From positions 1 through 54,856 of the forward strand of contig JABDJK010000067.1 of the NCBI GenBank assembly GCA_013002535.1: a DNA stretch of 54,856 bases. Direction: 5' to 3'. The notes under the pieces are model-generated. The model was given only the letters and a program-made list of their open reading frames with translations. It did not search any database and had not been told where the DNA came from. This document shows, one piece after another, positions 1 through 54,856 of the stretch. The position numbers and the translations under genes were made by a program. The stretch is from Hyphococcus sp. (GTDB lineage: Bacteria; Pseudomonadota; Alphaproteobacteria; Caulobacterales; Parvularculaceae). Position 1 is the stretch's first letter; each line of letters begins with the position of its first letter.

Positions 1-18
1 ATACGTAACTTGTTGAAT

Positions 19-26
19 TTAACCAT
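19..26 (+). promoter_or_regulatory. TTAACCAT motif before PEP-CTERM gene
   Basis: The 8-mer TTAACCAT lies 16 bases before the start of the first PEP-CTERM-type gene. TTAACCAT is known in alphaproteobacteria as a CtrA-associated half-site motif. The same word recurs at 7009-7016 (minus), 9619-9626, 40478-40485 (minus) and 43958-43965 (minus). Function here is inference. Confidence 0.3.
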
Positions 27-41
27 TTGGGGGTTTCCAAA

Positions 42-707
42 ATGAAAAAACTAATCGCAGCAGCTGCGGTCGCAGGCGCAATGGCCTTCGCTCCTGCAAA
101 CGCTACAATCGTCAGCTTCGCTGACTATGCGGACACGAATGGCGAGCGCGGCGTCGCCAGCGGCACCACGTTGGCCATTGAAGGTCTGGTGATGACTTTC
201 ACGTCCAATTTTAACCCGTATTTTGACGCATCCGGTAGAGACGGACCCGCCGGTCTTGGCGTCTGTAAGGTGCTTGACGCCCGCGATCAGTGCGATCCAG
301 GCAGCGACGATTCCATCGACAACGACATGGGCGCAGGCGAATTCGTGCAAATAGATTTCCACGCAGATCAGGTTGTAAATCTGGACGGAATCGGTTTTCG
401 CGATTTTGCCCACGACCCTATCAATCCTGACAAACTCGTCGATTGGCGCATTAGTTATGATGGCGGCGTTAGCCTTGCCGGCACCGACGGCGCTACTTTC
501 TCAAGCGTCGTTGCAGCGTTCTTGGCCGGCTTTGACGATGTCGTTTTCATCGCCTTCCGCCGAACTGCCGGCGCTGACGGTCTGGACTTCTATGTCGAAT
601 TCCTCGACGCGGAATTCGACCCGATCCCGGTTCCAGCGGCGCTACCGCTCTTACTTTCCGGCCTTGCCGGCCTTGGCTTCGCATCGCGTCGCCGCAAAAG
701 CGCTTAA
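42..707 (+). CDS. VPLPA/PEP-CTERM-type exported protein
   Basis: Protein of 221 residues, probably exported and then processed at its C-terminus by an exosortase-type enzyme. The N-terminus is a short Sec signal peptide (MKKLIAAAAVAG, cleavage near ANA). The C-terminus has the tripartite sorting signal: a VPVPAALP motif, a hydrophobic stretch rich in Leu, Ala and Gly, and an Arg-rich end (RRRKSA). The middle is acidic, with no catalytic motif I recognise. A TTG codon at 27 is in frame, but ATG 42 begins the signal peptide and is preferred. No exosortase gene is in the window. A strong terminator follows. A related tail occurs on the protein at 44050 and, detached, at 16829. Confidence 0.85.
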   Translation: MKKLIAAAAVAGAMAFAPANATIVSFADYADTNGERGVASGTTLAIEGLVMTFTSNFNPYFDASGRDGPAGLGVCKVLDARDQCDPGSDDSIDNDMGAGEFVQIDFHADQVVNLDGIGFRDFAHDPINPDKLVDWRISYDGGVSLAGTDGATFSSVVAAFLAGFDDVVFIAFRRTAGADGLDFYVEFLDAEFDPIPVPAALPLLLSGLAGLGFASRRRKSA

Positions 708-743
708 ATCAACGAAGCGCTTTTAAAGAATACCCCAAAATGG

Positions 744-775
744 AAACCGGCCTCCTTCGGGAGGCCGGTTTTTTC
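744..775 (+). terminator. Rho-independent terminator
   Basis: A perfect 11-bp stem (745-755 with 760-770) with loop TTCG is followed by a run of T. It ends transcription from the PEP-CTERM-type gene. Confidence 0.9.
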
Positions 776-887
776 TTGACTGAATTCGCCGAATTCTCGT
801 GCACGCGCGCATTTTTCATTGAATCCGCCCCGATCCCGCCTATTTTGAACTTACGGGAGAGCGACGTTTCGAGGGGACGCCAGATCA

Positions 888-2492
888 ATGACGCCATCGT
901 ATTTGCAATCGCAAAAAAGCAGACCCCCCTTCCTCATATTCTGGAGCATGCTCTTCGCCATCGGCGTCGCCTTGTTCGGGGTTGCCGCCTTCGCCCAGAA
1001 CGACACAGCTGCGACGAGCCGCAATGGCGTGATCCTCTCGCTTGACGGGCCTGTAACCCCGCCGGTCGCCGATTATCTGGCGCGCGAGATTGGCGCCGCC
1101 TCCGACGCCGGCAAGGAGCTCATCATTATCGAAGTCGACACGCCGGGAGGGCTGGTCGATTCTATGAAAACCATCATCAAGGCGATCCTCGCTTCCGAGA
1201 CGCCGGTTGCAACGTTTGTCTCGCCGCAGGGCGCGCGCTCCGCCTCCGCGGGCCTCTACATTATGTATTCCGCCCACGTCTCAGCCATGGCCCCGGCAAC
1301 CAACACCGGCGCAGCAACACCAGTTGAAGTCGGCGGCTCTCCCGGCGGCGACGACAGCCCCCTCGAAGAGGATCCGTTTGAGCGCACCACAAATCCAACG
1401 CCGGCTGAAGGCGGCGCTGACGAAGAAACGGCCGACGACGCCGAGACCCGCGAGCCTGACGCCCTGCGCGACGCCGATCGCACCGTTGACACTGGCGACC
1501 TTTCCGAGACCGCTGAAGATGTTGCCGACGCCGCCCGCGACGTGCGCCCGACCAATGTCGACAATCCGCTCTCCAGCGAAGACGCTATGCGCGCGAAAGT
1601 CATCAACGACTCCGTCGCCTATATCCGCGCCCTTGCGGAAAAACGCGGTCGCAACGCTGACTGGGCCGAAAGCGCGGTGCGCGAAGCGGCATCGGTAACC
1701 GCCAACGAAGCCCTTGATCTTGGCGTCATTGATCTGATTGCGGACGATATTGACGACCTTTTGTCACAAATTGATGGGCGCACAATCGCCGTCGCTTCGG
1801 GCGATAAAATTCTGTCTACTGAAAACATCATCCTTGAAAAAGTCGAGCCGACTTTCGTTGAGCAAATCTTGAGCTTCATCGCCAACCCCAATGTCGCGGT
1901 GATCCTGATGTCGCTAGCGACGACAGGCATCATCATTGAGATGTGGAATCCGGGATCGATTTTTCCGGGCTTCGTCGGCCTCGTCTGTCTCGCCCTTGGC
2001 CTTTATTCGTTCCAGGTTCTGCCCTTCAACTGGCTGCCGCTGGCCCTCATGGGCATCGGCGCCTTCTTCATGGTGATTGAGGCCTATTCGCCCACCTTTG
2101 GGCTCGCCGGGGCGTCTGGCCTCGGCCTTTTCGGCGTCGGCATGTATTTCTTGTTCCCAGAATCCTTGCGAGTTTCGCCTGTCGTTATCGGCACCATCCT
2201 CGCCAGCGCCGGCGCCGTCCTTGGCCTCATTCTCTGGGCCGTCATCGGCTCGCGCAGCCACGGGCCCATGATCGGCGCCGACGCCATCAAGAAACGTGAA
2301 GGTGTCGTCGATGATTGGAACGGCAAGGAAGGATGGGTCATTGTCGAGGGCGAGCGCTGGCGCGCCCGGTCTGATAAACCTCTGTCGCCCGGCGATAAAA
2401 TCCGTGTTGTTGAGGTCGACGGCCTTATTTTGGTGGTCAAACAGGCAAAAGCCGGCGGGTTCCTTGGGGGTCTAGCCCCAAGTGACGCCTAA
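888..2492 (+). CDS. NfeD-family membrane serine protease
   Basis: Long-form NfeD protein of 534 residues, in the ClpP-class family of membrane serine proteases that accompany stomatins. Order of parts: signal/anchor segment (about 17-37), protease domain with the PQGARSASAG motif (likely nucleophile Ser120), a very acidic low-complexity insert (about 150-230), the helix with likely base Lys237 (AKVINDSVAYIR), several membrane helices (about 325-460), and a C-terminal NfeD OB-fold (about 465-534). Ser/Lys assignments follow the archaeal PH1510 family. ATG 888 has GAGGGG upstream. It is followed closely by a short NfeD and an SPFH protein, the usual partners, pointing to a membrane quality-control or microdomain operon. 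Confidence 0.9.
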   Translation: MTPSYLQSQKSRPPFLIFWSMLFAIGVALFGVAAFAQNDTAATSRNGVILSLDGPVTPPVADYLAREIGAASDAGKELIIIEVDTPGGLVDSMKTIIKAILASETPVATFVSPQGARSASAGLYIMYSAHVSAMAPATNTGAATPVEVGGSPGGDDSPLEEDPFERTTNPTPAEGGADEETADDAETREPDALRDADRTVDTGDLSETAEDVADAARDVRPTNVDNPLSSEDAMRAKVINDSVAYIRALAEKRGRNADWAESAVREAASVTANEALDLGVIDLIADDIDDLLSQIDGRTIAVASGDKILSTENIILEKVEPTFVEQILSFIANPNVAVILMSLATTGIIIEMWNPGSIFPGFVGLVCLALGLYSFQVLPFNWLPLALMGIGAFFMVIEAYSPTFGLAGASGLGLFGVGMYFLFPESLRVSPVVIGTILASAGAVLGLILWAVIGSRSHGPMIGADAIKKREGVVDDWNGKEGWVIVEGERWRARSDKPLSPGDKIRVVEVDGLILVVKQAKAGGFLGGLAPSDA

Positions 2493-2510
2493 ATGAGCGA
2501 AGGCTAGAGA

Positions 2511-2816
2511 ATGGACATTTCCGGCGCTAATCCCATAACGCTCATCCTTCTCGGCGTCGGCGCAGCGGCAGCGATACTGCTTGTCATCAAAATCTACGGG
2601 CTAATTTTCATGACCGGAAATTCGCCGCATCGCGTTGGCGACGCCATGAACGTCCATCGCGCCAGCGTTACGGAATGGAGTGGCAGTGAAGGTATGGTCA
2701 ACGCAGGCGGCGAATTATGGCGCGCAATGTCGAAGGACGATCTTGCGCCCGGCGATCACGTCGAGGTGGCGTCGATGAAGGGACTGGTGCTACACGTCCG
2801 AAAAAAGCGGAATTGA
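2511..2816 (+). CDS. Short NfeD-like membrane protein
   Basis: Protein of 101 residues with one N-terminal membrane helix (about 8-33) followed by a single NfeD-type OB-fold: VTEWSGSEGMVNAGGELWRA and APGDHVEV match the same segments at the C-terminus of the preceding NfeD protease. It looks like a protease-less paralogue that keeps only the OB-fold and an anchor. It starts 18 bases after the protease gene stop and lies 36 bases before the SPFH gene, so one transcript is likely. Its role is probably as a partner or scaffold for the SPFH protein, by inference from family context. Confidence 0.82.
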   Translation: MDISGANPITLILLGVGAAAAILLVIKIYGLIFMTGNSPHRVGDAMNVHRASVTEWSGSEGMVNAGGELWRAMSKDDLAPGDHVEVASMKGLVLHVRKKRN

Positions 2817-2852
2817 TCCGCACGACGAAGTTTAACCTGAGAGGAGAACCCC

Positions 2853-3602
2853 ATGCCCGGTGTTGGCATTTTAGGATTTCTTGTTTTCGCGCTGTTTTTC
2901 ATCGCGACAAACGTCATCAAAATTCTGCGCGAATATGAAAAGGGCGTGGTCTTCACCCTCGGCCGGGTCGGGCGCAAGGCGGCGGGGCCAGGTCTTGTCA
3001 TCCTGATCCCGATTATCCAGCAAATGCGCAAAGTCGATATGCGGACCCTCGTCCACGATGTTCCGACCCAGGACGTTATCTCACAGGACAACGTTTCAGT
3101 GAAAGTAAACGCCGTTATCTATTACCGGGTTGTCGATGCGGTGCGCGCGATCGTTCAAGTTGAAAATTATATGGCGGCGACAAGCCAGCTTGCGCAGACG
3201 ACGCTGCGATCAGTCCTTGGTAAGCATGACCTTGATGAAATGCTGCAGGAACGCGACAAACTCAACAAAGACATTCAGGAGATCCTCGACACCCAGACCG
3301 AGGCCTGGGGCATTAAGGTGTCCAATGTCGAGATCAAGCATGTCGACGTCGATCCGACGATGATCCGGGCGATCGCCCGGCAGGCGGAAGCGGAACGCGA
3401 ACGGCGCTCGAAAGTCATTCTGGCCGAGGGCGAATATCAGGCGGCGGCCAAGCTTTCCGAAGCCGCGCATGTGCTCGCAACATCGCCGGGCGCCATGGAG
3501 CTCCGCTATCTCAACTCCCTGCAGGACATCGCCGGCGACCGCACCAACACGATCGTTTTCCCTTTTTCCATGGAGCAAGTCGCGAAAGCGCTGCGCGGCT
3601 AG
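2853..3602 (+). CDS. SPFH/band 7 stomatin-like protein (slipin)
   Basis: Slipin of 249 residues, which forms oligomers in membrane microdomains. An N-terminal hydrophobic hairpin (about 5-22) is followed by the SPFH domain: EYEKGVVFTLGR, GPGLVILIPI, VPTQDVISQDNVSVKVNAVIYYRV. The C-terminal part is a charged helix (RQAEAERERRSKVILAEGEYQ), as in stomatins, ending in FSMEQVAKALRG. A strong GAGGAGAA ribosome site precedes ATG 2853. The pairing with NfeD protease is conserved from archaea to bacteria; in those systems the protease cuts the stomatin C-terminus. A terminator closes the operon. Confidence 0.92.
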   Translation: MPGVGILGFLVFALFFIATNVIKILREYEKGVVFTLGRVGRKAAGPGLVILIPIIQQMRKVDMRTLVHDVPTQDVISQDNVSVKVNAVIYYRVVDAVRAIVQVENYMAATSQLAQTTLRSVLGKHDLDEMLQERDKLNKDIQEILDTQTEAWGIKVSNVEIKHVDVDPTMIRAIARQAEAERERRSKVILAEGEYQAAAKLSEAAHVLATSPGAMELRYLNSLQDIAGDRTNTIVFPFSMEQVAKALRG

Positions 3603-3636
3603 GCTTAACACGTATCAAGTTCTTAAACGGATCATC

Positions 3637-3668
3637 GGCGCCGCTGAAAAGCGGCGCCTTTGTTGTTT
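3637..3668 (+). terminator. Rho-independent terminator
   Basis: A 9-bp GC-rich stem (3637-3645 with 3650-3658), loop GAAA, is followed by TTTGTTGTTT. It closes the NfeD/SPFH operon. Confidence 0.88.
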
Positions 3669-3806
3669 AAAAAACCACAATGGCAAAAATTCGCAGCATT
3701 TTATCGCATCGCGCCAACGGACCGATTGTCTGAAGACCGAAATTCAAGCAAGATGATAAAAAGAACCGGCAAAACCGGTCCGGGTATTTAAACAGGGAGT
3801 TTATTC

Positions 3807-6554
3807 ATGAAATTCAATATGTCCAAGCGCGTCTCTATGATTGCTTTGGCGACCGCAATTGCTGCACCGCAACATGCTGCAGCACAAGTGACCGACAGCG
3901 ACCGGGCCGACACCATCATCGTCACCGGTTCGTTCATCAAAAAGAAAAATCAGGCCGACCTGCCGTCTCCTCTCGCCACGGTCGACGCTGGCAACATTGA
4001 GGATATCGGCGCCCAGAACATCGCTGACATCACGCAAACGCTGACGATTAACACCGGCGCTCAAAACAACCCGGACGCATTCACGCAAAACGCAACCACG
4101 GGCACATCCAATATCAACTTGCGCGGCCTCGGCGTTGGCTCAACGCTGGTTCTTATGAACGGCAAGCGACAGGTGCTTTCCGGATCACCGACCAATGACG
4201 GCGTCAACTTTGTCGATACATCATCGTTAGTACCGCTGATCGCCGTAGACCGCGTTGAAATTCTGAAAGACGGCGCCTCAGCCCTTTACGGCTCCGACGC
4301 GGTCGCGGGCGTTGTCAACTTCATCACCCGCGAGGGCTATGACGGCATCATGTTGTCCGGCAATTATCTTAGCCACCAGAGCCAGGGCGATTACAACGAA
4401 TTCAACATTCAGGCGCTAGTCGGCAAAGACTTTGACCGCGGCTCAATCATGCTCGCCGCGAGCTACCTCGAGCGAACAGCTTTAACGACACAAGAACGGC
4501 GCTTGTCGCGACCACAGGATGACACATCAGCGCTCGGTAATCCTGGCGCATTCTTTGGCGTGCCAACGGCCCCAGCCGGCGCGCCGATCCATGACCCGGG
4601 CTGCGCCGCCGCCGGCGGATTCCCGCTTCCAGCAAGCGCCGCCGCCGCTCCATTCCTTCCTCTCGGCGTTGGATTTTGCGGCTTCGACTTCGGCGACTTC
4701 TTCAATCTCGTCCCGGAAGAAGAGCGTTTCGTCGGTCTGGCCCGCGCGGAGGTCGATCTCTCCGATACGATCAACTGGTCTGCTGAATTCAGCTACGCCG
4801 ACAACGAAGCTGTTCGCGGCAACTCGCCGACCTTCCCATTCCTGCAACTTGGCAGCGCGGTGGTTCCCGGCGCCGCTGACTTTGGCCCGTTCGGCAACCC
4901 GTTCAATATTTTCCCGGGCGACCCAACAGTTGTCTTCTTCGGTCGCGCCTCCGGCAATGGCGGCACGGTTTCGCCGAACCTAACGACAACAGAAACATGG
5001 CGCGCATCGACCAGCGTTGGCGGCGATATCGGAACCGGCTCCTGGGAAATATCGTTTACCAAGGGCAACAATGAGTTCGTTGTTGCGACAGAAGATACGG
5101 TCACGGATCGTTTCCAATGTTCGCTCTCCGGGTTCCTTTCCGTGCCCGCCATTCCAGGCGTTACCGGCGGCACAGACTGCACCAGCGCAAACCCCGACCT
5201 GACGACCGGCGGCGCGACGATCCCGGCATTTGGCACATACTTCAATCCGTTCTCAACGGCGCTGACAAGCGGCGTCAACGCCGCGACCAACGCAACGCTT
5301 CTCGACTACATGATCGGCACGCAAGTGCGGACCTATGAATCCGATCTTACGGTTGTCGAAGGATATGTTTCGCAAGAACTCTTCGAGATGGCCGGCGGCC
5401 CGGCGTCGATCGCTGTCGGCGCACAGTATCGCGATAATGATCTGAGCCAGACGGTGGATGCGCTCTCCGCCAATGACGCGTTCGCCTTTCTTGTGGGCGG
5501 TCGTGACTTTGACGGCTCTCAAGATGTCTTCGCCTTCTTTGCCGAGGCGTCGCTGCCGCTTTCTGAGTTCATTGATGTTCAGCTTGCGGTTCGTCATGAA
5601 CGTTATGGCGAGAGCGAAGGCGGCTCAACTACGGACCCGAAAGTCGCGGTTCTCGTGCGGCCGACTGACGATATTTCGTTCCGTGGTTCATTCTCCACCT
5701 CGTTCCGGGCGCCGTCCGTGTTCCAGCAATTCGGCGAATCGACAACGCTGCAACAGGTCGTCGATCCGCTGAACAGCGTCGCCTTTGTCGCGGTTCGTAC
5801 GCTAGCGCCGGCCGGCATGGCGCGGCCATTGCTGCCGGAAGAATCGGAAGCCTTTAACTTCGGCGCGAGCTGGACCCCGCTTCCGGGCCTTCAGCTTGAT
5901 ATCGATTACTTCAACTTCGATTTCTCGAACGTCATCATCCAGACAAGCCCGCAAGCGATCTTGAATGCTGACCCGAACGACCCGGCGGTCATTCGGGCGC
6001 CGTCGCCAACGATGGACGGACCGGTCTTGCAGATCAACAATGACTTTGTGAATGCGTCATCAGTTGAAACATCGGGCCTCGACTTTTCGGCGCGCTACGA
6101 CATCGAGACAAATTTCGGCACTTTGACGCCGAGCTTTGTTGGCACCTACGTTTTGAACTATGACCTTGTCGACCCACAGGCCGGCGCGGTTGACGGTGAA
6201 GGCGTTCGGAACTTCACAAACTTCGGATCGCCGACACCGCAAATGCGGTTCAACGCCGGTCTTGAATGGTCCAATGGCGCCCACTCGGCAAACGTCTTTG
6301 TGCGTCATATCGACAGCTATCTTGATGATCAGAATGGCTTGTCGACCATCGACAGCGACACCCGCGTTGATATCCAGTATGCGCTGGCCATCAACGAATA
6401 TATGGATCGCGACAAAGCGGCGGTGGCGACCATCGGCGTCAGAAACCTGTTCGAGGCGACAGCGCCGCAGGTCTTCACCAATGGCGGTTTTGACAGCCGG
6501 GTCCATGACCCGCGCGGTATGCTGCTCTATTTTGGTGTTGATCTAGAGCTCTAG
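3807..6554 (+). CDS. TonB-dependent outer-membrane receptor
   Basis: Receptor of 915 residues for energy-dependent uptake across the outer membrane. A signal peptide ends near AQHAAAQ. The plug domain follows (TIIVTGSFIKKK, then NLRGLGVGSTLVLMNGKR, VDRVEILKDGASALYGSDAVAGVVNF), then a 22-strand-type barrel ending in DPRGMLLYFGVDLEL. An Ala/Pro/Gly-rich loop with Cys near residues 245-300 lies in the early barrel. The substrate cannot be read from sequence; the plug resembles the large oligosaccharide/peptide-type receptor families of alphaproteobacteria rather than a classic siderophore receptor. It stands alone between two terminators, with AGGGAG before ATG 3807. Confidence 0.93.
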   Translation: MKFNMSKRVSMIALATAIAAPQHAAAQVTDSDRADTIIVTGSFIKKKNQADLPSPLATVDAGNIEDIGAQNIADITQTLTINTGAQNNPDAFTQNATTGTSNINLRGLGVGSTLVLMNGKRQVLSGSPTNDGVNFVDTSSLVPLIAVDRVEILKDGASALYGSDAVAGVVNFITREGYDGIMLSGNYLSHQSQGDYNEFNIQALVGKDFDRGSIMLAASYLERTALTTQERRLSRPQDDTSALGNPGAFFGVPTAPAGAPIHDPGCAAAGGFPLPASAAAAPFLPLGVGFCGFDFGDFFNLVPEEERFVGLARAEVDLSDTINWSAEFSYADNEAVRGNSPTFPFLQLGSAVVPGAADFGPFGNPFNIFPGDPTVVFFGRASGNGGTVSPNLTTTETWRASTSVGGDIGTGSWEISFTKGNNEFVVATEDTVTDRFQCSLSGFLSVPAIPGVTGGTDCTSANPDLTTGGATIPAFGTYFNPFSTALTSGVNAATNATLLDYMIGTQVRTYESDLTVVEGYVSQELFEMAGGPASIAVGAQYRDNDLSQTVDALSANDAFAFLVGGRDFDGSQDVFAFFAEASLPLSEFIDVQLAVRHERYGESEGGSTTDPKVAVLVRPTDDISFRGSFSTSFRAPSVFQQFGESTTLQQVVDPLNSVAFVAVRTLAPAGMARPLLPEESEAFNFGASWTPLPGLQLDIDYFNFDFSNVIIQTSPQAILNADPNDPAVIRAPSPTMDGPVLQINNDFVNASSVETSGLDFSARYDIETNFGTLTPSFVGTYVLNYDLVDPQAGAVDGEGVRNFTNFGSPTPQMRFNAGLEWSNGAHSANVFVRHIDSYLDDQNGLSTIDSDTRVDIQYALAINEYMDRDKAAVATIGVRNLFEATAPQVFTNGGFDSRVHDPRGMLLYFGVDLEL

Positions 6555-6580
6555 TTTCGCTCGGCTGTACAGCGAGTTTA

Positions 6581-6619
6581 GCGGCCCCAATCGGCAAGAT
6601 TTGGGGCCGCTTTTCTTTT
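6581..6619 (+). terminator. Rho-independent terminator
   Basis: A perfect 10-bp stem GCGGCCCCAA / TTGGGGCCGC (6581-6590 with 6601-6610) is followed by TTTTCTTTT. It ends the receptor gene and argues against translation of the next gene starting upstream of 6620. Confidence 0.92.
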
Positions 6620-6648
6620 GCGCAATTTTCGGCCAAGAGGCGGGCGCT

Positions 6649-6894
6649 ATGACCGGCCTTAAAACCCCTTCGATCGATCTTACGGGATATCGCTGCCCTG
6701 TCCCGGTTATCCGCCTCGAGGCGGCGCTCCGGCGGATGGGATGTGATGCACAAGTCATTGTTTTTACTGACGATCCGGTCGCCATCATCGATATTCCGCA
6801 TTTTTGCGGCGGCGCCGGCCATGCGGTTCAGATTGAGGCTCGTGACGGGGACAGGTGCGTCTTTAAAGTCACGAAAAACGCCAAATCTGCGTGA
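6649..6894 (+). CDS. TusA/SirA-like sulfur-carrier protein
   Basis: Small cytoplasmic protein of 81 residues with the family signature YRCPVPVIRLEAAL; Cys16 in the CPxP motif is the expected persulfide-carrying residue. The second half (VIVFTDDPVAIIDIPHFC) matches the TusA fold, which often reads DDP..xxDIp.wc. ATG 6649 is chosen because an upstream in-frame start would lie inside the preceding terminator, and AGAGGCGGG lies just before it. TusA relays sulfur for tRNA thiolation or other sulfur transfers; which route applies here is unknown, since no partner genes are adjacent. Confidence 0.85.
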   Translation: MTGLKTPSIDLTGYRCPVPVIRLEAALRRMGCDAQVIVFTDDPVAIIDIPHFCGGAGHAVQIEARDGDRCVFKVTKNAKSA

Positions 6895-7008
6895 ATCCGG
6901 ATTTTCGCCGTTTTTTGCATCGAAAAAGTGTAAAGGTTAATATGGAGCGTCGCGGAATTGCGTGCTTTAATGGAATGTAGTGATTCCAGGCCGTTTCAGG
7001 CGGCGGCA

Positions 7009-7016
7009 ATGGTTAA
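7009..7016 (-). promoter_or_regulatory. TTAACCAT motif (minus strand)
   Basis: ATGGTTAA on the plus strand is the reverse complement of the CtrA-associated half-site TTAACCAT, about 95 bases before the Sel1-repeat gene. Regulatory role is inference. Confidence 0.25.
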
Positions 7017-7109
7017 CGCCGGGTCAGGTTTTTTTGGGTCGGCAGCATTTGGGATTTGTATCGGCGCACGATGTTCGTGGGGCGGTTCGGTTGAGGGGAA
7101 GCTGGGGAA

Positions 7110-8417
7110 ATGAAGAGAGATCATATGACATTTGTTCGTAGGGCGCGTTACGCGCTTGGCGGGATCGCGGCTGCGTCTGCGCTCACGTTGTCCGCAATGG
7201 TTCCCGCACACGCCACATTTGAAGCTGGCGTTCAGGCGTATATGAACGGCCAGTATCAGCAAGCGCTAGATCTTTGGCGCCGTTTCGCTGTCGCCGGCGA
7301 TGTTCGTTCCAAGAAAATTCTTGGCGACGTTTATTCCGGAAAATCGCTCGAAGGCGCGAAGACCGCGGCGACGCCTTTGGAAGAATTGCCGGTCGATAAT
7401 GTCCAGGCGCTGATGTGGTACACCCTCGCCGCCTATCACGACTTTACCGCCTACCAGACGCCGTCCGCCGACGAAGTGAACGCGCGCATTCTCGCCGAGC
7501 AGCGCCTGCCGGACATCCGTGGGCGGATGAGTACGGCGGACGTGACCAAAGCTGAAAAGCTCGTTTCACAAACATTCCAAGCTGGCAGCGCTTACGATCT
7601 CTATCGCCTCGGCGAGATGTATCAAAAAGGCGCGGGCGTTCAAAAATCAAACACTAAAGCGCTTCAGATGTACGCCCTTTCAAAAGAGCGCGGCGTCGGT
7701 GAAGCCTCTGCGGCGTATGAGTTTCTTGAGCCGCTCATGAACAAAAAAGAAATTAAAGCCGCGCTTGACGCGACGGAAAAATGGCAACCGCCGCTCCCTG
7801 TCGAGCACACGGGCAAAACCCGCCAGCAAGAAGAGCTAGAGCGCCTGAAGCGCGAGCTTGAAGAAATCAAGATGGCGGAGGCTTTAAAAGCTGTTTCTGA
7901 CATTGACGTTGAATTGATCCAACGTGCGCTGAACGCCATCGGCTTCCGCGCCGGTACGGTGGACAACAAGCTCGGCCCATCAACCCGCGCTGCAATCCGC
8001 CGCTTCCAGTATGCGCAAGTCGCGCGCGATACGAGCATGACCGACGAGGAAAAAGCTTCGGTTCGCACTGGCGTCCTGACGCCGCGTCAAACCGTTGATC
8101 TCTTCATGGACGCGGCAAAAGCCGAGCATCCGCTTTCGCAATATGTCGCCGGCATCATGCATGTTCGCGGCATCGGCGTAGAGCAGGACGGCAAGGAAGC
8201 GGTCAAATGGCTTGGCAAGGCCGCTGACCACGATCTTGCGATCGCCCATTACGCTCTCGGCGTCGTCTATCGCGACGGCACGACTGGTCTCAATGAAATC
8301 TCACCAGATGAGCGTCAATCAGCGCTTCACCTGGCTCGCGCTTCGGCGCTTGGATACAAGCCTGCGAATGACGCGCTTCGCCGGTTGAGCTTCGAATACA
8401 CGCGCGACATTCAGTAG
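7110..8417 (+). CDS. Sel1-repeat protein with peptidoglycan-binding domain
   Basis: Exported protein of 435 residues. The signal peptide ends near VPAHA. Sel1/TPR-like helical repeats occur near 30-60, 100-190 (DLYRLGEMYQKGAGVQKSNTKALQMY) and 345-420 (SQYVAGIMHVRGIGVEQDGKEAVKWL). A charged coiled segment (about 235-262) precedes a peptidoglycan-binding-1-like module (ELIQRALNAIGFRAGTVDNKLGPSTRAAIRRFQ, about 268-300). It is probably a periplasmic scaffold touching the wall; no catalytic motif is seen. GGGGAAGCTGGGGAA precedes ATG 7110; ATG 7125 is an alternative. It lies 17 bases before the beta-helix gene, so the two are likely co-transcribed. Confidence 0.82.
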   Translation: MKRDHMTFVRRARYALGGIAAASALTLSAMVPAHATFEAGVQAYMNGQYQQALDLWRRFAVAGDVRSKKILGDVYSGKSLEGAKTAATPLEELPVDNVQALMWYTLAAYHDFTAYQTPSADEVNARILAEQRLPDIRGRMSTADVTKAEKLVSQTFQAGSAYDLYRLGEMYQKGAGVQKSNTKALQMYALSKERGVGEASAAYEFLEPLMNKKEIKAALDATEKWQPPLPVEHTGKTRQQEELERLKRELEEIKMAEALKAVSDIDVELIQRALNAIGFRAGTVDNKLGPSTRAAIRRFQYAQVARDTSMTDEEKASVRTGVLTPRQTVDLFMDAAKAEHPLSQYVAGIMHVRGIGVEQDGKEAVKWLGKAADHDLAIAHYALGVVYRDGTTGLNEISPDERQSALHLARASALGYKPANDALRRLSFEYTRDIQ

Positions 8418-8434
8418 TTGGAGGGGTTGAGAAC

Positions 8435-9517
8435 ATGAACCGCGTAGAAACAAAGAAATTGACCCCGCAAAGGTTCGGCGCTGTCGCCGCGTTTATGGCC
8501 GGCGCATTGCTGGTTGCCGATGCGGCAAACGCACAAACCCTTGGCGGTTTTCCGATCCGCGAGCCCGGCGCTGGGGCATCATCAGGCGGCTCTGGATCAG
8601 GAGGCAAAACCACCAAAAAAGGCCCGCTCCAGATCATCGTCGATGTAAACGGTCCGGGTCCCTACAAAACAATTTCGAAAGCTATCGATGACGTCGCTGA
8701 GGGCGGGGTCGTTTATGTCATGCATGGCACGTACAATGAATCACTGACCCTGAATAAGTCAGTGTTTATTCAGGGTGATCGTGGTCCAGGGTCTGGCGTA
8801 GAAATTTCTGCACCGATGAATGCGCCGTGCCTTAAATTTGATCCAAAACAGTCGACAGCCCACGCGGTTGTCGCGAATGTTCAGTTTGCCTCAAAAATCA
8901 ATTCGGGCGCAGACGCCTGCGTCGATATTCATCAGGGCGTTTTCACCTTGAAAGAAAGCGATGTCCTGGGTTCCGGTGTTCGTCCCGCTGTAAAGATCTC
9001 CGGCGGCACGGTGATGCTAGAGAAAAACCGCGTCAGTGCGGGTTCTGAAGGCATCTTCGTTGAACAGACCCATTCCCTTTCGCAAAGCTTCATCATCGAT
9101 AACAAAATTCTTCAGAACAAAGTCGGTATTGATATCGCGTCGGGTTCGCGTTCGGACGTCGTTGTCGCCGGCAACGAGATTTTCGACAACCTTGATTCAG
9201 GCGTTAAATCTTCCGGCTACGGCGCGGCGAAACTGATCGGCAACAAGATCCGCAACAACAAGGGTTCTGGCATCATTCTTGATAAATATGCGAAACTCTC
9301 ACTGGTTCGTTATAACGAGATTGTTCAGAACTCCGGCGACGGCGTCGCAATTCCGTTTGGCGTCAATGGCGTTATCGAGGACAACGACATTGTCGGCAAT
9401 GACGGCAAGGCGATCTTCATGCGTGAAGGCCTTGAGCCAAAAGTGACTAACAATATCATCCAGAACAATGGCGGCGATAAGTGCTCACGGCGCGATCGAA
9501 AAAAAGGCCGTTGTTAA
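8435..9517 (+). CDS. Secreted right-handed beta-helix protein
   Basis: Protein of 360 residues, exported by a signal peptide (cleavage near ANA-Q). A short Gly/Ser linker is followed by a pectate-lyase-like N-terminal signature (IIVDVNGPGPYKTISKAIDDV, then GGVVYVMHGTYNESLTLNKSV), and then NosD-type parallel beta-helix coils with repeated N-x-I-x-x-N steps (ENRVS, DNKILQNKVGIDI, GNEIFDNLDSGVK, GNKIRNNKGSGI, YNEIVQNSGDGV, DNDIVGNDGKAI, NNIIQNNGG). It is likely a polysaccharide-binding or -cleaving envelope protein; catalytic residues cannot be assigned. It ends with a basic tail (RRDRKKGRC). A terminator follows. Confidence 0.8.
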   Translation: MNRVETKKLTPQRFGAVAAFMAGALLVADAANAQTLGGFPIREPGAGASSGGSGSGGKTTKKGPLQIIVDVNGPGPYKTISKAIDDVAEGGVVYVMHGTYNESLTLNKSVFIQGDRGPGSGVEISAPMNAPCLKFDPKQSTAHAVVANVQFASKINSGADACVDIHQGVFTLKESDVLGSGVRPAVKISGGTVMLEKNRVSAGSEGIFVEQTHSLSQSFIIDNKILQNKVGIDIASGSRSDVVVAGNEIFDNLDSGVKSSGYGAAKLIGNKIRNNKGSGIILDKYAKLSLVRYNEIVQNSGDGVAIPFGVNGVIEDNDIVGNDGKAIFMREGLEPKVTNNIIQNNGGDKCSRRDRKKGRC

Positions 9518-9546
9518 CGATACTTTTGGATACATTGATAGACTTT

Positions 9547-9575
9547 AAAAACCCCGCTCCGGCGGGGTTTTTTCT
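9547..9575 (+). terminator. Rho-independent terminator
   Basis: The stem ACCCCGC / GCGGGGT (9551-9557 with 9562-9568) with loop TCCG is flanked by A upstream and a T run downstream. It ends the Sel1/beta-helix transcript. Confidence 0.9.
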
Positions 9576-9618
9576 TTGCCCGACGCGCGTTCCGACACGG
9601 ATCTATCCTGTCGTCGAG

Positions 9619-9626
9619 TTAACCAT
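9619..9626 (+). promoter_or_regulatory. TTAACCAT motif before hybrid kinase
   Basis: A CtrA-associated half-site word lies 54 bases before the hybrid kinase start, in the short gap after a terminator, so in a position suited to a promoter. Function is inferred only. Confidence 0.3.
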
Positions 9627-9679
9627 AAATCACCGATTTTCCGATAACGTGTCCGCGGTTAACAGACAGGGCAGAAACT

Positions 9680-12277
9680 ATGGCAGAGTCAATAAACGCG
9701 TTGGAACAGGGGGCGAGGAAGTCCAACGTTAAAATTATGGCGACGGCGCTGGCGGCAGGATCGCTGACGGTCGTTCTGATCTTTGGCGTCTTTGCGGCGG
9801 TCAACGACCGGTATGAAACGCAGCTCCGACGGGCGGAACTAAACCATTATGTGGAATCTGTTGGAGACGCGACCGCCTGGGGCGTTCAGAACTGGTTGCG
9901 CCAACGCACCGCCATGACTGAAGAGATCGCCTCCCACGTTGCCGATAAACGTGATGCGAGCATGATAGTCGAGGAACTCAGCGCGCCGATCTACCAAAAG
10001 ACCTTTATCTGGACCTATTACGGCGAAGCCGACAGCACCTACCATATCTGGCCGCCGGACCCGGAACTCCCCGCGGACTATGACCCGCGTTCCCGGCCCT
10101 GGTACAAAGTCGCCGAACAGGCCGGCGGCGTGACATTGACGGAGCCCTATTTCGATATCTCGACAGGCGTCGAAACAATCACGGTTGCCGCCCCAGCATT
10201 TCGCGAAGGACAATTAGCGGGCGTCGCCGCTGCAGACTTCTCGACCAAGACATTGAGTGAAGTTCTGAGCGAAACGGATTTCGGCGGTCTTGGTTTTGCG
10301 TTTCTGGTGACGGGAGACGGAAAAATTCTCGCCCACCCAAATCGCGATTTGATCTCGCAATCGATCAGCGACATCTATCCGGCGACGCCGGAACTCTCAG
10401 AAAACATTCAGTATGTCGACGGCGTCAATGCCCCAGAGATCGTGACATTCATCAAAATTCCAACAGAAGCCTCCGTCGATTGGCGCGTCGGCGTATCGAT
10501 CGATCAGGCGAAAGCATTCGCCAGCCGCAATGACTTTCGCCAACGGATTGCGATCACGACCATTGCCGCAGTTCTGTTTATGGTCGCAGTTCTGGGTTTT
10601 GTTATCCATCGCCTTCTCGTTCGGCCGCTGGATGATGCGCGCCGCGCCGCAAACGCAGCCAATGTCGCTAAATCAGAATTCCTGGCGTCCATGAGCCACG
10701 AAATCCGCACGCCCATGAACGGCGTTCTCGGTATGGCCGAGGTTCTTGCCGGTACAGACCTCGACGAACGCCAACGAGATTTGACCAACATAATTACGTC
10801 GTCAGGCAACGCATTGATGGCGGTCATTAATGATATTCTCGACTTCGCAAAACTCGAAGCCGGGAAAATGCATTTGTCGCCCAAGGGTTTTAACCTGCGC
10901 AAAACGGTCCTTGAAATAACGACCATGATGCAAGCGCGCGCGCTCGAAAAAGATCTCGAATTGATTGTGCGCTATGCGCCAAATCTGCCCGAAGGATTTG
11001 TCGGCGACGAAATGCGTTTGCGGCAGGTGCTCGGCAATCTCATCGGCAACGCCGTCAAATTCACCGACAAAGGTTTTGTCCTTGTTGATGTCGAAGGCGA
11101 AGAGGACGGCGACAACTATAATCTCGTTCTTTCTGTCAAAGACACCGGCATTGGCGTCGAAGAAGATCAAATCCCGCGCATGTTTGAAAAATTCGAGCAA
11201 GCTGACGGATCGCATACTCGCCGTTTCGGCGGAACCGGTCTCGGCCTCGCCATTTGCAAAAACATTGCAGGACTGATGGGCGCCAATATTTCGGCAACAA
11301 GCAAGCTCGGCGAAGGCTCGACTTTCAAGGTCGCCATATCGCTGCCTGTTGACGCCAGTATTAACACCATGCCGGCCGTGAAGGCTGATATTTTCGACGG
11401 CGTAAACATTCTCGCCGTTGACGACAATGAAGTTAACCGCCGCGTCATTTCAGAAATGTTTGACGGTTGGAACGTCCGTTACTCGGTCGCTGATGGGCCC
11501 ATGCAGGCCATGGCTGCGCTTGAGAAATCAATCGCCCGAAGCAATCGCTTCGACGCCATATTGATGGATTACCAGATGCCGGGACAGGACGGCGCCGCCC
11601 TGTCGCGCTGTATCAAGGCCGATCAGCGCTTTGCCGACATTCCGATAGTCATGTTGTCGTCCATCGACGAAGCCGCCTCCAGCGAAAGCATCGCAACCGG
11701 CGACATCACAGCGTATCTTACAAAACCGGTGCATCCATCCAAGCTGATGGATACGCTCGCCAACGTTTTGTCTGAAGGTTCGAAAAATGCATTGCGAAAA
11801 ACCGCAGACGTAATGCGGGATGCAAATAGCATTGTGGATCCTGAAAGCGCAGGTGAACCCGCGACGCTAAAATCCCCGGCCGACGGGCGCACCGTCCTTC
11901 TCGCGGCGGAAGACAACATCGTCAATCAACTGGTGCTGTCAAACTTTGTTGAGAAAGATTTGTACAATCTCATCATTGCAGAGAATGGCGAGAAAGCAGT
12001 TGAACTCTATAAAGAACATTCACCAGCCATCGTGTTCATGGATCTTTCCATGCCGGTGATGAACGGGTTTGAAGCCGCCGCTAAAATCCGTGAACTTGAA
12101 GAAGCCAAAGGCGCCGCCCGCACCCCGATTGTCGCCACCACCGCGCATGTTCTCAATGAAGATCGCGAACGCTGCAAAAACGCGGGCATGGATGATTTCC
12201 TCGCCAAGCCGCTGAACAAAGCGAGCCTCAATGAAAAAATCGCGCAATGGGCGGAACGATTGAAAAAAAGCGCCTAA
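9680..12277 (+). CDS. Membrane hybrid histidine kinase with dCache amino-acid-type sensor
   Basis: Protein of 865 residues. One membrane helix (about 18-38) is followed by a periplasmic dCache domain (about 45-285), a second helix (about 288-310), HisKA with the phospho-acceptor His340 (SHEIRTPMNG), HATPase_c (DTGIGVEEDQIPRMFEKFEQ; FGGTGLGLAI), and two receiver domains with phospho-acceptor Asp630 (ILMDYQMPG) and Asp788 (FMDLSMPVMNG). The sensor carries Tyr134, Arg139, Trp141, Tyr142, Tyr157 and Asp186, the full set and spacing of the dCache_1AA amino-acid-binding motif. No Hpt domain is present, so a separate phosphotransferase is expected. It appears monocistronic. Confidence 0.93.
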   Translation: MAESINALEQGARKSNVKIMATALAAGSLTVVLIFGVFAAVNDRYETQLRRAELNHYVESVGDATAWGVQNWLRQRTAMTEEIASHVADKRDASMIVEELSAPIYQKTFIWTYYGEADSTYHIWPPDPELPADYDPRSRPWYKVAEQAGGVTLTEPYFDISTGVETITVAAPAFREGQLAGVAAADFSTKTLSEVLSETDFGGLGFAFLVTGDGKILAHPNRDLISQSISDIYPATPELSENIQYVDGVNAPEIVTFIKIPTEASVDWRVGVSIDQAKAFASRNDFRQRIAITTIAAVLFMVAVLGFVIHRLLVRPLDDARRAANAANVAKSEFLASMSHEIRTPMNGVLGMAEVLAGTDLDERQRDLTNIITSSGNALMAVINDILDFAKLEAGKMHLSPKGFNLRKTVLEITTMMQARALEKDLELIVRYAPNLPEGFVGDEMRLRQVLGNLIGNAVKFTDKGFVLVDVEGEEDGDNYNLVLSVKDTGIGVEEDQIPRMFEKFEQADGSHTRRFGGTGLGLAICKNIAGLMGANISATSKLGEGSTFKVAISLPVDASINTMPAVKADIFDGVNILAVDDNEVNRRVISEMFDGWNVRYSVADGPMQAMAALEKSIARSNRFDAILMDYQMPGQDGAALSRCIKADQRFADIPIVMLSSIDEAASSESIATGDITAYLTKPVHPSKLMDTLANVLSEGSKNALRKTADVMRDANSIVDPESAGEPATLKSPADGRTVLLAAEDNIVNQLVLSNFVEKDLYNLIIAENGEKAVELYKEHSPAIVFMDLSMPVMNGFEAAAKIRELEEAKGAARTPIVATTAHVLNEDRERCKNAGMDDFLAKPLNKASLNEKIAQWAERLKKSA

Positions 12278-12397
12278 TAAGAAAAGCTGGGGGCGCCGCA
12301 TTGCGCGCCCCTGCTGGGCCATTCTCCGCCTTTTTTTGATCCACTGGATCAAATAATCGGCCTACAAATATTCGGATTGCGGCTGACCAGTTGCGAA

Positions 12398-12482
12398 TGG
12401 TGCCCCCCGCCGGAATCGAACCGGCACTCCCGAAGGAACTGGATTTTGAATCCAGCGCGTCTACCAGTTCCGCCAGAGGGGC
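12398..12482 (-). tRNA. tRNA-Leu (CAA)
   Basis: On the minus strand the sequence begins GCCCCTC and ends GGGGGGCACCA, giving a 7-bp acceptor stem with CCA encoded. The anticodon stem CTGGA/TCCAG encloses TTCAAAA, so the anticodon is CAA. A long class II variable arm (TTCCTTCGGGAGT region) and a T-arm GGTTCGATTCC are present, as required for leucine. Nearby open frames across it are artefacts. Confidence 0.95.
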
Positions 12483-12677
12483 AAACCAAAAGCTGAAGAA
12501 ATATTGGTCGACGAAGCGCGCCATGATAGGGGCGCGCCTTTGCCGGTCAAGTCCTGATGATGCGGCAAAATTTTACGTCTTCTGCGGAGCCAGCGGCGCC
12601 AAAATTCCAACTTCTTTAGGGATTACGTTTGATCATCCGACCGCAACACCCTAGCAGATGAAACGCCCGGTTTGCCC

Positions 12678-13382
12678 ATGGAAACTATGATGCCCACCGA
12701 CGACGCCCGCGCAAACAACAACAACGAACCGCCCCACAAAATGCGCGGCGCGACCCAGGCGTTGCACGACATTCTCGGCGATTTGAGAATGGCCAACGCA
12801 GACGCCGCTTCCGACAAGAAAAACAACGCCGATATTGAGGCGAGCCTCGGCGATGTGATCACGCGCCTTGATGAACGCGCTTTCGGGCTGCTTCTTTTGC
12901 TCCTCGCCCTGCCCTGTTGTCTGCCATTTGTGTATTTGCTGCCGCAGATCGTGGCCTTGCCAATGCTGGCGCTTGCTGGCCAAATGGCGGCGGGGCGTCA
13001 TCATCCGTGGTTGCCAAACGCCCTCAACAAGCGGCGGTTTTCCATTGGCGAATTTGAGAAAGTCGTCGCCCGCGGCGAAAAATATATTGGCTGGTTTGAA
13101 AAACTGTCACGCCCGCGCCTTGGGTTGCTGACAAACCACACCGGCGCGCGCATTGTCGGCGCGATTCTGCTCATCCCGACGGCGTCGATTTTAGTGCCGC
13201 TGCCCTCGACCAACACCATCCCCGGCATTGGCGTCGCCATTGCCTCGATCGGATTGATTGAGCGCGACGGCGTCCTTGTGATTATAGGGCTGATTATCGG
13301 CCTTCTCTGGGTCGCTTTGCTGGCGACGCTCGGATTTGAGGCCGCGTCCATAATTCGCGCCTGGTTCGAGGCTCGCGCCTAA
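12678..13382 (+). CDS. ExoD-family membrane protein
   Basis: Inner-membrane protein of 234 residues in the exopolysaccharide-synthesis ExoD family, whose biochemical role is unsettled. The N-terminal 60 residues are polar. The family core follows: ERAFGLLLLLLALPCCLPF, a Pro-containing helix, QMAAGRHHPWLPNALNKRRF, then PRLGLLTNHTGARIVG and two or three further helices including LVPLPSTNTIPGIGVAIASIGL. ATG 12678 is preferred to the in-frame TTG at 12672. It lies 82 bases before dsbB in the same direction. No exopolysaccharide genes are near. Confidence 0.85.
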   Translation: METMMPTDDARANNNNEPPHKMRGATQALHDILGDLRMANADAASDKKNNADIEASLGDVITRLDERAFGLLLLLLALPCCLPFVYLLPQIVALPMLALAGQMAAGRHHPWLPNALNKRRFSIGEFEKVVARGEKYIGWFEKLSRPRLGLLTNHTGARIVGAILLIPTASILVPLPSTNTIPGIGVAIASIGLIERDGVLVIIGLIIGLLWVALLATLGFEAASIIRAWFEARA

Positions 13383-13464
13383 AATCTGAGGTTATACAAT
13401 CGCATTCGAACCGCGACGATCCGCGCGGGCGCAAGCGCCGATCCCAGCGCCTATATTGGCAATC

Positions 13465-14013
13465 ATGAAAAGCCTTATCGTCAGTCTCTCTTTGGCCGAA
13501 CGCGCCCTCGCCGCTGCTTTCGCGGTGAGCGCAGCGCTTTTGATTGGCGCCCATTTGTTTGAACGCGTTGGCGGCCTTGTCCCTTGCATTTTGTGCCTCG
13601 ACCAGCGCGAGGCTCATTGGACGGCGCTTGGCGTTGCCGCCGCCGGTCTCATCGCATCGCGCGTGTTCAAATCACGCATCGGCGCCACAGCGACCCTTGG
13701 CGCCGCGGCCCTCGTCTATGCGGTGTCCACGGGTCTTGCGTTTTATCATACCGGCGTTGAATGGAAATTCTGGCCGGGCCCGGCGATTTGCGCCGGCGGC
13801 GGCCCGGTTGATGTTGGCTCCATCGTCGAAGCCCTCGATCAAAAAACCGATGCGCCGGCATGTGATGATGTACAGTGGCGTTTTCTCGGGCTTTCCATGG
13901 CGGGCTATAATCTCGTTATTTCAGCCGGACTTTTTGCGCTGGTTTCCATCGTCGCTCTGTTTGAGACCCGGGACGTTAAAAAACTGCGCGCTGCGAATGC
14001 GAGGACCGCATGA
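13465..14013 (+). CDS. DsbB-family disulfide oxidoreductase
   Basis: Inner-membrane protein of 182 residues that would reoxidise a periplasmic thiol oxidase and pass electrons to quinone. It has four hydrophobic helices. The first periplasmic pair is Cys41-Cys44 (PCILCLDQREAHW); the second pair is Cys109 and Cys133 (ICAGGG; APACDD). The length and Cys layout fit alphaproteobacterial DsbB. The start is set at ATG 13465 rather than the upstream TTG. The stop overlaps the start of the next gene (ATGA), tying it to coq7, which is fitting as DsbB uses ubiquinone. Confidence 0.88.
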   Translation: MKSLIVSLSLAERALAAAFAVSAALLIGAHLFERVGGLVPCILCLDQREAHWTALGVAAAGLIASRVFKSRIGATATLGAAALVYAVSTGLAFYHTGVEWKFWPGPAICAGGGPVDVGSIVEALDQKTDAPACDDVQWRFLGLSMAGYNLVISAGLFALVSIVALFETRDVKKLRAANARTA

Positions 14014-14579
14014 CGAACCGCACGAACCAAAAGCGCCCGCCGCAAAAGCCAGGCCCGCGTGCGCCCCGCGTCGCTGAAATGCTGCGGGTCGATCACGCGG
14101 GTGAGTATGGCGCTGTCGCAATCTATCGCGGTCAGCGAGCGGTCTTTGACGCGCTTCCCGGCAAAGCCGCCATCGCTGCTAAAATCGCCGAGATGGAAGA
14201 CGGCGAAGCCGCGCATCTGGAAGCCTTCGATAAACTCCTGGTTGAACGCCGCGTCCGCCCGACCTTGCTCTCCCCATTCTGGAATGTCGCCGGGTTCGGT
14301 CTTGGCGCCGCAACAGCTCTAATGGGCGAGAAAGCGGCCATGGCCTGCACCGCAGCCGTCGAGGACGTGATTGAAAAACATTACGGCGAACAGGCGGAGG
14401 ATCTTGCGACCAGCGAGCCGGAACTCGCCGCGACCATCACGCAGTTCCGTGAAGACGAGCTAGAGCACAAGCACACAGCTGAGGACGAGGGCGCGCACGA
14501 CGCACCCGGCTATCGCCTGCTCTCAGCCGTGATCGGCGCCGGCTGCCGCGTTGCCATCAAGGTCGCGGAGAAGGTGTGA
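14010..14579 (+). CDS. coq7: Coq7-type demethoxyubiquinone hydroxylase
   Basis: Protein of 189 residues, a membrane-associated di-iron monooxygenase for the late hydroxylation in ubiquinone synthesis (3-demethoxyubiquinol to 3-demethylubiquinol). Iron-ligand motifs are visible: Glu32 in DHAGEYGA, Glu66-x-x-His69 in DGEAAHLEAF, later AVEDVIEKHYGEQ, and ELEHKHTAEDEG. Family members are 180-220 residues. Translation is coupled to dsbB through a 4-base overlap. In alphaproteobacteria Coq7 replaces the flavin enzyme UbiF. Confidence 0.92.
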   Translation: MTNRTNQKRPPQKPGPRAPRVAEMLRVDHAGEYGAVAIYRGQRAVFDALPGKAAIAAKIAEMEDGEAAHLEAFDKLLVERRVRPTLLSPFWNVAGFGLGAATALMGEKAAMACTAAVEDVIEKHYGEQAEDLATSEPELAATITQFREDELEHKHTAEDEGAHDAPGYRLLSAVIGAGCRVAIKVAEKV

Positions 14580-14796
14580 CCGACGCAACCCCGCGCTTTG
14601 ATCACCTTGTCATAAACGCATCGAAATTTGACGGCGGCGGCGCTTTCCATAGCCTCAACCGCGATTCGACCGATTGCGCCTTAGGTGCGACGAACGCCCT
14701 TCGCCACATTTACGCCCGCTTTGCCCTTGGCGCTCGTCTTGGCTATTGTGCGGCCCAAGCGGCCAGCCCCGGCCGACAATCTTTTGAGGGACTTTG

Positions 14797-16716
14797 ATGA
14801 TTTTGAAGAAAAACACCCGCGCAATCGGCGCGATCGCCTCCGTTTCCATCTTTGCGCTGTTGACTGCCTGCGGTCAGCAATCAACCGATTCCGCTGCTGA
14901 GGCGCCCGCCGCCGACACCGCGAGCGACGCTATCGAGACAGCTGCGCCGGAAGCAACTGCGAGCGATGAAGCGCCAACATCGGCCGACGCCGCTGAATTC
15001 ATTGAGCGCGTCGAGAATTTTTATCGGGAATTTGGTGAATTCTCTGCACGCATCCAGTGGGCGCAGGCAACCAACATTACCTATGACACAAATTGGCTCG
15101 TCACGCAGGTTTCCACCGAAGGAACCGAGATGGGCGTCAAATTCGCCAATGAAGCAAAACGCTTCAACGATCTCGAATTGCCGGCGGAGATGCGCCGTAA
15201 GATCGAGAAGATCAAACTTGGCCTAAACCTCCCTGCCCCGGAAACGCCAGGCGCAGCCGGCAAGCTCGCCGAAATCAACACGCGCATGGGCTCGACCTAT
15301 GCTACCGGCAAGATCGAACTCGACGGCGAAGAGGTCCCGCGCAACGATCTCGAAGCCATGATGGGCGCCATTCGCGACCCTGCGAGACTTCAGGAAATCT
15401 GGACCAAGTGGCGTGAAATTCCGATCGAAGAGAATGAAACCGGCGCCAATATGAAGCAGGACTATGCTTCCATGGTTGAGATCGCCAATGAAGGCGCTGC
15501 GGAACTTGGTTTTGCTGATGTCGGCGATATGTGGCGTGCGCGATATGATCTGCCATCTGATGAATTTGCTGCGGAAACAGATCGCCTATGGGGTCAGGTA
15601 AAACCGCTCTATGACGAATTGCAGTGTCATGTCCGGGCGAAACTGAACGAGCAATATGGCGACGACGTCGTGCCGCTGGATCGGCCGATTCGCGCCGACC
15701 TCCTTGGCAATATGTGGGCCCAGAGCTGGGGCAATATCTCTGATCTCGTTTCTCCGGAAGGCGCCGACCCCGGCTATGATCTCACCGAGCTTCTCGTAAA
15801 CGCTGGCTATGACGCGACAAAAATGGTCAAAACCGGCGAGGAATTCTTTTCATCTCTCGGATTTGAGCCCCTCCCTGAAACTTTCTGGGAGCGCTCTCAA
15901 ATTACCAAGCCGTTAGACCGCGAAGTCGTCTGCCACGCGTCGGCATGGAATATGGATGGCCAGGACGACATCCGCATCAAGATGTGCACCAAGGTGAACG
16001 CCGACGATTTCCAGACGGTGCACCACGAGCTTGGTCACAATTACTACCAACGCGCTTACAAGGAAAAATCCCCGATCTTCCAGACCGGCGCCAATGGCGG
16101 CTTTCACGAGGCTATCGGCGATATGATCGCGCTGTCGATTACGCCGGATTATCTGAATACCATCGGTCTTCTCGATGAGGTGCCTGACGCATCGGCCGAC
16201 CTCGGCCTCCTCATGAATCAGGCGCTAGAGAAGATCTCGTTCATGCCCTTTGGCCTCCTCATGGACAAATGGCGCTGGCAGGTTTTTTCGGGCGAGCTGA
16301 CGCCCGCGACCTATAACGATGGCTGGTGGGCGCTCAGAACCCAATATCAGGGTATTCGTCCGCCAACGGAGCGATCGAGCGATTATTTCGATCCGGGCGG
16401 GAAATATCACATCCCGAATAGCGTCTCATACACACGCTATTTTATCGCTCACATCTTGCAATTCCAGTTCCACAAAGCCGCTTGTGAAAAGGCCGGCTGG
16501 GAAGGTCCCCTCCACCGTTGCTCGATTTATGGCGCGGCGGATATGGGCGCTGACTTTAACGCCATGCTGGAAATGGGCGCTGAAAAACCCTGGCCCGAAG
16601 CGCTTGAAGCCTTCACCGGCACACGCGAAATGGACGGCTCAGCCGTCGTTGAGTATTTCGCGCCGCTGATGGAATGGCTGCAAGAACAAAACGCCGAGCG
16701 CACCTGCGGTTGGTAA
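14797..16716 (+). CDS. M2-family peptidyl-dipeptidase lipoprotein (ACE-like)
   Basis: Protein of 639 residues. A lipobox (LLTACG) gives a lipid-anchored protein, followed by a low-complexity Ala/Glu/Asp linker (about 27-65). The zinc site is HHELGH (His410, Glu411, His414), with the third ligand Glu438 in FHEAIGD. This matches the M2 angiotensin-converting-enzyme family of dipeptidyl carboxypeptidases. The expected job is removal of C-terminal dipeptides from peptides in the periplasm. ATG 14797 has GAGGGA upstream. The 217 bases before it show no convincing gene. A terminator follows. Confidence 0.93.
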   Translation: MILKKNTRAIGAIASVSIFALLTACGQQSTDSAAEAPAADTASDAIETAAPEATASDEAPTSADAAEFIERVENFYREFGEFSARIQWAQATNITYDTNWLVTQVSTEGTEMGVKFANEAKRFNDLELPAEMRRKIEKIKLGLNLPAPETPGAAGKLAEINTRMGSTYATGKIELDGEEVPRNDLEAMMGAIRDPARLQEIWTKWREIPIEENETGANMKQDYASMVEIANEGAAELGFADVGDMWRARYDLPSDEFAAETDRLWGQVKPLYDELQCHVRAKLNEQYGDDVVPLDRPIRADLLGNMWAQSWGNISDLVSPEGADPGYDLTELLVNAGYDATKMVKTGEEFFSSLGFEPLPETFWERSQITKPLDREVVCHASAWNMDGQDDIRIKMCTKVNADDFQTVHHELGHNYYQRAYKEKSPIFQTGANGGFHEAIGDMIALSITPDYLNTIGLLDEVPDASADLGLLMNQALEKISFMPFGLLMDKWRWQVFSGELTPATYNDGWWALRTQYQGIRPPTERSSDYFDPGGKYHIPNSVSYTRYFIAHILQFQFHKAACEKAGWEGPLHRCSIYGAADMGADFNAMLEMGAEKPWPEALEAFTGTREMDGSAVVEYFAPLMEWLQEQNAERTCGW

Positions 16717-16747
16717 ATTCGAATAGTCGGCGAAGCCGGCCTCATTA

Positions 16748-16788
16748 AAAAAGCCCTGCCCCGATGAAAGTCGCGGCAGGGCTTTTTG
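16748..16788 (+). terminator. Rho-independent terminator
   Basis: The stem AAGCCCTGCC / GGCAGGGCTT (16751-16760 with 16775-16784) is preceded by A and followed by a T run, 32 bases after the M2 peptidase stop. Confidence 0.88.
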
Positions 16789-16807
16789 TCGGGCGGCAGC
16801 TGGCAGC

Positions 16808-16915
16808 GCCCTGAACACTGAGATAGATCCATTACCGGCTCCTCGCGCCCTTCCCCTGATGTTGTTTGCGCTCGGCGCGCTCGGCTTTGTGAGCCGGCGT
16901 CGCAGAACCACTTAA
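16808..16915 (+). pseudogene. Orphan PEP-CTERM-type C-terminal tail
   Basis: In the frame ending at the TAA 16913-16915 the translation runs ...DPLPAPRALPLML, then FALGALGFVSRRRRTT and stop. This has all three parts of a VPLPA/PEP-CTERM sorting signal: the PLPAP motif, a hydrophobic helix and an Arg cluster. No start codon or gene body precedes it in frame; upstream is the M2 terminator. It is best read as the 3' remnant of a deleted exported-protein gene. The tail aligns well with that of the protein at 42-707. Confidence 0.6.
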
Positions 16916-16982
16916 AGACCATCGCTAGATATCAATCGTGAAAAGCCCCGCCGGCGCCACAACAGGTCTTTTATTTTGGTCG

Positions 16983-17783
16983 TTAGCCGATGAATGGCTG
17001 ACCCGACAGCGCCTGCAGAAATGTTCCAACGGACAGCCCAACGCCGACTATCGCGGCGAGCCAGACGAGGCGCCGGGGCGCCACGCTCTTAGCCCCAAAA
17101 GCCCGATCAGCAAGAAAGCCAATAAGCGGCAGCGCCTGCATTAAGTGGGTCGCAAAGAAATGCGCGACCCGCAAATCCCCGCCGTCGCGCGACCAGCCAA
17201 AGATGGGCAGACCGCCCGCATCCGTCGTCGGGGCGCCGACCCAATGCCCTGAAGCTTGCATCGACATATAGCCGCCAAGGGTCAAGGTCAGGATAAATCC
17301 AAAGAGAAGACCCAGCGCAGCGCCCAGTTTTAACCCCGGTGTCAGGCGCGCGGAGGTTTTCACAAACAAGAACCGCACACCCATGGCGAGCGCCGGCAAG
17401 ATCAGGACAACGGCGCCAATTCCCATCAACGCGTAGAGAATTTGATCCAAAACAGTCGCTTCGTTGAAATGCGACGGGACGCCCCGCGCCGCCTGCCCCA
17501 TCAAGATCGCCATCTCAACCATGGTTGCAATCGACGCGGCGACGGCGAACCCGGCAAGCCAGAACGCGCGCCGTGTTTTTTCGGCTAGCAATGTCGCGAG
17601 AACGGCAAATGTCGCAAAGTGGAGCGCCAGCGACACTTGGAATTTCAACGGCTTTGTCCAGATCGGGATGTCATTGATCATCCGCGGATCAAGCGCTTTC
17701 GCCGCCAAGGTGACCGGGATCAACGCCAATAATAAAAACGCAGTTTGGGCCCATAACCGTTCGGAGAAATAGAGCTGTCTCAT
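16983..17783 (-). CDS. Uncharacterised seven- to eight-helix membrane protein
   Basis: Integral membrane protein of 266 residues with about seven or eight hydrophobic helices and short loops. Notable conserved-looking loop segments are RMINDIPIWTKPLKFQVSLA near the first helices and DLRVAHFFATHLMQALPL near the end, with His residues inside the membrane region. I do not recognise a named family with certainty. Its start overlaps the stop of the ABA4-like gene by 4 bases (ATGA on the minus strand), so the two are translationally coupled and probably act together. Both diverge from the LytTR regulator at 18393. Confidence 0.75.
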   Translation of the reverse strand: MRQLYFSERLWAQTAFLLLALIPVTLAAKALDPRMINDIPIWTKPLKFQVSLALHFATFAVLATLLAEKTRRAFWLAGFAVAASIATMVEMAILMGQAARGVPSHFNEATVLDQILYALMGIGAVVLILPALAMGVRFLFVKTSARLTPGLKLGAALGLLFGFILTLTLGGYMSMQASGHWVGAPTTDAGGLPIFGWSRDGGDLRVAHFFATHLMQALPLIGFLADRAFGAKSVAPRRLVWLAAIVGVGLSVGTFLQALSGQPFIG

Positions 17784-18241
17784 GATGCGCCCCGAGCTAC
17801 GGCGCGATTTGCGGCAAGGCGGTCAGCACCAAGCCAACCGACGCGCGTCAGCTGAAACAGGAGAAAACCAACTGGTCCGAACATTAACGTCATAACGAGA
17901 AACGGAAACTGGATGAGGCGCGAAAGGCCGGCGCGGTCGGCCTCAGCCGCGATATAGGCGCCGACAGCGAGATCAAAAGCCAGGTAATGAACCCAGCCTG
18001 CCAGCAATAATTCATCCTTGCCAAAGAGCGCGCGAACCTCAGCGAGGGAGCCGTAGCCGCCGCCGGAGTCTGCAAAATGGATGAACATCAACGCGCCATA
18101 AAGTATGGCCAGAAGGCTCGGTATCACCGCGCCGGTGAGGGTCAAAACACCCCATCGCCGTGGCCCGAACGCCAGCAATGCCCAGCCGACCATGGCGAGG
18201 TTGCCGGCTAAGGAAAACGTATTTTCAAGGTCCAGATTCAT
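17780..18241 (-). CDS. ABA4-like (DUF4281) membrane protein
   Basis: Protein of 153 residues with four membrane helices. The core LAGWVHYLAFDLAVGAYIAAEADR and the end FLVMTLMFGPVGFLLFQLTR match the ABA4-like family, first known from plant neoxanthin synthesis and widespread in bacteria without a defined role. ATG 18241 is chosen over an upstream frame extension because a GGAGGAATT ribosome site lies just before it. It forms an operon with the following membrane protein, divergent from a LytTR-type regulator that probably controls it. Confidence 0.82.
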   Translation of the reverse strand: MNLDLENTFSLAGNLAMVGWALLAFGPRRWGVLTLTGAVIPSLLAILYGALMFIHFADSGGGYGSLAEVRALFGKDELLLAGWVHYLAFDLAVGAYIAAEADRAGLSRLIQFPFLVMTLMFGPVGFLLFQLTRVGWLGADRLAANRAVARGAS

Positions 18242-18392
18242 GGGCGAATTCCTCCATCGCAAAAACTTTCGATGATCTCGCCATGGCGCGCAACAATTTA
18301 CCGCCTGATTTACGCCAAGCCTTTGTATTCCTTCGCGAGGCGACGTAATTTCCATTCACGAAGCGCGAATTGCGGGGGCAAAATCGGCGGAA

Positions 18393-19133
18393 ATGGATCT
18401 GTTGCGGAAATATTTCATCCACGGGCTGGCCGGCGCCATCGCGCTTGGCTGGATTTTTTCGTTTCTAGGCGTCTACGACACCAACGCCCTGCCATTCTTC
18501 AAGCGCTTCGTTTTCTGGACCTCGACGATGATTGTCGGCAGCTTTGGCTCAGCCCTCGCTGGCATATTTTTATGGCGCACCAGCTTGCGGGAAAAACCGC
18601 CGGTGCTAATCGCGGCCGTCGCAGCTTTGACATCGTTTCCAGTGTTGCTGGTGCTCGCGGGCTACGATAATTCCCTCAACTTTCGCACGCCGCTGGCCGG
18701 GTGGTTTGACCAGTACATCTACGTTCTCATCATTTCACTGATCATCGTGACCGGCGGCTATCTGGCGCTGGCGGCGTCAGGCGTTTTGCGCAGCGCAAAA
18801 CCTACGGGCTCGCCAATTTCATCGTTTATGGATCGTCTGCCAGCGAAATTTCACCATGCAACGCTTTATGGCGTTTCGTCGGAAGACCATTATCTCCGGG
18901 TCCACACGAGCCTCGGAGAAGCGTTAATCCTGATGCGCCTCAGCGATGCTATCACGGAATTGGGCGAGGGTGCGGGACTGCAGACCCATCGTTCCTGGTG
19001 GGTGGCGAGCGACGGCGTCGCAGAAGTGAAATCCGAAAACGGCAAGCGCGTTTTGGTTTTGAAATCCGGCGCCGCGGCGCCTGTCTCTCGTTCATTTGCA
19101 ACTGCGGTCAAGGACGCCGGTTTTGTCAAATAG
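18393..19133 (+). CDS. Membrane-anchored LytTR transcription regulator
   Basis: Protein of 246 residues. Four hydrophobic helices (about 10-28, 38-60, 70-88, 105-130) are followed by a LytTR DNA-binding domain (about 150-246): ATLYGVSSEDHYLRVHTSLGE, LMRLSDAITELG, TLQTHRSWWV-like QTHRSWWVASDGV. There is no receiver domain, so the membrane part itself would sense a signal. Such membrane LytTR regulators often sit beside the membrane-protein genes they control; here the ABA4-like pair diverges from a 151-base gap. The downstream methyltransferase overlaps its 3' end. Confidence 0.87.
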   Translation: MDLLRKYFIHGLAGAIALGWIFSFLGVYDTNALPFFKRFVFWTSTMIVGSFGSALAGIFLWRTSLREKPPVLIAAVAALTSFPVLLVLAGYDNSLNFRTPLAGWFDQYIYVLIISLIIVTGGYLALAASGVLRSAKPTGSPISSFMDRLPAKFHHATLYGVSSEDHYLRVHTSLGEALILMRLSDAITELGEGAGLQTHRSWWVASDGVAEVKSENGKRVLVLKSGAAAPVSRSFATAVKDAGFVK

Positions 19134-19803
19134 AATAACGCCAGCCTGTCCACTTTGCCGCGACGGGGATGTTTCTTTTTTTCTCCGCGCCGACGATAAA
19201 ATCTATTGGAAATGCAGCGCATGCCACATTCGTTTTATGGACCCTGGGCAATTGCCAACGGTAGACGAGGAGCGCCGTCATTACAAACTCCATGAAAACG
19301 AGATTGACGATCCCGGCTACCGAAAATTCCTGTCCAAGCTGTTCGACCCGATGCGCCAGTTTTTATCGTCCGGTATGGCTGGGCTGGATTTTGGATGTGG
19401 ACCCGGCCCAGTTCTCGCGGGCATGTTTGAGAAGGCGGGATATCCGATGGCGCTCTTTGATCCGATTTTTTATCCCGACGAGAAAGCGCTGTGTGGTCAG
19501 TATGACTTCATTGTGTGTACTGAGACCGCCGAACATTTTCATGACCCAGCCCGTGAGATTGACCGCCTGGATATGCTTTTAAGACCCGCCGGAATATTGG
19601 GAATTATGACTTGTTTCCAAACCGATGACGCGGCTTTTGAAAACTGGCACTACCGCAAGGACCCAACGCATGTTGTATTTTACCGCGAAGAAACAATGCG
19701 TTATATAGCGGCGTCGCGGGGCTGGGATTGCGTCATACCGACAAAAGACGTCGCGATTTTCTCCAAGCCGGACGCCGAACCGCTAGAAAGAACGCCGTTA
19801 TGA
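19123..19803 (+). CDS. Zinc-ribbon class I SAM methyltransferase
   Basis: Protein of about 226 residues. The N-terminus is a zinc-ribbon-like module with two CxxC pairs (CPLCRDGD; CSACHIRF). A class I methyltransferase fold follows: motif I GLDFGCGPGPVLAGMFEKAG, then YDFIVCTETAEHFHDP and MLLRPAGILGIMT. The methyl acceptor is unknown. The start is uncertain: TTG 19123 has AAGGA 8 bases upstream; TTG 19096 is an alternative. Either start overlaps the LytTR gene. The stop overlaps the next start by ATGA, coupling it to the oxygenase-like gene. Confidence 0.82.
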   Translation: MSNRITPACPLCRDGDVSFFLRADDKIYWKCSACHIRFMDPGQLPTVDEERRHYKLHENEIDDPGYRKFLSKLFDPMRQFLSSGMAGLDFGCGPGPVLAGMFEKAGYPMALFDPIFYPDEKALCGQYDFIVCTETAEHFHDPAREIDRLDMLLRPAGILGIMTCFQTDDAAFENWHYRKDPTHVVFYREETMRYIAASRGWDCVIPTKDVAIFSKPDAEPLERTPL

Positions 19804-20462
19804 TCAAAGACCGCCGCTATCATGAGAACGGATACGAGTTCATCGAGGAACTACTCCCGCCGGAGGTGATCTCGTCATTTCTTTCGATCATGCAGATCAA
19901 TATGGGCGCAGATCGAGCGTCGCAAAGGCGGTTTTTGTCAGAACCGGGCATCGCTTTGCTACCAACCCAGTCCTATGAACTTCCGTCGGCCTATTTCCCA
20001 TTCTCGCTAGGTCTATTATGGGGACTTACAGCGCGTATGGAAGTTGTGACCAAGACGAAACTCCTACCGTCCTACGCTCACGGCCGGATTTATCCGAAAG
20101 GAGCGACTTGCGTCGTTCATAATGACCGGGCCGCAAATGAGCACAGTCTTAATCTGACGCTCGGTTTTTCCGACAACACCATCTGGGATTTTTGCGTTGG
20201 GCAAGAGCGGATCGCGGAAAACTATCTCGACAATAAGGACGCTTATCAAGATTTCGGTGAACGCCCGTTTGATCGCATTCAAATGAACGCCGGCGACGCC
20301 GTCGCCTATCAGGGCCAACATTATTATCACGGGCGCATCGACCCGAATCCCAACGCCTGGTCCGCACATCTCTTTCTTGGCTGGGTCGATCGCGACGGCC
20401 CGCAAAAAGACCACGCATTCGACAAGTTCGAGTTACCGCCGCCAGCAAAGTTTTTCTTTTAG
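19800..20462 (+). CDS. Putative 2-oxoglutarate/Fe(II) oxygenase-like protein
   Basis: Protein of 220 residues. The candidate metal triad is His107-x-Asp109 (VVHNDRAANEHS) and distal His177 (YQGQHYYHGRID), with GDAVAYQGQ before the distal His, a pattern common in double-stranded beta-helix 2OG oxygenases; Arg179 or a nearby basic residue could bind 2-oxoglutarate. The N-terminal half is helical (ENGYEFIEELLPPEVISSFL). It is translationally coupled to the methyltransferase. The substrate is unknown; a shared small-molecule or protein modification pathway is an inference from the coupling. Confidence 0.7.
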   Translation: MIKDRRYHENGYEFIEELLPPEVISSFLSIMQINMGADRASQRRFLSEPGIALLPTQSYELPSAYFPFSLGLLWGLTARMEVVTKTKLLPSYAHGRIYPKGATCVVHNDRAANEHSLNLTLGFSDNTIWDFCVGQERIAENYLDNKDAYQDFGERPFDRIQMNAGDAVAYQGQHYYHGRIDPNPNAWSAHLFLGWVDRDGPQKDHAFDKFELPPPAKFFF

Positions 20463-20611
20463 ACTTAGCGATAAAGTCCGGTTGCATTAACAAAACGGGA
20501 TTCAACTCAAGGCGGGTATTCTTCAAGGAATACCGCCTCTGGTGGATTATTATCCTCAAGGCTCGTGGCGGCCTCATGATGGCGTCCGTGAGAATTTTAG
20601 ACTGCCAACGA

Positions 20612-20652
20612 CGCGCTTTCCTTCTTCCCCCGTTTACGGGGAGGAAGGCGCG
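20612..20652. repeat. Imperfect palindromic element (REP-like)
   Basis: The arms CTTCTTCCCCCG and CGGGGAGGAAGGCG pair around TTTA. This is the shape of the short 'cttctccccgtttacggggaga' palindromes scattered in many alphaproteobacterial intergenic regions. Only one copy was noticed in this window. Confidence 0.45.
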
Positions 20653-20896
20653 GAGCGTCGGTGCGCAATAAATATCATCAGACCCACAAATTGGAAAAAT
20701 CACCGACGTGAAAACCCAATGGCTTATGCCGCACTGACAGCCCTGAAATCCCACTATTCTCACCGTAAGAACCAGCCCAGATTCGCCGGAAACCAAGTCA
20801 GGACAAAGGGTCGTTTCGAAGCTCAAGGGCGCTGGATGTGCGGCAGACATGCAGTGTTTTCGGGCGTCGCCAACCAGTGGCTCGCAGCCTGCCGAA

Positions 20897-20912
20897 TTAA
20901 CCTGTCGGTAAC
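20897..20912 (+). promoter_or_regulatory. Candidate CtrA-like site upstream of fliQ
   Basis: TTAA-CCTGTCG-GTAAC matches the CtrA consensus TTAA-N7-TTAAC with one mismatch. It lies about 108 bases before fliQ, whose Caulobacter counterpart is a classic CtrA target. A further TTAAC occurs at 20930. Confidence 0.35.
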
Positions 20913-21019
20913 TCAATCCTCACCTCGCCTTAACCAAGGAAGCATTAATCATGACACAGGCAAAATTTGCCGGGTGAGGGCGCTTCCAATGGCGCATGGC
21001 GGTAATTGGCGAGGCGAAC

Positions 21020-21298
21020 ATGAATGGTGCGGAAATTCTCGAAATTGCGCGAGACGCATTCTGGGTGACCTTGATGGTCGCCGGCCCCGCTATGCTGGCC
21101 GGCCTCGCCGTCGGTTTATCCATCGCGCTTTTGCAGGCGTTGACGCAGGTTCAAGAGCTGACACTCGTCTTTGTGCCGCGCATCATCATCATGTTCATCA
21201 CGATTGCCATTTGCCTTCCGTTTATGGGCGGCGCCCTCGGGCGCTTCGCCACCGAGCTTTACGCCCGCATCGCGACTAGCGGGATCGGCGGCGGGTAA
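21020..21298 (+). CDS. fliQ: Flagellar export apparatus protein FliQ
   Basis: Protein of 92 residues with two membrane helices, part of the FliPQR export gate of the flagellar type III secretion system. Segments such as AFWVTLMVAGPAMLAGLAVG, LLQALTQVQELTLVFVPR and GRFATELYARI are typical of FliQ. ATG 21020 has GGCGAGGCG just upstream and gives the normal length. Its stop overlaps the fliR start by one base. fliP is not adjacent in this window. Confidence 0.93.
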   Translation: MNGAEILEIARDAFWVTLMVAGPAMLAGLAVGLSIALLQALTQVQELTLVFVPRIIIMFITIAICLPFMGGALGRFATELYARIATSGIGGG

Positions 21299-22074
21299 TG
21301 TCTGCAAGCCTTACTCTGGCGTCATTGCCGGTCGATGTCTTTTTGATGTTCGCGGTTTTCTGCCGCGTCGGCGCAATGTTCATGACCGCGCCCGCTTTCG
21401 GCGATTTTTCCTTATCGCCGCGGCTTCGCCTTGCGGCGGCTCTCGCTGTCACCGCAGCGCTGGCGCCAGTGACGGCGCCGCTTTATCCGAATTGGGCGCA
21501 AAGCGGCGGTGTTGGAATTATGGGCGGCATCATCATCGGCGAAGTCCTCGCCGGGGCCTTTCTCGGCCTCGCAGCGCGGTTGATGATGAGCGCCCTCAAT
21601 GTCGCCGGACAGATTATTGCCTTCCAAATGGGGCTTTCGCTTGCGCAGATCTTTGACCCGACGCAAGAACTGCAAGGCGCTATTGTCGGCGGCTTTCTCG
21701 CGATCCTTGGCACCACAATGATCTTCGTCACTGACCTTCACCACATGCTGCTCGCCGCAATTCGCGACTCTTATGTTTTGATGGCGCCGGGATCACTGCC
21801 GCGATTTGGCGACATGTCGACAGTAATGGTTGAAACATTGTCGTCGGCATTCTCGCTCGGCCTACGACTATCTGCGCCGTTCGTTCTTTTCGGCCTCGTC
21901 TTTTATGTCGGCGCTGGCGTCCTCAACCGGCTGATGCCTCAGGCGCAGGTTTTCTTCATGCTGATGCCGGCCAATCTGGGGCTCGGACTAATGCTCCTTA
22001 TGTTGACGGTTGGCCTGATGATGACGGTGTTCCTTGAACAATTCGAAGCGTTTCTGGCGCAGTTCTTAGTCTAG
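21298..22074 (+). CDS. fliR: Flagellar export apparatus protein FliR
   Basis: Protein of 258 residues, the third export-gate subunit. It is hydrophobic throughout with about six helices; FCRVGAMFMTAPAFGD at the N-terminus, GEVLAGAFLGLAARLMMSALNVAGQIIAFQMGLS in the middle and LNRLMPQAQVFFMLMPANLGLGLMLL near the end are strong FliR signatures. It starts on the last base of the fliQ stop codon and is 8 bases ahead of flhB, so fliQ-fliR-flhB form one operon. Confidence 0.95.
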   Translation: MSASLTLASLPVDVFLMFAVFCRVGAMFMTAPAFGDFSLSPRLRLAAALAVTAALAPVTAPLYPNWAQSGGVGIMGGIIIGEVLAGAFLGLAARLMMSALNVAGQIIAFQMGLSLAQIFDPTQELQGAIVGGFLAILGTTMIFVTDLHHMLLAAIRDSYVLMAPGSLPRFGDMSTVMVETLSSAFSLGLRLSAPFVLFGLVFYVGAGVLNRLMPQAQVFFMLMPANLGLGLMLLMLTVGLMMTVFLEQFEAFLAQFLV

Positions 22075-22082
22075 GGCGTGTC

Positions 22083-23168
22083 ATGGCCGAGCAACAGGAC
22101 AACGCCCAACGCACCGAAGAGCCGACCCCCAAACGCCTAGCCGAAGCGCGCAAGAAAGGCGATGCGCCGAAAAGCCAGGAAGTCATCGCCGCCGCTATAC
22201 TCGCCGCCGGGGCGCTCGCCATCTGGCTTCTGGCAGACCCCGCTATGCGAGGGTTCGCCGAGATCGGCGTCAGTTTCCTCGATAGGCCCCATGATTTCGT
22301 CGTTGACGGTCCGGCCTTGCAACATCTTTTCGCCGAGGTCGCGCTCGCCCTCGCGGCCGCTGGCGGCGGGCTCTTACTCCTGTTTCTTATCGCGGCGCTC
22401 GCCGGCAATATCGGGCAGGCTCTCCCGGTCTGGACCACTGAACGGATGAAGCCGTCCTTACAGAAACTATCTCCCATCGCGGGCGCAAAACGCATTTTTG
22501 GGCCGTCGGGTATGTTCAACTTCGCCAAAGGCGTTGGCAAACTCATCATCGTTGGCGCGATCCTCGCCTTCGCGTTATGGCCAGATCGTGATCTCCTAGT
22601 GACGGCGCTATTTTCTGATAGCGCCGGGTTGCTGGAACTAGCACGACTTCTCGTTATCAAACTCATTGGGCTGACGCTCATCGCGATGTTGGTAATCGCC
22701 GCCCTTGATTACGGGTTTCAGCGCAATAGCTGGAAGAAGCGCTTGCGCATGACCAAAGAAGAAATCCGGCGTGAGTTGAAAGAGACCGAAGGCGATCCGC
22801 AGATCAAAGGCCGCCTGCGACAGCAACGCGAACAGCGCGCGCGCCAGCGCAACATCACCGCCGTCAAAAATGCAGCCGTTTTGATTATGAACCCGACCCA
22901 CTACGCTGTTGCGCTGGACTATGAGATGGGCGCCGCGGAACCACCGCGCTGCGTCGCCAAGGGCGTTGACAATGTCGCCTTGAAAATGCGCGACGTCGCA
23001 CGAGAGCACAATATCCCGATTGTGGAAAACCCACCGCTAGCGCGCGCGCTCCACGCCAGCATCGACATCGATGACGAAATCCCGTTCGAGCACTATGAAG
23101 CGGTGGCGCAAGTCATCGGCTTTGTCATGAACAACGCGCGCAAGGCAGCGCCAACACCCATGCAGTGA
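22083..23168 (+). CDS. flhB: Flagellar export switch protein FlhB
   Basis: Protein of 361 residues. The N-terminal polar segment ERTEEPTPKRLAEARKKGD, four membrane helices and a cytoplasmic C-terminal domain are typical. The autocleavage motif NPTH is present with Asn270-Pro271; cleavage there changes substrate specificity from rod/hook to filament subunits. The KxxFGxxGMFNF region after the second helix is present as RIFGPSGMFNFAKG. Length is normal. It ends the fliQ-fliR-flhB operon; cckA follows after 118 bases. Confidence 0.95.
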   Translation: MAEQQDNAQRTEEPTPKRLAEARKKGDAPKSQEVIAAAILAAGALAIWLLADPAMRGFAEIGVSFLDRPHDFVVDGPALQHLFAEVALALAAAGGGLLLLFLIAALAGNIGQALPVWTTERMKPSLQKLSPIAGAKRIFGPSGMFNFAKGVGKLIIVGAILAFALWPDRDLLVTALFSDSAGLLELARLLVIKLIGLTLIAMLVIAALDYGFQRNSWKKRLRMTKEEIRRELKETEGDPQIKGRLRQQREQRARQRNITAVKNAAVLIMNPTHYAVALDYEMGAAEPPRCVAKGVDNVALKMRDVAREHNIPIVENPPLARALHASIDIDDEIPFEHYEAVAQVIGFVMNNARKAAPTPMQ

Positions 23169-23286
23169 CCGGACCCGCTAACGAAAAATCCATTCTGATT
23201 TTCCCAAGGCTGGTGGCGGCGCGATGCGAAGCCCGTCATAATTGTCGATTCGAATCACTTGACCCAATTCTAAGGAACCTGCGCCC

Positions 23287-26031
23287 GTGACGCCACCTGA
23301 CCCCGCGACCGCTCAAAAACAAGCGGCCGCTGACATCGCATCCGATACGCCAGAGGATGCGGCCGCGATCGACGCCAATTTTAAAGATGCGCCGCGCCCG
23401 CCGACGCCTGAAGAAATCGTCGCCATGATGGACGAGGCCGCGGAAAGCCATCGCGATCAAAAAGGCCCAATCGGCGATGAAATTTTACCGGGCGGCGAGG
23501 TCGATCATGGATCCGGCGCTGCGTCTTTCTGGATATTGTGGGCTTGCATTTTCTCCGGCCTCGCCGCCGTCGGTTATTTCATTTTAACGACCCGGCAGGG
23601 CGATACAGCTGCTCTCATTATCGGCGGGCTAGTAACACTTTTCGCCGCGGCCTTCATCTTCGCGGCAACGACCAGAAATTCATCGCCGTTGCTGCTCGCT
23701 GGCGCCATGATGCGGCGGGCTGGCGGCAAACCCGCCGGCCAGGCGGCGGAGCTCGCCGGGGCCGAAATCTTAAGCGCCCTTGGCCTTGCTGAGCGCGTCC
23801 TGGACGCTGACGTCGACGCCTGCCTTGTAACCCGTCGCGATGGCGTCGTGACCTATGCCAATCGCGCCTATTTTGATCTCGCGAAAAACGCCGGCGTCAT
23901 GGGGCCGGCCGGATTGCCGCCGCGCATCGATAGGCTGTTCGCCCAGCAAGGCGCCGAAGCCACAAAAGTCTTCCGGTTGTGTCGTGCGGCGAAAAGCGCA
24001 GCCCCCGCCGACGAAACAATCTTTCAGGTAATGGGGATTGCCGATGGCGGCGTCCGGCGCCGGTTTCATGTCAGTGTCAGGCCTATACGCGGAAGTGATG
24101 AGCACGTCGCCTGGCGCTTGCGGGAAATGCCGGCCGAGGAGGAAGAACATGATGTTCTCGCCGCCGCTTACGCCGATTTTCCACATCCTGTGTTTGCCAT
24201 TGAAAAATCCGGACAAATCGCCTGGGCCAATGCCGCTTTGCGCGAAGAGCTTGGCGTTGATCGAGGCGGTTTGCGCCATATCGATGATTTTATTCTGGGT
24301 GAAACGAGCGAATTGGTGCGCGCGCTCTGGCGACTTGACGGCGCCCGCATCGATGCGCTGGTCAGGCGGAAAAACGCCGATCCGATAGAGGCGCAGATTT
24401 CAGCCTTTCGCCGCGGCGGCGTCGGCGAGGGGTTCGCCTGCGTTCAACTGGGCGTCACCGCCGTTGCCGAAGACGTTAAGGACATCTCGCTTTCTGGCGA
24501 CATCGCCGAGTCGCCATTCGGTATCGCTATTGTCGACGGCGAATTAAATCGCGACGGCAGAATTCACGCTGCTAACAAAGCGTTTGCGAAATCATTCGGA
24601 TCGGCAAAACAAAACGCGCCGCTTTCGCGTATGTTGCCCCAGGAAACGCTGGAAGACCTTGCGCGGGAAACGAAAAAGAAATCGCGTCCCACGGGCGGGT
24701 TGCCAGCCGTTGAAACTGAAATCGAGACAGACGGCCAACAACGCACCTATGCGATTTTCCCGCGGCCGGTTAAACGCAAACGCGGTTCCTATGGCGCGCG
24801 CCGCACGCTGCTCTATTCCGTTGATATTACGGATCGCAAACGCATGGAGGAGGAAACCGGTCAGGACCAGCGCCTGCGCGGCATCGGCGAACTGGCCAGC
24901 AAGGTCGCCCATGATTTCAACAACTATTTGCAGGTTGTGCTCGGCCACACGGAACGCTTGATGTTGAAACATCCCGCGGGCGACCCTGCTTATCAGGAAC
25001 TTGTGCAGATCCGCGAAAATGCCCAGCGCGCGGCGAATACTACGAAGCAACTCCTGGCGTTTTCCCGCAAACAGACCCTGAAAAGCGAAGTGCTGTCGAT
25101 TACCGAAGTTCTGCAGGATTTTTCACGGTTCCTGACCCGCGCCATTGGCGAAAAAGTCAGCCTTGATCTGATCAATGGCCGCGGCCTGGCGCCGGTAAAG
25201 GTCGACCGTCATCAACTTGAAACGGCGATTATGAATCTCGCCGTCAATGCGCGAGACGCCATGGGCGCGGCGGGCGGTAAATTAACAATCCGCACAACCG
25301 CGTTGAGCGCTGAAGACATATCTGCGTTTGGGCGCAAAGATCTTGCCGAAAATGATCATGTCCTGATTGAAATTTCCGACACCGGCCCTGGCGTTCCGAA
25401 AGATATTGCTGATAAAATCTTTGAGCCGTTTTTCACGACGAAAGACGCCGGAAAGGGGACGGGCCTCGGCCTTTCCACTGTATACGGATCAATTAAACAA
25501 ATGGGCGGCGCCATCGCCCTTGAGAGCGATGCGGGGAAAGGCGCAATATTCAAAATATTCCTGCAAGCGCATGATGGGGCCGAAGATTCAGATACTGATA
25601 TGGCGCCGGCGCCTTCGAAAGCTCCGGTCGCGGCGCCTACTGATCTTACCGGCGCGGGCCGCATCCTGATTGTCGAGGACGAAACGCCGGTGCGGACCTT
25701 TGTCGTCGCGACGCTCACCGATTGCGGCTACGAGGTCGTCGAAGCCGAAGACGGCGAAGATGCGCTGGAAATCCTGGAAGAGGACGGCGCCGATTTTGAT
25801 CTCGTTCTCTCAGACGTCATGATGAATGTCCTTGACGGTCCGGCGTTTGTGAAACAGGCGCGCGAACAGTTTGATCTTGAGTCAAAAATAATATTCATGT
25901 CGGCCTATGCCGAAGAAGCCGTGCGCGATGATCTCGACATGGTCAAGGACGCCGGATACATACAAAAACCTTTTACAGTCAAAGGGTTAGCGGCGCAGGT
26001 GAAGCTGGCGTTGACGCCAGAAGATGAGTAG
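23287..26031 (+). CDS. cckA: CckA-type hybrid histidine kinase
   Basis: Protein of 914 residues, the cell-cycle kinase at the head of the CckA-ChpT-CtrA relay. An acidic N-terminal tail (about 1-75) is followed by two membrane helices (about 78-98 and 103-123), PAS-like regions (about 160-500), a HisKA with the CckA signature AHDFNNYLQVVLGHTE (phospho-acceptor His542), HATPase (TGPGVPKDIADKIFEPFFTTK; GKGTGLGLSTVYG) and a receiver domain with Asp843 (LVLSDVMMN). It starts with GTG, preceded by AAGGA. Its place beside flagellar export genes is, as I recall, also seen in Caulobacter. No PleC/DivJ-type gene is nearby. Confidence 0.9.
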   Translation: MTPPDPATAQKQAAADIASDTPEDAAAIDANFKDAPRPPTPEEIVAMMDEAAESHRDQKGPIGDEILPGGEVDHGSGAASFWILWACIFSGLAAVGYFILTTRQGDTAALIIGGLVTLFAAAFIFAATTRNSSPLLLAGAMMRRAGGKPAGQAAELAGAEILSALGLAERVLDADVDACLVTRRDGVVTYANRAYFDLAKNAGVMGPAGLPPRIDRLFAQQGAEATKVFRLCRAAKSAAPADETIFQVMGIADGGVRRRFHVSVRPIRGSDEHVAWRLREMPAEEEEHDVLAAAYADFPHPVFAIEKSGQIAWANAALREELGVDRGGLRHIDDFILGETSELVRALWRLDGARIDALVRRKNADPIEAQISAFRRGGVGEGFACVQLGVTAVAEDVKDISLSGDIAESPFGIAIVDGELNRDGRIHAANKAFAKSFGSAKQNAPLSRMLPQETLEDLARETKKKSRPTGGLPAVETEIETDGQQRTYAIFPRPVKRKRGSYGARRTLLYSVDITDRKRMEEETGQDQRLRGIGELASKVAHDFNNYLQVVLGHTERLMLKHPAGDPAYQELVQIRENAQRAANTTKQLLAFSRKQTLKSEVLSITEVLQDFSRFLTRAIGEKVSLDLINGRGLAPVKVDRHQLETAIMNLAVNARDAMGAAGGKLTIRTTALSAEDISAFGRKDLAENDHVLIEISDTGPGVPKDIADKIFEPFFTTKDAGKGTGLGLSTVYGSIKQMGGAIALESDAGKGAIFKIFLQAHDGAEDSDTDMAPAPSKAPVAAPTDLTGAGRILIVEDETPVRTFVVATLTDCGYEVVEAEDGEDALEILEEDGADFDLVLSDVMMNVLDGPAFVKQAREQFDLESKIIFMSAYAEEAVRDDLDMVKDAGYIQKPFTVKGLAAQVKLALTPEDE

Positions 26032-26076
26032 TCTTTCAGCGGCTTTGGCTTAGCCGGCGCAAAGGAAAATTGATAA

Positions 26077-26781
26077 ATGCGGCAAGTCGTGTTCGATTTA
26101 GAAACCACCGGTTTCAAGTTTTCCGAAGGCCACCGGATCGTCGAGATTGGCGCCATCGAATTGATGAACGGCGCCGTCACCGGGAAAAGTTTCCATATTT
26201 ATGTAAACCCCGAACGCGACATGCCGGAGGGCGCGTTCAAGATACATGGGCTCTCCGCCGCATTCCTGGCGGATAAGCCTCTGTTTACGGATGAAGAAGC
26301 CGCGCCCGCTTTCTGCGCGTTTGTTGGCGACGCAGAATTGATTGCGCATAACGGCGTTTCATTTGATTTGCCGTTTCTTCAAGCCGAGCTAAAAGTGGCG
26401 GATCTTCCGCTTCTGGAGAACAAGCTTTTTGACACGCTTCATTTCGCCCGCCGCAAATTTCCGGGCGCGCCGGCAAGCCTTGATGCGCTTTGTTCACGCT
26501 TCGGCATTGACACCAAACAGCGCGAACGAGACGGTCATGGCGCGCTTCTCGACAGTCGCCTGCTCGCCGAGGTCTATATTGAGCTAACCGGCGGCGCCCA
26601 GGCCGGTTTTGATCTCGCCCATAGGTCTGACGCAGAGGAAGAGACGGAAAAGCGCGATGACGTCGCGACGCGCCCAACCGGCAGGCCAGCGCCATTGCCG
26701 GCGCGCATCAGCGATGATGAACGTGCGGCGCATGCGGCATTTATCAAAGAGCTCGGCGAAAATTGTTTGTGGCGGCAGTAG
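26077..26781 (+). CDS. dnaQ: DnaQ-like 3'-5' exonuclease (Pol III epsilon type)
   Basis: Protein of 234 residues in the DEDDh exonuclease family, which proofreads DNA synthesis. Exo I is FDLETTG (Asp7, Glu9), Exo II is AHNGVSFDLPFL (Asp97), and Exo III is DGHGALLDSRLLAEVY (His154, Asp159). It has the usual C-terminal tail (about 185-234) that in epsilon subunits binds the polymerase. The neighbour secB on the opposite strand and the following genes match the conserved alphaproteobacterial order in which dnaQ is found, supporting this identity over a generic exonuclease. Confidence 0.88.
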   Translation: MRQVVFDLETTGFKFSEGHRIVEIGAIELMNGAVTGKSFHIYVNPERDMPEGAFKIHGLSAAFLADKPLFTDEEAAPAFCAFVGDAELIAHNGVSFDLPFLQAELKVADLPLLENKLFDTLHFARRKFPGAPASLDALCSRFGIDTKQRERDGHGALLDSRLLAEVYIELTGGAQAGFDLAHRSDAEEETEKRDDVATRPTGRPAPLPARISDDERAAHAAFIKELGENCLWRQ

Positions 26782-26791
26782 CCAGAAACAC

Positions 26792-27286
26792 TTAAGCCGC
26801 GCCGCCTTCGCCCGCCTGGCCCTGTTCACGATTGCGCAGATAAATGCCCATAAAATCGATCGGTTCGAGCATCAGAGGCGGAAAATTTCCGTTTCTGGTC
26901 GCGTCGGAAACGATCTGGCGCATGAATGGAAATAACAGCCGCGGACACTCAACCAGCATCGCAACTTCAAGCTGATCGCGCGGCAGGTTTTTGATTTCGA
27001 ACACGCCGGCGTAGGATGTCTCGACAATGAATACAGCCTCAGCGTCGCGCGCCGCTTTCGCCTGCACGGACAATTCCACTTCGTATTGGTCCCGACCCAG
27101 AGTGCGGCCCTGCACGTCGACATTGACGTCGATTTTCGGCGCCGTCGTGGACTGGAAGCTGTTCGGCGCGTGCGGGCTCTCGAAAGATAAATCCTTGAGA
27201 TACTGCGCCATAACGACAAACGTTGGTGGATTTGCCGGATCGATAGCGCCGGCGGCGGCGCCATTGTTTTCAGGAGTTTGTGTCAT
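26792..27286 (-). CDS. secB: Protein-export chaperone SecB
   Basis: Protein of 164 residues, a cytosolic tetrameric chaperone that keeps preproteins unfolded and hands them to SecA. FVVMAQYLKDLSFESPHAP, a VDVQGR strand, VELSVQAKA, YAGVFEIKNLP, and ECPRLLFPFMRQIVSDATRNGNFPPLMLEPIDF are family signatures. The C-terminus (GQAGEGGAA) lacks strong basic residues. It is convergent with dnaQ (10-base gap). The tail-to-head distance to fxsA upstream is about 100 bases, on the same strand. Confidence 0.95.
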   Translation of the reverse strand: MTQTPENNGAAAGAIDPANPPTFVVMAQYLKDLSFESPHAPNSFQSTTAPKIDVNVDVQGRTLGRDQYEVELSVQAKAARDAEAVFIVETSYAGVFEIKNLPRDQLEVAMLVECPRLLFPFMRQIVSDATRNGNFPPLMLEPIDFMGIYLRNREQGQAGEGGAA

Positions 27287-27388
27287 TTAAGCCCGTCTTC
27301 TGGACGCCCGTTCACCGGTTGTTCCATTCTCTTGAATCAAAGGATCGCGCTCCATACACGGCGCGCGCGAACGCCGCAACCCACCTGG

Positions 27389-27790
27389 TTACGGCCTGTT
27401 TATAGTGATCGTCGCGTTGCCTTTATCTATTCGGCGTTTGATCGCCCGCATCGCCATTCGGCCGATAACGCGCCGGATTGGCGGGGTCAGCAGGCAAAAG
27501 CCGATAAAGTCGGTCAAAAAACCTGGCGTCATCAGAAACGGCGCTGCAACCACAAGCAAAGCGCCGTCGACCGCAGAATCAACGGGCGGGCGGCCTTCGT
27601 TAAGGTCTTTGCGCGCAGTATTTAGCGCCGCAGCGCCCTGCATACGGATGATCGCGCCGCCGAGGATCGCTGTGCCCAGACATGCGGCGATGACCGGCCA
27701 TATGCCAAACGCATCGCCGGCGCTTAACAGGACATAAATTTCCGCGATCGGAATGAGGAAGAATAAGGCGACGATTATCAGAAAGATCAT
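27389..27790 (-). CDS. fxsA: FxsA-family membrane protein
   Basis: Protein of 133 residues. FFLIPIAEIYVLLSAG is the characteristic N-terminal helix; GTAILGGAIIRMQGAAALNTARKDLNEGR and APFLMTPGFLTDFIGFCLLTPPIRR follow the family pattern of two further membrane segments and a basic end. FxsA was named for suppressing phage T7 exclusion by the F plasmid in E. coli; its ordinary role is unclear. It diverges from the Tim44-domain gene across 82 bases, an arrangement conserved in alphaproteobacteria. Confidence 0.93.
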   Translation of the reverse strand: MIFLIIVALFFLIPIAEIYVLLSAGDAFGIWPVIAACLGTAILGGAIIRMQGAAALNTARKDLNEGRPPVDSAVDGALLVVAAPFLMTPGFLTDFIGFCLLTPPIRRVIGRMAMRAIKRRIDKGNATITINRP

Positions 27791-27872
27791 GATGGGGTGT
27801 TATCCGAAATTTGATCCCTATATAGGGCTCGCATGTTCAAATTTAAGTAATATTCGCCTAAGACAATACACT

Positions 27873-28514
27873 ATGGATCCAGTCTTGCTCATTCTCGCCG
27901 TGATTACGGCATTTATCCTGTTCCGGCTTTTTTCGGTCATGGGCACGCGAACCGGTCACGAACATAGCCACGATATTGAGGCGCCGGAACGCCAATCATC
28001 ACGCGATCAACCCTATCAGAATAATGACGCCTCCGAGGCTGACGCGCCGCCCGCGCCGACGCCAGTTTCGACCAATGCTCGTAAGCTGCGCGATGCGGAT
28101 CCGGAGTTCGATGAGGGCATGTATCTTGAAGGCGCACGCGGCGCCTATGAAATGATCGTCGAAGCGTTCACGTCAGGCGATTTGCGCTCAATCCGGCAAT
28201 ATATTTCTGATGACGTTTATGAAGCCTTCAAACAGGCTGTTATTGCACGTGATGACGCTGGCCATACTTCAGAACTTAAATTCGTTGGAATTGAACACGC
28301 CGCAATCGTAAACAGCGAAGTTGATGACACTACAATGTCCGCGACGACCGAGTTTTCTTCAAACCAGGTCCGCGTTACCCGCAACGCCGACGGCGAGGTG
28401 GTTGAAGGCGACCCTAATCGCATTGACCTCGTCAAAGATCGCTGGGTGTTCTCGCGAAAACGCGGCAGCCGCGATCCAAACTGGATTTTGACTGCGACCA
28501 GCGGCGGCGAGTAA
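27873..28514 (+). CDS. Tim44-domain membrane-associated protein
   Basis: Protein of 213 residues. One N-terminal membrane helix (about 3-22) is followed by a polar linker (about 25-68) and a Tim44-like domain (about 70-210): YLEGARGAYEMIVEAFTSGDLRSIRQYISDDVYEAF, then VKDRWVFSRKRGSRDPNWILTAT. It is the bacterial relative (TimA) of the mitochondrial import protein Tim44 and probably works at the inner membrane; its exact role in bacteria is not settled. ATG 27873 starts the helix; an in-frame start upstream would overlap fxsA and is rejected. mltA follows after 40 bases. Confidence 0.9.
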   Translation: MDPVLLILAVITAFILFRLFSVMGTRTGHEHSHDIEAPERQSSRDQPYQNNDASEADAPPAPTPVSTNARKLRDADPEFDEGMYLEGARGAYEMIVEAFTSGDLRSIRQYISDDVYEAFKQAVIARDDAGHTSELKFVGIEHAAIVNSEVDDTTMSATTEFSSNQVRVTRNADGEVVEGDPNRIDLVKDRWVFSRKRGSRDPNWILTATSGGE

Positions 28515-28554
28515 ATAGCGGGCTGAGCCTCCGCCGAGACAGGGCGCAATTCAA

Positions 28555-29886
28555 ATGCCAATGAATAGCCGCAATATCCGCTTCGTGTTGTTCGGCATTG
28601 CGATCACATTTGCTGTGTTCGCCATTTTTTATGTTCTAAATCGCACAAAAGAGCCTGAGTTTGGCGACGACGCTTTCCTCGCGCCTGTTATTGCAATTGA
28701 ACTAACGGCGTTTGAGAACATCACCGGATGGGGTGACGACGCCTTAGAAGAAGCGCTGCCAGCCTTCTTGAATTCCTGCACCGTGCTTGGAAAGCGCGAT
28801 CCTGATGAGCCAGCAAACCGCAATGAAAATCTTGGTGAAATTCTGAAAGGGAAGACATTATCGGGCCGCGTTCAAGATTGGTTGGCGCCTTGTGATGCAG
28901 CTGAAGCGCTCACCGAGGTCTCCGGCAAAAGTGCGCGCTCATTTTTTGAGAGTAATTTCCAGCCAGTACACATACTCGCACAACGGACCCCAAAACCAGA
29001 TGGCCCGGCTAAAAACGAACCCACAAGGACATCGAAAAAGGGGAAGTTTACTGGATATTTTGAACCGTCCTATCCGGCTTCCCGCAACAAAACGGACGAA
29101 TTTGATACGCCGTTGTTCGCCCGTCCCGAAAATCTAGTCGATGTCGATCTTGGCGCCTTTCGCAAGGACCTTTCCGGCGAGCGCATCGCCGGGCGCCTCG
29201 AAGGAAACAAACTGGTCCCTTACCCTGATCGGACCAAAATCAACGAAGGCGAGATCGGCGATGTTGCCGAGGTATTGGCGTGGCTAAATCCGAATGATTT
29301 ATTCTTTCTTCAAATTCAGGGGTCGGGACGAATAGAATTTTCCGATGGTGCGGTAAAACGCGTCGGTTATGCCGGTCAGAATGGTCACAAATATACTGCG
29401 ATCGGACGCACGCTAGTTGAGCGCAATGTCATGCCGGTCAAGGACGTCTCAATGCAGTCGATCCGCGAATGGCTAGATAATGCTTCGCATTCGGACGCAC
29501 GCGAATTGAGAGAGGAAAATGCCTCCTATGTATTTTTTCAAGCGCTGGATCACCTCGACGCCAATGATGGCCCGCTGGGCGCTCAAGGCGTGCCGTTGAC
29601 GCCGCTGCGCAGCCTGGCGGTTGACCGGCGCTATCATATGCTAGGCGCGCCCATTTGGGTGTCTATTGACAGCGCTGATGATGATGCCGACGCAATCCGA
29701 AAACTGATGATTGCCCAGGATACCGGCGGCGCAATCCGCGGCCCGGTGCGCGGCGACTTTTTTTGGGGTGCTGGCGCCGACGCGGCGGCGCGGGCCGGCG
29801 AGATGAATGCGGAAGGCGAAATGATTGTTTTTTTGCCAAAGGGCCTGGCGGCAAAACTCACCGGCTCTGAAACGCCAGCGCCATGA
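28555..29886 (+). CDS. mltA: Membrane-bound lytic murein transglycosylase A
   Basis: Protein of 443 residues that cleaves peptidoglycan glycan strands to 1,6-anhydro-muropeptides. An N-terminal membrane helix (about 8-26, no lipobox) is followed by the MltA domain with KGKFTGYFEPSYPAS, PYPDRTKI, and DLFFLQIQGSGRIEF, then the C-terminal 3D domain with VDRRYHMLGAPIWVS, QDTGGAIRGPVRGDFFWG. ATG 28555 or 28561 could be the start. It is coupled to the Smr gene by a 4-base overlap. Anchoring by an uncleaved helix instead of a lipid is usual in this class. Confidence 0.93.
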   Translation: MPMNSRNIRFVLFGIAITFAVFAIFYVLNRTKEPEFGDDAFLAPVIAIELTAFENITGWGDDALEEALPAFLNSCTVLGKRDPDEPANRNENLGEILKGKTLSGRVQDWLAPCDAAEALTEVSGKSARSFFESNFQPVHILAQRTPKPDGPAKNEPTRTSKKGKFTGYFEPSYPASRNKTDEFDTPLFARPENLVDVDLGAFRKDLSGERIAGRLEGNKLVPYPDRTKINEGEIGDVAEVLAWLNPNDLFFLQIQGSGRIEFSDGAVKRVGYAGQNGHKYTAIGRTLVERNVMPVKDVSMQSIREWLDNASHSDARELREENASYVFFQALDHLDANDGPLGAQGVPLTPLRSLAVDRRYHMLGAPIWVSIDSADDDADAIRKLMIAQDTGGAIRGPVRGDFFWGAGADAAARAGEMNAEGEMIVFLPKGLAAKLTGSETPAP

Positions 29887-30422
29887 AATCCCGCACCCTC
29901 ACTGAAAACGAATGGGAATTGTGGCGGCGCACCACGAAGGATGTCGCGCCAATGCAGAACGGCGGCGGCGATACGGTGACGCGTCGAAGCGTCAACCCAA
30001 TTGTTCGAAATCCTGCTGCGACCATGAAACGCGAAACGCTCGGCCAACACAATGTTTTCCAGTCGGGAGACCCGCGTTCTGATCGTCGTGCGGGCCGTGG
30101 CAGAATCGCAATTGACGCAGAATTGGATTTGCACGGACACACGGTCTCAACAGCCGAAGCTACGCTTTACGGCTTTTTACTGAACGCAAAATCCAGAAAG
30201 TATCGATGCGTCTTGGTTATTACAGGAAAGGGGCGAGGCGATGCGCGCAGTTTTAACAACGAGCCGCCGCGGGGTGTTCTGCATCGGCAGGTGCGCAACT
30301 GGATTAACAGCGAGCCCTTTCGCCAGCACATTGCGCGGGCAGCACCCGCCCACCGGCGGCATGGCGGCGACGGCGCCGTCTATATTTTCTTGAAATCCAG
30401 CAGCGGAAGAACGGTTTCTTAG
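29883..30422 (+). CDS. Smr-domain protein
   Basis: Protein of 179 residues. The N-terminal half is polar and likely unstructured; the Smr domain covers about 78-175 with the signatures AELDLHGHTVSTAEATL (LDLHG motif) and VLVITGKGRG (xGxGxG motif; the first residue of the usual HGxG motif is Thr here), ending VYIFLK. Smr domains act as nucleases or bind branched DNA or stalled ribosomes, depending on the family member. ATGA overlap with mltA is part of the conserved alphaproteobacterial order mltA-smr. Confidence 0.9.
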   Translation: MKSRTLTENEWELWRRTTKDVAPMQNGGGDTVTRRSVNPIVRNPAATMKRETLGQHNVFQSGDPRSDRRAGRGRIAIDAELDLHGHTVSTAEATLYGFLLNAKSRKYRCVLVITGKGRGDARSFNNEPPRGVLHRQVRNWINSEPFRQHIARAAPAHRRHGGDGAVYIFLKSSSGRTVS

Positions 30423-30433
30423 AGCTAACGGAT

Positions 30434-32308
30434 TTATCCGTTGAGAATCACTTTCCAGACGACAAACCAAACCAAGAACGCCGGCAAAATGTAGAACGCA
30501 GCAATTCGCGAGAAGCGCACAAACATCGTCTCAACAAAATCCGCGGTCCATTCGGAAACAGCTTCGCTCCACCAACGACGGGCTTTGTGTTTTGGCAGTT
30601 GCGCCTGCTCCGGCTCAAACGGAACGGCCGCGAGCACGGTAACGCCGCGGTTCTTCCAGCGCTGGAATACTTTCTTCAGCGCGCCATTTACGACCGATCC
30701 TCGCAACCGGCGAAAAAGGGCCGAGAATGGTCCGTAACTGAAATCTTCCGGGTCAAACTCAACATCAAGCACCATGGCGGACGGCGCATTGCGCCCGCTG
30801 TCCTCATCCATGCGAACAACCGCATGACGAACGCCATAATTACGCAAGAAATTTTCAACGTCGCCGATCGATGCTGCAGTCCCATCGCGTTTGAACCGGA
30901 ACATCACTCTGACGCCCTGGTGGCCGCGCCCCTGGGCCGACATGAATATGAATGCGGCAACCAAGATCATCGCCGCTAAAACAAGCGCGCCCTGCGCCGT
31001 CAATGAAGCAGGCAACCACGATAAGGCGTTGGCGTCGACTACGCCGGAAATCGCGCCGACCCCATAAAGTCCCACAAGAGCAAGCATAATCGCCGCGGCA
31101 GTCGCCGCAAATCCGAGAATTTTCAAGACGCCGGCGCCGAGCGACATATTGCTGCCCGCGATCGCATTCATGCGCTGGTACCAATAGCGCGTGCGCGCAT
31201 CCGTGGTGCGATATCGGTCCTCGTAAAGGCTGTGATCGGGATTGTTTTCAACGACGAGAAAACGCGTTTTGTCGGGGGCAGCGTCGTCGAAATTATGATC
31301 GATGATCACATAGTCAGAAGACCGCATGGCGACTTCATACGGCAGCACCATGCCGAATAAATTACCTGCCTGACTTTCCGCGCCCAACGAAGAAAAGAAG
31401 CGCGTTTCACCGGTTACGGGGTCAAAGAAAGTATTTGTTTGGCGCGATTGATTCGTCGTTCCGCGCGCAAGTTTCGCCAGCTCACGATGCGGCTCAATCA
31501 TTTGCGCTGTTTCCTGAACCTCAACGCCGATGGCGCGCAACCCGTCTAGCTTTGATTTGCAGCGCCGCGCTGCTTCAGGACCGGCGAAGACACGGTCGAT
31601 GCGGTCGCGAATGAGTTTTTGATCAGACATGTCGATCGGCAGGCCCGCACGCGGCATTTCTGCTTCGTAAGACTTGCCGGGTTCATTGCCGCTTGTAGCG
31701 TCCGTTTCACCCCAAGCCTTGCGCATGCGCCGTTGCAGCGCAGAGAACCCGGTTCCCGGATGCGATGATTGGATCAGATCGTAAAGTTGGGATTCGTGGA
31801 CCGCGAGGCACAGATTGTCTGTCGCCTCAACCTGCTCAACACCAAGAATGGTAAAGAGGCTGCCAATGGCGCGCAGGGTTTCAAAATCATAGCCCGCATA
31901 CGGATTATAAAATGGCACCAGCGCAAAATCTGCGGTCTGGCTTTTGACCGCCATGAGCGCCTGCTCTTTGGTGCGCAAGGGTTGCGGGACATAGGAATTA
32001 TAATCAAATCGGCTGTTTTTGCTCGCGTCGTCATATTCGCGCTCGGTCTGAGCGCCGGTGTAGGTTACACCTCCGTCAGCGACCGTTTTTTCCCGGCGGG
32101 CGCGCTCAATGAAGCGCTCAGTCGCCTGGTAGCCGAACCCGAATTCCTCGCCTGTAAAGGCAACCCGCGCGGGTTGTTTTGGCTTCCCGCGAAACAGTGA
32201 TTTCTTGGGGCTATCCTCAATTTTGGTGGCGAAACGCGGATCCGCATCTTCGGCGAACGCCATCATTGATCGCCGCTTTACACTACTTCTTGCTGCACCG
32301 TCAGCCAT
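30434..32308 (-). CDS. Membrane protein with prephenate-dehydratase-like and ACT-like domains
   Basis: Protein of about 624 residues. The first 380 residues contain pieces in the order of a prephenate dehydratase fold: VAFTGEEFGFGYQATERF (49-67), EQALMAVKSQTADFALVPFYNPYAGYDFETL (115-145) and, after a large insert (about 185-330), KTRFLVVE with the catalytic TRF motif at 348-350. Two membrane helices follow (about 394-419 and 437-457), then a soluble region (VMFRFKRDGTAASIGDVENFLRN ... VLDVEF, 468-518) that resembles an ACT domain, and a final helix (about 600-622). Start uncertain: GTG 32323 or ATG 32308. Activity is unproven. See findings. Confidence 0.6.
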   Translation of the reverse strand: MADGAARSSVKRRSMMAFAEDADPRFATKIEDSPKKSLFRGKPKQPARVAFTGEEFGFGYQATERFIERARREKTVADGGVTYTGAQTEREYDDASKNSRFDYNSYVPQPLRTKEQALMAVKSQTADFALVPFYNPYAGYDFETLRAIGSLFTILGVEQVEATDNLCLAVHESQLYDLIQSSHPGTGFSALQRRMRKAWGETDATSGNEPGKSYEAEMPRAGLPIDMSDQKLIRDRIDRVFAGPEAARRCKSKLDGLRAIGVEVQETAQMIEPHRELAKLARGTTNQSRQTNTFFDPVTGETRFFSSLGAESQAGNLFGMVLPYEVAMRSSDYVIIDHNFDDAAPDKTRFLVVENNPDHSLYEDRYRTTDARTRYWYQRMNAIAGSNMSLGAGVLKILGFAATAAAIMLALVGLYGVGAISGVVDANALSWLPASLTAQGALVLAAMILVAAFIFMSAQGRGHQGVRVMFRFKRDGTAASIGDVENFLRNYGVRHAVVRMDEDSGRNAPSAMVLDVEFDPEDFSYGPFSALFRRLRGSVVNGALKKVFQRWKNRGVTVLAAVPFEPEQAQLPKHKARRWWSEAVSEWTADFVETMFVRFSRIAAFYILPAFLVWFVVWKVILNG

Positions 32309-32549
32309 GGCCGGGCCCCACACTTATCTCCCTCAGACAAGATAGATTACCCTGCTATTAACCGTTGTGAAAGCCCGGCGATAGGAGCTAGGGCGATTGA
32401 CGGGCTTCTGTGCGCAAAGGGCAACGGTCAAAAAGCATCAAATTTGCTTAAATAACTGATAATTAAGACTTTTTTGCGATCGCGGCGCGGCGCTTCAAGA
32501 TCGCGGCGTAAGTCAAATAGATCGCTCGATGCCGTGTTCGCCGATATTG

Positions 32550-33857
32550 TTAGAGAATATAGCGGGAAAGATCGGCGTTTTTAGAGATTTCGCCAATGCG
32601 CTCTTCAACATACCCGGCGTCGATTTTGACGGTTTCGCCGGACCGATCTGCGGCAGTGAATGATATGTCATCCAGCACAGTTTCCATGATAGTCGCTAAA
32701 CGCCTTGCGCCGATATTTTCGATGCCGGCGTTCACTTCTGCTGCTGCGTCGGCGAGGGCGTCGGCAGCGTCGTCAGAGAATTCTATTGAAACGCCTTCAG
32801 TCTCCATCAGCGCCGTATATTGCTTGATAAGGCTCGCTTCCGGTTCAACCAGAATGCGTCGCAGATCGTCGCGCGACAGAGCGTCAAGCTCAACACGTAT
32901 GGGCAAGCGTCCTTGCAATTCGGGCAATAAATCAGCCGGCTTAGAAAGGTGAAACGCACCTGAAGCAATAAACAAAATATGGTCAGTTTTTACTGGCCCG
33001 TATTTTGTCGCTACGGTCGCGCCTTCAATTAAAGGCAACAAATCGCGTTGCACGCCTTCCCGGGAAACATCGCCGCTGCCGCGATCGGCGCCGCGGGCGA
33101 TTTTGTCGATTTCATCGAGAAATACGATCCCGTCATTTTGCGCCAGTTCAAGCGCGTCTTTTATGAGCGCATCTTCATCGAGAAGATTGTCAGACTCATC
33201 CGCAATCAACGGCTCATAAGCGTCCTTCACTCTGATCCGGCGTTTCGATTGCGGCGCCTGAAACGCTTTTCCAAACATATCGGACAAATTGATCATGCTC
33301 ATTTGCGAGCCGGGCATGCCTGGTATTTCAAACGCCGGCATACCGCTCTGGCTGTCGCGCACTTCAATTTCGATTTCTTTATCGTCGAGTTCGCCGTCGC
33401 GCAGCTTTTGCCGGAACCGCTCGCGCGCAGCCTCACCGCCGCCTTCGCCAACGAGGGCGTCAATTACGCGCTCTTCCGCCGCACCGTGGGCGGCAGACCG
33501 GACCTCTTCGCGTTTTCGTTCGCGCACAAGACCAATCGCAATCTCGACAAGGTCGCGAACAATTGAATCAACGTCGCGCCCGACATAGCCGACCTCGGTG
33601 AATTTAGTAGCTTCGATCTTGATAAACGGCGCCCCGGCAAGCCGCGACAAACGGCGCGAAATCTCGGTTTTGCCAACTCCAGTGGGGCCAATCATCAAGA
33701 TATTTTTCGGCGTGATTTCTTCGCGAAGGCCTTCTTCGACGCGTTGGCGGCGCCAGCGATTGCGCAACGCGATCGCAACAGCACGCTTCGCCGCCTTTTG
33801 GCCGACAATAAATCTATCGAGTTCAGAGACGATCTCGCGGGGAGAAAAATCCGTCAT
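32550..33857 (-). CDS. hslU: HslU ATPase of the HslVU protease
   Basis: AAA+ unfoldase of 435 residues that feeds substrates to the HslV chamber. The N-terminus [20 protein letters not shown], Walker [15 protein letters not shown], the [16 protein letters not shown] pore/Walker region, the acidic I domain (about 110-220), Walker [12 protein letters not shown] and the C-terminal YIL (which inserts into HslV) are all present. An upstream in-frame extension reads through a hairpin and is rejected. hslV is not adjacent: three Tad-type genes and a terminator-like hairpin lie between them. Confidence 0.95.
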
Positions 33858-33865
33858 AAGGGAAT

Positions 33866-33908
33866 CCCAAAAAGAATTGCACCCGCCATGTAGACAAGGC
33901 GGGTGCAA
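33866..33908 (-). terminator. Hairpin terminator or leader just before hslU
   Basis: A perfect 11-bp inverted repeat TTGCACCCGCC / GGCGGGTGCAA (33877-33887 with 33898-33908), loop of 10, is followed on the minus strand by TTCTTTTT. It ends the Tad-gene transcript, 20 bases before the hslU start, so hslU mRNA must either read through it or begin very near its own start. Confidence 0.75.
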
Positions 33909-33946
33909 AACGGAAGGGGTCAAAAAGGACGGAATTCTTGCGGTGT

Positions 33947-34366
33947 TTACGTGCGCTCATACATCGGCGCGTATCGGGTAGCTGTTATGGTGACGCCGCT
34001 GAAGTGGCTGCCAAAATTGATTAGATATTCGAAATCGTAGCTGATTTCGATTTTCTTGAAATCGTGACTGGCTATGGTTTCATTTGTCAGCGTGATGGTG
34101 ACGTCGTTGGGGTCAAAGTCATCGAGCTTATCCAGAATTTTTGTCTCAAGTTCGGAATCGGTGGCCGACGGATTCATCGCCAGTGATCGCGAGGCAAGCG
34201 CCGCAGCCGCCGCGACCCTATTCTTGTCATACATGCCGCGGCCGAGCTCGAATGTTCCAAAAACCACCGCGAAGAATAAGGGTGCGATTAGCGCGAATTC
34301 CAGCGCCGGCGTGCCTTTTCGGTCGCTCGGAAAATTACTGAAAATTCTTTTCAGGTTTTCATTCAT
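33947..34366 (-). CDS. TadE-like pseudopilin
   Basis: Protein of 139 residues. The N-terminal prepilin-like segment [27 protein letters not shown] is the TadE signature: a Glu-containing hydrophobic helix after a basic stretch, processed by the TadV peptidase. A soluble C-terminal part follows. It is the last gene of a three-gene Tad-type group (TadG, TadE, TadE) between hslV and hslU. TadE and TadF proteins are minor pilins of Flp pili. No tad secretion genes are in the window. Confidence 0.88.
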
Positions 34367-34383
34367 TTCAAATGCGCCTTGCT

Positions 34384-34860
34384 TTAGCGGACCTGCACGT
34401 TGATTTGGGTCGAGAGTGCAATATCGGGCAGAATGATCGCTTCATAGGTCTTGTCTGCAGCAACCTTATAATAGATCGACGGCGGCATATCGTTTGAACA
34501 CAACGTCGCCGTACAAGTTACAGTCACACCGGGATTGTCAGTGCACTCGCACCATTTGTTTACAGCAACATTCGGCCGTTGACTTGATTCAGCATCGCCC
34601 GGCGTATCGCTGTAGGTTCCGGTCGCGGCCGCGATGACCAGGTTCTTGACCGTGTCCTCATCGCTGACGTCTTTCATCACAAATTCCGCGCCAGAGCGAA
34701 CCGCCTGATCAAGGTTCATCCGTGCGTTAATCGCGAGACCAATATCAGTCATTGTGATGAGCGCGAACATCATCATTGGCGCGCCAACGGCAAATTCAAC
34801 GGCGGCTGCGCCGTCGCGATTTCGGAGAAGACGCATAGTCTGTCGAAGAAAATTTTTCAT
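34384..34860 (-). CDS. TadE/TadF-like pseudopilin
   Basis: Protein of 158 residues with the same layout: basic N-terminus RLLRNRDGAAAVEFAVGAPMMMFALITMTDIGL, a hydrophobic helix with the conserved Glu, and a soluble domain containing Cys residues (NKWCECTD; CTATLCSND) that could form disulfides. ATG 34860 has GTAGGAG upstream; an earlier start would overlap the TadG gene. It lies 17 bases before the second TadE gene, and 10 bases after the TadG stop, so these are one transcript. Confidence 0.85.
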   Translation of the reverse strand: MKNFLRQTMRLLRNRDGAAAVEFAVGAPMMMFALITMTDIGLAINARMNLDQAVRSGAEFVMKDVSDEDTVKNLVIAAATGTYSDTPGDAESSQRPNVAVNKWCECTDNPGVTVTCTATLCSNDMPPSIYYKVAADKTYEAIILPDIALSTQINVQVR

Positions 34861-34870
34861 GGTCCGTCTC

Positions 34871-36151
34871 CTACTCAACAATGTTGATGGATTGCGCAGT
34901 ACGAATTTCTGATGTGCCAGAGGCCGAACAGTCGGTGTCGAAGTCGGAATTGCCGGAAAATTTCACAGTGTAGCCAATGATCTGGGTGCATTCGCCGGCC
35001 GATCCGCCAGTCGTACTGCCGGTAAACTCGATGTCTGATTTCGCGCCGTAAACGGCGCCAACCACAGAAAATCCTGATCCGCCATTGAATTTATGTGAGC
35101 CCGTATCTGCGCGATCGAACCAGATAACGATTCCGGCGTAGTTGCCCGAGGTCGGCGCAGATAAATCGACATCCGCACTGCCATTGACGTCAATTGTCGC
35201 GCCGCCCGTGAAGAAAAGAGTGACATCATCACCGGATAAATCAGCGCCTGCGTTTATTTTCCATGACCCGCCGTCGAGGATATAGACACCCGGATCCAAT
35301 TCGACGGTGCCTTTGATCTGCCCGCCACCGCAATAAGTTCCCGGCGATGGTTTTCCTTTACCGCTTTTCTTGGTCCAGGCGTTGTTGTTCGGGGCGCACG
35401 AACCCGCAGTTGGCTGCACCCGATCACGGTAGGGGTCAGCGGTGACTGGGCCATTTTCGATCGGTGTAGCGCAATCAATGTCCAGGTTTGATGTCGTAGA
35501 AACGCCGCCTACTGCGGATAGACAGTCGGCCTCCAATTGCGCGGCGCCTTGCATATTAATTGCGTCTGATGCGATAGAATTCGCAGCGACATCGCAGCCG
35601 TCAAGGTCAACGTCGGTGCTGCCTTGCACATGCACCGCGCCGCTTGCCGTCGGAGAAAGCGCCAAAACGCAAGCCGGGCGGCCATTATTGACAAGCGCGG
35701 TAGCGTCGACCGTGACGTAAACTGGGTCGTTGATAATCAGCTTTGAAAACTTCCGCTCAATCGGCTGGCGCAGGGTCAGGTGCAACGCGTTTGGATCGCC
35801 AGCATAAGCGCCGGAAACAGGCGGCGACGCCAGCGTCAGTGTTCCGGTCGCGGTGTCATAGCCGCCCTCACCAGCGATCAAGGTCGCGGCGGTTTCAAGT
35901 TCTGATTCCGGGCGGCCTGAACGTAACTGTGTGCCAGCAGCAAACGCAGCGGTGTCAGCGGCGTTCTGCAATTTGCGCTTCGACAGCTCCCAACCGCCGA
36001 CTTCCGACCCATAGGCAAGGCCGGCGATCATCACCGGCGTCAGGATCGCAAACATGATGGCGGTCGAGCCTTTACGATCTTTGGCAAGGTTTTTGGCCTT
36101 GCGCTGAACCGCGCTGCAAACGGTTTTTACCGAACGATATGCCATATCCAT
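34871..36151 (-). CDS. TadG-like protein with beta-rich C-terminus
   Basis: Protein of 426 residues. The N-terminal TadG module KGSTAIMFAILTPVMIAGLAYGSEVG...LQNAADTAAFAAG (about 28-75) is clear. Most TadG proteins carry a von Willebrand A domain; here the rest is instead a Gly/Asp/Ser-rich beta-strand region with regular 'GS-x-D-V-D' and 'GNSDFDTDCSASG' stretches and several Cys, resembling a beta-helix-like repeat. GAAGGTGAC precedes ATG 36151. It heads the transcript with the two TadE genes. The lack of a vWA motif (no DxSxS) is by eye. Confidence 0.82.
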   Translation of the reverse strand: MDMAYRSVKTVCSAVQRKAKNLAKDRKGSTAIMFAILTPVMIAGLAYGSEVGGWELSKRKLQNAADTAAFAAGTQLRSGRPESELETAATLIAGEGGYDTATGTLTLASPPVSGAYAGDPNALHLTLRQPIERKFSKLIINDPVYVTVDATALVNNGRPACVLALSPTASGAVHVQGSTDVDLDGCDVAANSIASDAINMQGAAQLEADCLSAVGGVSTTSNLDIDCATPIENGPVTADPYRDRVQPTAGSCAPNNNAWTKKSGKGKPSPGTYCGGGQIKGTVELDPGVYILDGGSWKINAGADLSGDDVTLFFTGGATIDVNGSADVDLSAPTSGNYAGIVIWFDRADTGSHKFNGGSGFSVVGAVYGAKSDIEFTGSTTGGSAGECTQIIGYTVKFSGNSDFDTDCSASGTSEIRTAQSINIVE

Positions 36152-36336
36152 GTCACCTTCAAAAGATACAATTCACGCGGGATTTAAAACGCGTAGGGCT
36201 TTCGTAGCGCCGAATTCGTTAAGAAAGTTGCCAGTCGAAATGGATAATAAAAAGCAAATAAAAACTACTCGTCCGGCTACGGATTATAGTTAATGCGCGT
36301 TAGCCGTAAAGGCCGCGAATTCTGCTAGGGAAATTC

Positions 36337-36888
36337 TCAGGCGTCGGCAGTGATGGTCTCCAGAACCAAAGCATCGTTGGTGTAAACGCAGATCGTCGCT
36401 GCAATTCCCATGGCGCGTTTTACGATCTCTTCGGCGTCCAGCTTGGTCTCCTCGCGCAATGCGAGCGCCGCGGCGCGGGCGAAGTCGCCGCCGGATCCGA
36501 TGGCGCAGATGCCGCGCTCAGGCTCAATCACGTCGCCGGCGCCGGACAAAACGAGGGTGACAGACTTGTCGGCGACGATCATCATCGCCTCTAGCCGCCG
36601 CAAATATCGATCGGTACGCCAATCTTTCGCCATTTCAACGCAAGCGCGCGTCAAATGATCAGGATATTGTTCAAGCTTGCCTTCAAGCCTTTCCAGCAGC
36701 GTAAAGGCGTCCGCTGTTGCGCCCGCGAACCCGGCGACCACGCGCCCGCCGGCAAGTCGGCGGACTTTTTGCGCGTCGCCCTTGACCACCGTCTGGCCAA
36801 GGCTGACCTGACCGTCGCCGCCGACGCAGACCTTGCCGCCTTTGCGCACAGAAAGGATCGTTGTTGCATGCATGGATGGCGTCGTCAT
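36337..36888 (-). CDS. hslV: HslV peptidase of the HslVU protease
   Basis: Protein of 183 residues forming the double-ring peptidase core. The N-terminal propeptide (8 residues) precedes [25 protein letters not shown]; Thr9 is the expected nucleophile after trimming. [27 protein letters not shown] and [18 protein letters not shown] are family signatures. GGAGC lies before ATG 36888. The partner hslU is 2.5 kb downstream on the same strand, separated by Tad-type genes, which is unusual since hslV and hslU are normally adjacent. Confidence 0.95.
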
Positions 36889-37200
36889 AAAAAAGCTCCT
36901 GCGGGGATAGGGTTCGCATTGCTACAACAACAGTAAGCGAAAGAAAAGAAGTTGGTTGTCCAGCTGACTGGCGCAACGCCTGGCGCAGCTACCCCTTCTG
37001 TATACAGAATGACTGGCTGTCCACCGATGTGAAATCCGGTGGAAATGCGACGCCGGGGCGCCAAACCGGGTTTCGGAAACGGTTCATCGCAAATCAGCGC
37101 GGATTTGTTGTCGTGCGCGCCAGCCGGCTGTATGATTTTTGTCGCCCTGGGAGGTTGCGTTGGAACCGGGCGAATTGACGTTAATGAAAAGGGTGGACGA
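36889..37200. other. 312-base gap between hslV and a small secreted protein gene
   Basis: This holds no convincing frame: a long minus-strand frame over it is a shadow. It contains a 14-base perfect palindrome TTCTGTATACAGAA at 36996-37009. It must hold divergent promoters for hslV (minus) and the small protein gene (plus); no clear -10/-35 pair was identified. Confidence 0.6.
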
Positions 37201-37449
37201 ATGAAGAAACTAACCGTTTTGGCGCTCAGCGCATCATTTATGGCTGCGCCGGCGTTTGCGGGCGACCTCGAGGCGTATTGCCTGGAAGTAACCGCTGACG
37301 GCGGCGACCCATCGGGCTGCGCCTGCCTCGCGGAGTCGGCTGACGACGCCATGACCGAAGAATTGCTGGCGGTCGAAGGTGAGGCTGACATGGAAGGCTT
37401 AAGCGACGCCTCGAAAGGAGCGATCGCGGCCTGCTGGCCAGATTCATAA
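37201..37449 (+). CDS. Small exported four-cysteine protein
   Basis: Protein of 82 residues. A signal peptide MKKLTVLALSASFMAAPAFA (cleavage after AFA) is followed by a mature 62-residue acidic protein with Cys27, Cys40, Cys42 and Cys78, enough for two disulfide bonds in the periplasm. I do not recognise a named family. The start is fixed by the signal peptide and the GGGTGGACGA site upstream; an in-frame earlier start adds an unlikely extension. A strong terminator follows. Confidence 0.72.
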   Translation: MKKLTVLALSASFMAAPAFAGDLEAYCLEVTADGGDPSGCACLAESADDAMTEELLAVEGEADMEGLSDASKGAIAACWPDS

Positions 37450-37498
37450 TCTGAAATCCCTGGAATAAGGCGCCCAATCGCGGCGCTGATTTCGAGAT

Positions 37499-37533
37499 CG
37501 CCCGCATCGGCAATCGCCGTGCGGGCGGTTTTT
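37499..37533 (+). terminator. Rho-independent terminator
   Basis: The stem CGCCCGCA / TGCGGGCG (37499-37506 with 37520-37527), extended inside by CGGC/GCCG, is followed by GTTTTT. It ends the small-protein gene. Confidence 0.87.
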
Positions 37534-37670
37534 CGTCCGCCAACGCAATACTGCTCACCAGCATTGCCAATTTTTCCCCAGAAATCCTGCCGTAAGAACA
37601 ATTGCTTGTGGCCGTGGGCCAGCCCCTCAGCTAAGATTGTACGCTTAGTTGTGTGGAGCGTGTATCGGCT

Positions 37671-39212
37671 ATGGGGAGCCGGCATTCGAAAATCATACTC
37701 AATCTCACCGGATCGCCACGTGATATTTCTCATTTGGCGAATGGCCGGTTTTTAAAGGCGTTCGGCGCAAAGGCGGGTCGATGGACCCACCTCAGTCATG
37801 TCTTTTACGACACGCCTGACCGTGAACTGGAAACGCAGGGGATCACGCTTCGCCTGACCGAGGGGGATGGCGAGATACGCCAGCGCGTCACCCGACAATC
37901 GCCCGGCGCAATGCGCATCGAAAACCACATGGCGGTTCTGACGCCGGGCGCCCGGGTGTTCTCGGCGACGGGGTCCGGCGAAATCGACGCCGCCATCCGC
38001 GATTGCGGGGCGCTCAGCCCTGTCTACCGGATTACCTATGATCGCTGGCGCGCCGTGATCAGGTATCGCGTTTCGAAGATCGAAGTCACAATTGACCTTG
38101 GCGAGGCTGAAGTCTGGCGCCATGGCCGGCGCATAAATCGCGGGCCTGTAAACACGTTGGCGCTGAAAATGGCCAAGGGTGAACGCGAGGATCTGTTTGA
38201 TTTCGCCCGGCTTCTTACCGAATCTGCCGGCGTCCGGCTCAGCCCGCAATCCAAGCGTGATCAGGCGCGGGCGCTGGCGGCCGGCGCGCAAATTCTGATC
38301 GGAAAAATGCCAACCCTGTCGCTGACCGGCGACGAAACGGCGGGTGATGTTTTGCGCGCCGCCATCGGGCTGGTCGCAGAGCGCATCACTGCGTTGCCGC
38401 CGGGCGCCATCGACGGACGCGACCCATACGCCCTTTATCAGCTTCGTGTCGCCTTGCGCCGGTTCCGCGCAATTGAGCGCACCTATCGGCCCTTTCTTAC
38501 GGGCAAAAAACTGCGTCGCCTGGCGAAACGCGCGCGCATTGTCGGCAAAATGCTTGGCCCGGCACGCGACTGGGATGTCTTTATCGACGAAACCATTCCG
38601 GAAATCACCGCTGGCGGCGACGCGCCCGAAAGTCTCTCGATGCTGACAGCGGCGGCGGGCGGGGCCCGGGCCGCCGCCTGGGCTGACGCTCGGGACACTC
38701 TTAACACCGCCGAATTCCACGCTTTTTTGATCGATCTCAATGAATATGCGCTTGCGCCGTTCAAGAAGAAGGATCTGAAGGGGGCCCTGTCGAAACCGGT
38801 CCGCGATTTTGCACCAATAGCGCTTGATCGCCAACGCAAGCGCGCCGTTAAAACTGTTCGCCGTACAGATCAATCGACGACAGACGGGCGCCACCGCGTG
38901 CGCCTTGCGCTTAAGAAATTGCGCTATAGCGTTCAGCTCTTCAAGTCGCTTTATCCGAAGGAAATCCGCTCGCCCTATATGACGGCGATGCGAGAGACCC
39001 AGGACGCTTATGGCGAATTGAATGACGCGCATTGCGCCAAGGAACTCGCCCATGAGGCGGCGGCAGGGGCGGACGCCAAACGCGCCGCCGGTTTTGTCGC
39101 CGGCTATGTCAGCGTCGCCGATCATGAAGCGGCCGCGAAGACCGCGCACTTCTGGCGCCGACTTGAGGCAATGACGCCATTCTGGCGCGCGGATGATTTT
39201 TCCGTATCGTGA
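37671..39212 (+). CDS. CYTH-CHAD domain protein
   Basis: Protein of 513 residues. The N-terminal CYTH-type fold (about 5-200; VFYDTPDRELETQGITLRLTEGDGEIRQRVTRQ) is an inorganic polyphosphate/triphosphate-binding barrel. The C-terminal CHAD domain (about 225-505) has helices with conserved His/Lys/Arg: YALYQLRVALRRFRAIERTYRPF, ARDWDVFIDE and RHRVRLALKKLRYSVQLFKSLYP. CHAD domains bind polyphosphate, so a polyphosphate-related role is inferred. Start ATG 37671; an in-frame GTG at 37653 is possible. It is convergent with fliE (15-base gap). Confidence 0.88.
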   Translation: MGSRHSKIILNLTGSPRDISHLANGRFLKAFGAKAGRWTHLSHVFYDTPDRELETQGITLRLTEGDGEIRQRVTRQSPGAMRIENHMAVLTPGARVFSATGSGEIDAAIRDCGALSPVYRITYDRWRAVIRYRVSKIEVTIDLGEAEVWRHGRRINRGPVNTLALKMAKGEREDLFDFARLLTESAGVRLSPQSKRDQARALAAGAQILIGKMPTLSLTGDETAGDVLRAAIGLVAERITALPPGAIDGRDPYALYQLRVALRRFRAIERTYRPFLTGKKLRRLAKRARIVGKMLGPARDWDVFIDETIPEITAGGDAPESLSMLTAAAGGARAAAWADARDTLNTAEFHAFLIDLNEYALAPFKKKDLKGALSKPVRDFAPIALDRQRKRAVKTVRRTDQSTTDGRHRVRLALKKLRYSVQLFKSLYPKEIRSPYMTAMRETQDAYGELNDAHCAKELAHEAAAGADAKRAAGFVAGYVSVADHEAAAKTAHFWRRLEAMTPFWRADDFSVS

Positions 39213-39227
39213 GTGTGTTTGACGCCC

Positions 39228-39542
39228 TTAGATCGGCATCCGCAGTATCTGCTGGTAGGCGTCGATCACGCGGTTTCTGACCGCAATTGCGGTTTCCAGC
39301 GTCACTTCCGCAGCGCTGACGGCAGTCACCACATCGACAAGGCTCGCCTCACCGGCGGCAACGGAAGCCGCCGCCGCATCGCCCGCCTTGAGGCTCTCTT
39401 GCGTAGATTTTACCGCATCCGCGACGAGCGAAGAAAAATCCGGTTTTGCTGCATCGGCAACATTATCCGTACGCTGTGCATTGCCAGCGACCTGAGCAAT
39501 TTGCGCATAAGCGCGTGCGGCGTTGATTGAATCAATCGTCAT
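39228..39542 (-). CDS. fliE: Flagellar hook-basal body protein FliE
   Basis: Protein of 104 residues, the MS-ring/rod junction protein. The C-terminal helix TVAVSAAEVTLETAIAVRNRVIDAYQQILRMPI matches FliE exactly in pattern (VxxRnkvixAYqeimrMqi). Length is normal. It follows flgC by 5 bases on the minus strand, in the operon flgB-flgC-fliE, so these rod parts are made together. Confidence 0.95.
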   Translation of the reverse strand: MTIDSINAARAYAQIAQVAGNAQRTDNVADAAKPDFSSLVADAVKSTQESLKAGDAAAASVAAGEASLVDVVTAVSAAEVTLETAIAVRNRVIDAYQQILRMPI

Positions 39543-39547
39543 GGGGC

Positions 39548-39958
39548 CTACTCCAGAATTCTCAACGTCGACGCCGCCATGGAGCGCATGGTGTCGAGCG
39601 CTCCGAGATTAGCCTCATAGGAACGCTGCGCCTCGCGCATATCCATCATCTCGACCAACGGGTTGACGTTCGGCAGCATGACATAGCCTTCCGGGTTCGC
39701 AGCCGGATGGGCCGGATCGAAGCGCAGCGTGAATTCCGACGGGTCGAGAGCGACACGATCAACGCGCACGAGATCGGCGCCCATGGCCTTATCAACATAA
39801 CTCGAAAATACCGGGACCTGTCGGCGATAAGGATCGACGCCGGGCGCCTCGGCGGTAGAATTGGCGTTGGCAATGTTTTCCGAAACAATTCGAAGCCGCG
39901 CAGACTGGGCGCGCATGCCGGCGGCGGAAATCTGCATTGCTGTATGGATATCATCCAT
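39548..39958 (-). CDS. flgC: Flagellar proximal rod protein FlgC
   Basis: Protein of 136 residues. The N-terminal helix MQISAAGMRAQSARLRIVSENIANANST and the DPYRRQVPVF segment are FlgC signatures, and NVNPLVEMMDMREAQRSYEANLGALDTMRSMAASTL at the C-terminus completes the axial-protein pattern. It lies 11 bases after flgB and 5 bases before fliE. Confidence 0.95.
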   Translation of the reverse strand: MDDIHTAMQISAAGMRAQSARLRIVSENIANANSTAEAPGVDPYRRQVPVFSSYVDKAMGADLVRVDRVALDPSEFTLRFDPAHPAANPEGYVMLPNVNPLVEMMDMREAQRSYEANLGALDTMRSMAASTLRILE

Positions 39959-39969
39959 CGCTCAATTCC

Positions 39970-40419
39970 CTATTCGCCGCGCACTGCAATTCGCAGCATG
40001 GCGAGGCCTTTTCGATAAACGCTTGTCGCTAGGGCGTATTGCGAACGGGTTTCAGCAAGCTTCATGGCTTGTGTTTCAATAGAAACCTGATTGCCAGTCA
40101 GCGAGGCTTCTCCGTCGGGTGCGGACTTAACGCGGTAAGCGCCGTCGCCGAGCCCGGTTACGCCGGCGCCGGACGCGATTGAACCGTGGGGCGCTGGAAT
40201 ATGGCGCGGATCGGAAACGCGCATCTGCGCCGCGCTCGCGAGCTTGCCGAAGTCAGGCTTCTGCAAATCTTTGGCCGCATAGTCGGGCGTGTCGGCGTTG
40301 GCGATATTGGTTGCAATAACGCTTGTGCGCGCCGACAAGAAATCAAGCCGCGCGGCAAGTCCGGACAATAAAGGAATCTTTCCAAAGTCCACGGGGTATT
40401 TTCCTTGCCCAAAATTCAT
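39970..40419 (-). CDS. flgB: Flagellar proximal rod protein FlgB
   Basis: Protein of 149 residues with the FlgB helix FLSARTSVIATNIANADTPDYAAKDL and the C-terminal VSIETQAMKLAETRSQYALATSVYRKGLAMLRIAVRG. It is the first gene of the rod operon. The 138-base gap upstream, shared with a divergent lipase gene, has a perfect TTAA-N7-TTAA CtrA box and a second near-match, fitting a class II flagellar promoter. Confidence 0.93.
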   Translation of the reverse strand: MNFGQGKYPVDFGKIPLLSGLAARLDFLSARTSVIATNIANADTPDYAAKDLQKPDFGKLASAAQMRVSDPRHIPAPHGSIASGAGVTGLGDGAYRVKSAPDGEASLTGNQVSIETQAMKLAETRSQYALATSVYRKGLAMLRIAVRGE

Positions 40420-40477
40420 TACTGAGGATAGCGCCTCTCATTGAAAACGCTGACTCGTGCGCCTAACTTGACGCTTT

Positions 40478-40496
40478 ATGGTTAAGCGGCGGTTTA
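40478..40496 (-). promoter_or_regulatory. CtrA-like site with TTAACCAT, flgB promoter
   Basis: TTAA-GCGGCGG-TTTA (40482-40496) is one mismatch from the CtrA box, and overlaps ATGGTTAA, the reverse complement of TTAACCAT. It lies 59-77 bases upstream of the flgB start. Confidence 0.4.
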
Positions 40497-40528
40497 GATT
40501 TAAAGCGCTCGTCGACATCCGCAAACGG

Positions 40529-40543
40529 TTAATCAATCCTTAA
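40529..40543 (-). promoter_or_regulatory. CtrA box TTAA-N7-TTAA, flgB/patatin gap
   Basis: TTAA-TCAATCC-TTAA is a perfect match to the CtrA consensus spacing. It lies 110-124 bases upstream of flgB and only 14 bases before the divergent patatin start, so CtrA binding could activate flgB and block the lipase gene. Function inferred. Confidence 0.55.
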
Positions 40544-40557
40544 ACGGAGCATCATCA

Positions 40558-41496
40558 GTGGCGAAAACCCAAAAAAAAACATTGGGGCTTGCCCTTGGAT
40601 CCGGCGCCGCACGCGGCTGGGCCCATGTCGGCGTCTTGAAGGCGCTCGATGAAATCGGCGTGAAACCCACGGTCATCGCTGGATGTTCTGTCGGCGCGCT
40701 TGTCGGCGGGGCGCATTTAATTGGCGCTTTGGAGGAGTTTGAAAGCTGGGCGCGGTCCCTTAAGCCATTGTCTGCGCTTGATAAATTCAGCCTGAAAGTG
40801 CGCCGCGGCGGGTTCATTGACGCAGAACCGGCCTTCGCCGCCTTCCGTGAATTTGACCGCAATATTGAAGACCTGCCGGTGAAGTTCGGCGCCGTCGCGA
40901 CCGATCTCGCGAATGGCGAGGAAATCCATTTAACGCGCGGATCCGTTATTGACGCTGTGCGCGCCTCCAGCGCTATCCCGGTTGTGTTTCACGCCGTACG
41001 CCACCACGACCGTTGGTTGGTCGACGGCGCCCTCGCCAATCCGGCGCCGGTGTCCCTCGCGCGAAAACTCGGCGCAGACGTTGTTTTGTGCGTTGATCTC
41101 AACGCCGTGCCGCGCGCGCTCGACCGGTTTGATGCGCCGCCGCCCAACGTGCCGGCGGTCATTGAAGCGAATACGGCTGCGCAGCCCGGCATTACCGGCG
41201 CGGTGGCGAAGCTGATCGAGGACACCCAAACCGCGATCAAGCGCCAGTTTGATTTCGCCCGCGCCCGCAAAGACGCAAGCCCGCAGCTTTTTGAAACGAC
41301 CTATGCGGCGTCGGATATTTTTCAAATGCACCTTGCCAAGGCCCGCATGCGCGCCGAACCGCCAGATGTATTATTGCGTCCCGACATGCGCGACGCCATG
41401 CCGACGGCGTTCGATCGCGCCGATGAGTTTATCGAGATCGGCTATCGCGCAATGATGGACGAGCGCGGCAAGCTGGATGTTCTTTTGAATAATTGA
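40558..41496 (+). CDS. Patatin-like phospholipase
   Basis: Protein of 312 residues in the RssA/YchK-like patatin group, a Ser-Asp dyad acyl hydrolase. The oxyanion motif GLALGSGAARGWAHVGVL, nucleophile elbow GCSVG (Ser44) and DGA motif WLVDGALANP (Asp156) are all present, as is SRASSAIP-like VRASSAIPVVF. No signal peptide. GTG 40558 start. The membrane-lipid target is not identifiable. It lies divergent from flgB. Confidence 0.9.
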   Translation: MAKTQKKTLGLALGSGAARGWAHVGVLKALDEIGVKPTVIAGCSVGALVGGAHLIGALEEFESWARSLKPLSALDKFSLKVRRGGFIDAEPAFAAFREFDRNIEDLPVKFGAVATDLANGEEIHLTRGSVIDAVRASSAIPVVFHAVRHHDRWLVDGALANPAPVSLARKLGADVVLCVDLNAVPRALDRFDAPPPNVPAVIEANTAAQPGITGAVAKLIEDTQTAIKRQFDFARARKDASPQLFETTYAASDIFQMHLAKARMRAEPPDVLLRPDMRDAMPTAFDRADEFIEIGYRAMMDERGKLDVLLNN

Positions 41497-41519
41497 TCTT
41501 TAAATCAAAGGCTTACCTG

Positions 41520-42017
41520 ATGCGCCCTATTGCTCTCGCCGCCATTCCAGCCCTGATGCTCGCCGCTTGCGCCACTGCTGAAGAGACAACCGCGCCCCAA
41601 GCACCAATGGCGATGGCCGCGCCCGACAAACCTCACATCGTCACCGTACAGAGCAACTCGGAATTTGACCAAACCGTTGCACAGTTGAAAACCGCTATCG
41701 AGGCGCGCGGCTTTAAAACTTTCGCCATCGTCGATCACGCCAAAGGCGCCGCATCCATCGGCGAGATCCTGGCGCCGACAACACTCATCATTTTCGGCAA
41801 CCCGAAAGGCGGCACACCGCTATTGCAAAACGACAGCCGGATTGGGCTGGAGATTCCATTGCGGGTGCTTGTCCGCCAGGCCAATGACGGCGTCGAGATC
41901 ATCCATGAAGACATGGCGCATCTCTTTCATGAGTATGGCCTTGAAGGGCTCGATAAAAATCTCGCGGGAATTGAGGCGGCCCTTGGCGCCATTACCGTAG
42001 AAGCCGCCGCAAACTAG
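41520..42017 (+). CDS. DUF302-family lipoprotein
   Basis: Protein of 165 residues. A lipobox (MLAAC) gives a lipid-anchored protein; a short Ala/Pro linker is followed by a DUF302 domain (about 45-160): VTVQSNSEFDQTVAQLKTAIEARGFKTFAIVDHA, then TTLIIFGNPKGGTPLLQ and LRVLVRQANDGVEIIHED. DUF302 proteins are of unknown function; several bind small ligands. ATG 41520 is chosen as the first Met before the lipobox; a TTG at 41493 overlaps the lipase stop. Confidence 0.87.
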   Translation: MRPIALAAIPALMLAACATAEETTAPQAPMAMAAPDKPHIVTVQSNSEFDQTVAQLKTAIEARGFKTFAIVDHAKGAASIGEILAPTTLIIFGNPKGGTPLLQNDSRIGLEIPLRVLVRQANDGVEIIHEDMAHLFHEYGLEGLDKNLAGIEAALGAITVEAAAN

Positions 42018-42038
42018 GCGCGAAAAACGCCTGTTTTC

Positions 42039-42067
42039 TTGACTTTTCGAGCCTGGCGGCAGACATA
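42039..42067 (+). promoter_or_regulatory. Possible sigma-70-type promoter for TIR gene
   Basis: TTGACT at 42039-42044 and GACATA at 42062-42067 are 17 bases apart, 41 bases before the TIR gene start. The -10 box is weak, so this is only a candidate. Confidence 0.3.
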
Positions 42068-42107
42068 AGCCAACGTTGGGGGCGCGCCATATCGGGAGTG
42101 GGCGCAC

Positions 42108-43997
42108 ATGAACGTAGCGAACCGCAAATACAAAGCCTTTATCAGCTATTCCCACGCCGATGTATCATGGGCGCGATCGCTCCACGTGCGGCTGGAAACC
42201 TTCCGCACTCCGAAGAGTTTGCGTGGGACCCAAGGCTCCCATGGGCCGGTGCCGGAAAAACTTCACCCGATATTTCGCGACCGCGACGAGCTTTCCAGCG
42301 GATCGGCATTGGGGCCAGAATTGCAAGCCGCGCTATCGGCGTCAGAATTCCTGATCGTTCTGTGTTCGCCGGCGTCAGCGAATTCAAAATACGTCAATGA
42401 CGAGATCCGATATTTTCGCTCTGTTCATGATGATGAGAAAATCATCGCCGCTATCGTTGGCGGAGACCCGGCAGCGCCGGTCGGCAAGAATGAGGATGGC
42501 TGCTTTCCGCCGGCATTGATTGAGCCGCCGGAAGGATCAGATGCCCCGCGCGAGCCCATCGCCGCCGATTTCCGCGAGGAAGGCGACGGCAAACGCCTCG
42601 GGGTGCAGAAGTTAAAGTCCGGCATGCTCGGCGTCCCCCTCGACGCGCTGGTTCAGCGCGAGGCGGCGCGGCGCGCCCGGCGGATGCAGCAAGTGGCCGC
42701 CGGCATGACCATTCTGGCGCTGGTTCTGGCGGGGCTAACCGTTGAGGCGTTTCGCCAGCGCGGGATCGCCGAAGAACAGCGGGTGATCGCGGAGCGCGAG
42801 CGCGACACCGCAACCGCATCGCTCGACTATCTCGTCTCCATCTTCGAGATCGCCAACCCGGCGACGGAAAACCCGAAAACCATCACGGCCCTGACAATTT
42901 TGGAACGGGGCAAGGACAAGATCGACACCGAGCTAGCGGGAAGGCCGCAAGTTCAAGCGAAGCTGTTAAGAACAATGGGCGACGTCTACAAGAACCTTGG
43001 TGAACTGGCGGACGCCGAAATCATTTTTTTGCGCGCACTAGAGTTGCCGGCGATCAACAAAGAAGACGAGTTCAAAGCAAGGCTAGCGCTTTCAATTATT
43101 TTTGCTGAAAAAGGCGAGTTCGATAAATCGGACGAGACAATCTCTTCAATTATGGCGGATTTGGAAACGCTGGAAGACATGCCTTTTGACACGTATCCGC
43201 TGAAAGCGCTGGCTCTTGAAACGCGCGGCGTCATTAAGGCTTATGGCGAGTTCGACAAACCGGCAGCCATCGAATTGTTTAATCAAGCTCATCGCGCATA
43301 CGAAAAATCAATTGAAAACAGGGAGGCTAATCTGGCGCGAATTGCGACGCGCCAAGGAACGCTTTTCAGCCAAATGGGCGATAGCGAAAATGCTCTTTTG
43401 GCCCTCGGTGAAGCGCGACGGCGATATGAAAGTCTGTACAGCGAAAACCACATCAGCTTGGCGAAATCTGCGCTTAATCTTGGCCTCGCGCACTACCAAG
43501 CAGGCAACAACGAAATTGCCTCCAAATGGATTGAGAAGGCGATTTCAATATACGATAACGTCGTTGAGCGGTCGCACCCGGATGTGGCCAGGGCCTTTCT
43601 GCTGCAAGGTCAGGTAGAAAATGCGTTAGGCAAATTTAAAAATGCGCAGACTGCGCTGCTTTCTGCTGTTGATTCTTTCAAAGAGGCATACGGGGACACG
43701 CATGAAATGATCGCAGTATCATTGATCTATCTCGCGCAATATCAGGCGGAAAATGGTCGAACTGATGACGCTTTCCAAAGTCTCGATGAAGCCAAACGAA
43801 TATATAATGAGTTGTTTCCTCCTGACCACGCCAATCACGGAGATCTGATGGTGTATCGCGCAATCGCACTAAAGGCGTCCGGGCGAGTGAACGACGCGCG
43901 CGCGAGCTGTGCGCGGGGTTTGGAGATCATGGAACAAGCCGCAAGCGGCGATCAGGCATGGTTAAATCAAAATCGTTCCATTTGCGATACCATCTAA
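42108..43997 (+). CDS. TIR-domain membrane protein with TPR repeats
   Basis: Protein of 629 residues. The N-terminal TIR domain (about 8-150) opens with KAFISYSHADVSWARSLHVRLE, has FRDRDELSSGSALGPELQ, FLIVLCSPASANSKYVNDEI, with Glu99 in the place of the catalytic Glu of NAD-cleaving TIRs. A single membrane helix follows (about 197-214), then a coiled linker and about eight TPR-type repeats (about 265-620). TIR would face the cytoplasm. The N-terminal third is strongly GC-rich while the TPR part is AT-richer. It may be a signalling or defence protein. No nuclease or cyclase neighbour is seen. Confidence 0.85.
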   Translation: MNVANRKYKAFISYSHADVSWARSLHVRLETFRTPKSLRGTQGSHGPVPEKLHPIFRDRDELSSGSALGPELQAALSASEFLIVLCSPASANSKYVNDEIRYFRSVHDDEKIIAAIVGGDPAAPVGKNEDGCFPPALIEPPEGSDAPREPIAADFREEGDGKRLGVQKLKSGMLGVPLDALVQREAARRARRMQQVAAGMTILALVLAGLTVEAFRQRGIAEEQRVIAERERDTATASLDYLVSIFEIANPATENPKTITALTILERGKDKIDTELAGRPQVQAKLLRTMGDVYKNLGELADAEIIFLRALELPAINKEDEFKARLALSIIFAEKGEFDKSDETISSIMADLETLEDMPFDTYPLKALALETRGVIKAYGEFDKPAAIELFNQAHRAYEKSIENREANLARIATRQGTLFSQMGDSENALLALGEARRRYESLYSENHISLAKSALNLGLAHYQAGNNEIASKWIEKAISIYDNVVERSHPDVARAFLLQGQVENALGKFKNAQTALLSAVDSFKEAYGDTHEMIAVSLIYLAQYQAENGRTDDAFQSLDEAKRIYNELFPPDHANHGDLMVYRAIALKASGRVNDARASCARGLEIMEQAASGDQAWLNQNRSICDTI

Positions 43998-44049
43998 TAT
44001 CGGCTATAATTGGCTTGGCGGGAATGTGCCGTCGTGGGAGAAATTAAAA

Positions 44050-45027
44050 ATGTATCAACGTGTTGTGGTCGCTGCAGCGGCGTTTGCCGCGGTTAGCGCG
44101 ACGCCAGCTTTGGCGATTGTTGTAACCCCGTCCTTTTCCTTTGAGGGTTCGGTCCAAATCGAAGGCGGCGCCGTCGAAAACTTTGGGCCTGAATACCCGA
44201 CCGGCACGATCCGCCGAAGCGACGGCGGTGACTTTCCAGACAGTTTTGCGACGCTCACCGGCCTTGGCGTTGACGACCCGGTAGATGGCGTGACATTCGC
44301 TAATGGCTCAAACGCATTTGGCGAAGCGCGTGCGTCGTCAAACGGAAAAATCGAAGTCGTTGTCAAAAACGATCTTGGCGTTGCGCAGCAGATTACCTGG
44401 ATGGGTACGATTTTTGAGGGTGGCGTCGGCATCGTCGAGGCGAATCTCTTTAGTGAGGGATGCCCAATTGCCGCGCTCGACCAATGTGTTTCCTATTTGG
44501 CCCCGCCATCGACGCACGGCGCATCAGCGAGCATGTCCTTTGGCGCATCGCTCGACGGCGCATCGCTATATAGCGGCTCGCTTTTTATTGATGCAATGAC
44601 AATGACGGACATTTCTTCAAACCCATTTTCCGGAATTGAATTGGAAAATTTGCGCGTTTCTCCGGACAATCCTGACTATTTTTGGTGGGACCGAACGGAA
44701 TTTTCGGTCGATCTTGGTATCTTCGCTCCTGGTGAAGAAAAAACCTTAGAATTCTTTGTGAACACCAGCGTCATCGCTTCTGGCTCAGACGGTTGCTACA
44801 TCGACTTTATCGAGGGATCAATCCTGATCTGTACTGGAGCCCAGTCAGGGTTTGGCGACCCGGACTCCAATGGCGGGGTCATCATGTTCCGCTCATTGTC
44901 CTACACATCGGCGCCGGCGGATGAGCAATTTTCAGCCGAAGCGATCCCAGCGCCCGCCGGGATCTGGCTGTTCCTGACCGCCATCGGCGCCGGGTTTGGC
45001 GCCAAGAGATTTCGCAAGACGGCCTAA
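44050..45027 (+). CDS. PEP-CTERM-type exported protein
   Basis: Protein of 325 residues. Signal peptide MYQRVVVAAAAFAAVSATPALA; a beta-rich, Gly/Asp/Asn-containing mature part with several Cys; and a C-terminal sorting tail IPAPAGIWLFLTAIGAGFGAKRFRKTA (motif, hydrophobic helix, Arg/Lys end). ATG 44050 is preferred because the signal peptide starts there and GGGAG lies upstream. It is the second full PEP-CTERM-type gene of the window. It is convergent with arsC (3-base gap). Confidence 0.82.
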   Translation: MYQRVVVAAAAFAAVSATPALAIVVTPSFSFEGSVQIEGGAVENFGPEYPTGTIRRSDGGDFPDSFATLTGLGVDDPVDGVTFANGSNAFGEARASSNGKIEVVVKNDLGVAQQITWMGTIFEGGVGIVEANLFSEGCPIAALDQCVSYLAPPSTHGASASMSFGASLDGASLYSGSLFIDAMTMTDISSNPFSGIELENLRVSPDNPDYFWWDRTEFSVDLGIFAPGEEKTLEFFVNTSVIASGSDGCYIDFIEGSILICTGAQSGFGDPDSNGGVIMFRSLSYTSAPADEQFSAEAIPAPAGIWLFLTAIGAGFGAKRFRKTA

Positions 45028-45030
45028 AGC

Positions 45031-45390
45031 CTAAAGGATTTCAAGAACCTGTTCAGGCGGCCGCCCAATCTTTGCATTAGGGGCCGCCTTTTCTTCATTC
45101 ACCACAATGGGGCGTTCAAGCAGGGTCGGGTTTTCCGCAATCGCATCGATCAGCGCCGTCTCCGCATCGACATTTTCCAGATCGAGCTCAATATACGGCG
45201 CTTCCCTGGTCCGCATCATATCCCGCGCGCTATCGATCCCGAGGCTTTTGACAAGCCCTTTCAGCGCCGTCTTTGACGGCGGATTTTCAAGGTACAGCAC
45301 GACCTCCGGCGAGGCGCCATTCTCCTCCAACAACGCCAAAGTCTGGCGGGATTTCGAACATCGCGGGTTATGATAAATTTTGATCGTCAT
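45031..45390 (-). CDS. arsC: ArsC-family reductase
   Basis: Protein of 119 residues of the thioredoxin-fold ArsC/Spx superfamily, glutaredoxin-dependent arsenate-reductase type. The active-site Cys11 is in HNPRCSKSRQTLALLEENG, and the conserved basic pair and NPTLLERPIVVNEEKAAPNAKIGRPPEQVLEIL match ArsC (N-P-x-L-x-x-R-P; IGRPPE). The arsenate role is not supported by other ars genes here, so a general reductase is possible. It lies 15 bases after the response regulator gene on the same strand. Confidence 0.85.
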   Translation of the reverse strand: MTIKIYHNPRCSKSRQTLALLEENGASPEVVLYLENPPSKTALKGLVKSLGIDSARDMMRTREAPYIELDLENVDAETALIDAIAENPTLLERPIVVNEEKAAPNAKIGRPPEQVLEIL

Positions 45391-45405
45391 GGTGCAGATT
45401 ATTCT

Positions 45406-46092
45406 CTATAGCGCCAGGCGATAGCCGCCGCTTTCGGTAAGCAGGATTGTCGCATTGGACGGTTCCGGCTCAATCTTCTGGCGCAGGCGATAGACATGGG
45501 TCTCTAACGTATGGGTGGTAACGCCCGAATTATAGCCCCAGACCTCATCAAGGAGTATATCCCTCGACACCGGTTTGCCGCCGGCGCGATAGAGGAATTT
45601 CAGGATAGAGGTTTCCTTCTCTGTCAGCCGGATTTTCTTGTCTTGTTCGGTCACCAGCATTTTTACCGCCGGACGGAATTCGTAAGGGCCGACCTTGAAG
45701 ACTGCATCTTCGGACTGTTCATGGCTTCGCATATGGGCGCGCACCCGCGCCAGAAGCACCGAAAACTTGAACGGTTTCGCGACATAATCGTTGGCGCCGG
45801 CATCGAGCCCCAGAATCGTGTCAGCGTCGGAATCGGCGCCGGTCAGCATGATGATCGGGGATTTGAACCCGTTCTTGCGCATCATCCGGCAGGCCTCACG
45901 CCCATCCATATCCGGCAAGCCGACATCAAGCAGCATCAAGTCAATATGCGCCTCTTCCTTTACCCGCGCGATGGCGTCATTGGCGTTGGGAATGCGCTCA
46001 ATCTGAAACTCCTCATGGAGGTTGAACTGCTCCACCAGGGTCTCCGACAGGAGATCGTCATCGTCAACCAGCAGTATTTTCTTGGCCCGCAT
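45406..46092 (-). CDS. OmpR-family response regulator
   Basis: Protein of 228 residues. A receiver domain with KILLVDDDDLL, phospho-acceptor Asp56 (LMLLDVGLPDMDG), conserved MLTGADSD (Thr) and KPFKFSVLLARVRAH (Lys) is followed by a winged-helix DNA-binding domain (about 130-228): KKIRLTEKETSILKFLYRAGGKPVSRDILLDEVWGYNSGVTTHTLETHVYRLRQKIE. No partner kinase is adjacent. The target genes are unknown. Confidence 0.92.
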   Translation of the reverse strand: MRAKKILLVDDDDLLSETLVEQFNLHEEFQIERIPNANDAIARVKEEAHIDLMLLDVGLPDMDGREACRMMRKNGFKSPIIMLTGADSDADTILGLDAGANDYVAKPFKFSVLLARVRAHMRSHEQSEDAVFKVGPYEFRPAVKMLVTEQDKKIRLTEKETSILKFLYRAGGKPVSRDILLDEVWGYNSGVTTHTLETHVYRLRQKIEPEPSNATILLTESGGYRLAL

Positions 46093-46250
46093 CTTATTTT
46101 TTCTTTCCGTTTCTTATCGTTCTGATGCGCCCTCTTAGCGCCGCTTACCCATCACGCGGTATTCACAAGCGCGCTAGAGAACCGTGAGCAACAGTTGATG
46201 TCCGAGATAGCATAAGCCGCGAACGCCGTCGAACAGCCATTCGTGCGATT

Positions 46251-46955
46251 TTAATTCGCCGGGCGCGGACCGAATACGCCCGATCCGATGCGCACAATCG
46301 TCGCCCCCAGCTTTGCAGCCGCGATGTAATCGCCGCTCATCCCCATGGAACAGACTTTGAGGTCATGCGCATCGGCCATCTTCCTGAGCAGCGCAAAATG
46401 CGGCGCAACGGCGTCGTCGATGGGCGGAATGCACATGAGGCCTGCGACCGGAAGATGATAGTCGCCGGTGCACGCTTTGATAAATGCGGGCGCTTCGCGC
46501 GGGATAACGCCGCCTTTCTGGGGTTCTTCGCCAGTGTTTATCTGAATAAGAACCGGCGGGCGCCGATCCTGAGCGTCCATTTCTTTCGCGAGCGCCTTCG
46601 CGATTTTTGGCCGATCGACTGTTTCGATGACGTCGAAAAACGCAACCGCCTCCTTCGCTTTATTGGTTTGAAGGGGCCCGATTAACCTCAATTCAACGTC
46701 GGCAAATTCCTCGCGCAAGCCCGGCCATTTCGCCATGGCTTCTTGAACCCGGTTTTCGCCGTAAATGCGGTGTCCCGCCTCAAGGGCAGGACGTATGCGG
46801 GCGCCGTCATGGCCTTTTGAGACGGCATTGATCGTAACGGTGTCGATGGGCCGTGAGGCTTCTTCCAGCGCCTTATTGAGTTCGTCGCGAATTGCAGCGA
46901 GATTGGCGGCAGGATCGATATCAGATACAGGTTCTTTCAAGGCGCAGCTTTCCAT
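46251..46955 (-). CDS. YggS-family PLP-binding protein
   Basis: Protein of 234 residues that handles pyridoxal phosphate without a catalytic activity of its own. The PLP lysine sits in TINAVSKGHD; GHRIYGENRVQEAMAKW, LIGPLQTNKAKEA, VLIQINTGEEPQKGGV, and CSMGMSGDYIAAAKLGATIVRIGSGVFG are clear YggS (PROSC) signatures. The ATG at 46955 overlaps the divergent ThiE start in CATG. Codon 6 is TTG (46940) preceded by GGAAAG and may be the real start. Confidence 0.93.
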   Translation of the reverse strand: MESCALKEPVSDIDPAANLAAIRDELNKALEEASRPIDTVTINAVSKGHDGARIRPALEAGHRIYGENRVQEAMAKWPGLREEFADVELRLIGPLQTNKAKEAVAFFDVIETVDRPKIAKALAKEMDAQDRRPPVLIQINTGEEPQKGGVIPREAPAFIKACTGDYHLPVAGLMCIPPIDDAVAPHFALLRKMADAHDLKVCSMGMSGDYIAAAKLGATIVRIGSGVFGPRPAN

Positions 46956-47577
46956 GACGCATGATGAGGCAACGATAAAGCAGCGCGCGTTGGCGCTGGC
47001 AAGCGCCGCTGAAGAACTTGCCGCCAGCGCAGGACCGCGCCGGGCGCCTTTCGCTCTTGCCTATTTCACCGACGCCTCCAGAGACGCGTCGCCGGAGCGG
47101 GTCGCCAAAGCTATGGAGCCTGGCGGCGCTGTTATCTTGCGAGATTATCGCGCACCAAATCGAGAGGCCCTAGCGAAACGCTTGCAGACGATCTGCGCCG
47201 CCCGACGGCTATATTTTCTTGTTGGCGACGACATCGCGCTGGCCCGCCGGATTGAAGCAGATGGTGTACACTTTCCGTCTTGGGCGTCGCAGACAAACGC
47301 GCCGCCAGGCCTGATCACGAGCGCCGCCTGTCATAGCCCTCGCGATATGGAGCGCGCCGCGGCGCGCGGTATCAATTGCTGTTTTCTGTCGCCGGTATTT
47401 AGGACCGAAAGCCACGTCGGCGTAAAAACGCTTGGGCCAGGAAAGTTTCGCCGATTTGCCGCCGAGGCGACGACCCCTGTTCTCGCTCTGGGCGGCGTTG
47501 ATGAAAAAAATGCATTGAGTTTGACCGGCCCGAATGTTGCCGGTTTCGGCGCAATTGGCGCATTCTCCAAGGGCTAG
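46954..47577 (+). CDS. thiE: ThiE/TenI-family thiamine phosphate synthase-like protein
   Basis: Protein of 207 residues with a TIM-barrel thiamine phosphate synthase pattern: FALAYFTDASRDASPERVAKAMEPGGAVILRDY, YFLVGDDIALARRIEADGVHFP, ACHSPRDMERAAARGINCCFLSPVFRTESH, TPVLALGGVDEKNALSL, and FGAIGAFSKG. The pyrophosphate-binding Lys/Arg are hard to assign, so a TenI-like relative is possible. ATG 46954 is chosen because it starts the recognisable N-terminus. Its start shares CATG with the opposite yggS start. Confidence 0.82.
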   Translation: MTHDEATIKQRALALASAAEELAASAGPRRAPFALAYFTDASRDASPERVAKAMEPGGAVILRDYRAPNREALAKRLQTICAARRLYFLVGDDIALARRIEADGVHFPSWASQTNAPPGLITSAACHSPRDMERAAARGINCCFLSPVFRTESHVGVKTLGPGKFRRFAAEATTPVLALGGVDEKNALSLTGPNVAGFGAIGAFSKG

Positions 47578-47586
47578 GCGCGCGGT

Positions 47587-47940
47587 CTATTCCTCAATTG
47601 GCATTGAGGTCCAAACGGCGAGAATATTGCCAACCGGATCGCGGAAGTGAAAACGTTTGCCGCCGGGGAATTCATGGCGCTCAATAATTTCGCCGCCGCC
47701 GTCAATGACGCGCCGTGATGCGTCATCGATATCCTCCGCATAAAGAACAACCAATGCACCGCTGGACGCCGGTTCGCCCTTTCGAAACCCGCCATCACGG
47801 CCCGCGCCCTCGAAACTGATATAATCGTCGCCCCAATCCTGAAACGTCCAGCCGAAAGCGGCGCTGTAAAACGCTTTAACCGGGGCAAAATCCGGCGCAG
47901 CAAATTCAATATAATCAATATGGTTCGTGGTGCGACTCAT
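47587..47940 (-). CDS. VOC/glyoxalase-family protein
   Basis: Protein of 117 residues with the vicinal-oxygen-chelate fold. IDYIEFAAPDFAPVKAFYSAAFGWTFQDWGDDYISF opens the first paired motif; FHFRDPVGNILAVW is the typical C-terminal motif. Metal ligands His8 and a Glu near the end are possible. The substrate is unknown. It is convergent with thiE (9-base gap). A terminator of the opposite porin transcript lies just upstream. Confidence 0.87.
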   Translation of the reverse strand: MSRTTNHIDYIEFAAPDFAPVKAFYSAAFGWTFQDWGDDYISFEGAGRDGGFRKGEPASSGALVVLYAEDIDDASRRVIDGGGEIIERHEFPGGKRFHFRDPVGNILAVWTSMPIEE

Positions 47941-47949
47941 CAGTCGGCT

Positions 47950-47990
47950 CCCTTAAAAAGCGAAACGGGACAGCGTTTTCGCTGTCCCGT
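47950..47990 (-). terminator. Rho-independent terminator of porin gene
   Basis: A perfect 11-bp inverted repeat ACGGGACAGCG / CGCTGTCCCGT (47965-47975 with 47980-47990) with loop TTTT is followed on the minus strand by a T-rich stretch. It ends the porin transcript. Confidence 0.85.
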
Positions 47991-48024
47991 CCCATATCCC
48001 CTCTAGGGCTAGGCGCCTAGAATC

Positions 48025-49251
48025 TTAGAATTTGATCGAGCTTTCGATCACAACCGTGGTGGCTTCTTCCGGCCCGCCTGCGGCGATCGGCTTTTTACTT
48101 TCCACATGTTGCGCGGCAGCGCCGATAGAAATGCCGCGCGTGAGAACGTAGGAGACGCCGACCTGTGCGGTCTGCGTATCTGTGAATAAGGTTGGGTCGA
48201 TGGGATTGATCCCAATAACATTGGCTTCTGACTGGCCATAGCCGAGCATGACAGCAACATCGCCGGATTCGTCACCCGTGCTGAATGTTACGCCCGCGTC
48301 AAAGGCGAGATAGCCGTCATCTCCAACAGAGGCGAGACCGGCATTGGTAGTTTTCACAGACCCGCCGACCGTCAAGCCGCGATAGGCAAGGTTTAATCCG
48401 ACAGAATAGGCTTCATAATCATCAAAAACAGAAAGCGCCGTTTTGGTGTCCTCATCAGCCGTCACGTAGCTCGCGCCGACGCCGACAAAGAGCCGGTCAT
48501 TGCCGCCGACATTAATGCCTTTTTGATAGTATAGCGCCGCTTCGACAGCGTCTTCCCATTGTGAGTCTTCAGTCAACAATGTGCCGTTGGGCGCAACAAC
48601 GATATTGGATTTCGGTGCGCACAACCGGTCGCCGCAGGTCGACAGGGTCGGCGCATAGGAGACACCAAGCTGGAGCCCGCCAAAAGCGCCGCCAAGGAAA
48701 TTCGCTGGCGGCAGATAAGAGAATTTCGTAGAATATCCGGTAAAATCATTGACCGTGTGGACATCATTCAGGCCGGAAAGGTCCGTGCGCCAATCGTTGA
48801 CATTAACAGATTGGAAAATCGTCGGCGATGTAACCGCCAAAGTCCGCGCAACCCCCTGGTCGCGCCCGACAATAAACTGGCCAAAAGAACCGCGGGCGTA
48901 AGCGTAAGCGCCCTTAAGATACGCATCGCTGTCGATCGGAGCGATACCGCGAGGACCGCCTGATAAAAGGCTGGAGTAGCGCCCGCCGCTGTAAAGCATT
49001 GGCGGCTTTTGAGCATCCACGCTGCCCGAAACAACCGCGCCGACCTCTATGCCGTTATCAAAAATTGTTGAGCCTTTGACTTTCAGATCAGCATCAAAGT
49101 CGCCGTCTGCATCGCCTTCGGTGATGCCTCCAACGGCAGTCACTTGACCTTCAACGTCAATTTTTACCGGGTCGGCGGCATAGGCGCTGGAAATTGCGAA
49201 ACTGGGCGCGCCAAACGCCGCAACGGTAAACACCATCGCGCTCGTCTTCAT
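48025..49251 (-). CDS. Outer-membrane porin
   Basis: Protein of 408 residues, a 16-strand-type general porin. The signal peptide ends near AYA-ADPVKIDVEGQV. The pattern is of alternating polar and hydrophobic residues with Gly/Asp turns; LKVKGSTIFDNGIEVGAVVSGSV, YARGSFGQFIVGRDQGVARTL and the C-terminal TTVVIESSIKF (terminal Phe, needed for BAM insertion) support it. Start ATG 49251 has GAGG upstream; in-frame upstream Met codons add a long n-region and are less likely. It ends at a terminator. Confidence 0.88.
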   Translation of the reverse strand: MKTSAMVFTVAAFGAPSFAISSAYAADPVKIDVEGQVTAVGGITEGDADGDFDADLKVKGSTIFDNGIEVGAVVSGSVDAQKPPMLYSGGRYSSLLSGGPRGIAPIDSDAYLKGAYAYARGSFGQFIVGRDQGVARTLAVTSPTIFQSVNVNDWRTDLSGLNDVHTVNDFTGYSTKFSYLPPANFLGGAFGGLQLGVSYAPTLSTCGDRLCAPKSNIVVAPNGTLLTEDSQWEDAVEAALYYQKGINVGGNDRLFVGVGASYVTADEDTKTALSVFDDYEAYSVGLNLAYRGLTVGGSVKTTNAGLASVGDDGYLAFDAGVTFSTGDESGDVAVMLGYGQSEANVIGINPIDPTLFTDTQTAQVGVSYVLTRGISIGAAAQHVESKKPIAAGGPEEATTVVIESSIKF

Positions 49252-49670
49252 CAACGCTGACCTCAGATCGGTCATCATCCAGTCCATATCCGGCCCGCCC
49301 ACAATTCAGCGAAGCCCGCAATAGTTGCGTCAGACAAAGACAACGCCGAAAGCAACTGCCTCAACCCGACAACGAAATTCCGCCGGTTTCCCGGCTAAAC
49401 CGCCCCACGCAACGCCCCTAGACACAAAGGCCAGACCACTCCCGACCCGCCAAAACCGCTGCGCAGCGCAACCCCAAATGCGCATTAACACGGCAAAGTT
49501 AACAGGTTCATGACCATTGACGATAATGGCCTACGCCTGTTGCCCGTTCAAGCAGGGAAAGGTTAAGGGCGTTGTCTAATTGTTTGAATGTGGTAGGAAA
49601 GCCACGAATGCGGCGCTGCACCCCAAACGACGCCGAAACGACCCCAAGGACAACCCAGGAACAACCAATC
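49252..49670. other. 419-base gap between porin and DUF3576 genes
   Basis: No convincing frame. It must hold the porin promoter (minus) and the DUF3576 promoter (plus). I noticed GCTGCGCAGC (49458-49467) and two TTAAC words at 49485 and 49499, but the spacing does not fit a CtrA box. A C-rich, A-rich strand bias is visible on the left part. Confidence 0.55.
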
Positions 49671-50138
49671 ATGACGCCTGAAAGTGTAAAGTTTTTCAAG
49701 GTATTAGCAATCTCTCTCGGCGCTGCAGCAATCGCTGCGTGTGGGTCCGGCGGCTCCAACAGCCGCGACGCCGGCCTTGCGGCGTATAAGACCGGAGACG
49801 GCGGACAGGCCGCAACGGTAAACCGCTATTTATGGGCGGCGTCGCTGGAAACGCTAGATTTTCTGCCGGTTTTCTCTGCAGACCCGATTGCCGGGCTCAT
49901 TATTACGGATTGGTATGTAAATCCGGAAGCGCCGAGCGAGCGCTTTAAAACGACGGTTTACATTCTCGACACCGCGCTGCGCGCCGACGGTCTGCGCGTT
50001 TCTGTCTTCCGCCAGGAACGTCCCGAAGAGGGCGGCGAATGGATAGACGCCGCCGTCAATCCAGCGACGGCCCGCGAGATCGAGAATGCGATCCTGACGC
50101 GGGCGCGCCAGCTGCGTCTAAATGTAATTGACGACTAG
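49671..50138 (+). CDS. DUF3576-family lipoprotein
   Basis: Protein of 155 residues. A lipobox (AIAACG) gives lipid anchoring; the mature part has NRYLWAASLETLDFLPVFSADPIAGLIITDWYVNP and FKTTVYILDTALRADGLRVSVFRQ, which match the DUF3576 family of alphaproteobacteria. It lies before leuS-lptE-holA, a conserved neighbourhood, pointing to an envelope role. ATG 49671 precedes the signal segment; the in-frame start at 49572 adds an unlikely extension. A terminator follows. Confidence 0.88.
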   Translation: MTPESVKFFKVLAISLGAAAIAACGSGGSNSRDAGLAAYKTGDGGQAATVNRYLWAASLETLDFLPVFSADPIAGLIITDWYVNPEAPSERFKTTVYILDTALRADGLRVSVFRQERPEEGGEWIDAAVNPATAREIENAILTRARQLRLNVIDD

Positions 50139-50167
50139 AAGCGCGCCACAGATCACAGCAAGATCGC

Positions 50168-50195
50168 AAGCGGCGCTGACAGGCGCCGCTTTTTC
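50168..50195 (+). terminator. Rho-independent terminator
   Basis: The stem AGCGGCGC / GCGCCGCT (50169-50176 with 50183-50190) is followed by TTTT. It separates the DUF3576 gene from leuS, so leuS probably has its own promoter. Confidence 0.78.
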
Positions 50196-50222
50196 TATTC
50201 CCTAAAATCCCGTCCCTAAATT

Positions 50223-52901
50223 ATGACCCGCTACAATCCGAAAGAAACCGAACCGAAATGGCAGGCGCGCTGGCGCGAGGCGAACGCCTTTGCCGCCGAC
50301 GCCGATAGTGAAGCGCCGAAATATTACGTCCTTGAGATGTTCCCTTATCCATCGGGCAAAATTCACATAGGCCATGTCCGCAACTACGCCATGGGCGACG
50401 TCATCGCGCGCTACAAAAAAGCGTGCGGGTTTAATGTCCTCCATCCCATGGGTTGGGACGCGTTCGGCATGCCGGCGGAAAATGCGGCGATGGCGACAGG
50501 ATCGCACCCGTCAAAATGGACTTATGGCAACATTGCGGTGATGCGCGATCAACTAAAGCAGATGGGCCTCGCCATCGACTGGTCGCGCGAATTTGCGACC
50601 TGCGATCCGGAATATTACGCACACCAGCAAAAACTGTTTCTGGATTTCTGGAAAAAAGGTTTTGTCTATCGCAAAGAGTCCATGGTCAATTGGGACCCGG
50701 TCGACCAAACGGTTCTGGCCAATGAACAGGTCATTGACGGCAAGGGTTGGCGCTCGGGCGCTACGGTAGAACGCCGACGATTATCGCAATGGTTTTTCCG
50801 TATTACTGACGCAGCTGAAGACCTTCTTGCGGCCCTCGATGACGGCCGCCTGCAAGGCTGGCCGGAAAACGTCCGGACGATGCAGCGAAACTGGATCGGC
50901 AAGTCAAAAGGCCTGCAGATGAGGTTCCGTTTCGATGACGGAACGCCCTCGCGCGACGCCGCGAAAAACAATATGCCGCCAGCCGGTTTTGAGGATGGTA
51001 TCGAGATTTTTACGACCCGTCCGGACACGCTTTACGGCGCCAGCTTCATTGCCATTTCGCCGGACCATCCACTGGCGACCAAGGCCGCAAAGTCGGACTT
51101 GAAACTCCAGGACTTCATCACCGAATGTCAAAAGACCGGCACCTCGGAAGAGGCGATCGAAAAGGCCGAGAAAAAAGGCTACCGCTTGGCGCTGGAAACC
51201 GATCATCCCTTCGATGATCGAAGGCTCCCCGTCTATGTCGCCAATTTCGTGTTGATGGGGTACGGGACCGGCGCGATTTTTGGCTGCCCCGCCCATGACG
51301 CGCGCGATCTTGAATTCGCCCGCAAATATGCGTTGCCGGTTCCGCCTGTTGTTTTGCCGCCGGACGCCGATGAGGCGACATTCGAGATCGGCGACGAACC
51401 CTATATCGGGCCAGGGCGCATCTACAATTCCGAATTCCTGAATGATTTGTCCGTAGACGATGCAATCGCCGCGGCTATCGCCAAAATCGAAGAGATGGGA
51501 TTGGGCGAGGGTGTTACGCAATATCGCCTGCGAGACTGGGGCGTTTCGCGCCAACGCTATTGGGGCTGCCCGATCCCGGCGATCCATTGTGACAAATGCG
51601 GCATTTTGCCGGTTCCGGAAAAAGACCTGCCGGTGAGGCTGCCGAAGGAGGCGGACTTTTCCGTTCCCGGCAATCCGCTCGACCGCGATGAAGTCTGGAA
51701 TTCGGTTAAGTGCCCGAAATGCAAGGGAAAAGCGCGCCGGGAAACTGATACGATGGATACCTTCGTCGATTCGTCTTGGTACTTCGCGCGCTTCGCCTCG
51801 CAACCGGAAAGCAAACCCGTAGAGCGAAGCGAGACCGATGCCTGGCTTCCCGTTCAGCAATATATTGGCGGCGTCGAGCACGCGATATTGCATTTGCTTT
51901 ACGCACGATATTTCTCGCGGATGATGAAAGCCTGCGGTCACTCATCCGTAGACGAACCATTTGAGAATCTCTTCACCCAAGGCATGGTGGTGCATGAGAC
52001 TTATCTTGATCCAGATGAAACAAAATCATTAAAAGACCGCTGGCTTCTGCCGGACGACGTGGTTCGCAAAGACGGGAAGGTGGTGATGGCCGATAGCGGC
52101 GCCGAAGTCATCGTCGGTCCCATCGAAAAGATGTCGAAGTCGAAAAAAAACGTCGTCTCACCTGAGGCCATCGCCGAGACCTATGGGGCGGACGCGGCGC
52201 GCTGGTTCATGCTTTCGGATTCACCGCCCGAACGCGACGTCGAATGGACGGATTCCGGTGTTGAGGGCGCGTGGAAGCTGGTAAACCGCATCTGGGACGC
52301 GATTGAGCCCGCGAAAGGCGCGCTCAAACCTCACGATCTTGCGAAGCCGCCCACAAAAGAAAATGGCGAGATCGACGAGGCCGGGATCGCGCTCAGGCGC
52401 GCTACCCACGCCGCCATCGCAGGCGTCACCGACGACATCGATAATTTCCGGTTTAACAAGGCAATTGCCCGGCTTTACGAATTTCTCAACGCCCTCAAGA
52501 AAGCGGCGCCCATGAAGAAAACAGACGGCGAGGCGGCAAATAGCGTCAAAGCGGAGGCCTTTGCCCAGGCCGAGGCCCTCGCCGCCCTGGTTCGTCTCGC
52601 GGCGCCGTTCACCCCGCATCTCGCAGAAGAGTGCTGGCAGACGCTCGGCGGCGACGGCTTTGTCGCGGACGCGGGCTGGCCGAAGGCCGACCCGGCGCTT
52701 CTCGTCACCGATGCCGTCACTCTAGGCGTCCAGATCAACGGCAAACGACGGGCGGAACTCGACGTCGCTGCAGACGCCGACAAAGACGCCGTGGAGAAAG
52801 CGGCCTTGAGCCTTGAGGCGGTTCAGCGCCATACTGACGGCAAAACGATCGCCAAAGTGGTTGTGGTGCCCGGGCGGATCGTCAATATCGTCGTCAAATA
52901 G
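50223..52901 (+). CDS. leuS: Leucyl-tRNA synthetase
   Basis: Protein of 892 residues that charges tRNA-Leu. The class I motifs are HIGH at 48-51 ([17 protein letters not shown]) and KMSKS at 636-640 ([12 protein letters not shown]). The editing (CP1) domain is present ([18 protein letters not shown]) and the WYFARFAS and Zn-like CxxC (CPKCKGKA) regions are seen. Length is normal. The window also carries a tRNA-Leu(CAA) gene, its substrate. lptE follows directly. Confidence 0.97.
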
Positions 52902-52925
52902 GGGTCCGTGAAGTTGGGTAGGGTT

Positions 52926-53549
52926 ATGAACAGACGCATATTTGCACAATTCGCCGGTGGTCTCATCATGGCATCCTGGCTCTCGTCATGCGGCTTTCAG
53001 CCGATTTACGCGACTTCCGCCGAGGGCGTTTCGCCTTTGAACCAGCGCGTCGCGATTAGGCAGATTACCGGGCCTGACGAAGTCCTGCCAGCGGTGGAGG
53101 AAGCGCTCCACGCCCGGATTACACCGAGCGCAGAAACAGCGCCCGAATATGAGCTCTACGTAAATGTGCGCGAAGTTGCTCAGCGCCTTGCCATACAAAT
53201 CGACGCGACAGTTACACGCTACAATTATCGTTTAAACGGGCGTTACACGTTGATAAATCTCGAGTCCGGAAAATCCGTCCGCGGCGCCGCAAACGCAGTT
53301 ACATCGTACAATATCGTCTCATCGCAATATTCAACGCTTTACGCGGAAACTAGCGCCCGGAAAAAAGCCGCCCGGCAACTCGCAGAAGAGCTGGAGCGCG
53401 AAATCCTGATCCGATTTTCCGAAAGCGATCGCGGCGGCAACATCAACGACGAAATCCTAGATGTTGAAACCCGCATCGACGGCGAAACAGAGTTGCTGCC
53501 AGACTCCGAAAGCGGCGTCATAATCGAGCCGCTCACCGTCGACGAATGA
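52926..53549 (+). CDS. lptE: LPS-assembly lipoprotein LptE
   Basis: Protein of about 207 residues that plugs the LptD barrel for lipopolysaccharide export. The lipobox LSSCGFQPIYA is the LptE signature, followed by a beta-rich core (YELYVNVREVAQRLAIQIDATVTRYNYRLNGRYTLINL) and an Asp/Glu-rich tail. Start: ATG 52926 or GTG 52908; both have short ribosome-site spacing. The gene is between leuS and holA, as in most alphaproteobacteria. Its stop overlaps holA by 4 bases. Confidence 0.92.
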   Translation: MNRRIFAQFAGGLIMASWLSSCGFQPIYATSAEGVSPLNQRVAIRQITGPDEVLPAVEEALHARITPSAETAPEYELYVNVREVAQRLAIQIDATVTRYNYRLNGRYTLINLESGKSVRGAANAVTSYNIVSSQYSTLYAETSARKKAARQLAEELEREILIRFSESDRGGNINDEILDVETRIDGETELLPDSESGVIIEPLTVDE

Positions 53550-54601
53550 CCGCCATAAAAGGCCGCGCAATCAAAGACTTCGTCGCCCGGCGCGAGGAAA
53601 AATTTAGCGCCGTCCTAGTCTATGGACCGGACGCTGGCCTTGTTCGCGAGCGCGCCGTTCGGCTCGCCGGATTTGTAGTCGATGACCTGAAAGATCCGTT
53701 CAATGCGCTGGAGCTAACCGACGCTGACATCAAGGCGGAGCCGGCCCGGATCATAGACGAGGCGGCGGCGCTCTCCTTCACGGGCGGCGAACGAGTAATC
53801 CGTGTGCGGACAAGCGGAGAAGCGTCTTCAAAATCCATCACTGCGTTCCTGACGGCGCTCGACGCCGGCGACGTGAAAACAAACGGCATGGTCATCATCG
53901 AGGCGGGTGAATTGTCGCCCCGGTCCGGCATCAGGAAGGCGTTCGAAAAAGCAAAGCGCGCGGCAGCGCTGCCCTGCTATGCCGATACGCCGCAGGATGT
54001 CCGCGCCCTGGCGCAAGAAATGGGACGGGCGGAAGATTTGCAATTTGACCGCGACGCGCTCGACTTGCTGGCGACAATTCTTGGCGATGATCACGCGCTG
54101 ACACGCAGCGAACTTGAGAAGTTGATCCTTTATAAGGGTCCGAAACCCTTACGAAAAATGGCGTCGAGCGTTACAGTTGATGACATTCGCGCGTGCCTGG
54201 TGCCCGGCGTTGGCGACGCCATCGACGACACCGCTGCGGCGGCCATGGATGGTGCGCCAAAGCGCCTTGCCGACGCCCTGTTCAAGGCGGGCGCCGCCGG
54301 CGCGAGCCCGATCGCTGTCTTGCGGGCGCTGTTGCGGCAATTGACCCGCCTGAAAGCCGCACGCGAGCATATGGACAGCGGCGACAGCGCGGCAGCCGCC
54401 ATGAAAAAACTGCGCCCGCCGGTTTTCTTCGCCGAACAGCGCGCATTTGAAAACCGGCTCTACAAGTGGAATACCGGGCGCATTGACAGCGCAATCCGGA
54501 TGCTGACGGATACGGAGTTGGCCGCTAAAACGACCGGCGCGCCCCAACGCGAACTCGTCGAGCGCGCCGCGCTAAGGCTCGCGGTGATGGCTGGCCGGTA
54601 G
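53546..54601 (+). CDS. holA: DNA polymerase III subunit delta (HolA)
   Basis: Protein of 351 residues of the clamp loader; it opens the sliding clamp. VLVYGPDAGLVRERAVRLAG (degenerate Walker-like loop) opens the AAA+ fold, with the LSFTGGERVIRVR and SPIAVLRALLRQLTRLKAA segments typical of HolA. Length and neighbourhood (lptE upstream, overlap ATGA) fit. It is convergent with the MscS-type gene at the right edge. Confidence 0.92.
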   Translation: MTAIKGRAIKDFVARREEKFSAVLVYGPDAGLVRERAVRLAGFVVDDLKDPFNALELTDADIKAEPARIIDEAAALSFTGGERVIRVRTSGEASSKSITAFLTALDAGDVKTNGMVIIEAGELSPRSGIRKAFEKAKRAAALPCYADTPQDVRALAQEMGRAEDLQFDRDALDLLATILGDDHALTRSELEKLILYKGPKPLRKMASSVTVDDIRACLVPGVGDAIDDTAAAAMDGAPKRLADALFKAGAAGASPIAVLRALLRQLTRLKAAREHMDSGDSAAAAMKKLRPPVFFAEQRAFENRLYKWNTGRIDSAIRMLTDTELAAKTTGAPQRELVERAALRLAVMAGR

Positions 54602-54611
54602 CGGTCTAGTA

Positions 54612-54856
54612 TTATGTTTTTCTTGTATTTTCCCTATCCGTCTTCGGCGCAATGATATGCACATCGCGCTGCGGGAAGGGGATCTCGATGCCATATTTCG
54701 CGAGCGCCGTCTCAATCTCCCAATTATAGGCGGCGTTGACGGCGCCCGGCCGGCGAACGGCGTCATCGGTCAGCCAGACGACAAGTTCATAGTTTAGCGA
54801 TGAATCACCAAATTCGACAAGCCAGACCTGGGGCTCGCGCCGTTTGTTTCCTTTCA
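54612..54856 (-). CDS. MscS-family mechanosensitive channel (C-terminal part)
   Basis: The minus strand encodes 80 residues and a stop (TAA at 54612-54614), cut by the window edge, so the start is not seen. The segment VWLVEFGDSSLNYELVVW, then ETALAKYGIEIPFPQRDVHI is the MscS C-terminal beta/alpha-beta domain signature (FGDSSLxxEl; aL.k.GIeIPFPQrdvhl). It gates a channel that releases solutes on osmotic downshock. It is convergent with holA, 10 bases apart. Confidence 0.9.
   Translation of the reverse strand, partial: KGNKRREPQVWLVEFGDSSLNYELVVWLTDDAVRRPGAVNAAYNWEIETALAKYGIEIPFPQRDVHIIAPKTDRENTRKT

Follow-up and report, generated by a model that had tools for sequence, protein, structure and literature searches.

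X, a predicted membrane-anchored relative of PheA-type PDT-ACT proteins in the Parvularculaceae

The stretch of DNA analysed here (54,856 nucleotides from Hyphococcus sp., hereafter the window) encodes a lineage-specific protein, X, which is related to PheA-type PDT-ACT proteins (PDT = prephenate dehydratase) and has apparently been relocated to the inner membrane. PDT-ACT proteins are soluble, feedback-regulated enzymes. The fold and architecture of X are firmly assigned: as the original prediction had it, two predicted membrane helices stand between a PDT-type and an ACT-type domain, and this is borne out by profiles and by a structure model. With regard to function, X is read here, with about even confidence, as a pseudo-PDT anchored in the membrane, which would bind a ligand or a partner on the cytoplasmic side and work as a sensor or regulator. 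If it is indeed membrane-anchored and has lost most of the old active-site residues, this family-wide and strongly conserved protein would illustrate the conversion of a metabolic enzyme into a membrane sensor or a new enzyme. The PDT-ACT-tail anchor form of the deepest clade and the form with the later hairpin represent steps that can be compared experimentally.

Results

Domain architecture and fold

The layout of X and of its neighbours is given in Table 1. The MADG start is common to 44 of the 54 homologues.

Table 1. Features of X and adjacent genes in the window
Feature	Residues	Coordinates	Strand	Basis
X, whole gene, membrane-anchored PDT-ACT protein	624 aa	30434..32308	-	ORF, ATG start (MADG)
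PDT domain, part 1	45-174	31787..32176	-	PF00800 (105-174), hhalign, structure model
Insert 1, family-specific	about 175-233	31610..31786	-	no PheA counterpart (joint alignment)
PDT domain, part 2	about 234-284	31457..31609	-	hhalign, joint alignment
Insert 2, family-specific beta-hairpin	about 285-314	31367..31456	-	structure model and tally, 48 rows
PDT domain, part 3	315-356	31241..31366	-	profile search, hhalign, joint alignment
TRF triplet	348-350	31259-31267	-	within PDT part 3
Predicted transmembrane hairpin	about 390-458	30935..31141	-	hydropathy and structure model
ACT-fold domain (beta-alpha-beta-beta-alpha-beta)	463-566	30611..30922	-	structure model, VIA alignments
Predicted C-terminal transmembrane tail anchor	about 597-622	30443..30520	-	hydropathy
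hslU		32550..33923	-	Pfam AAA_2; upstream of X, same strand; conserved neighbour
smr-domain gene		29883..30422	+	Pfam Smr; convergent with X

The sole Pfam match of X is PF00800 (PDT), which passes narrowly (25.3 bits against a cut-off of 25.2) and which matches 44 of 48 X members at E <= 1. Queried singly with phmmer, the window protein matched nothing in the PDB, but a profile (A3) of 48 of the 54 distinct homologues retrieved three sequences at E <= 10, all of them prephenate dehydratases (6.4e-4, 0.003, and 0.017). In these three, the matches cover the N-terminal piece followed, as in X, by a TRF piece, the TRF pieces alone not being significant. In an hhalign comparison of A3 with 23 PheA sequences, a probability of 97% was obtained over 188 columns, with TRF on TRF. 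Profile and structure comparisons show X to have the PDT fold, its two halves correctly ordered and the TRF triplet at the active-site position where it had been predicted; a missing PDT fold or a TRF triplet located elsewhere, which had been named beforehand as evidence against the prediction, were looked for and not found. X does not pass the PheA equivalogs NF008866 (14.8 bits against a cut-off of 359) and NF008865 (13.5 against 219). The best NCBIfam match of the window protein by E-value (pucB, 0.01) is at chance level and was rejected.

Inserted sequence is present as predicted, in two inserts with PDT core between them rather than in one large insert at residues 185-330. Part of insert 1 appears disordered in the structure model (residues 196-224, pLDDT < 50). 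The strands of insert 2 (290-296 and 301-307) were likewise read from the model, and in the tally of 48 rows this insert carries the near-invariant R289, T293, and S306. In PDT part 1, VPFYNPYAGYD replaces the VPIENS of PheA; in part 2, AGPEAARRC replaces SHxxALxQC and residues 272-275 form an EPHR motif. The ACT-like part, originally placed at residues 468-518, does have the ACT fold but is longer than that (Table 1). No Pfam ACT model matched the window protein or the 48 members by sequence; the domain was seen by its fold, and VIA alignments of the X model to PDT-ACT chains extend through residue 563-600. The highest Z against the model was that of 3luy (18.7 over 277 residues).

Membrane segments and predicted topology

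Hydropathy gives three hydrophobic segments in the window protein. The first two correspond to hairpin helices at residues 390-419 and 438-456 of the structure model, joined by a short, nearly uncharged loop. The hairpin is present, as a stretch of 78-89 residues, in 31 of 48 X rows, so that the description "single anchor" fits only the members lacking it, the clade of the window protein having two more helices. The predicted terminal segment exceeds a hydropathy of 1.5 in 44 of 48 rows (2.14 in the window protein); it is weak in L040, L041, and L091 (1.2-1.4), and L042 has none.

The topology was derived from hydropathy and charge. Basic residues number no more than one in the inter-helix loop of the 31 hairpin rows and three to seven in the 20 residues past the second helix; before the first helix, the corresponding 20 residues contain few or none in many X rows, and in most rows the 20 residues before the terminal segment are not net basic. 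Since two helices lie between the PDT and ACT domains and the loop joining them is nearly free of basic residues, both domains are probably cytoplasmic.

Distribution and phylogeny

X was found in 56 of the 62 genomes of the GTDB family of the window, Parvularculaceae (its own genome included), and in 39 of the 42 good-quality ones, with no inner stops in the matched frames listed. Among the homologues in named assemblies, three are assigned to Marinicaulis and one to Parvularcula, and three contigs belong to unassigned Alphaproteobacteria, four of these seven being listed under Parvularculaceae; one member is found in the named strain Marinicaulis flavus SY-3-19. Profile searches covered 398 genomes of the order (336 of them outside the family), 385 of the class, and 398 of the phylum, these being partial samples that may overlap. 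Outside the family, only short matches were obtained (E 5e-6 to 9e-4), in 2 genomes of the order, 4 of the class, and 5 of the phylum samples, and X was not recognised in them. The four loci matched in the class sample each encode a normal PheA, and the remaining seven outside matches are taken for PheA as well.

Of the six family genomes in which X gave no match, two (G004 and G045) also lack a full match to hslU, so the X locus may be missing from these assemblies. In G016, hslU stops 74 bases short of the contig end; in G061, the contig runs about 2.2 kb past hslU without X; and G050 and G055 are near-complete and keep hslU without X. A second, shorter X copy was observed at a separate locus in 2 of the 62 genomes (L079:4010-5254 in G040 and L080:2685-3899 in G035); these copies are without inserts and hairpin, and their identity to X is 48-49% in the ACT half and 27-38% in the PDT pieces.

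A PheA-type PDT is encoded in 58 of the 62 genomes (59 have a PF00800 match, that of G041 being X itself), including the genome of the window, whose normal PheA (G000:C6) scores 443 bits against a cut-off of 359. X and PheA separate in the tree with a support of 100. The deepest X clade has the PDT-ACT-tail anchor form, with the hairpin missing, and the hairpin label requires at least two changes on the tree; as the tree was made by a quick method and has long branches, hairpin gains and losses near genus code g2 are unsure.

Conservation and selection

X is a maintained protein under strong purifying selection and is no relic. In eight close pairs of relatives, dN/dS was 0.032-0.149 (NG86; rough values, as dS > 1 in four pairs), and in the seven pairs split by region the dN of the PDT part was 0.018-0.082. 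Among 29 hairpin members, the PDT parts and inserts share a mean pairwise identity of 0.70-0.79, the ACT domain one of 0.73, and the transmembrane hairpin one of 0.40. When X and PheA were compared over 9 genomes (36 pairs), the identity of the PDT part was 0.744 in X versus 0.713 in PheA, and that of the ACT part 0.756 versus 0.878.

Active-site and ACT-motif residues

Active-site positions were tallied in a joint alignment of 48 X rows and 23 PheA sequences. MAFFT misplaces the PheA ACT domain against the X hairpin, and the PDT columns alone were used; statements on the cleft of X are alignment-based. The TRF triplet, the best-known catalytic motif of PDTs, is largely kept (T in 42, R in 39, and F in 46 of the X rows; 23 of 23 each in PheA). 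The Ser of GAYS, the Arg of GRV, and the Ser and His of SHxxAL occur in no X row, compared with 22, 23, 22, and 23 PheA sequences, respectively; the Gln of xQC is found in one X row and the Glu of ENS in five, each being present in all 23 PheA sequences. The Asn of ENS is kept in 19 X rows, including the window protein, and the DTAG column, where the alignment is unsure, has Thr in 18 (both 23 of 23 in PheA). Six of these residues are replaced in the window protein, i.e., the Ser of GAYS, the Glu of ENS, the Arg of GRV, the Ser-His of SHxxAL, and the Gln. The Ser-His and Gln positions presumably have active-site roles, and Zhang et al. (2000) reportedly assigned roles to Ser208, Gln215, and Thr278 of the E. 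coli enzyme.

Across the 48 aligned members, the substitutions are Ser to Gly, Arg to Tyr, Ser to Ala, and Gln to Arg, and several other positions are near invariant (R289 in 47 rows; R275, Q230, and S306 in 46 each; Y140 in 44). According to PMC8192741, docking to GqqA brings Tyr16, Ser17, Arg62, Phe128, and Thr174 near the ligand, and E. coli E159 (GqqA E55) is important for substrate binding. By our own mapping, Ser17 and Arg62 would correspond to Gly59 and Tyr140 of X, both being replaced, and Thr174 would be kept. The ligand motif of the PDT ACT domain is given as ESRP in PMC10845154. An ESRP-like motif is not recognisable in the window protein, and xRP is found at its place in 8 of 10 rows of the deepest clade.

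Gene neighbourhood

hslU lies within the same fetched stretch as X in 18 of the 20 tabulated loci (all except L084 and L098), covering 8 genus codes, and is mostly upstream on the same strand. One gene stands between the two in L085, L090, and L096, and they are about 3 kb apart in L097. The smr gene is convergent with X in 13 of the 20 loci; of the seven loci without it, two stretches stop at contig ends (L006 and L082) and five belong to genus code g8, in which the order is different. In one genome of another family (G065), hslV-hslU-smr-mltA-Tim44-SecB-DnaQ occur together, with a gap of 19 bases between hslU and smr and with X absent; given this empty site in one outside genome, X may have entered or arisen at this position, at or close to the root of the family. 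smr was not detected in the fetched stretch of the three other outside genomes (G062-G064). A promoter scan found no promoter-like site near X, and terminator-like sites numbered 12 versus 6.7 in shuffles, an uninformative difference.

Several other genes were observed in these regions. The window carries two TadE-like genes and one TadG-like gene (Flp pilus assembly) between hslU and hslV (33947-36151), and in relatives with both genes tabulated hslV and hslU are closer, with zero or one gene between them. Small secreted-looking proteins of 218-235 aa with similar starts are encoded between hslV and hslU or just 5' of hslU in several relatives (L005:3614-4321, L006:3645-4349, L093:7789-8445, and L094:2162-2818). 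A putative hemolysin-III-like membrane protein gene, as read from the sequence, adjoins X in genus code g8 (L122:5428-6156 and L097:2979-3683), and one adjoins hslU in G055, which lacks X.

Discussion

Possible functions of X

X is probably not the prephenate dehydratase of its genome, which has a normal PheA at another locus. In the reading preferred here, the PDT cleft would have given up prephenate dehydration and would bind another ligand or a protein partner, and the two domains, linked via the membrane hairpin, would function at the membrane as a metabolite sensor or regulator. This reading is weakened by the retention of TRF, of the Asn of ENS (19 of 48), and of the DTAG Thr (18 of 48, alignment unsure). 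Likewise, the replaced residues do not prove a loss of activity, as GqqA is reported to be still active as a PDT with, according to its authors, two conserved residues out of the four that matter in E. coli (PMC8192741). A membrane-bound aromatic-amino-acid sensor, as originally suggested, is possible; sensing of phenylalanine has no direct support, because the window protein lacks the ESRP-like motif and X is less conserved in its ACT part than PheA. More tentatively, and with a probability well below even, X may be a new membrane receptor derived from a biosynthetic enzyme, in which a cytoplasmic PDT cleft resembling that of substrate-binding proteins and having a rebuilt set of conserved residues (Y140, R275, R289, S306) is coupled to the ACT domain via the hairpin, and in which the ligand or the state of the membrane would set the relation of the domains.

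Alternatively, X may be an enzyme with changed chemistry, its PDT cleft being retooled for a substrate perhaps met at the membrane and its ACT domain tuning the activity. We regard this as a possibility of perhaps one in three at most: TRF is kept while the new polar positions Y140, R275, R289, and S306 are near invariant, and the fold is adaptable, the soluble PDT relative GqqA being reported to have N-acyl-homoserine lactone acylase activity (PMC8192741); however, no catalytic set typical of another enzyme was recognised in X by eye, and the cleft Ser17 and Arg62 of GqqA are, by our mapping, Gly59 and Tyr140. The original prediction had also allowed for a diverged enzyme, and as regards prephenate dehydratase this has lost ground, given that most other tallied active-site positions are replaced and that a normal PheA is found elsewhere in the genome. 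That X is still a membrane-bound prephenate or arogenate dehydratase working alongside PheA is quite unlikely: the complete PDT-ACT fold with TRF and the precedent of GqqA, reportedly active with two of the four E. coli key residues (PMC8192741), are set against replacements in nearly all X members, a separate PheA-type PDT in 58 of 62 genomes, and NCBIfam PheA scores of 13.5-14.8 bits for cut-offs of 219 and 359.

The constancy of hslU near X (18 of 20 tabulated loci in 8 genus codes, mostly upstream and on the same strand) would fit a membrane-based adaptor or regulatory role for X towards the HslUV protease encoded next to it, the PDT and ACT domains of X binding a client or a metabolite. 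This is an improbable reading, as it draws on neighbourhood, as HslU occurs without X in four outside genomes (G062-G065) and in the near-complete family genomes G050 and G055, and as the two genes are separated by another gene in L085, L090, and L096 and by about 3 kb in L097. The loss of most old active-site positions could also point to a decaying gene copy without function, but this is scarcely credible in view of a dN/dS of 0.03-0.15, the occurrence of X in 56 of 62 genomes, where the matched frames listed are free of stops, and a PDT part as conserved as that of PheA.

Comparison with known proteins

No description of an X-like protein was found in the titles and opening lines of abstracts of open PMC papers. 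Compared with PheA, the monofunctional PDT-ACT protein (6vh5, 2qmx, 2qmw), X adds a predicted interdomain membrane hairpin and a C-terminal anchor, and differs by two inserts in the PDT domain and by replaced active-site positions, PheA being separately present. The PDT-type protein GqqA (7am0, 7alz) is a 281-residue AHL acylase for which the available text of PMC8192741 mentions no membrane parts; it retains PDT activity, as seen by complementation, and X has other residues in place of its cleft Ser and Arg. The 326-residue chain of 3luy from Bifidobacterium adolescentis, deposited as a putative chorismate mutase and called a PDT in PMC8192741, matches the X model without the hairpin stretch of X. 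Exported fusions of chorismate mutase and cyclohexadienyl dehydratase resemble X in that domains of the phenylalanine pathway are found in an unusual place; according to PMC10520331, however, these contain a cyclohexadienyl dehydratase and are exported, whereas in X a predicted hairpin separating PDT and ACT provides the link to the membrane.
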